Source of the DNA: Thermobaculum sp.
GTDB taxonomy: Bacteria > Chloroflexota > Chloroflexia > Thermobaculales > Thermobaculaceae
Assembly (NCBI GenBank): GCA_016782125.1
Contig: JADDPA010000178.1
Coordinates: forward strand, 1-42,546
Direction of reading: 5' to 3'
DNA: 42,546 bases
A program made the position numbers and the translations under genes. The number at the start of each line of letters is the position of its first letter. Within the stretch, counting starts at the first letter, position 1. Shown here piece by piece: positions 1 through 42,546 of the stretch. The notes below the pieces were generated by a model that had not been told where the DNA came from, ran no database searches, and saw only the letters and a program-made list of their open reading frames with translations.

Positions 1-85
1 GATGGCGGTGTATCTCGCGTCTGACGAGGCGGGTTCCATCGTGGGCGCCGCGATGATCGTGGACGGAGGCTTGACCGCACGATGA
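1..85 (+). CDS. Short-chain dehydrogenase/reductase (SDR), C-terminal end only
   Basis: The frame beginning at base 2 reads to a TGA at 83-85 and encodes a typical SDR C-terminus (YLASDEAGSIVGAAMIVDGG then LTAR). This is the segment after the Rossmann core where SDRs carry 'LASDEAS-ITG--I-VDGG'. The rest lies outside the window, so its substrate cannot be named. It could be a stand-alone SDR or the C-terminal half of an aldolase/dehydrogenase fusion of the RhaD type, which often sits beside lactate or lactaldehyde genes; that is only a suggestion from context. Its stop overlaps the lutA start by four bases (ATGA), so it is probably co-transcribed with the lactate operon. Confidence 0.8.
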   Translation, partial: MAVYLASDEAGSIVGAAMIVDGGLTAR

Positions 86-855
86 AGGTCTCCCTGTTTA
101 TAACCTGTGTTGGCGATCAGTTTGGTCCTGCGGCCGGGGTAGCGGCCGTCCGCTTGCTGCGCGCCGCGGGGTGTGAGGTTGACTTCCCCGTGGGGCAGAC
201 GTGTTGCGGACAGCCAGCGTACAACGCCGGCTATCACGACGACGCCCGTGCGGTAGCGAAGCACTTCCTCAAGACGTTCGAGCGCTCGGAGTATATCGTG
301 GCATCCAGCGGATCTTGCGGTGCGATGGTGCGCCACTATGCGGAGCTGTTCCGGGATGACGCGCCGAACCTGCGGCGTGCCTGGGCTGTGGCGGATCGCA
401 CATACGAGCTCACACAGTTCCTTGTGGATGTCCTCGGCGTCGAGCGGACGGATGTAGATCTTTCCGGCCTGCGTGTCGCCTATCACGATTCCTGTCACGC
501 GATGCGGAATCTCGGGGTACGCGAGCAGCCGCGCGCGCTGCTCCAGGCCGCGGGTGCGGAGTTGGTCTCCTGGGATCAGACGTGCTGCGGGTTCGGCGGC
601 CTGTTCAGTGTGAAGATGCCGGAGATCTCCAGTGCCATGATGAACCGGAAGCTTGATAGTCTCTGCGAAGCGGGAGAGGAGCAACCCGTCGATATCCTGA
701 CTTCGACAGACTTGGGCTGTCTAATGCAGCTCGGGGGTGGGCTGGAGCGACGCGCGCTGGGTCCGCGATGGGTGCATGTGGCGGAGTTGCTCGACCCCGC
801 CAGCGACATATCCCAGGAGCTACGCAGACGAGACCGAGCAAGGGCATTGGCGTAA
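82..855 (+). CDS. lutA: LutA-type (Fe-S)-binding subunit of the lactate utilization complex
   Basis: 257 residues, made of two cysteine-rich CCG domains as in LutA/YkgE. The first carries QTCCGQPAYNAGY near residue 40. The second carries HDSCHAMRNL near residue 136 and QTCCGFGGLFSVK near residue 165. In the LutABC family this subunit works with LutB and LutC to oxidise L-lactate to pyruvate in the cytoplasm. The length is normal for the family. The ATG at 82 overlaps the preceding stop (ATGA), which suggests translational coupling to the SDR gene. lutB follows after 56 bases on the same strand. Confidence 0.92.
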   Translation: MKVSLFITCVGDQFGPAAGVAAVRLLRAAGCEVDFPVGQTCCGQPAYNAGYHDDARAVAKHFLKTFERSEYIVASSGSCGAMVRHYAELFRDDAPNLRRAWAVADRTYELTQFLVDVLGVERTDVDLSGLRVAYHDSCHAMRNLGVREQPRALLQAAGAELVSWDQTCCGFGGLFSVKMPEISSAMMNRKLDSLCEAGEEQPVDILTSTDLGCLMQLGGGLERRALGPRWVHVAELLDPASDISQELRRRDRARALA

Positions 856-911
856 GCGCGGAGTCCGTAGACACGGCCTTTTTGGTGGGAACCTGGATGG
901 AGTGACTACAA

Positions 912-2390
912 GTGAAGCTGGAGATCAACGAGTTTGGCACGGCGTCGAAGCGTTTTCTGCTCAACCACGAACTGCGTGGCGCGACGATGCGCGGCACCGA
1001 GAACTGGAACGGGAAGCGAGCGACGGCGTACGGTGAGCTAGACGACGTCGAGGCGATGAAGCAGTACGCCGCGACCGTCAAAGACCATACGCTTGCTAAT
1101 CTCGATCATTACCTCGCGCTGCTTGCCGACAACATAGAGCAACGCGGCGGTCACGTACACTTTGCTCAGGACGCGCAGGCAGCACGGGAGGCGGTGCTCG
1201 CCGTGGCGCGTGCGGCGGGTGCGCGGCGGGTCGTGAAGTCCAAGTCGATGTTGTCCGAAGAGATCGAGCTCAACGGGGCACTGGAGCAGGCTGGACTCAA
1301 CGTCGTGGAGACAGACCTCGGCGAGTACATCCTGCAGATGGAGGGCGAGCACCCAAGCCACATCGTCGGTCCCGCGATGCACAAGCCGAAGGATGAGGTG
1401 CTGCGGCTATTTCACCGCCTCCACGAAATGCCGCTTGATGCCTCGGTCGATCAACTCGCGGCGAAGGCGCGGGAGGTGATCCGCGACGAGTATCTGACCG
1501 CGGACATCGGCATCTCAGGTACGAACTTCGCGGTCGCGGAGACGGGCAGCGTCGTAACGGTGGAGAACGAGGGGAACGCCCGACTCACGACGAGCGTGCC
1601 ACGCGTCCATATCGCGCTGATGGGGATGGAGAAGGTCATCCCTCGCATAGAGGATTTGGGCGTATTTCTGAAGCTGCTGCCGCGTGCCGCGACCGGCCAG
1701 CGGAGTACGAGCTTCGTCTCCATTATCACTGGTCCGAAGCGGGCGGAGGAGCCGGAGGGTCCGGAGGAGTTTCACCTGGTTATCGTGGACAACGGCAGGA
1801 CCGGGGTGCTAGCCGACCCGGAGCTGCGCTCGACCTTACGTTGCATCCGCTGCGGGGCGTGCCTGAACGTGTGCCCGGTATATCAGCAGGTGGGCGGACA
1901 CTCCTACGGCTGGGTGTACTCCGGGCCTATCGGGAGTGTGCTGAATCCGGCGCTGCTGGGTATCGAGGAGGCAAAGACGCTGCCCTTCGCGTCGAGCCTG
2001 TGTGGCGCATGCGGCGAAGTCTGTCCGGTGAAGATCCCACTGCCGCAGCAACTGGTGGCCTTGCGACAGCGCGCGGTTAGCCACGGGCTGATGGCGGTGG
2101 GTGAAGCCGCCGGCATGCGTGGCTTTGGCTCGTTGATGGGGCATCCGTCCCTGTACCGGCTGGCGAATGCCGCTGCTCGGTTTTCTCCGAAGAAGGACGG
2201 CAAGCTGCCGCGACTTGCGCTACCGATGCTGCGGGAGTGGCAGACGAGTCGGAACTTTCCCGCACCCGCTCCCCGTAGCTTCCACGACCTGTGGCGGACC
2301 GGCCTGAACCAGGAGGATCTGACGCGAGCGGACGACACCAAGCAGGGTCCTAACCATCAGCCACCGGAGAGCTCGAGGGAAACCAAATGA
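912..2390 (+). CDS. lutB: LutB-type iron-sulfur protein of lactate utilization
   Basis: 492 residues. The N-terminal two thirds is a LUD domain (for example KSKSMLSEEIELN near residue 112 and the GSVVTVENEGNARLTTSVP region near 213). Two ferredoxin-like cysteine clusters follow, CIRCGACLNVCPVYQ near residue 312 and CGACGEVCPVKIPLPQQL near 363, which should bind 4Fe-4S clusters. This is the standard LutB/YkgF architecture and length. It starts with GTG at 912; a GGAG lies about nine bases upstream. Its last codon overlaps the ATG of a 48-codon ORF (ATGA at 2387-2390), which in turn overlaps lutC. Confidence 0.93.
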   Translation: MKLEINEFGTASKRFLLNHELRGATMRGTENWNGKRATAYGELDDVEAMKQYAATVKDHTLANLDHYLALLADNIEQRGGHVHFAQDAQAAREAVLAVARAAGARRVVKSKSMLSEEIELNGALEQAGLNVVETDLGEYILQMEGEHPSHIVGPAMHKPKDEVLRLFHRLHEMPLDASVDQLAAKAREVIRDEYLTADIGISGTNFAVAETGSVVTVENEGNARLTTSVPRVHIALMGMEKVIPRIEDLGVFLKLLPRAATGQRSTSFVSIITGPKRAEEPEGPEEFHLVIVDNGRTGVLADPELRSTLRCIRCGACLNVCPVYQQVGGHSYGWVYSGPIGSVLNPALLGIEEAKTLPFASSLCGACGEVCPVKIPLPQQLVALRQRAVSHGLMAVGEAAGMRGFGSLMGHPSLYRLANAAARFSPKKDGKLPRLALPMLREWQTSRNFPAPAPRSFHDLWRTGLNQEDLTRADDTKQGPNHQPPESSRETK

Positions 2391-2533
2391 CGGAGCTCAT
2401 AATAGAGCTACCGAAAGCCTATTCTTGTCTTTGGCAAGGAACATCGCTGGGTCTGCCTGCAGCTGTCCGTAAGCGTTGTGCGTCAATCGCTAGGAACGGC
2501 GACGGTAGCGCTACCTGGGCAGTATCCACGTGA
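2387..2533 (+). CDS. Small ORF of 48 codons bridging lutB and lutC
   Basis: An open frame starts at ATG 2387 and ends at TGA 2531-2533, encoding 48 residues (begins MTELIIELPKAYSCLW). Its start overlaps the lutB stop as ATGA and its stop overlaps the lutC start as GTGA, so it joins the two genes with four-base overlaps at both ends. A GAGGGA lies about eight bases before its ATG, whereas lutC itself has no clear ribosome site. It may be a real peptide or a translated spacer that delivers ribosomes to lutC. I recognise no family, and the sequence composition gives little support, so confidence is modest. Confidence 0.35.
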   Translation: MTELIIELPKAYSCLWQGTSLGLPAAVRKRCASIARNGDGSATWAVST

Positions 2534-3147
2534 GCCGCGAGCTGTTCCTGCACCGGGTCCGGGAGGCCACAGGGCGCGACCAGAAAGCACCCGTTCCCCT
2601 GCCACCAGCCCCGCCCCAGCCCTCCGACGCGAAGTCGGTCACCGAGATGGTCGAGCGATTCAAGCTGGAGCAGGAAGCCGTGCTTGGGCGCGTGTCCATC
2701 GTGCCATCCCTCACCGAGGCACGGACGGCGCTGCAGGAACTCCTGCTGGGCTTGGGGACGTACACCCGCTCGCCGCATTCGTTGCTGGACAACGTCGGAC
2801 TGCCTGAGTTGGCACGTGAGTTGGAACTGGAGCACGTGGCTGCGGAAGAGGCGGAAATCGGCGTGACGGGGTGTGAGCTGGCGGTGGCCGCGACTGGTAG
2901 TATCGCGCTGTCCTCGGAGTGGGGCCGACTTGCCGCCCTGCTGCCACCGCATCACGTCGTCATCCTGACGGCCGATCAGATGGTGTACGACCTCAACGAT
3001 GCGTATCTGCTTCTCGCGCAGCGGGACCTGCCCGGGTCGTGGGGGATGCATACCGGACCATCGAAGAGTGCCGATATCGAGCAGACGATGGCGCTCGGCG
3101 TCCACGGTCCCGGCAAGGTGGATGTGATCGTGCTACTGCCGGACTAA
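2530..3147 (+). CDS. lutC: LutC-type LUD-domain protein of lactate utilization
   Basis: 205 residues, LUD domain throughout the C-terminal two thirds. Recognisable parts are EAEIGVTGCELAVAATGSIA near residue 110 and the closing GVHGPGKVDVIVLLPD typical of LutC/YkgG. It is the third subunit of the lactate oxidation complex with LutA and LutB. GTG 2530 is the only reasonable start: three in-frame stops lie just upstream (2470, 2491, 2506) and the next upstream codons contain no standard initiator. No strong Shine-Dalgarno precedes it, but a 48-codon frame ends across its start codon (GTGA), so coupling is likely. Confidence 0.9.
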   Translation: MSRELFLHRVREATGRDQKAPVPLPPAPPQPSDAKSVTEMVERFKLEQEAVLGRVSIVPSLTEARTALQELLLGLGTYTRSPHSLLDNVGLPELARELELEHVAAEEAEIGVTGCELAVAATGSIALSSEWGRLAALLPPHHVVILTADQMVYDLNDAYLLLAQRDLPGSWGMHTGPSKSADIEQTMALGVHGPGKVDVIVLLPD

Positions 3148-3185
3148 CTTGGGCTGCTACCCGAGGGATCCCTGGAGGTTTTCTC

Positions 3186-3266
3186 GTGCTACTGGACATC
3201 ATCTTATTCGTCGGGGATGTGCTCGCAGAGTTGGTGGTTCGAGCGGTGCGGAAACTGCGCGGGTGA
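3186..3266 (+). CDS. 26-residue hydrophobic mini-ORF with strong ribosome site
   Basis: A GTG at 3186 opens a 26-codon frame ending at TGA 3264-3266. It is preceded by a perfect GGAGG (3174-3178) at a seven-base spacing, better than the site of most larger genes here. The peptide is hydrophobic with a basic end (MLLDIILFVGDVLAEL ... VRKLRG), consistent with a short membrane or amphipathic helix. The next gene starts ten bases later, and its ribosome site overlaps this stop. It could be a real small membrane protein or a coupling leader. I know no family for it. Confidence 0.4.
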   Translation: MLLDIILFVGDVLAELVVRAVRKLRG

Positions 3267-3276
3267 GGGACTAACG

Positions 3277-4191
3277 TTGTCCCCACTGCCAAACGATGCC
3301 CATGCCCGCGCCTCCGCCCGCCGCGACTCGCTGCTCTTCGCGGGCGCGGTGGCATTGCTCACAGTCGGTGGACTGATCTACGCCGGATTCGTCGAGCCGG
3401 CGTGGCCACAAGTCGTGCGGCTGGAATTCACCCTCCCGAGCCTTGCGCCGGAGTTCGACGGTTATCGCATCGTGCACATCAGCGACCTGCACGTAGATGA
3501 GTATATGAGTCCTGCTCGGCTCGCGCGCTTCATGCGGCTCGTGAACGAACAGAACCCACACACGATTGCCATCACCGGCGACTTCGTAAACCACGAGGCG
3601 GAGCGCTTTGCCCCCACGATTGTCACAGCCCTGCGCCTACTCAAGCCACACGACGTAACTGTCGCCGTCCTGGGCAATCACGACCACGAAACGAACCCCG
3701 CTTCGATTCGATGGGCGCTGGAACGGGCCGACGTGCTGGACCTGAGTAACACCGTCCATACGTTGCGGCGCGATGGGGCGGAGCTCCACCTCGCCGGGGT
3801 GGACTCTGTGTGGTCGGCGGTCGACCGCCTGGATCTCGTACTCACGCAGCTACCACAACACGGGGCCGCAGTGCTCGTCACACACGAGCCAGACTTTGCG
3901 GACATCGGTGCCGCCACCGGGCGCTTCGACCTACAACTTTCAGGCCACTCGCACGGCGGGCAGGTACGCCTGCCAGTCTTCGGTCCTCCCCGTCTGACAC
4001 GCCTGGGGGAGAAGTACTACACCGGGCGGTACGACGTGGGGAGAATGATCCTCTATGCGAACCATGGACTCGGGATGTTGCCGCCGCGCGTGCGCTTCAT
4101 GTGCCGCCCCGAGATCACGCTAATTACGCTTCGTGCTCCGTTACCGGAGCGCGATGGGGCGGTTCCACGCTTGGAGGGGCATCAACAGTAG
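3277..4191 (+). CDS. Membrane-anchored calcineurin-like metallophosphoesterase
   Basis: 304 residues from TTG 3277. The metallophosphoesterase motifs are in order: HISDLHVDEYM near residue 67, TGDFVNHEA near 103, VLGNHDHE near 135, VTHEPDF near 205 and SGHSHGGQVRLP near 223. A single hydrophobic segment near residues 18-36 should anchor it with the catalytic domain outside. This resembles YkuE/YaeI-type phosphodiesterases; the natural substrate (lipid or nucleotide phosphoester) cannot be told from sequence. TTG 3277 is chosen because GAGGGA (3265-3270) lies six bases upstream. An ATG at 3217 would add 20 residues but lies inside the preceding mini-ORF with no ribosome site. Confidence 0.88.
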   Translation: MSPLPNDAHARASARRDSLLFAGAVALLTVGGLIYAGFVEPAWPQVVRLEFTLPSLAPEFDGYRIVHISDLHVDEYMSPARLARFMRLVNEQNPHTIAITGDFVNHEAERFAPTIVTALRLLKPHDVTVAVLGNHDHETNPASIRWALERADVLDLSNTVHTLRRDGAELHLAGVDSVWSAVDRLDLVLTQLPQHGAAVLVTHEPDFADIGAATGRFDLQLSGHSHGGQVRLPVFGPPRLTRLGEKYYTGRYDVGRMILYANHGLGMLPPRVRFMCRPEITLITLRAPLPERDGAVPRLEGHQQ

Positions 4192-4271
4192 CCGTAACTC
4201 CTGGCCCATCCCTGTGTGTCACAACTCAACAACTCTTCCTGACAGGGATACTGCCCTCGGCCGCGCCCTCC

Positions 4272-4505
4272 CTACTTGGTCTCGTGCTCGATCGGGTTGC
4301 CTAGTCCACGTTCCATGCGGTGTCGTGCCAACTCGCCTGCGACGTCGCCCACCTGGTTCTCGGTGTTCTGGCGAAGGTGTTTGAAAAGCTGCTTGCACTG
4401 CTTTTCTGGCGCTTCCTTTGCCGCTCTTTTGAAGAAGTCAACGAGTTCGCGCTGTCGCCGCATCGCCTCTTCGAGCAATTGGTCCTCAGACCTTTCCTGG
4501 CTCAT
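4272..4505 (-). CDS. Small helical protein of unknown function (77 aa)
   Basis: 77 residues from ATG 4505, preceded on the minus strand by AAGGAGG a few bases upstream, an excellent ribosome site. The protein is highly charged and predicted helical (MSQERSEDQLLEEAMRRQRE onward), with one cysteine and no membrane segment. A TTG five codons upstream lies before the ribosome site and is less likely. It faces away from tsaE, and the 147 bases between them must hold two divergent promoters. I do not recognise a family. Overlapping frames on the plus strand lack ribosome sites and look like mirror artefacts. Confidence 0.65.
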   Translation of the reverse strand: MSQERSEDQLLEEAMRRQRELVDFFKRAAKEAPEKQCKQLFKHLRQNTENQVGDVAGELARHRMERGLGNPIEHETK

Positions 4506-4617
4506 GCCCCCTCCTTGCAACTCTGATCGCCGTTATCTAACCGGTAAGGCGTCGATTATTCTGGGAACTTAGCGCACCTGTTCGCACGCGTCACGCCACC
4601 CATCGGTGTATGCCACC

Positions 4618-4646
4618 TTGCCTCGTCCTGCCTCGGACCCTATCAT
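4618..4646 (+). promoter_or_regulatory. Sigma-70-type promoter of the tsaE operon, leaderless layout
   Basis: TTGCCT (4618-4623), a 17-base spacer and TATCAT (4641-4646). The tsaE ATG at 4653 lies seven bases after the -10, exactly where transcription should begin, and no Shine-Dalgarno precedes it. I infer a leaderless or near-leaderless mRNA. Confidence 0.55.
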
Positions 4647-4652
4647 AACCGT

Positions 4653-5168
4653 ATGGCCTCTGCTCGTACCGTCACCGATGAGAGCGTTCGGCGCCATGTG
4701 GTTACAACCGCGACCGCTTCTGGGACAATGGCACTCGGCGCACTACTGGCTCCCCTGCTGCGCCCCGCCGATGTCGTCCCACTATGGGGCGGTTTCGGGG
4801 TAGGCAAAACGACGTTCACTCAGGGCGTTGGTCGTGCTCTCGGTGTCCACCAATCCGTGGTGAGTCCGTCCTACGGCCTCGTGCATGAGTACCGCGGCGA
4901 ACCCGGGCGGCCCGTGCTCTATCACCTGGACCTCTATCGCCTCGCATCGGCCGGAGAAGCCGCCGCGATCGGGATCCAGGACATCCTGGGCGGTGACGGC
5001 GTGGTATTGATCGAGTGGCCGGCCGTGATCCAGCAACTCCTGCCGCGCGAGCGGCTGGATGTGCACCTGGAGCTGGTGCCAGGCGGTGCGCGGTCCGTGG
5101 GTTTCGTCGCTACCGGCGGGCGATACGTCGATCTGCTCGCCTCCTATGCGCACTCGATGGACGAATAG
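4653..5168 (+). CDS. tsaE: tRNA threonylcarbamoyladenosine biosynthesis ATPase TsaE
   Basis: 171 residues. The P-loop WGGFGVGKTTF sits at about 45-55, followed by the TsaE signature SPSYGLVHEY near 71 and YHLDLYRL near 90. TsaE is the ATPase that powers turnover of the TsaB-TsaD complex when threonylcarbamoyl is put on A37 of ANN-decoding tRNAs. It is the first gene of the operon tsaE-tsaB-rimI-tsaD; tsaB starts two bases after its stop. The ATG has no Shine-Dalgarno and lies seven bases from a good -10 box, which supports this start. Confidence 0.93.
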   Translation: MASARTVTDESVRRHVVTTATASGTMALGALLAPLLRPADVVPLWGGFGVGKTTFTQGVGRALGVHQSVVSPSYGLVHEYRGEPGRPVLYHLDLYRLASAGEAAAIGIQDILGGDGVVLIEWPAVIQQLLPRERLDVHLELVPGGARSVGFVATGGRYVDLLASYAHSMDE

Positions 5169-5170
5169 GC

Positions 5171-5830
5171 GTGCTCCTGGCGATTGACACTTCGACCGCA
5201 TGGGCGGGCGTTGCCCTTGTTGGCGAACGCGGGGCGGAGGCAACGTGTCTGTGGAGGGCCGAGCGCATGCACACCGTGCAGCTCCTTCCGTGGATAGACC
5301 GGCTCTTTGCTGTGCGTGCGCTACGGCCGGACGTCTTAATGGGTGTAGCCGTCGCCACGGGACCGGGTTCCTTCACCGGGTTGAGGACGGGTATCGCGGC
5401 CGCGAAGGGAATAGCCATGGGCCTCGATGTACCGCTTATCGGGGTGCCCACGCTGCTCTACACTGCCTGGCCGCACCGGCACCGGGGTCTGCCCATCCGC
5501 GCGGTACTCGCCGTTGGCCGCAACCGGCTGGCCGTGGCGGCGTACACGCCCGATCCCACCGACGGGCTGACGCTCAACTGGCTGCGAAATACCGCGCCAG
5601 ACGGTGCTGCGGAGGCAGGGGACCTGCTCTACTGCGGTGAGATAGATGGGGAGTTGCGTCGCTTGCTTGTCGAGGCCGGAGTCGCTCGGCTCCCCGACCC
5701 GGGCGTTGTGCCGCGCGATCCTTCGGTGCTTGCGGCTATCGCCTTGGAACGGCTCTCGCGGGGGACGACCGATAACGCTGCCGCGCTGCAGGCGGAGTAC
5801 CTCGAGACGAGCTCGGCGCAGGGACGTTGA
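5171..5830 (+). CDS. tsaB: tRNA threonylcarbamoyladenosine biosynthesis protein TsaB
   Basis: 219 residues from GTG 5171, giving the canonical N-terminus LLAIDTSTAWAGVAL. The family hallmark GPGSFTGLRTGIAAAKGIA lies near residue 65. TsaB is the ASKHA-fold partner that binds and stabilises TsaD in t6A synthesis. Upstream codons stay open back to 5015, but that stretch lies inside tsaE and the homology begins at 5171. The two-base gap after tsaE points to coupled translation. The length is normal for the family. Confidence 0.92.
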   Translation: MLLAIDTSTAWAGVALVGERGAEATCLWRAERMHTVQLLPWIDRLFAVRALRPDVLMGVAVATGPGSFTGLRTGIAAAKGIAMGLDVPLIGVPTLLYTAWPHRHRGLPIRAVLAVGRNRLAVAAYTPDPTDGLTLNWLRNTAPDGAAEAGDLLYCGEIDGELRRLLVEAGVARLPDPGVVPRDPSVLAAIALERLSRGTTDNAAALQAEYLETSSAQGR

Positions 5831-5944
5831 GTGGCGATTGCCCTTGCTGAGCCCGGATAGTGAGGTGATGTGCGGACATGGTATTCTGGGAACGTAGGAG
5901 TGGCGCGCTGCTGCGACCACTGACTCCGCACTAGGGGTAGACCG

Positions 5945-6568
5945 TTGCCGTATAAGATAGACCGGATGCGCATGGAGGACGTGCCGGAAGTTGTCGCCGT
6001 GGACCGGCGCTGCTTCACGACGGCGTGGCCCGCGAGCGCGTATCGGCGAGAGGTCACCCATCCCGAGAAGAACCTCTATATTGTTCTCCGCCGCGTCGGC
6101 GAGGGTCCGCTCACCATGCCGGATCCGAAGAACGGGTTCCTCACCAACATCCTCCCATTCCTCAAGGACGACCAGGCGCCCAATCCGGATCCGATCGTCG
6201 GCTACGCCGGGCTCTGGATCGTGAGTGACGAGGCGCATGTCACCACGATTGGCGTGCTTCCGGAGCTGCGCGGCCAGGGCCTTGGCGAGTTGCTGCTCAT
6301 CACCCTAATAGAGCATGCCCGCGAGAAGCGAGCGCGCTGGTTGACCCTGGAGGCACGCGTCTCGAACACGGTTGCTCATGCGCTCTACCGCAAGTACACC
6401 TTCAAGGATGCGGGGTATCGTCGGCGGTATTACAGCGACGACGGCGAGGACGCGCTCGTGATGTGGTCCGACCGTATTGATACCCCGGAGTTCGAGGCGG
6501 TTTTCCGGGATGCACGCGGAAAGCTGGAGCAGAAGATCAACGGCAGCTTGCTTGGCGTGTCCGTATGA
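5945..6568 (+). CDS. rimI: RimI-type GNAT N-acetyltransferase
   Basis: 207 residues from TTG 5945, with AGGGG a few bases upstream. The acetyl-CoA motif GVLPELRGQGLGELLL is near residue 105, and the rest of the GNAT fold continues through LEARVSNTVAHALYRKY near 140. RimI acetylates the N-terminal alanine of ribosomal protein S18 in E. coli and is commonly encoded between tsaB and tsaD, as here. It is longer than the usual ~150 residues: there is an insertion near residues 50-80 rich in proline and asparagine and a C-terminal extension of about 35 residues, so its peptide substrate may differ. The stop overlaps the tsaD start (ATGA). Confidence 0.85.
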   Translation: MPYKIDRMRMEDVPEVVAVDRRCFTTAWPASAYRREVTHPEKNLYIVLRRVGEGPLTMPDPKNGFLTNILPFLKDDQAPNPDPIVGYAGLWIVSDEAHVTTIGVLPELRGQGLGELLLITLIEHAREKRARWLTLEARVSNTVAHALYRKYTFKDAGYRRRYYSDDGEDALVMWSDRIDTPEFEAVFRDARGKLEQKINGSLLGVSV

Positions 6569-7563
6569 AGGTCCTGGCGATCGAGACAAGTTGCGATGAG
6601 ACCGGCGCGGCGGTGGTTGCGGATGGCACAACCGTCCTCTCAAACGTGGTTGCTTCGCAGATCGAGTTGCATCGCCGGTATGGCGGCGTGATGCCGGAGG
6701 CCGCAAGCCGCCAGCACGTGCTCGCTATTCTTCCCGTAATTACCGAAGCGCTGGAGCGTGCCGGCACCGGTTGGGAGGATGTCGACGCCATCGCCGTCAC
6801 CCGTGGTCCGGGGCTATCAGGTGCGCTGCTGGTAGGTGTAAACGTCGCGAAGGGCCTCGCATGGTCGCGGAGTCTACCGCTGCTCGGAGTGAATCACATC
6901 GAGGCGCACTTGTACGCAAGCTGGCTCCGGGCGCCGGGCGAACCGGCGACCGAACCCCAGTTTCCGCTACTCGGTCTCGTTGTGTCTGGCGGCCACACGG
7001 AACTCCTGTTGATGCCGTCCCATGGCACATATGAGCGGCTTGGGCGCACGGTGGATGACGCGGCTGGTGAAGCGTTCGATAAGGCAGCCCGCATTCTTGG
7101 CCTCACGTATCCCGGCGGACCGGCGATACAGGCGGCGGCGAGCAGTGCGGATGGCCGCGAGGAGGTGCTACCGCGAGCGGAGATGCCGGGAACACTCGAT
7201 TTCTCATTCAGCGGCCTCAAGACGGCGCTGCTCCGAGCGACACAGGAAACCGATACGCCAGATGTTCCTGCTCTGGCCCGAGGTTTCGAGGAGTCCGTTA
7301 CTGACATTCTGGTGCGTAAAACGCTGGCAGCAGCAGAGGTACACGGTGTTGCGGAGGTCGTAGTCGCGGGCGGGGTGGCGGCGAACGGCAGGCTGCGCAG
7401 CAGAATGAGCGAGGCCCTTGGCGGTCGACTTCGCGTTCCCCGGCTGGAGTACTGCACGGACAACGCGGCAATGATCGGCGCAGTGGGGTGTTACCAGCTC
7501 GCACGCGGGCAGATCGACGGCCTTGCACTTGATATCGATCCCAACCTGGACCTCGCGGCATGA
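6565..7563 (+). CDS. tsaD: tRNA N6-adenosine threonylcarbamoyltransferase TsaD
   Basis: 332 residues, full length. It begins MKVLAIETSCDETGAAVV, has the metal-binding motif NHIEAHLYASW near residue 110, the nucleotide-binding VSGGHTELLLM near 137, DDAAGEAFDKAARILGL near 163, VVAGGVAANGRLR near 265 and YCTDNAAMIG near 295. It transfers the threonylcarbamoyl group from the adenylate to A37 of tRNA. It is translationally coupled at both ends, overlapping rimI by ATGA at 6565 and the following membrane gene by ATGA at 7560. Confidence 0.96.
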   Translation: MKVLAIETSCDETGAAVVADGTTVLSNVVASQIELHRRYGGVMPEAASRQHVLAILPVITEALERAGTGWEDVDAIAVTRGPGLSGALLVGVNVAKGLAWSRSLPLLGVNHIEAHLYASWLRAPGEPATEPQFPLLGLVVSGGHTELLLMPSHGTYERLGRTVDDAAGEAFDKAARILGLTYPGGPAIQAAASSADGREEVLPRAEMPGTLDFSFSGLKTALLRATQETDTPDVPALARGFEESVTDILVRKTLAAAEVHGVAEVVVAGGVAANGRLRSRMSEALGGRLRVPRLEYCTDNAAMIGAVGCYQLARGQIDGLALDIDPNLDLAA

Positions 7564-8027
7564 AGTGGGTGGTTTCGACCAGAGTCGACCGTGCAAAAGC
7601 TGCGCGGGCAGGGGCGATCGCGTCTGCGGCGTACGCGGCGGAAATGTTGGCGGACCTCCGAGTCCTGCGATACGACTTCAACGACTTTACGCTGCTCGGA
7701 CGGCCGTTCACCAGGAACCGCACTTTATGGCTACCGATAGGTGCCGTGATCCATATGTTCAACGGAACGGTGCTCGGGCTGGTGTATGGCTGGGCGCATC
7801 ACTTTATGCGCGGTCCGGACTGGTTCCGTGGGCTCTGTTTTGCCCAGGCTGAGAACCTGGTGCTCTGGCCGCTGATGCTCGTGGTGGACCGCTTCCACCC
7901 CGCGCGACGCGAAGGGCAGCTTGCAACTGGCTGGTCTAAAACGGCTTTCCTCGTGGGTGTTCTCCGCCATGCCGCGTATGGTGTGACGCTGGGTGCTTTG
8001 TACCGTCCTGGGGCCAGAATCCGCTGA
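7560..8027 (+). CDS. Small multi-spanning membrane protein at the end of the tsa operon
   Basis: 155 residues. Hydrophobic stretches lie near 57-80 (LWLPIGAVIHMFNGTVLGLV), 91-110 and 128-147, with a less certain one at 15-35. There are conserved-looking polar residues inside (HMFNG, QAEN, RHAAYG). I recognise no named family. The ATG overlaps the tsaD stop by four bases, so it is almost certainly expressed with the t6A genes, although that does not establish a shared function. About 280 bases without a gene follow, containing the promoter of the L,D-transpeptidase. Confidence 0.78.
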   Translation: MKWVVSTRVDRAKAARAGAIASAAYAAEMLADLRVLRYDFNDFTLLGRPFTRNRTLWLPIGAVIHMFNGTVLGLVYGWAHHFMRGPDWFRGLCFAQAENLVLWPLMLVVDRFHPARREGQLATGWSKTAFLVGVLRHAAYGVTLGALYRPGARIR

Positions 8028-8189
8028 ACTGGCATCGGTGCCCGTGCGTGACGCGCTCCAGAAACTAGACCGCCTATGTCATTTGGCGTAGCCTGAATGC
8101 CCTTTTGGCGGATGCGCGTGCTTGCGTGTGTCGGTTAACATTTCTCGTGTAGATGACGGATTATCCGGCAACGTACATCCATCCGACGT

Positions 8190-8218
8190 TTGCGATAGTG
8201 CTGGACGGCTCGTATCAT
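8190..8218 (+). promoter_or_regulatory. Sigma-70-type promoter of the L,D-transpeptidase gene
   Basis: TTGCGA (8190-8195), a 17-base spacer and TATCAT (8213-8218), the same -10 as the tsaE promoter. Transcription would begin near 8225, which rules out upstream in-frame starts such as TTG 8122. Confidence 0.5.
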
Positions 8219-8307
8219 TGTTGAAAGATGCTACCTGCCAAACACTGGTTGCCCCGGATGGGAGAAAAGACATTAATTTGGATAGCAATACCTCGGCCTT
8301 CCCCCGC

Positions 8308-10893
8308 ATGCTCGCCCGGCCCTTTGGACGCTCGTCGCGTCGGGGGCGCCGCCTACTCCTCCTCCCACCTGCGCTGCTGCTCCTGCTGCTGCTCGTGGCC
8401 GCTGGATCGGCTGTCGCCTTCGAAGCCCGATATGGTTCCAATGTTCACCCAGGTGTTCAGGTACTAGGGGAGAACTTGGGAGGGATGGAACGGCAGCAGG
8501 CGATAGCTGCCGTCGAGAGCCGGGCTCGAACGACCATGCAGCGCCCTGTTGAGTTCCGCCTGGTCAACACGACCGAACGGGTGTCCGCCAGTGAGTTGGG
8601 CCTCGGCGTTAACGCTGCTCGCACCGTGGACCGGGCATTTGAGGTCGGTCGGACGGGAGGAGCGTTCAGCAAATGGACGGCGCGTTACCAGGTATGGAGT
8701 GACGGCAAGCAAGTCGCACCCGTCGTGGAGTTTAACGCTGATGCCGCACGGAAGGCACTCAGCGGCATGGCAGCTACCGTCAACCGACCGGTGCGAGATG
8801 CGAAGCTGGCACTATCCGCCCAGGGACCGGTTATTCAACCTTCGCAGGTAGGATATGAACTTGTCGCTGCCGCTACTGAGTCCAAGCTGCCCTCCTCACT
8901 GGAGACGTTGCATGCGCAGGATCGTCCGGTGGCGGCGGTGATACACACCATCCAGCCGTCTGTACGCGAAGCGCAACTGACGTCGGCGCGCGACGCAGTA
9001 GAAGCGACATCGAACCGACCGTTGAGGCTATCGTTCCAGGGGCAGGTATGGAGTATGACGCCGGAGCGAGTCCGGCCGCTGATTCGTCTGACGGGCGAAG
9101 GGGCGTCGGTGCAGCCGGCTCTACAACCCGCACCGCTGCGTCGGTGGGCGCAGCAGGTTTCTGCGGATATCAATCGTCCGCCACGTAACGCCCTCATCAA
9201 TGTGCAGCCCGGAGCCGTGCGCTTGAAGTCTGCGCAGGCCGGGTACGAAACTAATCTCGCAGCCACGGTGGAGCGGATACAGGGTGCTGCATTTGCCAGC
9301 GCTGCCCCCGTCCCGGTTGGCGTCCGCGTTGTCCGGCCGGCAATCGGCGACGCGGACCTACAGCCTGAGGTTCGCGGAGCGCACGCGATGGTGAGCCGGC
9401 CGCTCCGGCTCCAGTACGCCGATCGTGACTGGACGCTCAGTCCCGCCCAGTTGACGGCGCTGCTCCGCTGGAAGGGGAACGATCCAAACCGTACACCGTA
9501 CCTGCCTCCAGGGCCGATCGAAGCGTGGGTACGCGGGGCTGCTGAGGAAATAGACACTAGCCCCAGGGACGCTCGCATTGAGGTTCACGACGGGCTGGCT
9601 CGTGTGGTCGCGGAAGCGCCGGGCACGCGCGTGGATATACAAAAGACGCTTGCGGCCGTACAGCGTGCACTTGATGACCCGCGCGGCGTGGTCGCGGTTA
9701 CCACCGTTCGAGTGCCCGCAAGTGTGTCAGCTACTGACCTGCAAGCAGCGGCCGCCCGTGCGAACCGACTGATCGGCTCTCCTGTGTCGGTGGCTCACCA
9801 AGGGCAGTCGTGGACCATAGACACCTCCACGCTTCAGGAATGGCTGTACTGGACCGGTGAGGGCAAGGACGTCGCGCCGGTTCTTGATGAAGAGCAAGTG
9901 CAAGGCTTTGCGCAAAACATCGCGTACGAGGTCTACCAGGAACCGCAGAGCGCTTACGTGGAACTGGAGCAGGGCGGACTGCCGGAACTGATCCCTGAGA
10001 TCAAGGGCGTCGACGTGGACGTGGACGGTACGGCCGATGTGCTCAGGACGTTAGCTGCGTCAGAGAACCGCGAAGGGGTGGTAACAGCCTTCAGTGTTGC
10101 CCCTGCCGTCAGCGCGGCGGACCTGCGGGATGATTTCGATCAGATAGCGGCGTGGTCCTCCGACCGGTTCTACATTTCGATGGATGACGACCACACTTGG
10201 TGGCTTGACCGCGAAGATATTGCCGACGTCACGTTTTGGAAAAACGCAGGTGGCGCGGAGATCGAACCGTATCTCGATGTGGCGACGGTGGAGCAGCAGA
10301 TCCGCCGCTGGGTGAAAGCGCCGCCGAAGACAGTAATCGACTACGAAACCACTGCAGCAAACGCTGTCGAAGCGCTGGAGCGTGGGGATCGCAGTGTCGC
10401 GCTTGAGTATAGTGTGATCAAGGACAAGCCTGATGTCTCCCAACACGTGGCCGATCTGGCGTACTGGAACGGTCAGTATCCCGACAAGTGGATAGATCTG
10501 AATCTAACCACCCAAACGATCGCTGCGTATGATGGCGAAACGCAGACCAGGATATCGCTGATCACCTCGGGCCGTCCCGAGCTCGCCACACCGACCGGCG
10601 TGTACAGTGTCATGGACAAGCTCACTCCGTACACGTTCATCTCCCCGTGGCCCGAGGGCCACCAGTGGTGGTATCCCACCGCCGAGGCGAACTTCGCGCT
10701 CCGCTTCCGACACGGTGGGCTGTACATCCACGATGCGCCGTGGCGCACGCAGTACGGTCCGGGCACGAATGGCTCCGGGCGTAGTGGTGCGGCATCCACG
10801 GGCTCCCATGGGTGTGTCAACGTACCCTACGATATGATGGCCTGGCTGTTTTCCTGGTCCGAGGTGGGAACCCCGATCATCATTCACAACTAA
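8308..10893 (+). CDS. Large L,D-transpeptidase (YkuD) with tandem YoaR-like peptidoglycan-binding modules
   Basis: 861 residues from ATG 8308. A basic start (MLARPFGRSSRRGRR) and a leucine-rich membrane segment at about 15-38 export and anchor the protein. At least four related modules follow, each with a 'RPL-L-----W-----L--L' core (for example SRPLRLQYADRDWTLSP and NRPLRLSFQGQVWSMTP), resembling the PG-binding/VanW-associated YoaR fold. The C-terminal YkuD domain has HGGLYIHDAPW and the catalytic STGSHGCVNVP. Such enzymes make 3-3 cross-links in peptidoglycan or attach proteins to it. The start is uncertain: TTG 8278 has GGGAGA 12 bases upstream, while ATG 8308 has no clear ribosome site. 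The frame is open further upstream but lies before the inferred transcription start. Confidence 0.87.
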   Translation: MLARPFGRSSRRGRRLLLLPPALLLLLLLVAAGSAVAFEARYGSNVHPGVQVLGENLGGMERQQAIAAVESRARTTMQRPVEFRLVNTTERVSASELGLGVNAARTVDRAFEVGRTGGAFSKWTARYQVWSDGKQVAPVVEFNADAARKALSGMAATVNRPVRDAKLALSAQGPVIQPSQVGYELVAAATESKLPSSLETLHAQDRPVAAVIHTIQPSVREAQLTSARDAVEATSNRPLRLSFQGQVWSMTPERVRPLIRLTGEGASVQPALQPAPLRRWAQQVSADINRPPRNALINVQPGAVRLKSAQAGYETNLAATVERIQGAAFASAAPVPVGVRVVRPAIGDADLQPEVRGAHAMVSRPLRLQYADRDWTLSPAQLTALLRWKGNDPNRTPYLPPGPIEAWVRGAAEEIDTSPRDARIEVHDGLARVVAEAPGTRVDIQKTLAAVQRALDDPRGVVAVTTVRVPASVSATDLQAAAARANRLIGSPVSVAHQGQSWTIDTSTLQEWLYWTGEGKDVAPVLDEEQVQGFAQNIAYEVYQEPQSAYVELEQGGLPELIPEIKGVDVDVDGTADVLRTLAASENREGVVTAFSVAPAVSAADLRDDFDQIAAWSSDRFYISMDDDHTWWLDREDIADVTFWKNAGGAEIEPYLDVATVEQQIRRWVKAPPKTVIDYETTAANAVEALERGDRSVALEYSVIKDKPDVSQHVADLAYWNGQYPDKWIDLNLTTQTIAAYDGETQTRISLITSGRPELATPTGVYSVMDKLTPYTFISPWPEGHQWWYPTAEANFALRFRHGGLYIHDAPWRTQYGPGTNGSGRSGAASTGSHGCVNVPYDMMAWLFSWSEVGTPIIIHN

Positions 10894-10932
10894 GGCCGCG
10901 CTCGGCGCGCGTGCTTACGCCGAGACTACAAA

Positions 10933-10967
10933 ACCGGAGGCATTCCAGCGAACGCCTCCGGTATTTT
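10933..10967. terminator. Bidirectional rho-independent terminator
   Basis: Arms ACCGGAGGC (10933-10941) and GCCTCCGGT (10954-10962) form a perfect nine-pair stem with a 12-base loop. TTTT follows on the plus strand and AAA precedes it, giving TTTT on the minus strand too. It lies between the convergent L,D-transpeptidase gene and the 44-codon minus-strand gene and can serve both. Confidence 0.8.
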
Positions 10968-10994
10968 CTAGGAGTTTGCCGCGCATGGATGCCC

Positions 10995-11129
10995 TTATCG
11001 CGGCTTGCCCTGATTCTTGCGGCTTGTTTTCTTCGGTTTCTTCTTCTTTTCGGGCTTCTGAGCCGGACTCGTCTCGGTGACCATTGGCGGTCCGGACTGG
11101 GGCCTGCTCTGCGTCGTGCTATCGGCCAT
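10995..11129 (-). CDS. 44-residue lysine-rich basic protein
   Basis: ATG at 11129 (minus) opens 44 codons to a TAA at 10997-10995. GGGAG lies eight bases upstream of the start, a good ribosome site. The first half is polar (MADSTTQSRPQSGPP), and the second half is strongly basic (KPEKKKKPKKTSRKNQGKPR), with no hydrophobic segment. The composition suggests nucleic-acid or ribosome binding, but no family is recognised. The gene ends 27 bases from a bidirectional terminator, as a real transcription unit would. A possible extended -10 (TGTCATAAT on the minus strand) occurs in the 145 bases between it and yqeC. Confidence 0.6.
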   Translation of the reverse strand: MADSTTQSRPQSGPPMVTETSPAQKPEKKKKPKKTSRKNQGKPR

Positions 11130-11274
11130 CTTCTACTCCCTTGCTATAGCACCGGTCACTCCTAGTGTGATCAGGCGTGGTCATTATGACATAGTCAATC
11201 GCCTGGCAAGGGGCAGCTAGTACAGAATCGGCCCAAGCCGTCGTGAGCAAGCACGTCGTAGACGGCCTGTAGAG

Positions 11275-12021
11275 TCACGCAAGTCGCACTACTTTATCGC
11301 GCGAGAGTCCGACAATTCCACGGTACCGTGTATGCTGCAGGGCGCGGGCAGTGTCGCGTGCCACAGCCAAATCGTCGTCCTGCAGATGCGTAAGGACCGC
11401 CCACGCGTCGGCGGTCATAGGCACGCCTCTTAGGCCACCGTCATGCGAGGCCAACAGGCGGGCGATGGTCATGCCGGAGACCGGTGTCGCCATGGACTCA
11501 CCGGTCAGTACCGCCGCCCGTTCCGAGCGGTGACACACCTCGCCTAACGGACGCCCCAGTGCGTGAAGCCCGGAGACGGAGAGACACACCGTCGTGCACG
11601 TCGGCACGGCGGGTTCGTGCTCGGCGGGCACCTTGATCGCCGCGTGGCGCGCACCGTCGGCCTCTATCACGACGACATCGGCGAGGTCTCGGAACGTGGC
11701 GATCCGTGCAGCACTCACGCCCTCAAACTTGTCGGCACGCCGTGCCTTTCCGACGACGGTAACATGCCCGTGCGCCTCCAGGCCCTTCGCAATGGCAGCC
11801 GTGAGGTCAGGGGTATCGGATGCGATAAGGAGCAGAGGCGATTGCTGCGATGTGGGGCGCTGGATCGCGGTTGTGGTCGTGCTGATAACGCGCAACCCAC
11901 GCGCGCGCAGCTCTGCGCAGCTTCGGTACATCGTCGTGGTCTTTCCGCCTGCACCGACGATGCTGACCACATCTCCCGAGCGTAACCCGAGCATCGAACT
12001 GATGCTGTTGTTTTCCACCAC
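11275..12021 (-). CDS. yqeC: YqeC-type putative selenium-dependent hydroxylase accessory protein
   Basis: 248 residues from GTG 12021. It has an N-terminal P-loop-like motif VSIVGAGGKTTTMYR near residue 20, then STTTTAIQ near 45 and VVIEADGARHAAIKVPAEHEP near 120, which together mark the YqeC family. These proteins are linked by genomic context to maturation of molybdenum hydroxylases carrying labile selenium; their exact reaction is not settled. No molybdenum hydroxylase is nearby. AAGGGG seven bases upstream supports GTG 12021; the frame remains open to 12189 but that part has no family similarity. It is divergent from glyA. Confidence 0.82.
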   Translation of the reverse strand: MVENNSISSMLGLRSGDVVSIVGAGGKTTTMYRSCAELRARGLRVISTTTTAIQRPTSQQSPLLLIASDTPDLTAAIAKGLEAHGHVTVVGKARRADKFEGVSAARIATFRDLADVVVIEADGARHAAIKVPAEHEPAVPTCTTVCLSVSGLHALGRPLGEVCHRSERAAVLTGESMATPVSGMTIARLLASHDGGLRGVPMTADAWAVLTHLQDDDLAVARDTARALQHTRYRGIVGLSRDKVVRLA

Positions 12022-12110
12022 GATCCCACCCCTTGCCACAGAGTGTAACAGGACGGCGCCTTTACAAACCCAGTTGCTCTGCGCGTCATATAGGGATGAG
12101 TACTCGCGAC

Positions 12111-12119
12111 TGGTAGAAT
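12111..12119 (+). promoter_or_regulatory. Possible extended -10 promoter of glyA
   Basis: TGGTAGAAT at 12111-12119 fits the TGn extended -10 form. No good -35 is seen. It would give a leader of about 85 bases before the glyA ATG; I see no known riboswitch in it. Confidence 0.3.
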
Positions 12120-12209
12120 AAGGCATGCACGAAGCTGAGTTGACTGCAGGTAGCATCGTGCCGTGGCGTGCACAACCAGGGTCCAACAACTGATAGAGGG
12201 GTGACGCGG

Positions 12210-13475
12210 ATGGCGATCAGCACAGAGAGGGACACGGACACGGGACGCCTCGAGGCGGTGGATGCCGAGATCTTTGCTGCCATTAAGCAGGAGCGCCGCC
12301 GACAGATGGGAACGCTTGAGCTGATCGCCTCTGAGAACTTCGTCTCACGCGCGGTGATGGAGGCGCAGGGGTCCGTACTCACGAACAAGTACGCCGAAGG
12401 GTATCCTGGCAAGCGCTGGTATGGCGGGTGTGAGTTTGTGGATGTCGCGGAAACGCTGGCGATTCAGCGCGCCACCACGCTCTTTGACGCCGAACACGCG
12501 AATGTGCAGCCGCACAGTGGTGCCCAGGCGAACACCGCGGTGTACCTTGCTACGCTGACGCCGGGAGATACCGTGCTTGGCATGGACCTGACGCATGGTG
12601 GACACCTGACCCATGGCAACCCCATCAATATTTCCGGACTGTACTTCAACTTTGTACGCTATGGCGTGTTGCAGGAGTCGGGCTACATCGACTACGACCA
12701 GGTACGCGCTGTCGCCCGCGAGCACCGTCCGAAGCTGATCGTCGCGGGGGCAAGCGCGTACCCGCGCGAGATCCAGTTCGACGTCTTCAAGCAGATTGCC
12801 GATGAGGTAGGGGCTGGACTGCTCGTGGACATGGCCCACATCGCGGGCCTCGTCGCCGCAGGCATCCATCAGTCACCCATCCCGTACGCCGATTACACCA
12901 CGACGACGACACACAAGACGCTACGTGGCCCGCGCGGCGGATTGATCCTCACCCGTGATTCAAACGCGAAGGCGATCGATAAGGCGGTGTTCCCGGGCGT
13001 TCAGGGCGGCCCCCTGATGCACGTCATCGCCGCTAAGGCGGTTGCATTCAAGGAGGCACTGGAGCCGGCGTTCCGCGAGTACCAGCAGCAGATCGTGCGC
13101 AACGCACAGACACTCGCTGGGGTGTTGGCCGCCCGCGGCTTCACGCTGGTCTCCGGCGGCACGGACAATCACCTGATGCTCATCGACCTCCGGCCGCAGG
13201 ATATGACCGGCAAGGCAGCATCGGCGCTTTTGGAGTCGGTCGGCGTGACGGTGAACAAGAACACCGTCCCCTTCGAGACTGCGTCCGCGTTCACGACGAG
13301 CGGGATCCGAATCGGCACCCCTGCCGTGACGACCCGCGGGATGCGCGAGTCCGAGATGGAGGAGATTGGCGACATCATCGCAACAGCGCTCGAGCGCCAG
13401 GACGAGGCATCGCTGGTGAGGGTGCGGCGTAGGGTGACTGATCTCACCGACCGTTTCCCATTCTACGAGGTGTAA
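12210..13475 (+). CDS. glyA: Serine hydroxymethyltransferase
   Basis: 421 residues from ATG 12210, preceded by GAGGGG. It contains [20 protein letters not shown] near residue 34, [13 protein letters not shown] near 61 and the PLP-lysine motif [14 protein letters not shown] with the lysine near 236. It interconverts serine and glycine with tetrahydrofolate and is the main source of one-carbon units. A GTG 14 codons upstream (12168) is in frame but lacks a ribosome site. The gene stands alone, flanked by a divergent yqeC and a 337-base non-coding stretch holding an inverted-repeat element. Confidence 0.96.
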
Positions 13476-13651
13476 CGACACGGTAGCTCTCCGAGGCACC
13501 AGTAGCATTCATATGACGTTCCGAACGCGCGAGCGATTACTTGCTGCTGAACAGTTGTAGTCACCACTACCCCAAACCGAATACGTGTGTGCCGGTCCTC
13601 GTTCGCTGAGTGGAATGGCCTGTGACATGGATTCCACTTGAGCTTTGGGGC

Positions 13652-13724
13652 GTGTCATCCCAAATGGAGTGAGGGATCCGCGCCCCGTACCACGGATTCC
13701 TAGCAGGCTCGGTCGGAGTGACAC
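13652..13724. repeat. Imperfect inverted-repeat intergenic element (REP/MITE-like)
   Basis: The 337 bases between glyA and hpt hold no credible gene. Within them, GTGTCATCCC (from 13652) and GGAGTGACAC (ending 13724) are inverted ends, and the inner parts (GGGATCCG and CGGATTCC) are also inverted. The layout 'TGTCAT-CC ... GGATTC ... GGAGTGACA' resembles widespread bacterial intergenic repeats of the TCATTC(C/T)GAGCGAAG type. Short frames crossing it give the low-complexity peptides typical of such repeats. No second copy is seen in this window. Confidence 0.5.
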
Positions 13725-13812
13725 ATCCCCTACGGTATGGACGGAGTCCGAATGACTTGATTCTGCATCTTCGCTTCGTGATGGACAGACGTTAGGCACT
13801 GGCAGCGACCTT

Positions 13813-14352
13813 CTACCCCCGGTATAACTCTGGCTTCAACACGCCGATGTACGGCAGGTTGCGGTAGAGATCGTCGTAGTCGAGACCGTATCCAACCACG
13901 AACTCGTCCGGTATCTGAAAACCTGTGTAGTCGAGTGGCACGTTCGCGACTCGGCGCTCGGCCTTGTCGAGCAGCGCACATATCTTGATGCTCGCGGGCT
14001 GACGAGCGCTGAGGCTCTCGATCAGGTACGAGAGGGTGAGGCCAGTGTCCACTATGTCCTCCACGATGAGCACATGCCGCCCCTCAATGTTGCGGTCGAG
14101 ATCTTTTAGGATGCGTACGACGCCGCTCGAACGCGTACCGCTGCCATACGAGCTGACCGCGATGAAGTCGATGCTCAGCAGGATTCGGCAGGCGCGAACC
14201 AGATCTGACATGAACAACGTGGCGCCGTTGAGCGCGCCGATCAGGATGGGCACCTTACCGTCATAGTCCTCGGTAAGCCGTGCGCCCAACTCGCGAACCT
14301 TCGCGCCAAGCTGCTCCTCGGTGATGAGCACGTGGTCTATATCTGCTTCCAA
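13813..14352 (-). CDS. hpt: Hypoxanthine phosphoribosyltransferase
   Basis: 179 residues from TTG 14352, which has AGGAGG five bases upstream and gives the usual family length. The PRPP-binding loop HVLIVEDIVDTGLTLSYL lies near residue 92, preceded by ILIGALNGATLFMSDLVRA near 37 and the FIAVSSYGSGTRSSG loop near 65. It salvages hypoxanthine and guanine to IMP and GMP. The frame is open a further 20 codons to 14412, but the ribosome site favours the TTG. Its upstream region is shared with a divergent LexA-boxed promoter. It is not next to tilS or ftsH, where hpt often sits. Confidence 0.92.
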   Translation of the reverse strand: MEADIDHVLITEEQLGAKVRELGARLTEDYDGKVPILIGALNGATLFMSDLVRACRILLSIDFIAVSSYGSGTRSSGVVRILKDLDRNIEGRHVLIVEDIVDTGLTLSYLIESLSARQPASIKICALLDKAERRVANVPLDYTGFQIPDEFVVGYGLDYDDLYRNLPYIGVLKPELYRG

Positions 14353-14413
14353 ATCAGCCTCCTGAGACCTCAATTGATGTGGCCCGATGTAAACAAAACA
14401 GCGCTCCAGCACG

Positions 14414-14442
14414 TTGACTGTAGAACAAATGTTCTATATAAT
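14414..14442 (+). promoter_or_regulatory. Near-consensus sigma-70 promoter
   Basis: TTGACT (14414-14419), exactly 17 bases, then TATAAT (14437-14442). It is the best promoter in the window and points at the zinc-finger gene starting at 14488. The whole spacer is occupied by a LexA-type palindrome, so the promoter should be strong when derepressed. Confidence 0.85.
14421..14436. promoter_or_regulatory. LexA (SOS/DinR-type) operator
   Basis: TAGAACAAATGTTCTA is an inverted repeat with seven-base arms and a two-base centre. It contains GAAC-AAAT-GTTC, matching the GAAC-N4-GTTC core bound by LexA/DinR in Bacillus and by actinobacterial LexA. It fills the -35 to -10 spacer of the promoter at 14414-14442, an ideal place for repression. 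No other GAAC-N4-GTTC was found by eye in the window. Confidence 0.75.
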
Positions 14443-14487
14443 GGAGGCACTCGGGGAGCAGAGGAACATATAGGGAGGGTCTTGTAA

Positions 14488-14733
14488 ATGAGCGCTTACC
14501 CATGTCTCGACGAGCTACGTAGATACACGTCATTCCCGTGCTCGCAGTGCACCGCGTCGCGTTGCTGGATGGGTAAGAAACCGCTCGGCCGTACGCCCGT
14601 ACTCCACCCCGGCCAACGTGCTTGTAATCACTGCGCTATCCCGTTTCGCGCCAGCGGCCGCAACCGCTACTGCAGCGAGACGTGCCGGTACAACGCCATG
14701 ATGAAGCGCCGTCGAGCGCGCCGCGCCGCCTAG
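14488..14733 (+). CDS. Small cysteine-rich zinc-finger protein, probably SOS-induced
   Basis: 81 residues, ATG 14488 with GGGAGG about nine bases upstream. Two cysteine groups are visible: PCSQCTASRC (C18, C21, C26) and a treble-clef-like CNHC ... YCSETC (C46, C49, C62, C66). A very basic tail follows (MMKRRRARRAA). The second group with its RNRYCSETCR core resembles short zinc-ribbon domains that end in a basic helix, suggesting DNA or RNA binding. The promoter carries a LexA box, so the likely role is in the DNA-damage response; that is inference. No named family is recognised. A 36-nt palindrome follows 16 bases after the stop. Confidence 0.8.
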   Translation: MSAYPCLDELRRYTSFPCSQCTASRCWMGKKPLGRTPVLHPGQRACNHCAIPFRASGRNRYCSETCRYNAMMKRRRARRAA

Positions 14734-14749
14734 AACATCGCCACACCGC

Positions 14750-14785
14750 GCGAGGGGCCCACGAGCATGCTCGTGGGCCCCTCGC
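14750..14785. terminator. Perfect 36-nt palindrome, probable terminator hairpin
   Basis: Bases 14750-14767 and 14768-14785 are exact reverse complements (outer arm GCGAGGGGCCC, centre GAGCATGCTC). RNA from either strand would form a very stable GC-rich hairpin. There is no T run after it, so termination would be atypical. It separates the zinc-finger gene from the convergent enolase-family gene. The remaining 138 bases to 14923 show nothing I can name. Confidence 0.55.
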
Positions 14786-14923
14786 CCCGACTCTGTGGCT
14801 TGTCGTGAACAGTTCGAGTGTTCGTCCTCACCATCGGACCGCTGATGCTGACAGCGAAGAGACAGGCGTGGACGGTGGACCCGGCCGCACCCGGATCTTG
14901 ATCCTATACGCGAACGCGCGTGA

Positions 14924-16033
14924 TCAGGCAACGAGTACCATACGTCGCTGTGTGACGCGCTCGAGTCGTTGATCGTCAACTTCCACACCGGTGCCGAGCG
15001 TCGTCGGTACAGTGAGCGTGCCCTGCGCGCTCACTGTGAAGCCCGGATACGCGATGTCGTCCGCGAAGTATCGCTCGCTGGCGGAGATGTCCCCCGGCAG
15101 TGTGAAACCCTGGAGAGAGGCAAGGGCAACGTTGTGCGCCCGCCCGATGTTGGTTTCCAACATTCCGCCGCACCAGACCGGCACCCCGCGTTCCCGGCAT
15201 ACGTCGTGAATGCGGACGGCTTCGGTGAGCCCGCCGACCCGACCAGCCTTGATGTTGATGATCCGGCAGCTGCCTGAGTTCAGTGCGTGCCGCGCATCCC
15301 GAGCCGAGTGGATGCTCTCATCGAGGCAGATCGGCGTCTCCACCTGAGCCGCAAGGGTTGCGTGGTCCAGGATGTCGTCGTACGCGAGCGGTTGCTCGAT
15401 CATCGTCAGCGCGAACGCATCCAGCTCTCGTAGATGGCCAACATCGTCCAGCGTATATGCGGAGTTCGCATCCACCATGAGTTGAGCATCCGGAAAGACA
15501 CGGCGGACCGCGTGGACGTACTCGATGTCTGCACCGGGCTTGATCTTGAGCTTCGCTCGGCGATACCCTGCAGCTAGCTCGCGCTCCACGGTTGCGACCA
15601 GGGCGCCGGGAGACGGCTGGATGCCGATGCTGACGCCGGACTCTATCTCATGTCGCTCACCGCCCAACAGTTGGGCGAGCGATTGGCCGCGCGACCTGGC
15701 GAGCGCATCCAGGGACGCCCCTTCGAGGGCGGAGCGGGCCATGTTATTTCCGCGGACCCTTGCGAGCATCTGCAGCAGATCGGCCGCGGAATCGATGTCG
15801 CGACCGAGGACCTGAGGAATGAGGAAGTTTGAGAGGATGTCCCAGGCGGTACCGGTGGTCTCTTCAGAGTACCACGGCCCGTTCATGGCGACACATTCGC
15901 CCCAGCCGGTGACGCCCTCGCAGTCCAAGCGAACCAGCACACAGTGCTTCTCCGACTCAAGTCCGAAGCTAGTCTCGAATGGATAGAGCAGTGGCAGCGC
16001 AATGTGACGCAGTTCAGCGCGTTCCAGTCGCAC
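14924..16033 (-). CDS. Enolase-superfamily enzyme, o-succinylbenzoate synthase / N-acylamino acid racemase type
   Basis: 369 residues from GTG 16033, with AGGGG four bases upstream. Key residues of the muconate-lactonizing subgroup are present: KLKIKPG near 162 (KxK acid-base), VDANSAY near 190 (metal Asp), MIEQP near 214 (metal Glu), CLDESI near 240 (metal Asp) and INIKAGRVGG near 264 (second Lys). The sequence is closest to the MenC type II/NAAAR group, which either dehydrates SHCHC to o-succinylbenzoate for menaquinone or racemises N-acyl amino acids. No other men gene is nearby, so I cannot choose. It lies six bases downstream of the coiled-coil gene. Confidence 0.85.
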   Translation of the reverse strand: MRLERAELRHIALPLLYPFETSFGLESEKHCVLVRLDCEGVTGWGECVAMNGPWYSEETTGTAWDILSNFLIPQVLGRDIDSAADLLQMLARVRGNNMARSALEGASLDALARSRGQSLAQLLGGERHEIESGVSIGIQPSPGALVATVERELAAGYRRAKLKIKPGADIEYVHAVRRVFPDAQLMVDANSAYTLDDVGHLRELDAFALTMIEQPLAYDDILDHATLAAQVETPICLDESIHSARDARHALNSGSCRIINIKAGRVGGLTEAVRIHDVCRERGVPVWCGGMLETNIGRAHNVALASLQGFTLPGDISASERYFADDIAYPGFTVSAQGTLTVPTTLGTGVEVDDQRLERVTQRRMVLVA

Positions 16034-16039
16034 GCGCCC

Positions 16040-16834
16040 CTACATCTCCAACTCTGCGGAACCATCGGCCACCTGCAGGATGCGCAGCTTCGGGTCTGGC
16101 AGGGCAGCGAGCGCGTCCGCAAGCTCTTGTTCTGTGTCACCGGTTTGAACGTTGAAGAAGAGGGTGCCTTCAGAGACGAAGCGACTCTCGATGTTGTCGA
16201 TACTTGGCAGGCTCTCGACGGCTTTCCGCGCCCGCATCATCGCCGAAACTGTTCCGACTCCCCTGATGGCTATTTTCACGGATCGGTTCGTGGCGCCTTC
16301 CGCGGCACTGAATGCGACCGTGTGCTCTCCTGGATCCTCTTGTGGGGTTCCTGACCAGCTATCCATCACATGCCCGCGACGCTGTCGGAGCGGCTGTCCC
16401 ACCTGAGGTTGCCGAGGCGGGATGCTGAGACCATCTCCCGAAACCAGTGCACCGTCCAAGGATGCCACCATCTCGTCGACGCGTTCGAGCTGACTGCGTG
16501 CTGCACCTGCCTGCTGTAAACGCATCTCCAGGTCACCGCGGTAGTCCTGGAGCACCCGATGAATCTGTCCCTTCAGGCCGTTCACGCGCTCGTCTTGCGA
16601 GGAGCAGCGCTGCTGCAGTTCTTCGATTTGCCCTTCCAACCGGGACCGCTCGGCTTCGTGCTCTCTGCGCATCCGGGTTATCTCGGCGTGCGCCGCCTGC
16701 CGCATCTCGTTCACGCTGTTCTGCAGGTTCGTTATCACGCTGGTCAGATCTAGCCCAAGGCGCTCGAATCCCCCGTCGGTCTGCCGGCTCGCCTCAACAT
16801 CTTCGTTCCGAATCTCCTTGGGTGTCTCTTGCAT
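16040..16834 (-). CDS. Coiled-coil protein with C-terminal alpha/beta domain, unknown function
   Basis: 264 residues. A long charged helix, almost certainly coiled coil, spans about 30-130 (for example RMRREHEAERSRLEGQIEEL). A proline and glutamine-rich linker spans about 135-175. A compact domain of about 80 residues then begins at RSVKIAIRGVGTVSAMMRAR and looks like a two-layer ferredoxin-like fold (beta-alpha-beta with 'FFNVQTGDTEQELADAL'). No catalytic motif is seen. AAGGAG lies about 12 bases before the ATG. It lies between the pseudo-receiver gene (75 bases upstream) and the enolase-family gene (six bases downstream), all on the same strand. The domain layout suggests a scaffold or sensor. 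Confidence 0.75.
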   Translation of the reverse strand: MQETPKEIRNEDVEASRQTDGGFERLGLDLTSVITNLQNSVNEMRQAAHAEITRMRREHEAERSRLEGQIEELQQRCSSQDERVNGLKGQIHRVLQDYRGDLEMRLQQAGAARSQLERVDEMVASLDGALVSGDGLSIPPRQPQVGQPLRQRRGHVMDSWSGTPQEDPGEHTVAFSAAEGATNRSVKIAIRGVGTVSAMMRARKAVESLPSIDNIESRFVSEGTLFFNVQTGDTEQELADALAALPDPKLRILQVADGSAELEM

Positions 16835-16909
16835 ACGTCACTCGACTCCTTTGTATCTACCGGAAGCCAACTGGCACAGCTTAGGGCTCCGCACCGTCAC
16901 GGCTTATTG

Positions 16910-17476
16910 CTATCCGACGGGTCCTGCCTGCGCTCCAACCTGTTGGAGCAGAAAAAGCAGTCCGAGCAGAATCACGAGGACTGCAGCTATCGCGACATAG
17001 GGCCGTGTGCCCTGCTGGCCGACTCCCGCAAACACGGCACTGAGACCAGCACGGCTTTCCGTCCGCGGTGGAGTGGTCCCAAACTCCGCGGCGACCGTAG
17101 CGTTCATCAGTCGCGACCGTACGCGTAGCGCCAGGCGCTCCGTGTCGCTCTCGCTCTCCGGAGTGGCAACGTATTCCATGCGGTCCGGTGTATGCTTCCG
17201 TGCTTCAGCGAGCGCAGCACGCGGCACTGTGACCATGACGATGATCGGTCGGTTCTCGCCCAGGTCATCGAGGCTACCGAAGACCTCCAGACTCCCACCC
17301 TTTGGCAAAGCATCATCGAGCACCAACGCGCCGAAGGTCATCGCCCGCATGCGCTCGGTGGCGGTGGCCGGCTCAGATATCGTTTCCGACGGAACGCCTA
17401 GCCCCTCGAGGGTGGTGGCTAGTGGTGCGCTGACGTCGCGTGATTGGTGTACGATAAGTGTCCGGAAGTTATCCAT
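16910..17476 (-). CDS. Degenerate receiver-domain protein with C-terminal membrane anchor
   Basis: 188 residues from ATG 17476, with AGGAG six bases upstream. Residues 4-125 have the layout of a response-regulator receiver: FRTLIVHQSRD as beta-1, ALVLDDALPKGG with a candidate phospho-Asp at 54 or 55, and PIIVMVTVP as beta-4. The usual acidic pair after beta-1 is replaced by HQS, and the Lys-Pro of beta-5 is missing (VATPES), so phosphorylation is doubtful. Residues 160-180 form one membrane helix (VAIAAVLVILLGLLFLL). A receiver with a C-terminal membrane tail and no output domain is unusual. The frame is open 16 codons further upstream, without a ribosome site. Confidence 0.72.
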   Translation of the reverse strand: MDNFRTLIVHQSRDVSAPLATTLEGLGVPSETISEPATATERMRAMTFGALVLDDALPKGGSLEVFGSLDDLGENRPIIVMVTVPRAALAEARKHTPDRMEYVATPESESDTERLALRVRSRLMNATVAAEFGTTPPRTESRAGLSAVFAGVGQQGTRPYVAIAAVLVILLGLLFLLQQVGAQAGPVG

Positions 17477-17523
17477 ACCAGTCTCCTGCGACCAGACCCT
17501 GCGATGACGCCGATGTAAGTTCA

Positions 17524-17529
17524 ACTATA
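17524..17529 (-). promoter_or_regulatory. Possible -10 box for the pseudo-receiver operon
   Basis: TATAGT on the minus strand (17529 to 17524), about 47 bases before the ATG at 17476. No convincing -35 is seen. The region 17530-17739 otherwise shows only a weak 38-codon minus-strand frame. Confidence 0.25.
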
Positions 17530-17739
17530 CAAGGACAGTGGCGCACTTACACACTGCAGCAGTCACTGTGCCCCGCCTGCAACGCGACGCTCAGGCGTGC
17601 GGCTCTAACTCGATTGTCGGGCGCTGTCTTCGATGTACAGCCCGCATCAGCGATGCCGCGAAAAGGCGTGTTTCCAACTCCAGCGATGCAATGGCCACCA
17701 CTGCCATGCCCGCTGGGGGTGCTGGTCCGGGTGATCCGG

Positions 17740-18453
17740 CTAGCCCAACCGGAACACCTTAAAGCACTCCGCGTACTGCATGTCCTGGCCCTCAGCAACC
17801 TTCGCGCCCCGCTCCCGGATCCACTTCGGCAGTTCCGGATCGCTAACCTGACTGGCATGCTTGTAAAGCGCGGCAATCTTCTTGTCGATGGTCTCGGAGA
17901 TGTCGATCCAGCAGTCGGGTGTTTCTGTGCCGGTGACGTAGACCTCGCGCACCTTGTGCGGCTCGTATCCCTCCGTGATCAACTCCGGGAAGGTCATGCG
18001 GTCCCTCGCTGTTGGATACACGGCTGCGAGCGTGGCGTCACCGGTCGCGATGTGGTCCGGGTGGTTGATATAGCCGCTGATAGTGAACGAGCGGGTCGAG
18101 GTCATGCTGATGAGCCGGTCGGGACGGTGCTTGCGGATCATACGGGCGATATCGCGCCGGAGTTCCAGGGTGTGCTCGAGATAGCCGTCCGGATGATTCA
18201 GGAACTCCACCTCGTGCACGCCGAGCTCCGCAGCGGCGTCTCGCTGCTCAGCTTGCCGGGTCTGTATCAACTGCTCTCCACTGACATTCGGGTCACTGGA
18301 GCCCTTGCTCCCGTCCGTGGTGACGACGTATACGACCTCAAGTCCCTCGTTTACCCATTTCGCGACCGTGCCCGCGCAGCCGAACTCCGCGTCATCGGGA
18401 TGCGCGAATACGCACATCGCGCGTTTTGCCTCATACTTCTCTTCCTGACTCAT
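17740..18453 (-). CDS. PIG-L (LmbE-like) family deacetylase
   Basis: 237 residues from ATG 18453, with GGGGAG five bases upstream. The zinc-binding AHPDDAEFGCAGT lies near residue 17, followed by TRQAEQRDAAAELGV near 66 and the second metal histidine region INHPDH near 130. The family removes N-acetyl groups from GlcNAc-type sugars, including BshB and MshB of low-molecular-weight thiol synthesis. The product here cannot be named, since no bacillithiol or mycothiol ligase is in view. The start overlaps the stop of the GNAT gene by four bases (ATGA), so the two are co-translated. Confidence 0.88.
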   Translation of the reverse strand: MSQEEKYEAKRAMCVFAHPDDAEFGCAGTVAKWVNEGLEVVYVVTTDGSKGSSDPNVSGEQLIQTRQAEQRDAAAELGVHEVEFLNHPDGYLEHTLELRRDIARMIRKHRPDRLISMTSTRSFTISGYINHPDHIATGDATLAAVYPTARDRMTFPELITEGYEPHKVREVYVTGTETPDCWIDISETIDKKIAALYKHASQVSDPELPKWIRERGAKVAEGQDMQYAECFKVFRLG

Positions 18454-18929
18454 CGAATCTCCCCTGTATCGACTGCTGCTGGTGGGGCGGTAGACAGGGT
18501 GCACGAATACCACCCTCGTTGCTCCGCGCCCATTCTATCGTAAAGCCGCCGCGCCTCCGTGTTGGACTGCTCAGTCTGCCACTCGAGGCTCGCGTATCCC
18601 GCTTCGAACGCGTACAGCCGGCACCGCTCGATAAGTGCGCGGCCCACACCACACCCGCGGGTTGTCGGATCCACGTACAGGTCGTTGAGCAGGCAGTACG
18701 ATCCCGCTGTGACGGAGGACAAGGGAAAATACAGGGTGGCGAAACCGATAGGGCCGAGTGTTTCTTCCAAGGCGACGAACTGCACCGCCACACTCGGGTC
18801 CGCCAGCACGCGCGTGAAATGCTCTCGGTTGTGCGCCTCATTGGGCTCGGTGCGGTAAAAGCGTTGATATGCGGCTAGCAGAGGGAGTATACGACCAACG
18901 GAGTTTGAGGTCACGCGTTCTATCCACAC
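18450..18929 (-). CDS. GNAT family N-acetyltransferase
   Basis: 159 residues from GTG 18929, with GGAG seven bases upstream. The acetyl-CoA motif A is LYVDPTTRGCGVGRALIER near residue 88, and motif B follows as EWQTEQSNTEARRLYDRMG near 120. The substrate is unknown; the sequence resembles diamine/aminoglycoside-type GNATs with an N-terminal 'I-P-L--L---Y' segment. It is coupled to the PIG-L deacetylase downstream. That pairing of acetyltransferase and deacetylase could act on one amino-sugar metabolite, but this is inference. The 127 bases upstream, before the lon stop, hold nothing I can name. Confidence 0.85.
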   Translation of the reverse strand: MWIERVTSNSVGRILPLLAAYQRFYRTEPNEAHNREHFTRVLADPSVAVQFVALEETLGPIGFATLYFPLSSVTAGSYCLLNDLYVDPTTRGCGVGRALIERCRLYAFEAGYASLEWQTEQSNTEARRLYDRMGAEQRGWYSCTLSTAPPAAVDTGEIR

Positions 18930-19056
18930 GCGGATCTCCGGGTGATGCGACTGAGCCCATCATGAAACGACCGTTCAGCCACTCGGGCCGGACAGATCAT
19001 GCGCCGGTGAATGTGCCCGTGCACACTCGACGAAAGGCTCCCAGGTTTTGGCGCCA

Positions 19057-21519
19057 CTATACCCCTACGATGGCCGGTTCGGTGAGCGCGGTCATGAATA
19101 CATCGTCCACGTTGTCCGCAAAGACGAAGGTCATTTCTCTGCGCAACTCCTCGGGGAGGTCCTCCAGATCGCGTTCGTTGCGTCGCGGAAGGATCACCGT
19201 GCGAAGTCCGGCCCGATGAGCCGCAAGAACTTTCTCCTTGATGCCGCCGACCGGCAGGACTTTTCCGCGCAAAGTTATCTCACCGGTCATCGCGACGTCG
19301 GAGCGGACGGGCCTGCCACTCGCGACGGACGCAAGCGCCGATGCCATCGTGACGCCTGCAGATGGGCCGTCCTTTGGCACTGCGCCGCCGGGAACGTGCA
19401 AGTGCACAGCTTGCTTATCAAAAGCTGTGGGGCTTAGACCTAGGGCCTGTGCACTGGAACGCACGTAGGTCAGGGCGGCCTGCGCCGACTCGCGCATCAC
19501 GTCACCGAGCTGTCCGGTCAAGATCAGGCGATCCTCGTCGGAGGGCGTCATCGACGCCTCGACGTACACGATGTCGCCACCAACCGGTGTCCAGACCAGC
19601 CCAGTTGCGATGCCCGGGCGGTCTATCCGTTCCACCGCCTCGTTCTCGAAGAACGGCCGGCGCAGATATTCCTGGAGGTCGGTTTCGGTGACGAGGAAGG
19701 GCCCGTGCTCACCCTCGGCATAGCGCCTCGCGACTTTGCGCAGAAGAGTACCGATGGTGCGCTCCAGGTTTCGCACGCCGGCTTCGCGCGTGTAGCCACG
19801 AATCATGCCTCGGAGCGCGTCCTCGGACACGGTGACCTCCTCGGGCTGAAGTCCGTTTGCCCGCAACTGACGTGGTATCAGGTACTGCTCCGCAATCCTG
19901 AGCTTTTCCTCCTCCGTGTACCCACTGAGCTCCAGTATTTCCATTCGGTCGCGGAGCGGAGCCGGGATGGTATCAAGGGTGTTCGCAGTCGCGATGAACA
20001 TCACGCGCGAGAGGTCGAACGGGACATCTAGATAATTGTCCCGGAACGTGTGATTCTGCTCCGGATCGAGCACTTCAAGCAACGCTGCCGACGGATCGCC
20101 CTGGTACCCGATGGAAAGCTTGTCCACTTCATCGAGCATGAAGACGGGATCCGCACTCTCGGCACGAGTCAGTCCCTGAATGATCCGGCCAGGCATCGCG
20201 CCGATGTAGGTCCGCCTGTGGCCTCGCACCTCCGCCTCGTCGCGGACGCCGCCAAGGCTCATGCGTCCGAACTTCCGGCCGAGGGACCGGGCGATGCTCT
20301 GGCCGAGGGAGGTCTTGCCAACGCCGGGAGGCCCGACGAAGCAGAGGATCGGCTCGCGCAGGTCGGCACGCTCCGCGTCCGGGGTACGCTGAGCCTTCAG
20401 CTTGCGCACGGCCAGGTACTCAAGAATTCGATCCTTGATCCGTTCGAGGTCGTAATGATCTTCATCGAGTATCTGACGTGCCCGTGGTACGTCGATCTCG
20501 CCTTCGGTGTACACACCCCATGGCAAACCGAGCATCAGCTCGATGTATGTCCGAATGATAGAATGCTCCGGGCTGGCGGGCGGCAGGCGCTCCAGGCGAC
20601 CCAGCTCACGCTCGACCTGCTTGCGCGCCTCCTCGGAAAGCGCCACTTCGGCCGCCTGCTCTCGGAGGCGGTTGGTCTCCGCGACCTGGTCATCTTCCTC
20701 GCCCAGTTCCTGCTGAATGGCGCGCAACTGCTCGCGCAGGAAGTACTCTCGTTGCGCTTTGGTCATCGTCTCCTGCGCCTGCGTCTGGATCTTCTGACCA
20801 AGCTCCAGCACTTGCAGCTCGTGGTTGAGGACGTCGGTGAGACGCACCAACTTCTTGCGTACGCTCGGCAACTCGAGAATTTCCTGCCGTACCGCCAGCT
20901 CCATTCGGATGGAACCGGCGATGAGGTACGTGACGTGGCGGGAGTCCGTGAGGCTAGTGGCATACGTCCCGAGCTCCTCGGGAAGTTGCTGGTTCAGGCT
21001 GAGAAGCCGCTGAAACATCTGCACCACGTTGCGGCGCATTGCCTCGATCTCGACGGTCTCCTCGTGCTCCTCGTGGACGACCTCTATGTCGGCGACGAGG
21101 TACGGCTCCTCCTGTGTTACCTCGGTGACGCGAATCCGCTCCAGGCCCTGAACGGCCACCATGATCGTCCCGTCCGGCCGGCGCAGTAGCTGTGCGATGC
21201 GGCCAGCGGTGCCCTCCGTGTAGATGTCCGCGGGTCCCGGCTGCTCGATGCTGGAGTCCTTTTGCGCGACGAGCGCAACGAGACGGTCAGTCTTCATGAT
21301 CTGGTCAATTAGGCGAACGGAACGCGGCTGACCGACGAGGAATGGCTGCACCGCGAACGGGTAGACGATGACCTCTTTAAGCGGTAGAAGCGGCAGGCTG
21401 CCGGGGATGTTGGGCCGGTTTTCACCCTCGTCGCGCGCCGAACCCTCGTTCGTGGCGGGGGCTTGCGTATCTTCTGGGGTTTGCGTGTCCGCTGGGTTCG
21501 TGTTCTCTTGCTCAGTCAT
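19057..21519 (-). CDS. lon: ATP-dependent protease Lon
   Basis: 820 residues, full length. The N-terminal substrate-binding domain begins LPLLPLKEVIVYPFAVQPF near residue 43, and a coiled-coil segment ends near 310. The AAA+ module has GPPGVGKTSLGQSIA near 393 and FMLDEVDKLS near 457. The C-terminal protease domain has GPSAGVTMASALAS with the catalytic Ser near 720 and the partner Lys near 761 (GGIKEKVLAA). It degrades misfolded and regulatory proteins in the cytoplasm. Its ATG lies inside the 3' end of hsp20 (eight-base overlap), so the chaperone and protease are made together. A short low-complexity Thr/Glu/Asn head (residues 1-35) precedes the domain. Confidence 0.97.
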   Translation of the reverse strand: MTEQENTNPADTQTPEDTQAPATNEGSARDEGENRPNIPGSLPLLPLKEVIVYPFAVQPFLVGQPRSVRLIDQIMKTDRLVALVAQKDSSIEQPGPADIYTEGTAGRIAQLLRRPDGTIMVAVQGLERIRVTEVTQEEPYLVADIEVVHEEHEETVEIEAMRRNVVQMFQRLLSLNQQLPEELGTYATSLTDSRHVTYLIAGSIRMELAVRQEILELPSVRKKLVRLTDVLNHELQVLELGQKIQTQAQETMTKAQREYFLREQLRAIQQELGEEDDQVAETNRLREQAAEVALSEEARKQVERELGRLERLPPASPEHSIIRTYIELMLGLPWGVYTEGEIDVPRARQILDEDHYDLERIKDRILEYLAVRKLKAQRTPDAERADLREPILCFVGPPGVGKTSLGQSIARSLGRKFGRMSLGGVRDEAEVRGHRRTYIGAMPGRIIQGLTRAESADPVFMLDEVDKLSIGYQGDPSAALLEVLDPEQNHTFRDNYLDVPFDLSRVMFIATANTLDTIPAPLRDRMEILELSGYTEEEKLRIAEQYLIPRQLRANGLQPEEVTVSEDALRGMIRGYTREAGVRNLERTIGTLLRKVARRYAEGEHGPFLVTETDLQEYLRRPFFENEAVERIDRPGIATGLVWTPVGGDIVYVEASMTPSDEDRLILTGQLGDVMRESAQAALTYVRSSAQALGLSPTAFDKQAVHLHVPGGAVPKDGPSAGVTMASALASVASGRPVRSDVAMTGEITLRGKVLPVGGIKEKVLAAHRAGLRTVILPRRNERDLEDLPEELRREMTFVFADNVDDVFMTALTEPAIVGV

Positions 21520-21970
21520 GGGTGTTATCCAGTACCATTGTCTTTTGCAAACTGCTGGTTTGGCTCGGCAGCCCGATTCTCAGGAAGCCGTTCTGGTACG
21601 AAGCTTCGACGCGGTCAACCTCTACTTTCAAGGGCAGGAAGACCTCTACCCGGAACTCGCCGTAGCGGACGCCTGCCTCGTAGTATGTGAGCTCCCGCTC
21701 GGCGTCAATGGTGGGCTTGCGCTCACCCTTCACCACGAGCACGTCGTCAAAGAGCACTACCTCAATGTCGTCCTCAGCCATGCCGGCGAGCTCGATCAGC
21801 ACGGTAAGCTCGTCATCCATCTGGAACACGTCCACGGGAGGCCGCCATTCCCCGGCAGCGTTCAGCGCCGTGTTTCTCGACGCGTCCATAAGGTAGTCTA
21901 GCATTCGCTCTAGCTGGCGACCCGCGGCTACGGTGCTGATGTAGCTCACTCGTTGGTATCGAAGCTTCAT
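21512..21970 (-). CDS. Hsp20 / alpha-crystallin small heat-shock protein
   Basis: 152 residues from ATG 21970, preceded by GAGGA. The alpha-crystallin domain runs from about residue 45 (WRPPVDVFQMDDELTVLIEL) to the end, with the characteristic closing GEFRVEVFLPLKV ... NGFLRIGLP. The short C-terminal tail lacks a clear I-X-I motif. Small heat-shock proteins hold unfolding proteins for refolding or disposal. The stop overlaps lon by eight bases, which links holding and degradation in one mRNA. The frame is open to 22078, but those residues are not family-like. No CIRCE element is seen upstream. Confidence 0.92.
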   Translation of the reverse strand: MKLRYQRVSYISTVAAGRQLERMLDYLMDASRNTALNAAGEWRPPVDVFQMDDELTVLIELAGMAEDDIEVVLFDDVLVVKGERKPTIDAERELTYYEAGVRYGEFRVEVFLPLKVEVDRVEASYQNGFLRIGLPSQTSSLQKTMVLDNTHD

Positions 21971-22151
21971 TGGACTCAAATCCTCTTTGCGTAACGCACC
22001 GGCTGTTCCATCAGAGGGTAGTATATCTGAGCACGCGCCCTGCCTCCGCTTCATCCCCAGCTCGTCGGCCGGATCCATACCCCAATGCTGCCGTTCGCGT
22101 CATGACAAAGGCTGTCCGGGCGCGGTGATGTCTGATGCTTGAGCAAGGACG

Positions 22152-23192
22152 CTAATCTTCTATCTCGGGATTAGCGGCGATGATCTCTTCAGCCATCTCC
22201 CAGACGCGGGTAAGGACTGTTACTACCTGGTTCCCGCGTTCCCGAAATTCGGTGAACGAGGCGATGCCGAGATCAGCGAGGAGCTGTCGGTGGCCCGTAT
22301 CGAACCTGTCCCGCAACTCGTCGGGCGCATCCTCGTGCAGTACCTTCTGGCAGCGGGAATAGGTGACCGCTATCCAAAATACGGCCTCCCGATGGTAGCC
22401 CCGCTCGATCAGGTCCCGGCTACCGTCGATAGCGACCGGGCGGGCGATGTCGCTGATGTCTGAGGCGAAGGGGAACGGTGTCCTGATCACGGATGTGGCG
22501 GCATCGAACACATCCGCAAGCGCGGCAAGGTGATACTCAACTCGCTGCCGGCTCAGCTGGGCGCATCCGAGCAGTTCCAGCAGCGCCTCATGGAAATTCA
22601 GGTGGCCGTAATCCGCGAGCAGTTCTCGCACCGCCATATACCGCTGTCGCACGGTGGGGTTCTTGAGACCGGCCAAGAGCAACACGTGGGTTGTCACCCC
22701 CGTCGGAAAAAGCCAGCCAATCGCCTGATCGGGGAAAGGCGCGTCTTGGTCCATACGTCGAATTCCGTTGAGGATGTTGTCTCTGGCGTGTTCGCAACGT
22801 CGGCGCACCCATGGTCCCCGGGCAAAGCCGCGCGCCACCGCGGCTTGGAGTTCAGTGAGCTGTCCTGACGGATCCAGGATGATGCTATTGCCTCTGAGGC
22901 CGCCAGCTAAATGATAGTGGGCAAGGACTTGGTCGGGCGTTCCTACCTGATCGATCGACAGGTAGGTCACTTCGAGCAGCACGCCCTGATAGATGAATTT
23001 GCCGCGCTTGTCTCCTTGGTTTGGATTGGTCAGAACCAGATTTATATCAACGTCTGACGCGGCTGGGAGATCGGCATGGTCAGGCAGCCAGGTGGCAGAG
23101 CCCGCGAAGTACGCGCCATGCAGGCCCGAAACGCTGCTGGCTTCCTCCATCACCCACTGCCGAGCCAACGCTTTCGCTTCTTTGACAATCAT
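22152..23192 (-). CDS. Nucleotidyltransferase-fold protein of unknown substrate
   Basis: 346 residues. The pol-beta-type signature is present: GSATW at 31-35 followed by SDVDINLVL (Asp 47 and Asp 49) as the metal-binding pair. The remaining 230 residues are mostly helical, like the C-terminal domain of ANT/kanamycin-type or other stand-alone nucleotidyltransferases. It may adenylylate a small molecule; resistance is possible but not shown. AAGAAGG directly precedes the ATG. It stands alone, 136 bases downstream of ridA, with no toxin-antitoxin partner (a HEPN gene would be expected in that case). Confidence 0.72.
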   Translation of the reverse strand: MIVKEAKALARQWVMEEASSVSGLHGAYFAGSATWLPDHADLPAASDVDINLVLTNPNQGDKRGKFIYQGVLLEVTYLSIDQVGTPDQVLAHYHLAGGLRGNSIILDPSGQLTELQAAVARGFARGPWVRRRCEHARDNILNGIRRMDQDAPFPDQAIGWLFPTGVTTHVLLLAGLKNPTVRQRYMAVRELLADYGHLNFHEALLELLGCAQLSRQRVEYHLAALADVFDAATSVIRTPFPFASDISDIARPVAIDGSRDLIERGYHREAVFWIAVTYSRCQKVLHEDAPDELRDRFDTGHRQLLADLGIASFTEFRERGNQVVTVLTRVWEMAEEIIAANPEIED

Positions 23193-23298
23193 GCCTTCTT
23201 CGCAATCTGCACGCTTGCGGCCGGATCCAAATAGGTGGCGATCTAAGCCTAGGGGAGCGACGCCGCTCGCAATCGCGCACTAGCGCAGCGTACGTGAG

Positions 23299-23317
23299 GG
23301 TGTCTGTGGCAGACACC
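23299..23317. terminator. Hairpin after ridA, possible terminator
   Basis: GGTGTCTG (23299-23306) and CAGACACC (23310-23317) form a perfect eight-pair stem with a three-base loop, 12 bases past the ridA stop on the minus strand. No T run follows. Confidence 0.35.
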
Positions 23318-23328
23318 GAATCTTAGGG

Positions 23329-23727
23329 TTAAGTCTGACGGAGCAGAGCAACCGTGTCTATCTCCACGCGCGCTCCCTGCGGTAGGGCCGCGACGCCGAT
23401 GGTGGTACGTGCAGGCGGGTCGGAGGGAAAGAAGCTGCCGTAGACCTCATTGAACGCGCCGAAGTCTGACATGTCGGCGAGGTAGCAGGTGTTCTTGATC
23501 GCCAGTTCCAGGTGGGATCCGGCTGCTTGGAGAACGGCGCTCAGGTTTTGGAGTACCTGCCGCGTCTGCTCCTCGATACCACCGTCGACCAATGTGCCTG
23601 TTTCGGGATTTAGACCGATTTGTCCGCTCGTATACACGAATGTGCCGACGACGAGCGCTTGTGAGTATGCTGCCACCGCCTGCGGTGCGGCGTCTGTGGT
23701 GACGATCTTTCGATTATCGTTGGGCAT
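23329..23727 (-). CDS. ridA: RidA family enamine/imine deaminase
   Basis: 132 residues, ATG 23727 with AGGAG six bases upstream. Family features are ASGQIGLNPETG-like YTSGQIGLNPETGTL near residue 33, the central NTCYLADMSDFGAFNEVY near 84, and the C-terminal PARTTIGVAALPQGARVEID with the substrate-binding Arg near 109. RidA hydrolyses reactive 2-aminoacrylate and related imines formed by PLP enzymes, which fits its place 15 bases after lysA, a PLP enzyme. It is the last gene of folB-lysA-ridA. Confidence 0.93.
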   Translation of the reverse strand: MPNDNRKIVTTDAAPQAVAAYSQALVVGTFVYTSGQIGLNPETGTLVDGGIEEQTRQVLQNLSAVLQAAGSHLELAIKNTCYLADMSDFGAFNEVYGSFFPSDPPARTTIGVAALPQGARVEIDTVALLRQT

Positions 23728-23742
23728 CGGGAACTCCTGCTC

Positions 23743-24990
23743 CTACAGGTCGATCTCGGGGACCATCATCTCCTCGTGACTCTGTCGCCGCCGCACGAGT
23801 CGCGCCGCCGCACCGTCCACGAGCACCTCGGCCGGACGCGGCCTGCCGTTGTATTCGCTTGCCATCGAAAAACCGTATGCGCCGGTGTCAAGGATGGCGA
23901 GGAGTTCTCCGGGTTGGACGTCCGGTGTGGTTTCTTCGAAGGAGAGTACATCTGCAGACTCGCACACGGGACCGACGACCTGCGCCTGAACCTCTCCGGT
24001 GTTCTCCCGCACGGCGACGAGCCTGTGCTGTGCGCGATACAGCGCGGGCCGCAGCAGGGCGTTCATGCCGCCGTCCGCAACGATAAATGCGTGGTTGCCA
24101 TTTCGCTTGCGGTAAAGGATCCGGACAAGGAGGGCTCCCGCCGCCCCTACTAGCCGGCGACCCGGCGCCGTCAGTACCAGAAGTCCAAGGGGGCGCAGGA
24201 TGGGTTCGATCGCCGTTGTAAGCTTGCCTGGGCTATCAGGTTGTGTGTCGCCGTACGTGATGGGATACCCGCCGCCGATGTCAATGTGTTGCAGCGGCAC
24301 GCCTTGAGCGAGCAACTCGGCCGCCAGGTGCGCAAGTCCGCGAGTTGCCTCGACGACCGGTGAGAGATCTTCCATCTGGGATCCGATGTGCATGCCTATT
24401 CCCTCCGCCCGCAGGCCCGGGAGCGTGGCCGCCAACCGATAGAGGCGTGTTGCTTCGCCAATGGGCACGCCGAACTTGCTGGAAGCTAGCCCCGTTGTGA
24501 TGTATGGGTGAGTGTGGGCGTTCACATCCGGGTTTACCCGGAGGGCGAAGCCCGCGATAGTGGCGCGGTCTGCGGCGACCCCGGAAAGGAGGCGCAGCTC
24601 CCCCTCGCTTTCGACGCTGAAGTGGCCGATTCCAGCGGTCAGTGCCTGTTCGATTTCCGCGCGCGACTTCCCCACGCCCGCGAATACAATCTTCTCCGGG
24701 GGAAAGCCCGCCCGCAACGCACGAACCAGCTCGCCACCGGAGGTGACGTCCGCCCCGGCCCCCAGTGCCGCGAGGATTGAGCAGACGGACAGGTTTGGAT
24801 TGGCTTTCACGGAGTAGCAGATTCGATGCGGGAGTCCGGCGAATGCTTGGTCGATCTCGTGGTACGCGAAGCGAATCGCCTCGGCAGAGTACACGTAGGT
24901 GGGGGTGTCGAAGCGATCGGCGATCTCCGAGAGCGGAACACCGTCGCAGAACAGCATACCGTCGGAGTATACGAACGGACGTTCAGGCAT
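23743..24990 (-). CDS. lysA: Diaminopimelate decarboxylase
   Basis: 415 residues from ATG 24990. The PLP-lysine motif is CYSVKANPNLSV (Lys 62), then SGGELVRALRAG near 83, GIGMHIGSQMEDLSP near 186, HIDIGGGYPITYGD near 220, and VCESADVLSFEETTP near 330, where the Cys and Glu act across the dimer. It makes L-lysine from meso-diaminopimelate. The ATG overlaps the folB 3' end by eight bases (the ATG lies in GAGGATGCCTGA). Upstream in-frame starts exist within folB but carry no family sequence. Confidence 0.93.
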   Translation of the reverse strand: MPERPFVYSDGMLFCDGVPLSEIADRFDTPTYVYSAEAIRFAYHEIDQAFAGLPHRICYSVKANPNLSVCSILAALGAGADVTSGGELVRALRAGFPPEKIVFAGVGKSRAEIEQALTAGIGHFSVESEGELRLLSGVAADRATIAGFALRVNPDVNAHTHPYITTGLASSKFGVPIGEATRLYRLAATLPGLRAEGIGMHIGSQMEDLSPVVEATRGLAHLAAELLAQGVPLQHIDIGGGYPITYGDTQPDSPGKLTTAIEPILRPLGLLVLTAPGRRLVGAAGALLVRILYRKRNGNHAFIVADGGMNALLRPALYRAQHRLVAVRENTGEVQAQVVGPVCESADVLSFEETTPDVQPGELLAILDTGAYGFSMASEYNGRPRPAEVLVDGAAARLVRRRQSHEEMMVPEIDL

Positions 24991-25375
24991 CCTCGTGCTT
25001 GTGTGCCGTCTCGCGAAGGATCTCGACCGCCGCCTCCGCCAGGATGCTTCCCGGTATCGCAACGCCCGGTTTGCGAACGCGCACACGCGCCCACTGCGCT
25101 CCCTCGTGGCGGAGCGCAGCTGCGGCGATACGCTCGGCCACGGCCTCCAGCAGGTTCAATGGCTCGCCCTCGAGGATCTGCTTCGTTTCCTGGTATAGCT
25201 CGCCATAATCGATGGTGCGGGTGAGGTCGTCGGATTCTCCCGCCGAGCGCAGGTCCGCACCGACTTCCAAGTCGACGACGAATCGCTGGCCAAGGACGCG
25301 TTCCTGCGCCCTCGCTCCGTGGTAGCCGTAGAAGGTCATCCCCTGGAGGATGATGCGGTCATTTCCAGTGCTCAC
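24983..25375 (-). CDS. folB: Dihydroneopterin aldolase
   Basis: 130 residues from GTG 25375. It has the family opening DRIILQGMTFYGYHGARAQE near residue 6, with the glutamate that follows QE, then QRFVVDLEVGAD near 31 and the conserved Tyr in DYGELYQ near 57. It splits dihydroneopterin to 6-hydroxymethyl-dihydropterin for folate. No Shine-Dalgarno precedes the GTG, and a promoter (TTGACC-N18-TACACT) places the transcription start within a base or two of it, so the mRNA is probably leaderless. folP and folK are not adjacent; lysA follows with an eight-base overlap. Confidence 0.9.
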   Translation of the reverse strand: MSTGNDRIILQGMTFYGYHGARAQERVLGQRFVVDLEVGADLRSAGESDDLTRTIDYGELYQETKQILEGEPLNLLEAVAERIAAAALRHEGAQWARVRVRKPGVAIPGSILAEAAVEILRETAHKHEDA

Positions 25376-25382
25376 GAGCCGC

Positions 25383-25412
25383 AGTGTAGCCTAGCACGAC
25401 GCGGGCGGTCAA
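25383..25412 (-). promoter_or_regulatory. Sigma-70-type promoter of folB-lysA-ridA
   Basis: On the minus strand TTGACC (25412-25407), an 18-base spacer and TACACT (25388-25383). The folB GTG at 25375 is eight bases after the -10, consistent with leaderless initiation. Confidence 0.55.
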
Positions 25413-25424
25413 ACCAGCATGCTC

Positions 25425-25433
25425 TGTTATAAT
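25425..25433 (+). promoter_or_regulatory. Extended -10 promoter of the COG3375-type gene
   Basis: TGTTATAAT (25425-25433) is a consensus -10 with the TGn extension; no good -35 is seen. The GTG at 25444 lies ten bases after it and no Shine-Dalgarno fits between, so initiation is leaderless or nearly so. It is back to back with the folB promoter. Confidence 0.55.
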
Positions 25434-25443
25434 CGCGGCACTT

Positions 25444-26235
25444 GTGGACTACGAGATACGAACGCTGAGCAGCCTGGAGGATTTCACGGAGCACGAGCGG
25501 CTGCAGCGTGAGATCTGGGGCTCGGATCAGATCGATGTGCCGGTGAACCTGCTCATGGCCAGCGCCCGACACGGCGCCGTCCTGCTTGGTGCGTTGGTGG
25601 ATCATCGAATGGTCGGCATCCTCTATGGGTTCCCGGCACTCACGAACGGTCACCTCCACCACCACTCACATATGCTCGGAGTTCTACCACCATACCGTCG
25701 GTTTGGCATCGGACTGGCGCTGAAGTTGCGGCAGCGCGAGATCGTCCGCGCGCAGGGGCTGGACGAGATAACCTGGACGGTCGACCCGCTCGAGGTCGGC
25801 AATAACCTGTTCAACTTCGGCCGCCTCGGCGTGGTGTGCGATACGTACATCGTGAACGCGTACGGTGAGATGGCGGATGCGCTGAACCGGGGGTTGCCCT
25901 CGGACCGGTTGGAGGTGCGCTGGAACGTCCGGGCGGAACTGCCTCGGGCATCGCGCAAAATATCTCCACATGCCACCCAGATTACTGCCGTCACCTACGG
26001 GGAGGACGGATTACCCGGGCCTCAACGCGTGGCCGAGCTTGCGGGCGGCGAGTGCCTTGTCACCTTGCCACGAGACCACCGCACCGTTCGGCAGGCCGAC
26101 GCGGACCTTGCTCTTCGCTGGAGGCTACGCCTTCGGCAGGACTTCACCGAAGCCTTTGAGGCTGGATACGCGCTAGCCGGATGCGTCGAACAAGTCGGGC
26201 ACGGCTGCTACATCCTGTCGAAGCCAGGGGAGTAA
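25444..26235 (+). CDS. GNAT-fold protein of the COG3375 (predicted acetyltransferase) type
   Basis: 263 residues from GTG 25444. The GNAT-like core includes GALVDHRMVGILYGFPAL near residue 48 and the coenzyme-binding loop MLGVLPPYRRFGIGLALK near 77. The stretch ITWTVDPLEVGNNLFNFGRL near 110 is the hallmark of COG3375 proteins. The second half, residues 150-260, is a separate domain without an assigned role. The biochemical function of this family is unknown to me. It is convergent with the Pnkp gene. The 51 bases between them contain a weak hairpin (CCCCG/CGGGG) but no clear terminator. Confidence 0.82.
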   Translation: MDYEIRTLSSLEDFTEHERLQREIWGSDQIDVPVNLLMASARHGAVLLGALVDHRMVGILYGFPALTNGHLHHHSHMLGVLPPYRRFGIGLALKLRQREIVRAQGLDEITWTVDPLEVGNNLFNFGRLGVVCDTYIVNAYGEMADALNRGLPSDRLEVRWNVRAELPRASRKISPHATQITAVTYGEDGLPGPQRVAELAGGECLVTLPRDHRTVRQADADLALRWRLRLRQDFTEAFEAGYALAGCVEQVGHGCYILSKPGE

Positions 26236-26286
26236 CCGGATCTCGCCCCGGCGATACGGGGACAGTGTCCATATTGTCAGTCAATC

Positions 26287-27597
26287 CTAACCGTCTGGCT
26301 CGTCCAAGGTGAGCAGGCTTCCCGCTGGCCGCTCGTAATAGGTGCGCTTCGCACGGACGTGCTCAAACGTCATCTCCGGATAGCGCATCGCAGTCAGTCT
26401 GCCGCCGAAGACACAGCCTTGATCGATGTTTACTGTTCTCCGAAATGGTATGGGCTTTGGCACCGGGGTATGTCCGTACACGATGAACGCATTGCCCCGG
26501 TACTGCGCCGCCCAGTCGCGGCGCACGGGCAGACCATCGGGCGTCCGCTCCCCGGTCACATCGCCGTACAACGTGAAGTCCTGAATACGCTTCGAGACCT
26601 TACCGATCATCTCCCGTTTTATCCCCGCGTGTGCAACGATCAGCTTACCGTCATCGAGCACGAGGTACGGTGGCGCCTCGGCGATGAAGCGGAGGATCGC
26701 AGCCTGCAGTTCGCCGCGCTCCCGCCGCGGCAGTGCATCCAGCTGCTCGATACTCGCCGCTAGTCCGTGGCTCACCGTGACCTTACGTCCCCGGAGGTAA
26801 CGCATGAGCTTGTTGTCGTGGTTCCCCGGTACGAAGAGCGCCTTGCCTCCCGCGTGCAGCCGTATCCAGAGCCGGAAGCAGGCAGGCACGTCTGGGCCAC
26901 GGTCCGCCAAGTCGCCGAGAGAGATTAATGTCCGTCCCTCCGGGTGACTCCACGTTTCCCCGTCCACCAGCCACCCAAGCTTCGCCAGCAATTCTGTTAG
27001 CTCGTCGTAACAGCCGTGAACGTCCCCGACGATGTCGTACGGGGGCGCAGTGGTCGACCGCACTTCCGCGCCCAGCCGCACGACGCTCGCTGGCTTCGTC
27101 TCTCCCTGCCCCAGCATATTGACGGTATCCCACCCCTCGCGGCCGATGCTCGCCACTGCCCTATCCATAGCAGCTTGCTGTGTTACGAGCACGTCATCGG
27201 GTACCTGCCTTGCGCGCCCGGCGTTGCGGCTGCGACGCGCGTCGAGCGATGCGGGAAAGACTATCGCAACCGCCGGATACGCGTGCGCGTGCGCCAGGTC
27301 CAACAGATTCCGTCGGGTGCCGGCATCAAGCGCGGTGGAATCGGCCACGATCATCTTCCGAAGCTCCATGCGTTTCTCGATCAGGAAGTAGAAGAGCTCG
27401 AACGCCTGCTTGCTGTATGCCTGTACCTCCTCGCGGTCGCCGACGAGGGCACGGCACCGATCCGTGGAGACAATCTCTGTGGGGGAGAAATGACGGGCTG
27501 CCCATGTGCTCTTTCCTGCGCCGCTTGCTCCCACCAAGACGACAAGGTGCGGACCGCGCAGACGAATCTCTGGCGCTGACTTTGGCGAAGCGTCCAA
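26287..27597 (-). CDS. pnkp: Polynucleotide kinase-phosphatase (Pnkp), kinase and phosphatase domains only
   Basis: 436 residues. Residues 1-170 form a P-loop kinase (LVGASGAGKSTW at 21-32, VSTDRCRALVGD near 43, VADSTALDAGTRRNLLDLA near 84, lid RSRNAGRARQVPDDV near 122). Residues 185-430 form a calcineurin-type phosphatase (DIVGDVHGCYDEL at 188-200, SLGDLADRGPDV at 226-237, VPGNHDNKLMRYL at 256-268, IVAHAGIK near 316, VYGHTPVPKP near 372, and the closing GCVFGGRLTAMRYPE). This matches the first two domains of bacterial Pnkp, the RNA-repair enzyme that works with Hen1, but the C-terminal ligase domain (about 400 residues) is absent and there is no space for it. No hen1 is nearby. The start is TTG 27597: a stop lies two codons upstream, and no Shine-Dalgarno is seen. 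Confidence 0.88.
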   Translation of the reverse strand: MDASPKSAPEIRLRGPHLVVLVGASGAGKSTWAARHFSPTEIVSTDRCRALVGDREEVQAYSKQAFELFYFLIEKRMELRKMIVADSTALDAGTRRNLLDLAHAHAYPAVAIVFPASLDARRSRNAGRARQVPDDVLVTQQAAMDRAVASIGREGWDTVNMLGQGETKPASVVRLGAEVRSTTAPPYDIVGDVHGCYDELTELLAKLGWLVDGETWSHPEGRTLISLGDLADRGPDVPACFRLWIRLHAGGKALFVPGNHDNKLMRYLRGRKVTVSHGLAASIEQLDALPRRERGELQAAILRFIAEAPPYLVLDDGKLIVAHAGIKREMIGKVSKRIQDFTLYGDVTGERTPDGLPVRRDWAAQYRGNAFIVYGHTPVPKPIPFRRTVNIDQGCVFGGRLTAMRYPEMTFEHVRAKRTYYERPAGSLLTLDEPDG

Positions 27598-27842
27598 CGG
27601 CTATCGCGGACCCGCGACGACCACACAGCGGCAAACAAAGCTGAGCCGGGATGTCGCATAAATAGCAGCATGGCCGGGATGCATCGACTGTTGCACCGCC
27701 TTCCTGATCTAGGCTCAACGCCGGTAGTCGGTTGCACGGACGGACGCATTGCACCGCGTCGGTTCTGTGGCCTTACCTCTATGACGCTCATTCTAGCACG
27801 GCGTTCGGGTACGGACGCCGAAGCGAGCAGCCCGAGCATCGG

Positions 27843-27848
27843 TATAAT
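27843..27848 (+). promoter_or_regulatory. -10 box of the otsAB operon
   Basis: TATAAT at 27843-27848, giving a leader of about 40 bases before the otsA ATG. The -35 region is poor. It lies in the 296-base divergent gap between pnkp and otsA; I see nothing else in that gap. Confidence 0.4.
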
Positions 27849-27893
27849 CATGCGAACGAACCAGCGGCTCACAAGTAAGGGGATGGTATACGC

Positions 27894-29423
27894 ATGAGCG
27901 AGGAGGCAGTATCTGCGGGCTCGATCTCGGGGGCAACGCGTGAACTCCTGAGTAACCGACACCTCATCATCGCATCGAACCGCGGCCCGTTCGAATTTAC
28001 GCTCACGGAGGGGGGCTATCAGCGCCAACGGGGAGCGGGCGGCGTCGTGACCGCGGTGAGCCAGATCAGCAAGTTCGCCAATCCGACCTGGATCGCCGCC
28101 GCACGTACCAGTGCGGATCGGCAGGTGCAGGCAGACCAGGGTAGTGAGCCCATACCGGTCGAGGAGCCCGACTCCAGCTATCTACTGCGCTTCGTTGATC
28201 TGGACGAGCACGTATACGACGGCTACTACAACGTGATCGCCAATCCGTTACTGTGGTTCCTCCAGCACTACATGCTCGATACGCCACGCGAGCCACGTAT
28301 TGGGCTGAAGGAGTGGCGAGCCTGGCGCGAGGGCTACGTGCCGGCGAATCAGCAGTTCGCGGACATCATCTCCGAGGAGGTCGAGCGCGCCGAGCGTCCC
28401 GTGGTGATGATACAGGACTACCACCTGTATCTCGCGGCCGCCCCGCTACGCGAGCGCTATCCCAACCTCCCGATTCAGTTCTTTCTGCATATACCCTTCC
28501 CTGGTTCGGATTACCTGCGGGTGTTACCGGTGGAGATGCGCCAGGAGATCGTGCGGTCGCTCCTGGCGTGTGACATCATCGGCTTCCAGACGAACCGCTC
28601 CGCGATCAACTTCTTGCGGTCGGCGGGCTCTTTCCTACCGGGAGTCCGCGTCGACTACGAGGATGCGACGGTTGAGTACGAGGGCCGCGTGACGTACTTG
28701 CGCAAGTACCCGATCAGCATCGACCCCGCCTCGGTCCGTGCGCTCGCGACGAGTGACGAAGCGGAGCGTGAACTGACCTATCTCGCTCCGTACTTCGGGG
28801 AGAAGAACATACTTCGCGTGGACCGCATCGAGCCAAGTAAGAACCTATTGCGCGGTTTTGAGGCGTTCAGTCTCATGCTCGATCAGCACCCCGAACTACG
28901 CGAGAAGGTGAACCTGCTGGCCTTCCTCGTCCCCTCGCGTAGCGACATTGCCGAATACGAGCGCTACCAGGACGAGGTGTTCGCGGCCATCGGACGGATC
29001 AACCAGCGTCACGGCACCGATTACTGGCAGCCCGTGAAGCCGTTCATCGGGAATAACTACGTGCGTGCGCTTGCCGCAATGCGTTGGTACGACGTGCTGC
29101 TTGTCAATCCAGTCATCGACGGCATGAATCTGGTCGCGAAAGAAGGCGCCGTGGTGAACGAACGACACGGCGCGCTCGTTCTCTCCGATGGCGCGGGGGC
29201 GTTCGAGCAGTTCGCTCCCTTGCCGAACTTCGTGAGCGCCTCGGATGTGTACGGCACCGCGGAGGCACTATACATCGCTCTGATGCAGCCGGAAGAGGAG
29301 CGGCGCGAGCTCGCCGATCGGTTGCGGTCGTGTGTCGAGGGTGAGGACGTTGCGTGGTGGCTGAATCAGCAGTTGGAAGATATCGAGCGCTTGTGCGAGG
29401 AGCGCGAGGATTGCGGAGAGTGA
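27894..29423 (+). CDS. otsA: Trehalose-6-phosphate synthase (GT20)
   Basis: 509 residues. It begins its catalytic part at LIIASNRGPFEF near residue 25, with GAGGVVTAVSQI near 48, VMIQDYHLYLAAAPLRE near 171, FFLHIPFPGSDYLRVLP near 196, VDRIEPSKNLLRGFEAF near 308 and VNPVIDGMNLVAKEG near 404. These mark the GT20 fold that joins UDP- or GDP/ADP-glucose to glucose-6-phosphate. It is slightly longer than E. coli OtsA because of a 25-residue N-terminal lead. AAGGGG precedes the ATG. The stop overlaps the otsB start as GTGA. Confidence 0.95.
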   Translation: MSEEAVSAGSISGATRELLSNRHLIIASNRGPFEFTLTEGGYQRQRGAGGVVTAVSQISKFANPTWIAAARTSADRQVQADQGSEPIPVEEPDSSYLLRFVDLDEHVYDGYYNVIANPLLWFLQHYMLDTPREPRIGLKEWRAWREGYVPANQQFADIISEEVERAERPVVMIQDYHLYLAAAPLRERYPNLPIQFFLHIPFPGSDYLRVLPVEMRQEIVRSLLACDIIGFQTNRSAINFLRSAGSFLPGVRVDYEDATVEYEGRVTYLRKYPISIDPASVRALATSDEAERELTYLAPYFGEKNILRVDRIEPSKNLLRGFEAFSLMLDQHPELREKVNLLAFLVPSRSDIAEYERYQDEVFAAIGRINQRHGTDYWQPVKPFIGNNYVRALAAMRWYDVLLVNPVIDGMNLVAKEGAVVNERHGALVLSDGAGAFEQFAPLPNFVSASDVYGTAEALYIALMQPEEERRELADRLRSCVEGEDVAWWLNQQLEDIERLCEEREDCGE

Positions 29424-30214
29424 TTGCTCCGGAGAGTTGGGAACTCGTCTTCGATGCGCTTGCGCTGACACCTTCCGGCCTTTTCACGGACATCGATGGC
29501 ACCATAAGTCCCATTGCTCCCACCCCCGACGAGGCGAAGGTCGAGCCCGAAGCCGCAGAACTGTTGGGTGTGCTCTCGAAGCGGCTAGCCGTCGTCGCTG
29601 CCATAACGGGTCGAGGTACGGAGTACGCACGAACAATGGTCGGTGTTCCCGGTCTGCTTTATTCCGGCAACCACGGACTGGAGGAACTCGTGGATGGGGC
29701 GGTGACGCTCATCCCGGAGGTTCGCGAGTACGCTGGTCGTCTCGAGCAGATTTTTGCGGAAGCCCGTCCGCGAGTGAGCACGCCGGATCTGCTTTGGGAG
29801 GGGAAAAGCGTCACTGGTACCGTGCATTACCGACTAGCGCCGGATCCTGAATCTGCCCAGGAAGAGTTGATTCGCGTGCTCTGGCCCATCGCGGAGGCGC
29901 AGGGTTTCCGGCTACACGAAGGGCGGATGATCGTGGAGTTGCGCCCTGCGATCGAGCTTGGGAAGGGGGCCGCGGCGCGCAGGCTCATCGAGCGTCATGG
30001 ACTCCGTGGCTGTGTTTTCCTCGGCGACGACGTGACGGATGTCGACGCGTTCAGAGTGTTGCGCGAGATGCGGGATGCCGGGCAACTCACGGCGGTGTGT
30101 GTCGGCGTGACGAGTGCCGAGACGCCGCCCACTGTACTGGAGTTGGCTGATGTCACGGTTCCCGGCGTGCCCGGAGTGATCGAGCTACTCAGCTGGCTCG
30201 AACGCAATCTGTGA
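29420..30214 (+). CDS. otsB: Trehalose-6-phosphate phosphatase
   Basis: 264 residues from GTG 29420, which overlaps the otsA stop (GTGA) and has GGAG just upstream. The HAD nucleophile motif LFTDIDGTISPIAP lies near residue 20, and the C-terminal acidic motif VFLGDDVTDVDAFRVL near 202. ITGRGTEYARTMVGVPGLLY near 66 and the GNHGLE that follows are typical of OtsB. It releases trehalose from trehalose-6-phosphate, completing the OtsAB pathway for osmotic and desiccation protection. The frame is open further upstream into otsA, but that part carries no HAD sequence. Confidence 0.94.
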   Translation: MIAPESWELVFDALALTPSGLFTDIDGTISPIAPTPDEAKVEPEAAELLGVLSKRLAVVAAITGRGTEYARTMVGVPGLLYSGNHGLEELVDGAVTLIPEVREYAGRLEQIFAEARPRVSTPDLLWEGKSVTGTVHYRLAPDPESAQEELIRVLWPIAEAQGFRLHEGRMIVELRPAIELGKGAAARRLIERHGLRGCVFLGDDVTDVDAFRVLREMRDAGQLTAVCVGVTSAETPPTVLELADVTVPGVPGVIELLSWLERNL

Positions 30215-30281
30215 ACTGAGTGCCGCCGACGTGTGGATGGCAGGGAATCCTTGGAAAGTGAACAGGGGGCAGGGGCAAAGG

Positions 30282-30875
30282 ATGGACGCAAAGTTGGATG
30301 TACTTGAAGTCATTCGGACGCGGAGGAGCATCGGCAAGATGCGGCCCGACGCAGTGCCGCGCGACGTGTTGGAAAAGCTGATCGATGCAGCGGTTCAGGC
30401 ACCGAACCATCGGCTTACTCGTCCCTGGCGCTTTTGGGTGTTGACCGGTGAGGCGCGAGAGGAGCTTGGCGAGGCAATGGCCGAGGCCGCACGTTCCGGA
30501 CTCGATACATCCGCCGGCGATGATGTTGGTGCCGTGCTCGACCGGGAACGGGCAAAGCCGCTCCGCGCGCCGGCGATCGTCGTCGTGGGAATCGACCAGG
30601 AACCGTCGGATCCGGTGCTTTCGATGGAGAACGTCGAGGCCGGCGCCGCCGCCATCCAGAACCTCCTGCTGGCGGCGCACGCGATGGGACTCGCGGCGAT
30701 CTGGCGCACCGGTGCCTCCGTGTACAGCACCTTGGTCAAGCGGCATTTTGGACTTGGAGACGAGGACGTGCTACTCGGTTTCGTGTACGTCGGATACCCT
30801 GCCATTACCGCACCGGAAGTCGAACGGACGGCAAGCGGGAAGGTTGAATGGTGGGATGGCCGCCGCCCCTCATGA
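30282..30875 (+). CDS. Nitroreductase family flavoprotein
   Basis: 197 residues from ATG 30282, preceded by AGGGG. Features of the FMN-dependent nitroreductase fold are VIRTRRSIGKMRPD near residue 10 (FMN phosphate-binding arginines), AAVQAPNHRLTRPWRFWVL near 36, AAIQNLLLAAHAMGLAAIWRTG near 127 and LLGFVYVGYP near 163. It resembles the small YdjA-type enzymes, which reduce nitro or enone compounds with NAD(P)H; the true substrate is unknown. In-frame upstream starts lack a ribosome site. The Ocd-like gene starts 13 bases after its stop. Confidence 0.88.
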   Translation: MDAKLDVLEVIRTRRSIGKMRPDAVPRDVLEKLIDAAVQAPNHRLTRPWRFWVLTGEAREELGEAMAEAARSGLDTSAGDDVGAVLDRERAKPLRAPAIVVVGIDQEPSDPVLSMENVEAGAAAIQNLLLAAHAMGLAAIWRTGASVYSTLVKRHFGLGDEDVLLGFVYVGYPAITAPEVERTASGKVEWWDGRRPS

Positions 30876-30888
30876 GCCGGAGGGTTTG

Positions 30889-31854
30889 ATGCCGCTGCTC
30901 ATCTCGGAAGCTGAGGTCGCAAGCCTGCTCACGATGAGGGATGCCCTCGCACTGGTCGAAGAGGTCTTCGCGTACACCGGTTCCACAAAGCCATCAAGCC
31001 AGCCGCGCCGGCGGGTGGCTTCCGGCACGGGCACCCTGAACGTCATGTCCGCTGCCCTGCCCGCGCGTGACGTGATGGGGCTCAAGGCGTATCCCACGGG
31101 TCCGGGCGGCGTGCGGTTCGTCGTCTTCCTGTACCGCGCCTCCACGTCGGAGTTGCTGGCCATCATCGAAGCCGGGCGACTGGGGGAACTGCGGACCGGG
31201 GCGGCTAGCGGCGCGGCGACGAAGCACCTGGCGCTCGCCGGAGCGAGCACGCTTGGCATCTACGGCGCGGGGACCCAGGCGGCGACGCAGGTGGAAGCCC
31301 TTGCGAGCGTGCGGCGACTCGACCGCGTGGTGGCGTATGCCCGGCAGCCAGACCGCCTTGACACGTTCTGCCAACGGATATCCGAGCAAGTCGGCGTGTC
31401 CGTAGAGCCTGCTGCATTGCCTGAAGATCCGCTGGATTGTGAAATCGTCACCACGGCTACCTCTTCCGCCGTGCCCCTTTTTCCGGGGGACCAGGTTCGG
31501 CCCGGTACTCACCTGAACGTCGTCGGCTCAAACTTCGCCAGCAAGGCGGAGATCGATATTGCAACCATCAGAAGTGCGTCTCTGGTAGTCGTCGACTCAC
31601 TGGAATCGGCACGATTGGAGGGCGGGGATCTGCTACCCGCGATTGATAGAGGCGTGCTCTCCTGGGAGTGGGTAACCGAGCTTGACGACGTCGTGAGCAG
31701 CAGGCAACCAGGGCGTCGGCTGCCGGAAGACGTGACGATCTTAAAGTCTCATGGTGTTGCGAGTGAGGATATCGTGCTTGCCCACGAGATCTGGCTGCGA
31801 GCAATCCGGAACGGCGTCGGTCGCCGCGTGGGTATGTTCGGCGAAGCGGTCTGA
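30889..31854 (+). CDS. Ornithine cyclodeaminase / mu-crystallin family NAD-dependent enzyme
   Basis: 321 residues from ATG 30889, with GGAGGG four bases upstream. It has the N-terminal dimerisation and substrate domain (VMSAALPARDVMGLKAYPTGPGG near 45-70, where the Lys is conserved), then the Rossmann motif LGIYGAGTQAATQVEAL near 123 and VVGSNFASKAEID near 210. Family members include ornithine cyclodeaminase, alanine dehydrogenase and ketimine reductase; I cannot tell which. It sits between a nitroreductase and a Gfo/Idh/MocA gene on the same strand. Confidence 0.87.
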   Translation: MPLLISEAEVASLLTMRDALALVEEVFAYTGSTKPSSQPRRRVASGTGTLNVMSAALPARDVMGLKAYPTGPGGVRFVVFLYRASTSELLAIIEAGRLGELRTGAASGAATKHLALAGASTLGIYGAGTQAATQVEALASVRRLDRVVAYARQPDRLDTFCQRISEQVGVSVEPAALPEDPLDCEIVTTATSSAVPLFPGDQVRPGTHLNVVGSNFASKAEIDIATIRSASLVVVDSLESARLEGGDLLPAIDRGVLSWEWVTELDDVVSSRQPGRRLPEDVTILKSHGVASEDIVLAHEIWLRAIRNGVGRRVGMFGEAV

Positions 31855-31880
31855 AGTTATCGCGCAGAGCTAGCAACCTA

Positions 31881-31901
31881 GGCCACGCCGTGCGCGTGGC
31901 C
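31881..31901. other. Hairpin between the Ocd-like and Gfo/Idh/MocA genes
   Basis: GGCCACGC (31881-31888) and GCGTGGCC (31894-31901) form a perfect eight-pair stem with a five-base loop, followed at once by a smaller GAGTGC/GCGCTC stem. No T run follows, so it may attenuate or protect RNA rather than terminate. Confidence 0.4.
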
Positions 31902-31954
31902 GAGTGCTTGCGCTCAATGGCGAAACGACGTTCGATCCGAAGGGAGAGATAGGT

Positions 31955-33019
31955 ATGCAAGAAGAAAAGATCCGAGTGGGCATCGTTGGCGCGGGCGCGG
32001 TGGCTCGCATCTGTCACCTGCCGAACTATCTGAGCGATCCGCGGGTCGAGGTTGTCGGCATCGTGGATATCAACCAGGAGCGGGCACAGGCACTCGCGGA
32101 CGAGTTCGGCGTGCCTGCTGTGTATCCGTCCACGACCGAACTGCTCTCTGAGGGCAGAGCCAAATGTATCAGCGTCTGTGTCGCGAACGCGTTCCACGCC
32201 CCTATCGTGCTGGAGGCGTTACAGGGTGGGGCGGACGTGCTCGTGGAGAAGCCGATGACCTTGACCACCGCGGAGGCGGCAGAGGTGGCAGCCACTGTTA
32301 GGTCGTCCGGCCGGTTGCTGATGGTGGGCATGACGAATCGCTTCGGTCTTTCCAGTGAGGTGCTGGCACGCTACGCGCAGGCTGGTGAGTTTGGCGATCT
32401 GTATTACGCGCGAGCCGCGATGCTCCGGCGACGAGGCAATCCCGCGGGCTGGTTCACAAACTCGAAGCTATCCGGTGGCGGGGCAATGATGGACATTGGT
32501 GTCCACGCGATTGACCTTGCGTGGTACCTGCTCGGCCGGCCACGGCCGGTACGGGTCAGCGCGGTGATGCGCCGCGAGATCGCGCCCTATGAGACGGAGT
32601 ACGTCAGTAGCTGGCCCACGGCCGACCGGCCGCCGGACGGGATCTTCGACGTTGAGGACTTCATGACCGCCTTCATCCGCTTCGAGAACGGCGCAGCATT
32701 GGAGGCAGCGGTGGCTTGGGCAGTGAACGGGCCAGAGACGCAGCTCACCGTGGACCTGTACGGCAATAAGGGGGGAGCGTCGCTGAACCCCCTGAAGGTC
32801 TATACGGAGACCGCCGGGGTGCTTTCGGATGCCGAGCCTGTGATCAGAGTAAAGCGCGATCCGTATGCGGAAGAGTTCGCCCAGTGGATCGAGGCCGTTG
32901 CCACACGCGGCGAGAGCCCAGTGCCGGTGGAAGATGGCGTGACCGTCGTCAGCATACTCGAGGCGATCCGCCGCTCCGCCGCGGAAGGGTGCGAGGTCGA
33001 AGTGCCCCAGGTCCTTTAA
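31955..33019 (+). CDS. Gfo/Idh/MocA family oxidoreductase
   Basis: 354 residues from ATG 31955, preceded by AGGGAGA. The Rossmann start is RVGIVGAGAVARICHLP near residue 7, then the dinucleotide-site EKPMTLTTAEA near 96 and the catalytic-domain motif GGGAMMDIGVHAIDLAWYLLG near 171, with the conserved Asp and His. The family oxidises or reduces sugars, inositols and similar polyols with NAD(P). The substrate is not clear. A strong terminator follows 22 bases after the stop, so this is the last gene of the run that begins with otsA. Confidence 0.92.
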   Translation: MQEEKIRVGIVGAGAVARICHLPNYLSDPRVEVVGIVDINQERAQALADEFGVPAVYPSTTELLSEGRAKCISVCVANAFHAPIVLEALQGGADVLVEKPMTLTTAEAAEVAATVRSSGRLLMVGMTNRFGLSSEVLARYAQAGEFGDLYYARAAMLRRRGNPAGWFTNSKLSGGGAMMDIGVHAIDLAWYLLGRPRPVRVSAVMRREIAPYETEYVSSWPTADRPPDGIFDVEDFMTAFIRFENGAALEAAVAWAVNGPETQLTVDLYGNKGGASLNPLKVYTETAGVLSDAEPVIRVKRDPYAEEFAQWIEAVATRGESPVPVEDGVTVVSILEAIRRSAAEGCEVEVPQVL

Positions 33020-33041
33020 ACTCGACGAGCGCCGTAGTGAT

Positions 33042-33085
33042 AGACCGGGCCGAACCAATAATGGTTTGACTCGGTCTGTATTTTT
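33042..33085 (+). terminator. Rho-independent terminator after the Gfo/Idh/MocA gene
   Basis: Arms AGACCGGGCCGAACCA (33042-33057) and TGGTTTGACTCGGTCT (33062-33077) pair over 16 positions, including two G-U pairs and one mismatch, around a four-base loop. GTATTTTT follows. Confidence 0.85.
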
Positions 33086-33142
33086 CATAGCAGTATCCAT
33101 AAAGTCCCGCACGTTGCGACGAGTCGTAGCGGCAAATCCGCT

Positions 33143-33151
33143 TGGTATACT
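33143..33151 (+). promoter_or_regulatory. Extended -10 promoter, probable selB promoter
   Basis: TGGTATACT at 33143-33151 fits an extended -10. Transcription from about 33158 would exclude the in-frame TTG at 33142 as the selB start and give a leader of about 125 bases. Confidence 0.45.
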
Positions 33152-33282
33152 TTCGTGACGGTCCCGTCGCCAAGCACAAGGTAGGTAGGACACGGCTTGA
33201 CCCGAAGATCACGGTGCGCCGTGTGGAACATTGTTGTGCGGTACCAGTCTCAGCGGGCAGCATTATCACGAGGAGTCGTGTT

Positions 33283-35151
33283 CTGTTTGTAGTTGGCACC
33301 GCCGGTCACGTGGATCACGGCAAGAGCACACTTGTGAAGGCGCTGACCGGGATCGATCCTGATCGTCTTGTGGAAGAAAAGGCGCGCGAGATGACCATCG
33401 ATCTCGGGTTCGCCTGGCTCTCTCTCCCCTCCGGTAAAGACGTGTCCATCGTGGATGTCCCCGGACATGAGCGATTCATCAAGAACATGCTGGCTGGTGT
33501 CGGAGGGATAGACGCCGCGCTCCTTGTGATCGCGGCGGACGAAGGGGTGATGCCGCAGACCCAGGAGCATCTCGCCATACTGGACCTGCTCGGAGTATCC
33601 CGTGGCGTGATTGCGCTAACGAAGCGCGACGCCGTGGACGACGAGTGGCTCGAACTAATGTGTGAAGAAACTCGCCAACGCTTGCTGGGGACGTCACTGC
33701 AGGACGTGCCGATGATACCCGTCTCCGCCCGCACAGGCGACGGGCTCTCGGAGTTGCGGGATGCGCTCGACGCTGTGTTGTCGCGCGTGGAGAAACGTCC
33801 CGCGGCGGGCGTTGCGCGCTTGCCGGTAGACCGCGCGTTTACGGTGCAGGGCTTCGGAACGGTTGTCACTGGTACGCTGCTGGATGGCCCGCTAAGCCTC
33901 GGTCAGGAGGTGCAGCTCTTACCCGCCGGAATACGTGGCCGGGTGCGCGGCCTGCAGACCCACAAGCAGCAAGTGGAAGATGTCGAGCCAGGGCGCCGCC
34001 TGGCGGTGAACCTTGCCGCCTTGCCCGCTCACGCCGTGCGCCGTGGCGACGTGCTCGTGCCTGCTGCAACGCTTCGGACGACACGGCGCTTCGATGCGAA
34101 AGTGAGACTTACCGCGGATGCGCCGCGCGCTCTGGCCCACGACCAGCGGCTGGATTTGTTTGTCGGCGCCGCGGAGTCCGTCGCCACGCTGAGCCTGCTG
34201 GATCGAGATGAGGTGCGTCCCGGTGACACCTGCTATGCCCAGGTTCGTGTGTCTGATGGGCTCGTACTCCTCAGGGGCGACCGCTTTATCTTGCGACAAC
34301 CCTCCCCGAGCATCACGGTCGGCGGCGGCATCGTGCTCGACGCCCACCCCAAGCGACATCGGCGCAAGACTCCGGAGACCCTGAACGAAATGGTGGCCCT
34401 GGAACGGGGAACGCCGGAGGATCTGGTGCTCGCGGCACTGGGCCGTTCGGGTCCGGCGGATCGAGCAACCCTGCTCAAGGCGGTCGGCGGCACCGCCAGT
34501 GACATCCTGGAGAGGATGGTTGATACTGGCGCCATCGTCAAGATGTTGATGGCCACGGCGTCGGAGGCAGGTAGTCTGTACGCTACCCGCGCGCAGTGGG
34601 AATCCCTGTCTGGCAGGATCACGCAGACGGTTTCGGACTACCACGCGGCCTTCCCGCTGCGTCCTGGCGTGCCGCGCCAAGAGTTGAAGAGCAGGCTGCG
34701 CCTGGACAGCCGTGTGTTTACCCAGGTCGTTCAAGGGTTGCGAGAGCGGGAACTGCTGGTGGAGCAGGGTTCGCTGGTCCGGCGTGCGAACTTCTCCGTC
34801 CAACTCGACGGCCCCGTCAAGGCGGAGGCCGAGCGTCTGATCTCCGCCATTGAAGCCAGCGGCTACACACCACCCGCGCCGGTGGAGATCGGCGCCGGGC
34901 CGGAGTTGCTCGCGGCGCTCGTGGAAATAGGAAGACTCCAAAAGCTCAATGATGCCGTGTATTACACGCCCGCGACGTACAGCGAGATGGTATCGGAGAT
35001 CCTGCAGGTCATCAAGACCGATGGCTCGATCACCGTGGCGCAGGCCCGGGATCGGTTCGGTATGAGCCGCAAGTACGCGCTGGCCATCCTTGAACACCTC
35101 GACGCTATTCGTGTCACCCGCCGCGAGGGCGATACCCGCGTTCAAAGCTGA
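33283..35151 (+). CDS. selB: Selenocysteine-specific translation elongation factor SelB
   Basis: 622 residues if read from CTG 33283. The GTPase domain has GTAGHVDHGKSTLV at the start, DVPGHERFIKNMLAGVGG near 54, LTKRD (NKxD equivalent) near 107 and SARTGDGLSELRDAL near 147. Two beta-barrel domains and then C-terminal winged helices follow (for example ITVAQARDRFGMSRKYALAI near 585), which in SelB grip the SECIS hairpin. It carries Sec-tRNA to UGA codons. GAGGAG (33270-33275) lies seven bases before CTG 33283; GTG at 33223 or 33214 are standard alternatives, without ribosome sites. selA, selD and selC are not in the window. Confidence 0.9.
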   Translation: MFVVGTAGHVDHGKSTLVKALTGIDPDRLVEEKAREMTIDLGFAWLSLPSGKDVSIVDVPGHERFIKNMLAGVGGIDAALLVIAADEGVMPQTQEHLAILDLLGVSRGVIALTKRDAVDDEWLELMCEETRQRLLGTSLQDVPMIPVSARTGDGLSELRDALDAVLSRVEKRPAAGVARLPVDRAFTVQGFGTVVTGTLLDGPLSLGQEVQLLPAGIRGRVRGLQTHKQQVEDVEPGRRLAVNLAALPAHAVRRGDVLVPAATLRTTRRFDAKVRLTADAPRALAHDQRLDLFVGAAESVATLSLLDRDEVRPGDTCYAQVRVSDGLVLLRGDRFILRQPSPSITVGGGIVLDAHPKRHRRKTPETLNEMVALERGTPEDLVLAALGRSGPADRATLLKAVGGTASDILERMVDTGAIVKMLMATASEAGSLYATRAQWESLSGRITQTVSDYHAAFPLRPGVPRQELKSRLRLDSRVFTQVVQGLRERELLVEQGSLVRRANFSVQLDGPVKAEAERLISAIEASGYTPPAPVEIGAGPELLAALVEIGRLQKLNDAVYYTPATYSEMVSEILQVIKTDGSITVAQARDRFGMSRKYALAILEHLDAIRVTRREGDTRVQS

Positions 35152-35163
35152 ATCGGTGACGCG

Positions 35164-36792
35164 CTACGCCTGCACCAGCGACCTCGGGTGGAACCGTGTG
35201 ATGTACTCGCGATACTCTGCGACCTCGCGCGTCGCGCGCTGGTCGTCCCAGCCGAGATAGGCACATGCGATCATCGCTGCGGCTTCGTCCGCACCGACAC
35301 CCACAGCCGGCCCAATGCCCACCATCGTGCGCCGCAGCAGTACATCGGTGAGTGTCTCCGCCATCTCGCGCTGGAAGGCGAGCAGGATCTCGGCGCCGAT
35401 CGCTCCCGTCTCCGGGCTAAAGACCGCACGCAGCTTCGGGTCATCGCCCGCGAGGTCGAGGACCTCCAGGGAGCGGCTGCCGTAAACACGCGCTAGATGA
35501 TCGGCGGAGCGGTGGGACAGTCCCTCCTCAACTTGGAGTCGCTCGATGAGCGCTGCATAGCTGCTTGCCGCGCCCGGAAGTGGCTCTCTACCCGTTTGAG
35601 CGCGGGGAGCTATGCGGCGCAGCTTGCCGTATGCTGCATCTACGGCCTGCTCTGAAAGGTTGCGGTAGGTGGTCAACTTGCCGCCCACAATCGAGAGAAA
35701 GTTCTCAACCGTGGGAGCATGGTCGTTGATGAAGTGACGGCGGCTGATCGCGCCTTCCGCGCCATTGGTCTGGTATGGCAATGGCCGAATGCCGGAGTAG
35801 GTGTATAACACCTGATTACGGGTCAGATTCGCCTGGGGAATGATGTGGTTCGTTTCCGCAATCAGATACTCGATCTCAGATTCATCCGCCATTACACGGT
35901 CGAGGCTTCCCTGGTATCGGACGTCCGTCGTGCCAATTAGATAGAGGTCATTCCAGGGCACAATGAAATACGGTCGTTGATCTTCCCGCGCCTCGACGTA
36001 CAGCGCATCGTTCGGTGCGCCGGGAAATCGATTGACGACTATGTGACTCCCCTTTGTCCCGCCGATCATGCGCTCGCCGGTCCACGACACCCCGGCGAGG
36101 ACCTCGTCCACCCAGGGGCCAGCGACGTTGATCGTGACCGACGCTCGCGCCGTGTAAGATCTTCCGCCAAGCAGGTCCGAGAACACCACGCCCTGTACCT
36201 GACTACCGTCGCGCACCAGTCGATCGACACGACTGTGGGTCAGGATCGTTGCGCCGTGATTGCGCGCCGAGAGCGCATTCTCTACCGCGAGGCGTTCGGC
36301 ATATTCCACCTGGCCGTCGTAGTACACCGCCGCTCCTTTGAGTCCTTCGGGCTTCAGTCCCGGCACGAGGTGTAGTGCGTCCTCTCGGGAGAGCATACGG
36401 TGCCCGTCGAGCGATTTATCGAACGAGAGCAAATCGTAGCTGACCATACCGAGCTTCACGAGCAACTTGCCGCGTTTGTCGCCCTTGTACACGGGTATGA
36501 CGAGGGGCAGTGGCTTGACGAGATGGGGCGCGATGAACAGGAGCTTCTCACGCTCGCGCAGGCTCTCTCGAACCAGTCCGATCTCGAAGTGCTCCAGGTA
36601 GCGCAGTCCGCCGTGGATGAGTCGCGTGGACCAGCTCGTGGTACCACTCGCGATGTCCGACTTCTCGACGAGCAGCACACGAAAGCCGCGCATCGCTGCA
36701 TCTCTTGCGATTCCGGTGCCGTTGATACCTGCGCCGATGATCGCCAGATCGAACTGTGTTCGTTCGATCTGCTCTGGAATCCGACTGGTCAT
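35164..36792 (-). CDS. glpD: Aerobic glycerol-3-phosphate dehydrogenase
   Basis: 542 residues. The FAD-binding motif is LAIIGAGINGTGIARDAAMR near residue 16, followed by GTTSWSTRLIHGGLRYLE near 50, the substrate-side GTTDVRYQGSLD near 284 and SIVGGKLTTYRNLSEQAVD near 366. The C-terminal helical domain runs to the end. It oxidises glycerol-3-phosphate to dihydroxyacetone phosphate at the membrane and feeds electrons to quinone. GAGG lies about eight bases before the ATG. It follows glpK by 111 bases on the same strand and ends 12 bases from the convergent selB, with no clear terminator between. Confidence 0.95.
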   Translation of the reverse strand: MTSRIPEQIERTQFDLAIIGAGINGTGIARDAAMRGFRVLLVEKSDIASGTTSWSTRLIHGGLRYLEHFEIGLVRESLREREKLLFIAPHLVKPLPLVIPVYKGDKRGKLLVKLGMVSYDLLSFDKSLDGHRMLSREDALHLVPGLKPEGLKGAAVYYDGQVEYAERLAVENALSARNHGATILTHSRVDRLVRDGSQVQGVVFSDLLGGRSYTARASVTINVAGPWVDEVLAGVSWTGERMIGGTKGSHIVVNRFPGAPNDALYVEAREDQRPYFIVPWNDLYLIGTTDVRYQGSLDRVMADESEIEYLIAETNHIIPQANLTRNQVLYTYSGIRPLPYQTNGAEGAISRRHFINDHAPTVENFLSIVGGKLTTYRNLSEQAVDAAYGKLRRIAPRAQTGREPLPGAASSYAALIERLQVEEGLSHRSADHLARVYGSRSLEVLDLAGDDPKLRAVFSPETGAIGAEILLAFQREMAETLTDVLLRRTMVGIGPAVGVGADEAAAMIACAYLGWDDQRATREVAEYREYITRFHPRSLVQA

Positions 36793-36903
36793 GGTCCCTA
36801 CCTCTTAGTCGAGTTGATCTAATATGACCCTGCCGCAGGCTCTTTGTTACCGCCCGCTTCGGAGATTGGGTGATCGATCGCGCGGCTGTCGCGACGACTC
36901 GCG

Positions 36904-38406
36904 CTAGTCGCGCGCCCAACCCTTCGCGAGGTCCACTGCACGCAGCCACCGAGTGTGCAAACGGTCGCGCTGTTCCTTGTCCAATCGAGGCTCGTATCGC
37001 GTGCCAAGTTTCCAGCGCTCTCGCAACTCATCCCGGCTCGCCCAAAAACCGGTTGCGAGACCCGCCATAAACGCCGCGCCCACTGCCGTTGTCTCAGTAA
37101 TCTTCGGTACTTCGACGGGCGTGCCGAGCATATCGGCCTGGAACTGCATCAGGAATGCGTTTCCCACTGGTCCACCATCCGCCCGCATCTCCGGGAGGTC
37201 GAGTCCGGCATCCCGCTCCATTGCCTCCACGATATCGCACGTCTGATACGCAATGCTCTCCAGCGTGGCGCGGGCGAGGTGGGCGCGCGTTGTGCCGCGC
37301 GTCAAGCCGAGTAGCGTGCCGCGAGCGTGGGGATCCCAATGCGGCGCACCCAATCCGGCAAGCGCTGGCACGAAGTAAACGCCGTCGTTTCCCCCGAGCG
37401 ACTCTGCCAGGGCCTCGGTCTCCGCCGCCTGCTCGATGATCCCAATTCCGTCGCGCAGCCACTGCACCGCCGAGCCGGTGACGAAGATCGAGCCCTCCAG
37501 CGCGTACTCAATCGGCTCGTCGCCGATGCCCCACGCGATCGTCGTTAACAAGCCTGCGTCGCTGCGGACAGCATCGTTCGCCGTGTTCATTAGCACGAAC
37601 GAACCGGTGCCGTACGTGCTCTTCACCAGGCCGCGCTCGAAGCAGGCCTGCCCGAAGAGCGCCGCGTGCTGATCGCCGGCAGCGCTGCCGATTGGTACGC
37701 TCTGGCCGAAGAAGGCAACGGGGTCAGTCTCGCCGAATACGTGCGCGGACGGCCGGACCTCGGGCAGCAGACTTGGGGGAATGCCGAGCAGGTCTAGTAG
37801 GTCGTCATCCCATTGAAGATCGTGGATGTTGTACAGCATAGTGCGGCCAGCGTTCGTGTAGTCGGTCACGTGCAATCGCCCACCAGTGAGTTTCCAGATG
37901 AGCCACGAGTCCATCGTCCCGAAGGCGATCTCGCCTCGCTCCACCCGTTCCCGAAGTCCGGCCGTGTGTTCCAATAGCCAGCGGATCTTCGTGCCGGAGA
38001 AGTAGGGGTCGAGCACGAGTCCCGTCTTGCGGCGAACGAGATCCTCGTGCCCTGCTTCGCGCAGCTCCTCCGTGATGGACGCGGTGCGTCGGTCCTGCCA
38101 CACGATCGCGGGGGCAACTGGCTCACCGCTCGCCCGGTCCCACAACAACGTCGTTTCTCGCTGATTCGTGATGCCTACCGCAGCGAGGTCGGACGCATCG
38201 ACCCCTGCCTGGGCAAGCGCTTGCTCAATAACCCGGTGACTCACGTCCCAGATCTCGGTCGCGTCGTGCTCGACCCAGCCGGGGCGTGGGTAGGACTGAC
38301 CGAACTCGGAGTAGGACCGGCCCTGAACAACGCAACCGTGGTCGAGCACGAGTACCGTGGTCCCGGTTGTGCCCTGATCGACGGCAAGTATGTACCGCGC
38401 TGTCAT
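36904..38406 (-). CDS. glpK: Glycerol kinase
   Basis: 500 residues from ATG 38406, with GAGGGG upstream. It begins ILAVDQGTTGTTVLVLD, then has ITNQRETTLLWDRASGEP near 79, GTKIRWLLEH near 134, STYGTGSFVLMNT near 262, and AGLGAPHWDPHARGTLLGLT near 349. It phosphorylates glycerol to glycerol-3-phosphate, the substrate of GlpD encoded next. In-frame codons upstream to 38469 lack the family sequence. No glpF channel gene is present. The 111 bases between glpK and glpD contain a small CCTGC/GCAGG hairpin but no obvious promoter. Confidence 0.96.
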   Translation of the reverse strand: MTARYILAVDQGTTGTTVLVLDHGCVVQGRSYSEFGQSYPRPGWVEHDATEIWDVSHRVIEQALAQAGVDASDLAAVGITNQRETTLLWDRASGEPVAPAIVWQDRRTASITEELREAGHEDLVRRKTGLVLDPYFSGTKIRWLLEHTAGLRERVERGEIAFGTMDSWLIWKLTGGRLHVTDYTNAGRTMLYNIHDLQWDDDLLDLLGIPPSLLPEVRPSAHVFGETDPVAFFGQSVPIGSAAGDQHAALFGQACFERGLVKSTYGTGSFVLMNTANDAVRSDAGLLTTIAWGIGDEPIEYALEGSIFVTGSAVQWLRDGIGIIEQAAETEALAESLGGNDGVYFVPALAGLGAPHWDPHARGTLLGLTRGTTRAHLARATLESIAYQTCDIVEAMERDAGLDLPEMRADGGPVGNAFLMQFQADMLGTPVEVPKITETTAVGAAFMAGLATGFWASRDELRERWKLGTRYEPRLDKEQRDRLHTRWLRAVDLAKGWARD

Positions 38407-38829
38407 CTCCAACCCCTCGCTTCGCGGTGGCGTCTTCGCTCGTAGGACTGGTGCCTGGCGCACCATCACACACTCTGAGCAGGCGTGCCCACAACGATGA
38501 GCGCAGGCATACTCTCGTGGACGGCGATGCTAGTATCGCACACCTTGCAGGCCCCTGGCATCGTTGGAAGGTACTGGTAGTAGTCCCCGGCCCGGTGACG
38601 GAAAGCGGTTGCAGACCATTCCATGCACCGGGAGGAGCCGAAGCAAGAGACCGCACCGGTTCGATAACAACTGGTCCGGTAATAAGTCTGAGGCCGTTGG
38701 GACCAGTGGGGAAAGGTCGCTCTGAGGTTGGAGCGTCGCTGGGCCGTGATGGGGTGGTATGCTACGATTACGCGAAGATGAGTTTTTCGGATCGCACGGC
38801 ATCGTGCGGTACGTGATTGGGGGCGAACA
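38407..38829. other. 423-base intergenic stretch with several hairpins, no gene seen
   Basis: This divergent gap between glpK and the metalloprotease gene has open frames on both strands, but they are mirrors or extensions of neighbours with no ribosome sites. Perfect stems are ACTGGTCC (38670-38677) with GGACCAGT (38700-38707), CGCTC (38718-38722) with GAGCG (38731-38735), and CGCACG (38793-38798) with CGTGCG (38803-38808). They cluster on the side of the metalloprotease gene, so a structured leader RNA is possible. No known riboswitch signature was recognised. Confidence 0.4.
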
Positions 38830-40005
38830 GTGGCTCAGAACCGGAAAAGTATGGAGAAAGTCATGCTTATCGGCGCCGCACTTGGTGCCGTCTATGTGGC
38901 GACGCGGCCCAAGACGGAGCGCCGCGAGGGTACCTCCAAGCTCGTGGACTGGCCGCGGGTCGAGGAGACCGCGACCGGGATGGTGCGCGGCATGCCGGGT
39001 GGCGAGATTGCGAATCGGCAGGAGGCGAACCGGCGATACCGCTCGATGGTGACGGAGAGCACCACGGTGATCGCCGGATACACAGGCATGCACCTTGAGC
39101 AGCCGCTCTCCTCGGTATATGTTTTTGATCGGCAGGACTGGATTCGTGCGAACCTCGATGGCTTTCGTCGGCTGTTTGGCCGCATTGAGGAGATACAGAG
39201 CCATTTGCGCCAAAACACGAGTCTCGCCGCCCTTTTGCTGGGGGAGGCGAACCGGGCGGTGTTGAGCGTTCAGCTCGGTGTACTTGTCGGCTACCTCGCT
39301 CGCCGGGTGCTTGGTCAGTACGATCTCGCGCTCCTCGGCAAGGAGGCGGTGACAACGGGCAGTTTGTACTTCGTGGAGCCGAACATTGCCCGCATTGAGC
39401 AGCAACTCGGGCTGCCCGCCGAGGATCTGCGCATGTGGATCGCGTTGCACGAGACCACGCACGCGTATGAGTTCGAGGGTAATCCGTGGCTCCGCGAGTA
39501 CTTCAACAGCTTGCTCGAAGGGTACTTCGAGGGCTTGAACGCGCAAATCCGCGGCTTTCGCGCCCTTGGTGCTATCGGCAAGCTGCGCGAGCGTCTGCGG
39601 CGGGATGAGCAGCGCGAGGGATGGGTTGAGTTGTTGATGTCGTCGGAGCAACGCCAGCTCTTCCGGCAGATCCAGGGTGTTATGAGCCTGCTCGAAGGCT
39701 ACTCGAATCACATTATGAACACGGTCGGCAAGGAGATTCTCCCCGACTTCGATCAAATAAAGGAGCGGTTCGAGCAGCGCCATCGGCGGTCAAGCAGGGC
39801 GGATCGCCTCTTTGCGCGGCTAACGGGCCTGGATCTGAAACTGGAGCAGTATCGACTCGGTGAGCTGTTTGTGAACGAGGTCGTGGCGCGACGTGATATC
39901 GACTTCATGAACCGCGTCTGGTCCGGACCGCCAGCCCTGCCCAGCATGGAAGAAATTCGTGAGCCGGAGCGCTGGGTGCGCCGTATGGAGCAACAGCATG
40001 TCTAA
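38830..40005 (+). CDS. Zinc-dependent metalloprotease-like protein of the DUF2342 / F420-associated family
   Basis: 391 residues from GTG 38830, with GGGGG upstream. A short hydrophobic stretch (VMLIGAALGAVYVATRP) at about 11-27 may act as an anchor. DWPRVEETATGMVRGMPG near 40 and the zinc motif WIALHETTHAYEFEG near 200 (HExxH with a downstream Glu) are typical of this family, sometimes labelled 'coenzyme F420 biosynthesis associated'. The long C-terminal helical domain ends with the family's GLDLKLEQYRLGELFVNEV ... FMNRVWSGP segment. The actual substrate and any link to F420 are unproven. The stop overlaps the start of the proline-rich gene (ATG 39998). Confidence 0.85.
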   Translation: MAQNRKSMEKVMLIGAALGAVYVATRPKTERREGTSKLVDWPRVEETATGMVRGMPGGEIANRQEANRRYRSMVTESTTVIAGYTGMHLEQPLSSVYVFDRQDWIRANLDGFRRLFGRIEEIQSHLRQNTSLAALLLGEANRAVLSVQLGVLVGYLARRVLGQYDLALLGKEAVTTGSLYFVEPNIARIEQQLGLPAEDLRMWIALHETTHAYEFEGNPWLREYFNSLLEGYFEGLNAQIRGFRALGAIGKLRERLRRDEQREGWVELLMSSEQRQLFRQIQGVMSLLEGYSNHIMNTVGKEILPDFDQIKERFEQRHRRSSRADRLFARLTGLDLKLEQYRLGELFVNEVVARRDIDFMNRVWSGPPALPSMEEIREPERWVRRMEQQHV

Positions 40006-40558
40006 AGACCGACACGCCGACCCGGCGGAGACCACTAAGTTTCAGATGTTGTCGGTGGACGCTGCAGCGGCGGAGGAACCGATTCAGGTTCCTATCACGC
40101 TCCCGGCGGAACCCGGCCCGGTGACGCCGGAATCCCCTGAAGCCCCCACGCTTCCCGAGCCTGCACCGGACTCCCCGGGAATACCCGAGTCGCCGGCCCC
40201 GCAACCCGAGAGCCCGGAGGTGCCGGCCGGGCCGGAGATTGATCCCGCACGCCCCACCCCGGAAGTACAGCCGGGCATTACTCCGACACCGGAGATCACG
40301 GACATACCGCCCACAACGCTGCCGGAGATACCGCAGTCGCCGCCCTCAACGCCCGCCTCACCCATGGGCTTGGCCTACGTCGACGCGCCTGCAATGGTAC
40401 TTCGGTTCGGGAGCAGCGACGAGATGCAGCCATCCACCGTTCTTTCGCAAGTGGTGATAATTCATGACGCCAGGTTGTACGCGGATGCGCCCAACCTGTA
40501 CGCCCTGGCATTGCAGCAGGGAAAGTCGGACGTGGCGGCGGTACGCGGCGCGTCATGA
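39998..40558 (+). CDS. Proline-rich protein of unknown function
   Basis: 186 residues from ATG 39998, which overlaps the metalloprotease stop by eight bases. Residues 1-35 are polar, and about 36-120 are dominated by Pro-Glu-Ser/Thr repeats such as PESPEAPTLPEPAPDSPGIP, which should be extended and flexible. The last 65 residues (from MGLAYVDAPAMVLRFGSSDE) look globular. There is no signal peptide or membrane segment. The repeats could act as a tether or spacer between partners. Translational overlap links its expression to the metalloprotease. An in-frame upstream start (39959) lies inside the previous gene. Confidence 0.7.
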   Translation: MSKDRHADPAETTKFQMLSVDAAAAEEPIQVPITLPAEPGPVTPESPEAPTLPEPAPDSPGIPESPAPQPESPEVPAGPEIDPARPTPEVQPGITPTPEITDIPPTTLPEIPQSPPSTPASPMGLAYVDAPAMVLRFGSSDEMQPSTVLSQVVIIHDARLYADAPNLYALALQQGKSDVAAVRGAS

Positions 40559-40698
40559 CACTGGAGCCGTCGTTGTCGGGTCATGGAGTCTGGCACCAGT
40601 CGCGTGCGGTTACCATTACCGCCGGACCGGTATGAGCCGCGGAGCGATGCGCGAGTAGCAGTTGGCGCCTCAAGCCCGAAAAAGGAGCAGGTAGCATC

Positions 40699-41148
40699 TT
40701 GGATAGAACCCTAGTGATAGTGAAGCCAGACGCAGTACAACGCGGCCTCGTCGGGGAGTTGATCAGCCGCCTGGAGCATCGCGGGCTGCAGATCGCGGCG
40801 CTGAAACTCATGCGGATTGATGAGCAGACGGCGAACACCCATTACGGGGAGCACGTCGGGAAGCCGTTCTTCGCCGGGCTGGTGAGCTTCATCACATCCG
40901 CACCGGTCGTCGTCGCCGTTTTCGAGGGGCCGAATGCACAGGCGATCGTGCGCAAGTCTATGGGTGTGACGAATCCCGTGAACGCAGAACCGGGTACGAT
41001 TCGGGGCGATCTTGCAGTCGACCTCGGTCGCAATGTGATTCACGGCTCCGACAGTCCCGAGTCCGCGGAGCGCGAGATCGGCATCTTCTTTCAGCCGGAG
41101 GAGATCATTTCGTACTCCCGCGACGTGCAGCGCTGGATCGTGGAATAG
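40699..41148 (+). CDS. ndk: Nucleoside diphosphate kinase
   Basis: 149 residues from TTG 40699. The family pattern is plain: TLVIVKPDAVQRGLVGELI at the start, KPFFAGLVSFITSAPVVVAV near 55, GTIRGDLAVDLGRNVIHGSD with the catalytic His at 115, and EREIGIFFQPEEI near 124. It balances NTP and dNTP pools by phosphate transfer from ATP. AAGGAG lies about 11 bases before the TTG, slightly long. The 140 bases after the proline-rich gene hold no other gene. It is convergent with mutS, 71 bases away; a 14-base palindrome (ACTGCGCGCGCAGT) lies between them. Confidence 0.95.
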   Translation: MDRTLVIVKPDAVQRGLVGELISRLEHRGLQIAALKLMRIDEQTANTHYGEHVGKPFFAGLVSFITSAPVVVAVFEGPNAQAIVRKSMGVTNPVNAEPGTIRGDLAVDLGRNVIHGSDSPESAEREIGIFFQPEEIISYSRDVQRWIVE

Positions 41149-41219
41149 GTTCGCTCAGAACAGTCCTCGCTGAATAGACAATGGAGACTGCGCGCGCAGT
41201 TCAATCGAGCGGACTGAAG

Positions 41220-42546
41220 TTATCGGCCCAGATCAAGCGTCTGGGTGGCGCGGCGCTGGAGAGTGTAGAGTTGTGTCAGCGCTTCTACCGGCGTCATGGA
41301 TTCGACGTCCATCGTCGCGATCTCCTGAAGAAGGCCGTTATCGGGGTTGAGAAAGGTAAGCTGGGGTTCGTTCGGCGCACTGGAGTTTGACTTGAGTGCG
41401 CCAGGCTCCAGCGCGCGCAGCAGTTCCTGTGCCCGGCGGACAACCGCCCGAGGCATCCCCGCCAGCCGCGCGACATGGACGCCGTACGACCGATCCGCTC
41501 CACCCGGCACGACTTTGCGCAGGAAGATCACGTCGTCCCCTTCCTCGAGCACGTCCATTCGGTAGTTTGAAACGCGCGGTAACACGTCCGCTAGCGCGTT
41601 TAACTCGTGGTAGTGGGTGGCGAAGAGCGTCTTCGCGGCGGCGCGCGGGCTGTTGTGAATGTACTCCACGACGGCCTGCGCGATCGCGATCCCATCATAC
41701 GTGCTTGTCCCCCGGCCGATCTCGTCCAGGACCACGAGGGAACGCGCCGTACAGTGGCCCAGGATATACGCCGATTCGGTCATCTCAACCATGAACGTGC
41801 TCTGCCCGCTCGCGATGTCATCTTGAGCACCCACACGAGTGAAGATGCGATCCACGATTCCGATGCGAGCACTCTCTGCCGGTACGTAGCAGCCGATCTG
41901 GGCAAGTAACGTGATAAGCGCTACCTGGCGCAGAAAAGTGCTCTTGCCGGCCATATTCGGTCCGGTGAGCAGAAGTACCTGCTGGCTGACGGTGTCCAGG
42001 CACGTATCGTTCGCAACAAAGCCATCCGGGCTGCGGTTCTCCACGACCGGATGCCGGCCACCGCGAATATCTAGCTCTGTCCCGTCGGTCAGATCCGGAC
42101 GGACGTAGCGATTGCGTGCTGATGCTTCCGCTAGCGAGAGGAAGCTGTCGAGCTCCCCGAGCGCCCTCGCGCACGCGCTCAAGAGTTGGGCGGAGGCGGC
42201 AACCTGTGCGGTGATCTGTCGATACAGGCTGTGTTCCAACTCCTCAGCTTGCGTCTGGGAGTTGAGGATAAGCCCCTCGTACTCCTTGAGTTGTGGCGTG
42301 ATGTACCGCTCTGCCCCGACCAGTGTCTGCTTGCGGATGTACTCCGCGGGCACGGCGGCCTTATGCGCGTTGCCGATCTCGAGGTAATACCCAAACACCT
42401 TGTTGTACCCGACCTTGAGTCCGCGGATACCGGTTCGCTCGCGCTCCGTGCGTTCAAGCGCGGCAATCCATCGGCGTGCCTCGCCAGACGCAGCACGCAG
42501 CCGGTCCAGTTCCTCCGAGTAGCCTTCGCGCACGATAGAGCCGCCG
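41220..42546 (-). CDS. mutS: DNA mismatch repair protein MutS, C-terminal half (runs off the window)
   Basis: About 442 residues are visible. The frame is open to the window edge and continues into the N-terminal part outside. It opens in the lever/clamp region (GGSIVREGYSEELDRLR). GIRGLKVGYNKVFGYYLEI and KEYEGLILNSQTQAEELE follow. The ATPase domain has the Walker A LTGPNMAGKSTFLRQVALI, the ASGQSTFMVEMTES loop, the Walker B LVVLDEIGRGTSTYDG and LFATHYHEL. It recognises mismatches and recruits MutL. The C-terminus ends in a short helical tail (MTPVEALTQLYTLQRRA), as is usual for MutS1. Confidence 0.96.
   Translation of the reverse strand, partial: GGSIVREGYSEELDRLRAASGEARRWIAALERTERERTGIRGLKVGYNKVFGYYLEIGNAHKAAVPAEYIRKQTLVGAERYITPQLKEYEGLILNSQTQAEELEHSLYRQITAQVAASAQLLSACARALGELDSFLSLAEASARNRYVRPDLTDGTELDIRGGRHPVVENRSPDGFVANDTCLDTVSQQVLLLTGPNMAGKSTFLRQVALITLLAQIGCYVPAESARIGIVDRIFTRVGAQDDIASGQSTFMVEMTESAYILGHCTARSLVVLDEIGRGTSTYDGIAIAQAVVEYIHNSPRAAAKTLFATHYHELNALADVLPRVSNYRMDVLEEGDDVIFLRKVVPGGADRSYGVHVARLAGMPRAVVRRAQELLRALEPGALKSNSSAPNEPQLTFLNPDNGLLQEIATMDVESMTPVEALTQLYTLQRRATQTLDLGR

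Follow-up and report, generated by a model that had tools for sequence, protein, structure and literature searches.

A conserved LexA-type box in the promoter of a small putative zinc-finger gene of Chloroflexia

Does a small gene of Thermobaculum sp., whose 81-residue product has no significant match in Pfam, NCBIfam or the PDB sequences, belong to the SOS response, and what might its product do? The question was raised by a first-pass annotation of the window, by which we mean the whole 42,546-nucleotide stretch of DNA analysed here (contig C161 of a genome of 2.96 Mb in 220 contigs, 91.9% complete). It described a TTGACT-N17-TATAAT promoter with its spacer filled by a palindrome of the Gram-positive LexA type, and took the gene downstream for a dedicated SOS gene. 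The features of the locus are collected in table 1.

Table 1. Features of the zinc-finger transcription unit and its upstream neighbour (positions in the window)
Feature	Position	Strand	Remarks
hpt ORF (hypoxanthine phosphoribosyltransferase)	13813..14412	-	divergent; longest frame; neighbour outside the conserved unit
-35 element TTGACT	14414..14419	+	common to five divergent orthologous promoters
LexA (SOS) box TAGAACAAATGTTCTA	14421..14436		16 bp palindrome; 16 of the 17 nt of the -35/-10 spacer
-10 element TATAAT	14437..14442	+	
Shine-Dalgarno GGGAGGG	14473..14479	+	8 nt ahead of the start codon; read from the sequence
ORF of the 81-aa two-site zinc-finger protein	14488..14733	+	C6/C18/C21/C26 and C46/C49/C62/C66
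C-terminal treble-clef finger (predicted)	14623..14730	+	C46-x2-C49-x12-C62-x3-C66 into basic helix (residues 64-80); AlphaFold, Foldseek, profile comparisons
Perfect 36-nt palindrome	14750..14785		likely RNA hairpin ending the transcript; no T-run

The promoter, its box and their conservation

The promoter (14414-14442, 11/12 matches) and the palindrome filling its spacer are as first described, and this is the sole sigma70-like site within 14300-14900. The core of the box, GAACAAATGTTC, is the same as that preceding recA of this genome. A weight matrix built from the lexA, recA, dnaE2 and ImuA-like sites of the family, with the zinc-finger gene left out, scores the box at 25.4 bits, against 13.0 for the second-best site in the window and a maximum of 21.5 over 200 simulated windows, none of which reaches 25.4. 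On these scores and the conservation in orthologs described below, we reject a chance origin of the box. Furthermore, the genome has four exact matches to the 16-mer TAGAACN4GTTCTA, against about 0.1 expected by chance (our estimate from base composition), and the four sites adjoin the starts of dnaE2, the zinc-finger gene and two further small genes that are unknown. The other GAACN4GTTC sites inspected in this genome lie mostly inside coding frames and were left out of the SOS count.

The genes on either side, hpt upstream and an epimerase downstream, are both on the minus strand, and thus the unit is monocistronic, in agreement with the initial claim that the promoter drives one gene only. 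The start of hpt is likelier to lie about 60 nt further in than that of the longest frame. As to the end of the unit, the 36-nt palindrome initially reported is exact, but the lack of a T-run after it sets it apart from classical intrinsic terminators. The substitution pattern indicates that the ORF is under strong purifying selection: dN/dS is about 0.03-0.09 (window against G001 and G003), with 25 synonymous and 4 non-synonymous differences from G001, and 6 and 0, respectively, from G002.

Orthologs of the gene were found in five relatives (G001, G002, G003, G004 and G006), the carriers being metagenome bins of Chloroflexia or Chloroflexi, one of them labelled Rubrobacter. Conservation of the palindrome upstream of homologs had been named as a check on the SOS reading; we found a perfect TAGAACN4GTTCTA in 5/5 orthologs, at the same promoter position and beginning 61-67 bp ahead of the start codon. 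With the window included, the box is present in all six ortholog promoters and in none of the 11 paralogous copies (1/C(17,6) = 8e-5). When the promoters of five diverged genomes are aligned on the box, TTGACT.TAGAACA...GTTCTATA...T and one isolated G are all that is conserved over 100 bp. The boxed copies do not form a strictly monophyletic group: in a tree with weak supports a mobile-looking, boxless copy (G000 C90, 77% identical) nests among them, which suggests that the box was lost in this copy. This placement and the weak supports count against the explanation that we favour below.

The group of boxless paralogs displays a different, likewise conserved upstream footprint composed of TTTAC repeats, TTGTTAC, GTTTA and CTATACTCC (L062, L064, L066, L069, L072, L073, L077), and in G000 and G002 it sits downstream of two-component response regulators; footprint and neighbours together suggest control by a response regulator. 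Additionally, on a small contig a zinc-finger paralog is joined to a winged helix of the Trans_reg_C type (L068:28-558).

LexA and its regulon in the family

The presence of a LexA gene had been set beforehand as a test of the SOS reading, and one is encoded on contig C165, at equivalog level (172.8 bits against the TIGR00498 cut-off of 110.95). The lexA of this genome is itself preceded by the core GAACGTATGTTC. A GAACN4GTTC core lies ahead of lexA in G000-G004, and in G000, G001, G002 and G004 it is placed inside the -35/-10 spacer: the promoter reads TTGACACGAACATACGTTCGTATTTATAAT in G002, TTGACACGAACATACGTTCGGATTTATAAT in G001, with the same design in G000, and TTGACACGAACATCCGTTCTGGTCTACAAT in G004. 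The zinc-finger promoter shares this arrangement, the box in the -35/-10 spacer, with the lexA promoters of three same-genus genomes. The LexA gene in the genome and the box in front of all the orthologs strongly support LexA control. Promoter and coding gene are thereby as secure as a comparison of sequences allows, and LexA very probably represses the zinc-finger promoter.

We compiled further regulon sites, TAGAACN4GTTCTA or near matches to it, from pattern matches and selected stretches. Boxes precede recA (G000, G003, G004), the error-prone DNA polymerase gene dnaE2 (G000, G003), an ImuA-like RecA-domain gene (G002, G003) and DUF5131 genes (G002, G003), and one stands at a divergent pair of SRAP/YedK and RecA-like genes in G004. 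The GAAC-N4-GTTC core has been described for Bacillus and Mycobacterium (PMC3323433). With the Gram-positive LexA/DinR regulon the present one shares this core, the boxed lexA, recA and error-prone polymerase genes, and a box overlapping the promoter. It differs in that the box is extended to TAGAACN4GTTCTA, and in the inclusion of several small protein families lacking a Pfam or NCBIfam match, that of the zinc-finger gene among them.

Four other boxed families are without a match in Pfam or NCBIfam. One, of 80-88 aa (MFLLWYDDTKKKPVEEKILEGIERYIERFGETPNLCLVN...), has perfect LexA boxes (L011:977-1216, L102, L107, L113, L096, L121) and is represented in a second family of the class as well, by G007 with two adjacent boxes. 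A second comprises proteins of about 200 aa (L008:1238-1861, L099, L104, L110, L115), whose AETRAKARALR stretch we take to be reminiscent of Rad52/DdrA-type proteins. The remaining two are of about 96 aa (L012:1034-1321, L101, L103) and of 78-90 aa (L106:1650-1919, L100, L105, L111). At the SRAP/YedK and RecA-like pair a single perfect box lies between the divergent genes (L097:904-2626), and the boxed DUF5131 genes of two genomes are of the phage Gp37/Gp68 type (L108:1141-1947, L114). The Thermobaculum-like G005, a two-replicon genome of the same family, has GAACATTAGTTC upstream of lexA (L138) and is devoid of a boxed zinc-finger copy.

The protein and its likely fold

The 81-aa protein is strongly basic (17 K/R against 3 D/E) and ends in a basic tail. 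Two cysteine clusters had been reported at the outset. In an alignment of 17 copies, C6, C21, C26, C46, C49, C62 and C66 are invariant, and C18 is absent only from two distant G005 copies. The C46/C49/C62/C66 cluster is thus retained, while the N-terminal one, first described with three cysteines, becomes a second four-Cys site through the invariant Cys6. AlphaFold models a hairpin and long helix at residues 43-80, with pLDDT of 84-91 over residues 41-80; the N-terminal half stays ill-defined, at a pLDDT of about 50. The best Foldseek matches, all with E >1, include DUF1470/CGNR (3h0n), YacG-gyrase (4tma) and an FCS finger (2w0t). For the C-terminal site the prediction is a treble clef that carries a basic helix and is similar to the CGNR, FCS and YacG fingers.

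We do not count the protein as a member of CGNR, YacG or DUF2116. The likeness to CGNR (PF11706; DUF1470 3h0n) lies in a C-x(2-4)-C ... C-x(3-4)-C treble clef that leads into a helix rich in Arg and Lys; 3h0n is the top Foldseek match, and the comparison with the CGNR profile yields 21.4, whereas 30 column-shuffled controls do not exceed 15.4 and the reversed profile gives 8.3. However, no member matches PF11706, the CGNR motif is absent from the alignment, the accompanying domain is missing and there is an extra N-terminal Cys4 site; the similarity is a remote one between profiles. YacG and FCS fingers are classified as one treble-clef family (PMC4999995). With these and the TRASH fingers the protein has in common a YCSxxC knuckle ahead of the helix, its small size and the Foldseek similarity to 4tma and 2w0t, but a significant sequence match is absent, and we do not assign it to the YacG gyrase inhibitors. 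The sole Pfam family with consistent weak matches (14/17 members) is DUF2116 (PF09889), probably a treble clef as well; here the best member reaches E 7e-4, and the window protein, at 12.8 bits, falls short of the gathering cut-off of 26.8 that membership calls for.

The complete two-site family was found in 7 of 158 genomes of the class, all seven belonging to this bacterial family. Outside it, phylum-wide profile matches cover essentially the second finger alone, and the proteins concerned are unrelated; upstream of the seven that we inspected there is no GAACN4GTTC core. In G003, one paralog makes up the C-terminal half of an ORF of 175 aa, and the N-terminal portion of that ORF gives a match to the Trans_reg_C winged helix (E 1.3e-5, just below the Pfam cut-off).

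Proposed role and alternative explanations

Our best inference, which we hold to be rather probable, is that the locus is a single-gene SOS unit encoding a damage-induced nucleic-acid-binding protein. In undamaged cells, LexA bound to the palindrome in the -35/-10 spacer would block RNA polymerase; upon DNA damage, RecA-stimulated self-cleavage of LexA would free a near-consensus promoter and allow abundant synthesis of the 81-aa protein. We consider it most likely that the chain folds around two Cys4 zinc sites and binds nucleic acid, be it damaged or single-stranded DNA or a promoter, through its basic C-terminal treble-clef helix; it would then act in repair, or in regulation at the time of damage, as a small accessory factor. 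Three observations make such binding plausible: a treble clef is predicted, the tail is basic, and the paralog in G003 is a winged-helix fusion, which points to DNA. Against the proposal count the protein-protein contacts that treble clefs also mediate, the Foldseek E-values above 1, the poor resolution of the N-terminal half in the model and the sub-threshold Trans_reg_C match.

Could the gene instead be a domesticated mobile-element gene, kept under a host SOS switch to assist DNA transfer, replication or recombination? We regard this as unlikely. Some paralogs do sit on contigs of mobile appearance: one adjoins a gene whose large product is similar to a plasmid replication protein, with an integrase-like gene near (L070), another lies beside an integrase-like gene (L077) and a third beside a SWIM-like gene (L061), all named by eye. 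Weak matches to PHROG (best member 8e-6) point the same way. Matches in phage records and viral contigs are weak or confined to the finger. The boxed copies, however, lie in ordinary chromosomal surroundings (hpt, Obg GTPase and transporter genes) wherever the flanks are readable, and a mobile ancestry would bear on the origin of the gene, not on its present function.

An SOS-induced inhibitor or protector of gyrase, either YacG-like with a treble clef on GyrB or GyrI/SbmC-like, would keep gyrase away from damaged DNA, and a YacG-like action would suit the fold. Protection of gyrase by YacG under stress is on record, as is SOS induction of GyrI/SbmC in E. coli (PMC10886550); in addition, 4tma, the complex of YacG with gyrase, ranks with the best Foldseek matches (prob 0.57-0.60). 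Nevertheless, the Foldseek E-values are 2.2-8.5, a Pfam YacG match is found in 0/17 members, and the C-terminal region of YacG that spans GyrB and GyrA, a tail needed for gyrase contact, has no counterpart in a chain that stops at the basic helix, which makes this role improbable. A damage checkpoint or division inhibitor, analogous to the lineage-specific YneA, SidA and SulA, would fit a small, monocistronic and strongly SOS-boxed gene. Unrelated SOS division inhibitors occur in many lineages. Yet a hydrophobic membrane segment is absent from the protein sequence, and a strongly basic protein with two Cys4 sites is unlike the known inhibitors; we consider this quite improbable. Finally, it is very improbable that the box serves the divergent hpt, or both genes, and we reject this as the main reading: the two genes do flank the palindrome in the window, G001, G002 and G006, but in G003 and G004 the zinc-finger gene retains promoter and box away from hpt, so the switch belongs to the zinc-finger gene, and in addition none of the boxes listed for those two genomes faces hpt and the 14300-14900 scan found no minus-strand sigma70-like promoter.

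By its promoter and conservation, the zinc-finger gene very probably joins the SOS response, a regulon of known kind, as a new and lineage-specific member. Our literature search found no work devoted to the SOS response of Chloroflexota. The present data supply an SOS box, the promoter logic of lexA and a list of regulon genes for one family of this phylum, and add a selected, conserved protein family missing from Pfam and NCBIfam. More tentatively, the regulon of this Chloroflexia family might contain a set of undescribed small proteins, including a damage-specific nucleic-acid-binding zinc protein whose paralogs were recruited to two-component systems and mobile elements, and could form a genome-protection module without counterpart in model bacteria. 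Through the zinc-finger gene, the role of lineage-specific small proteins of the SOS response becomes testable.
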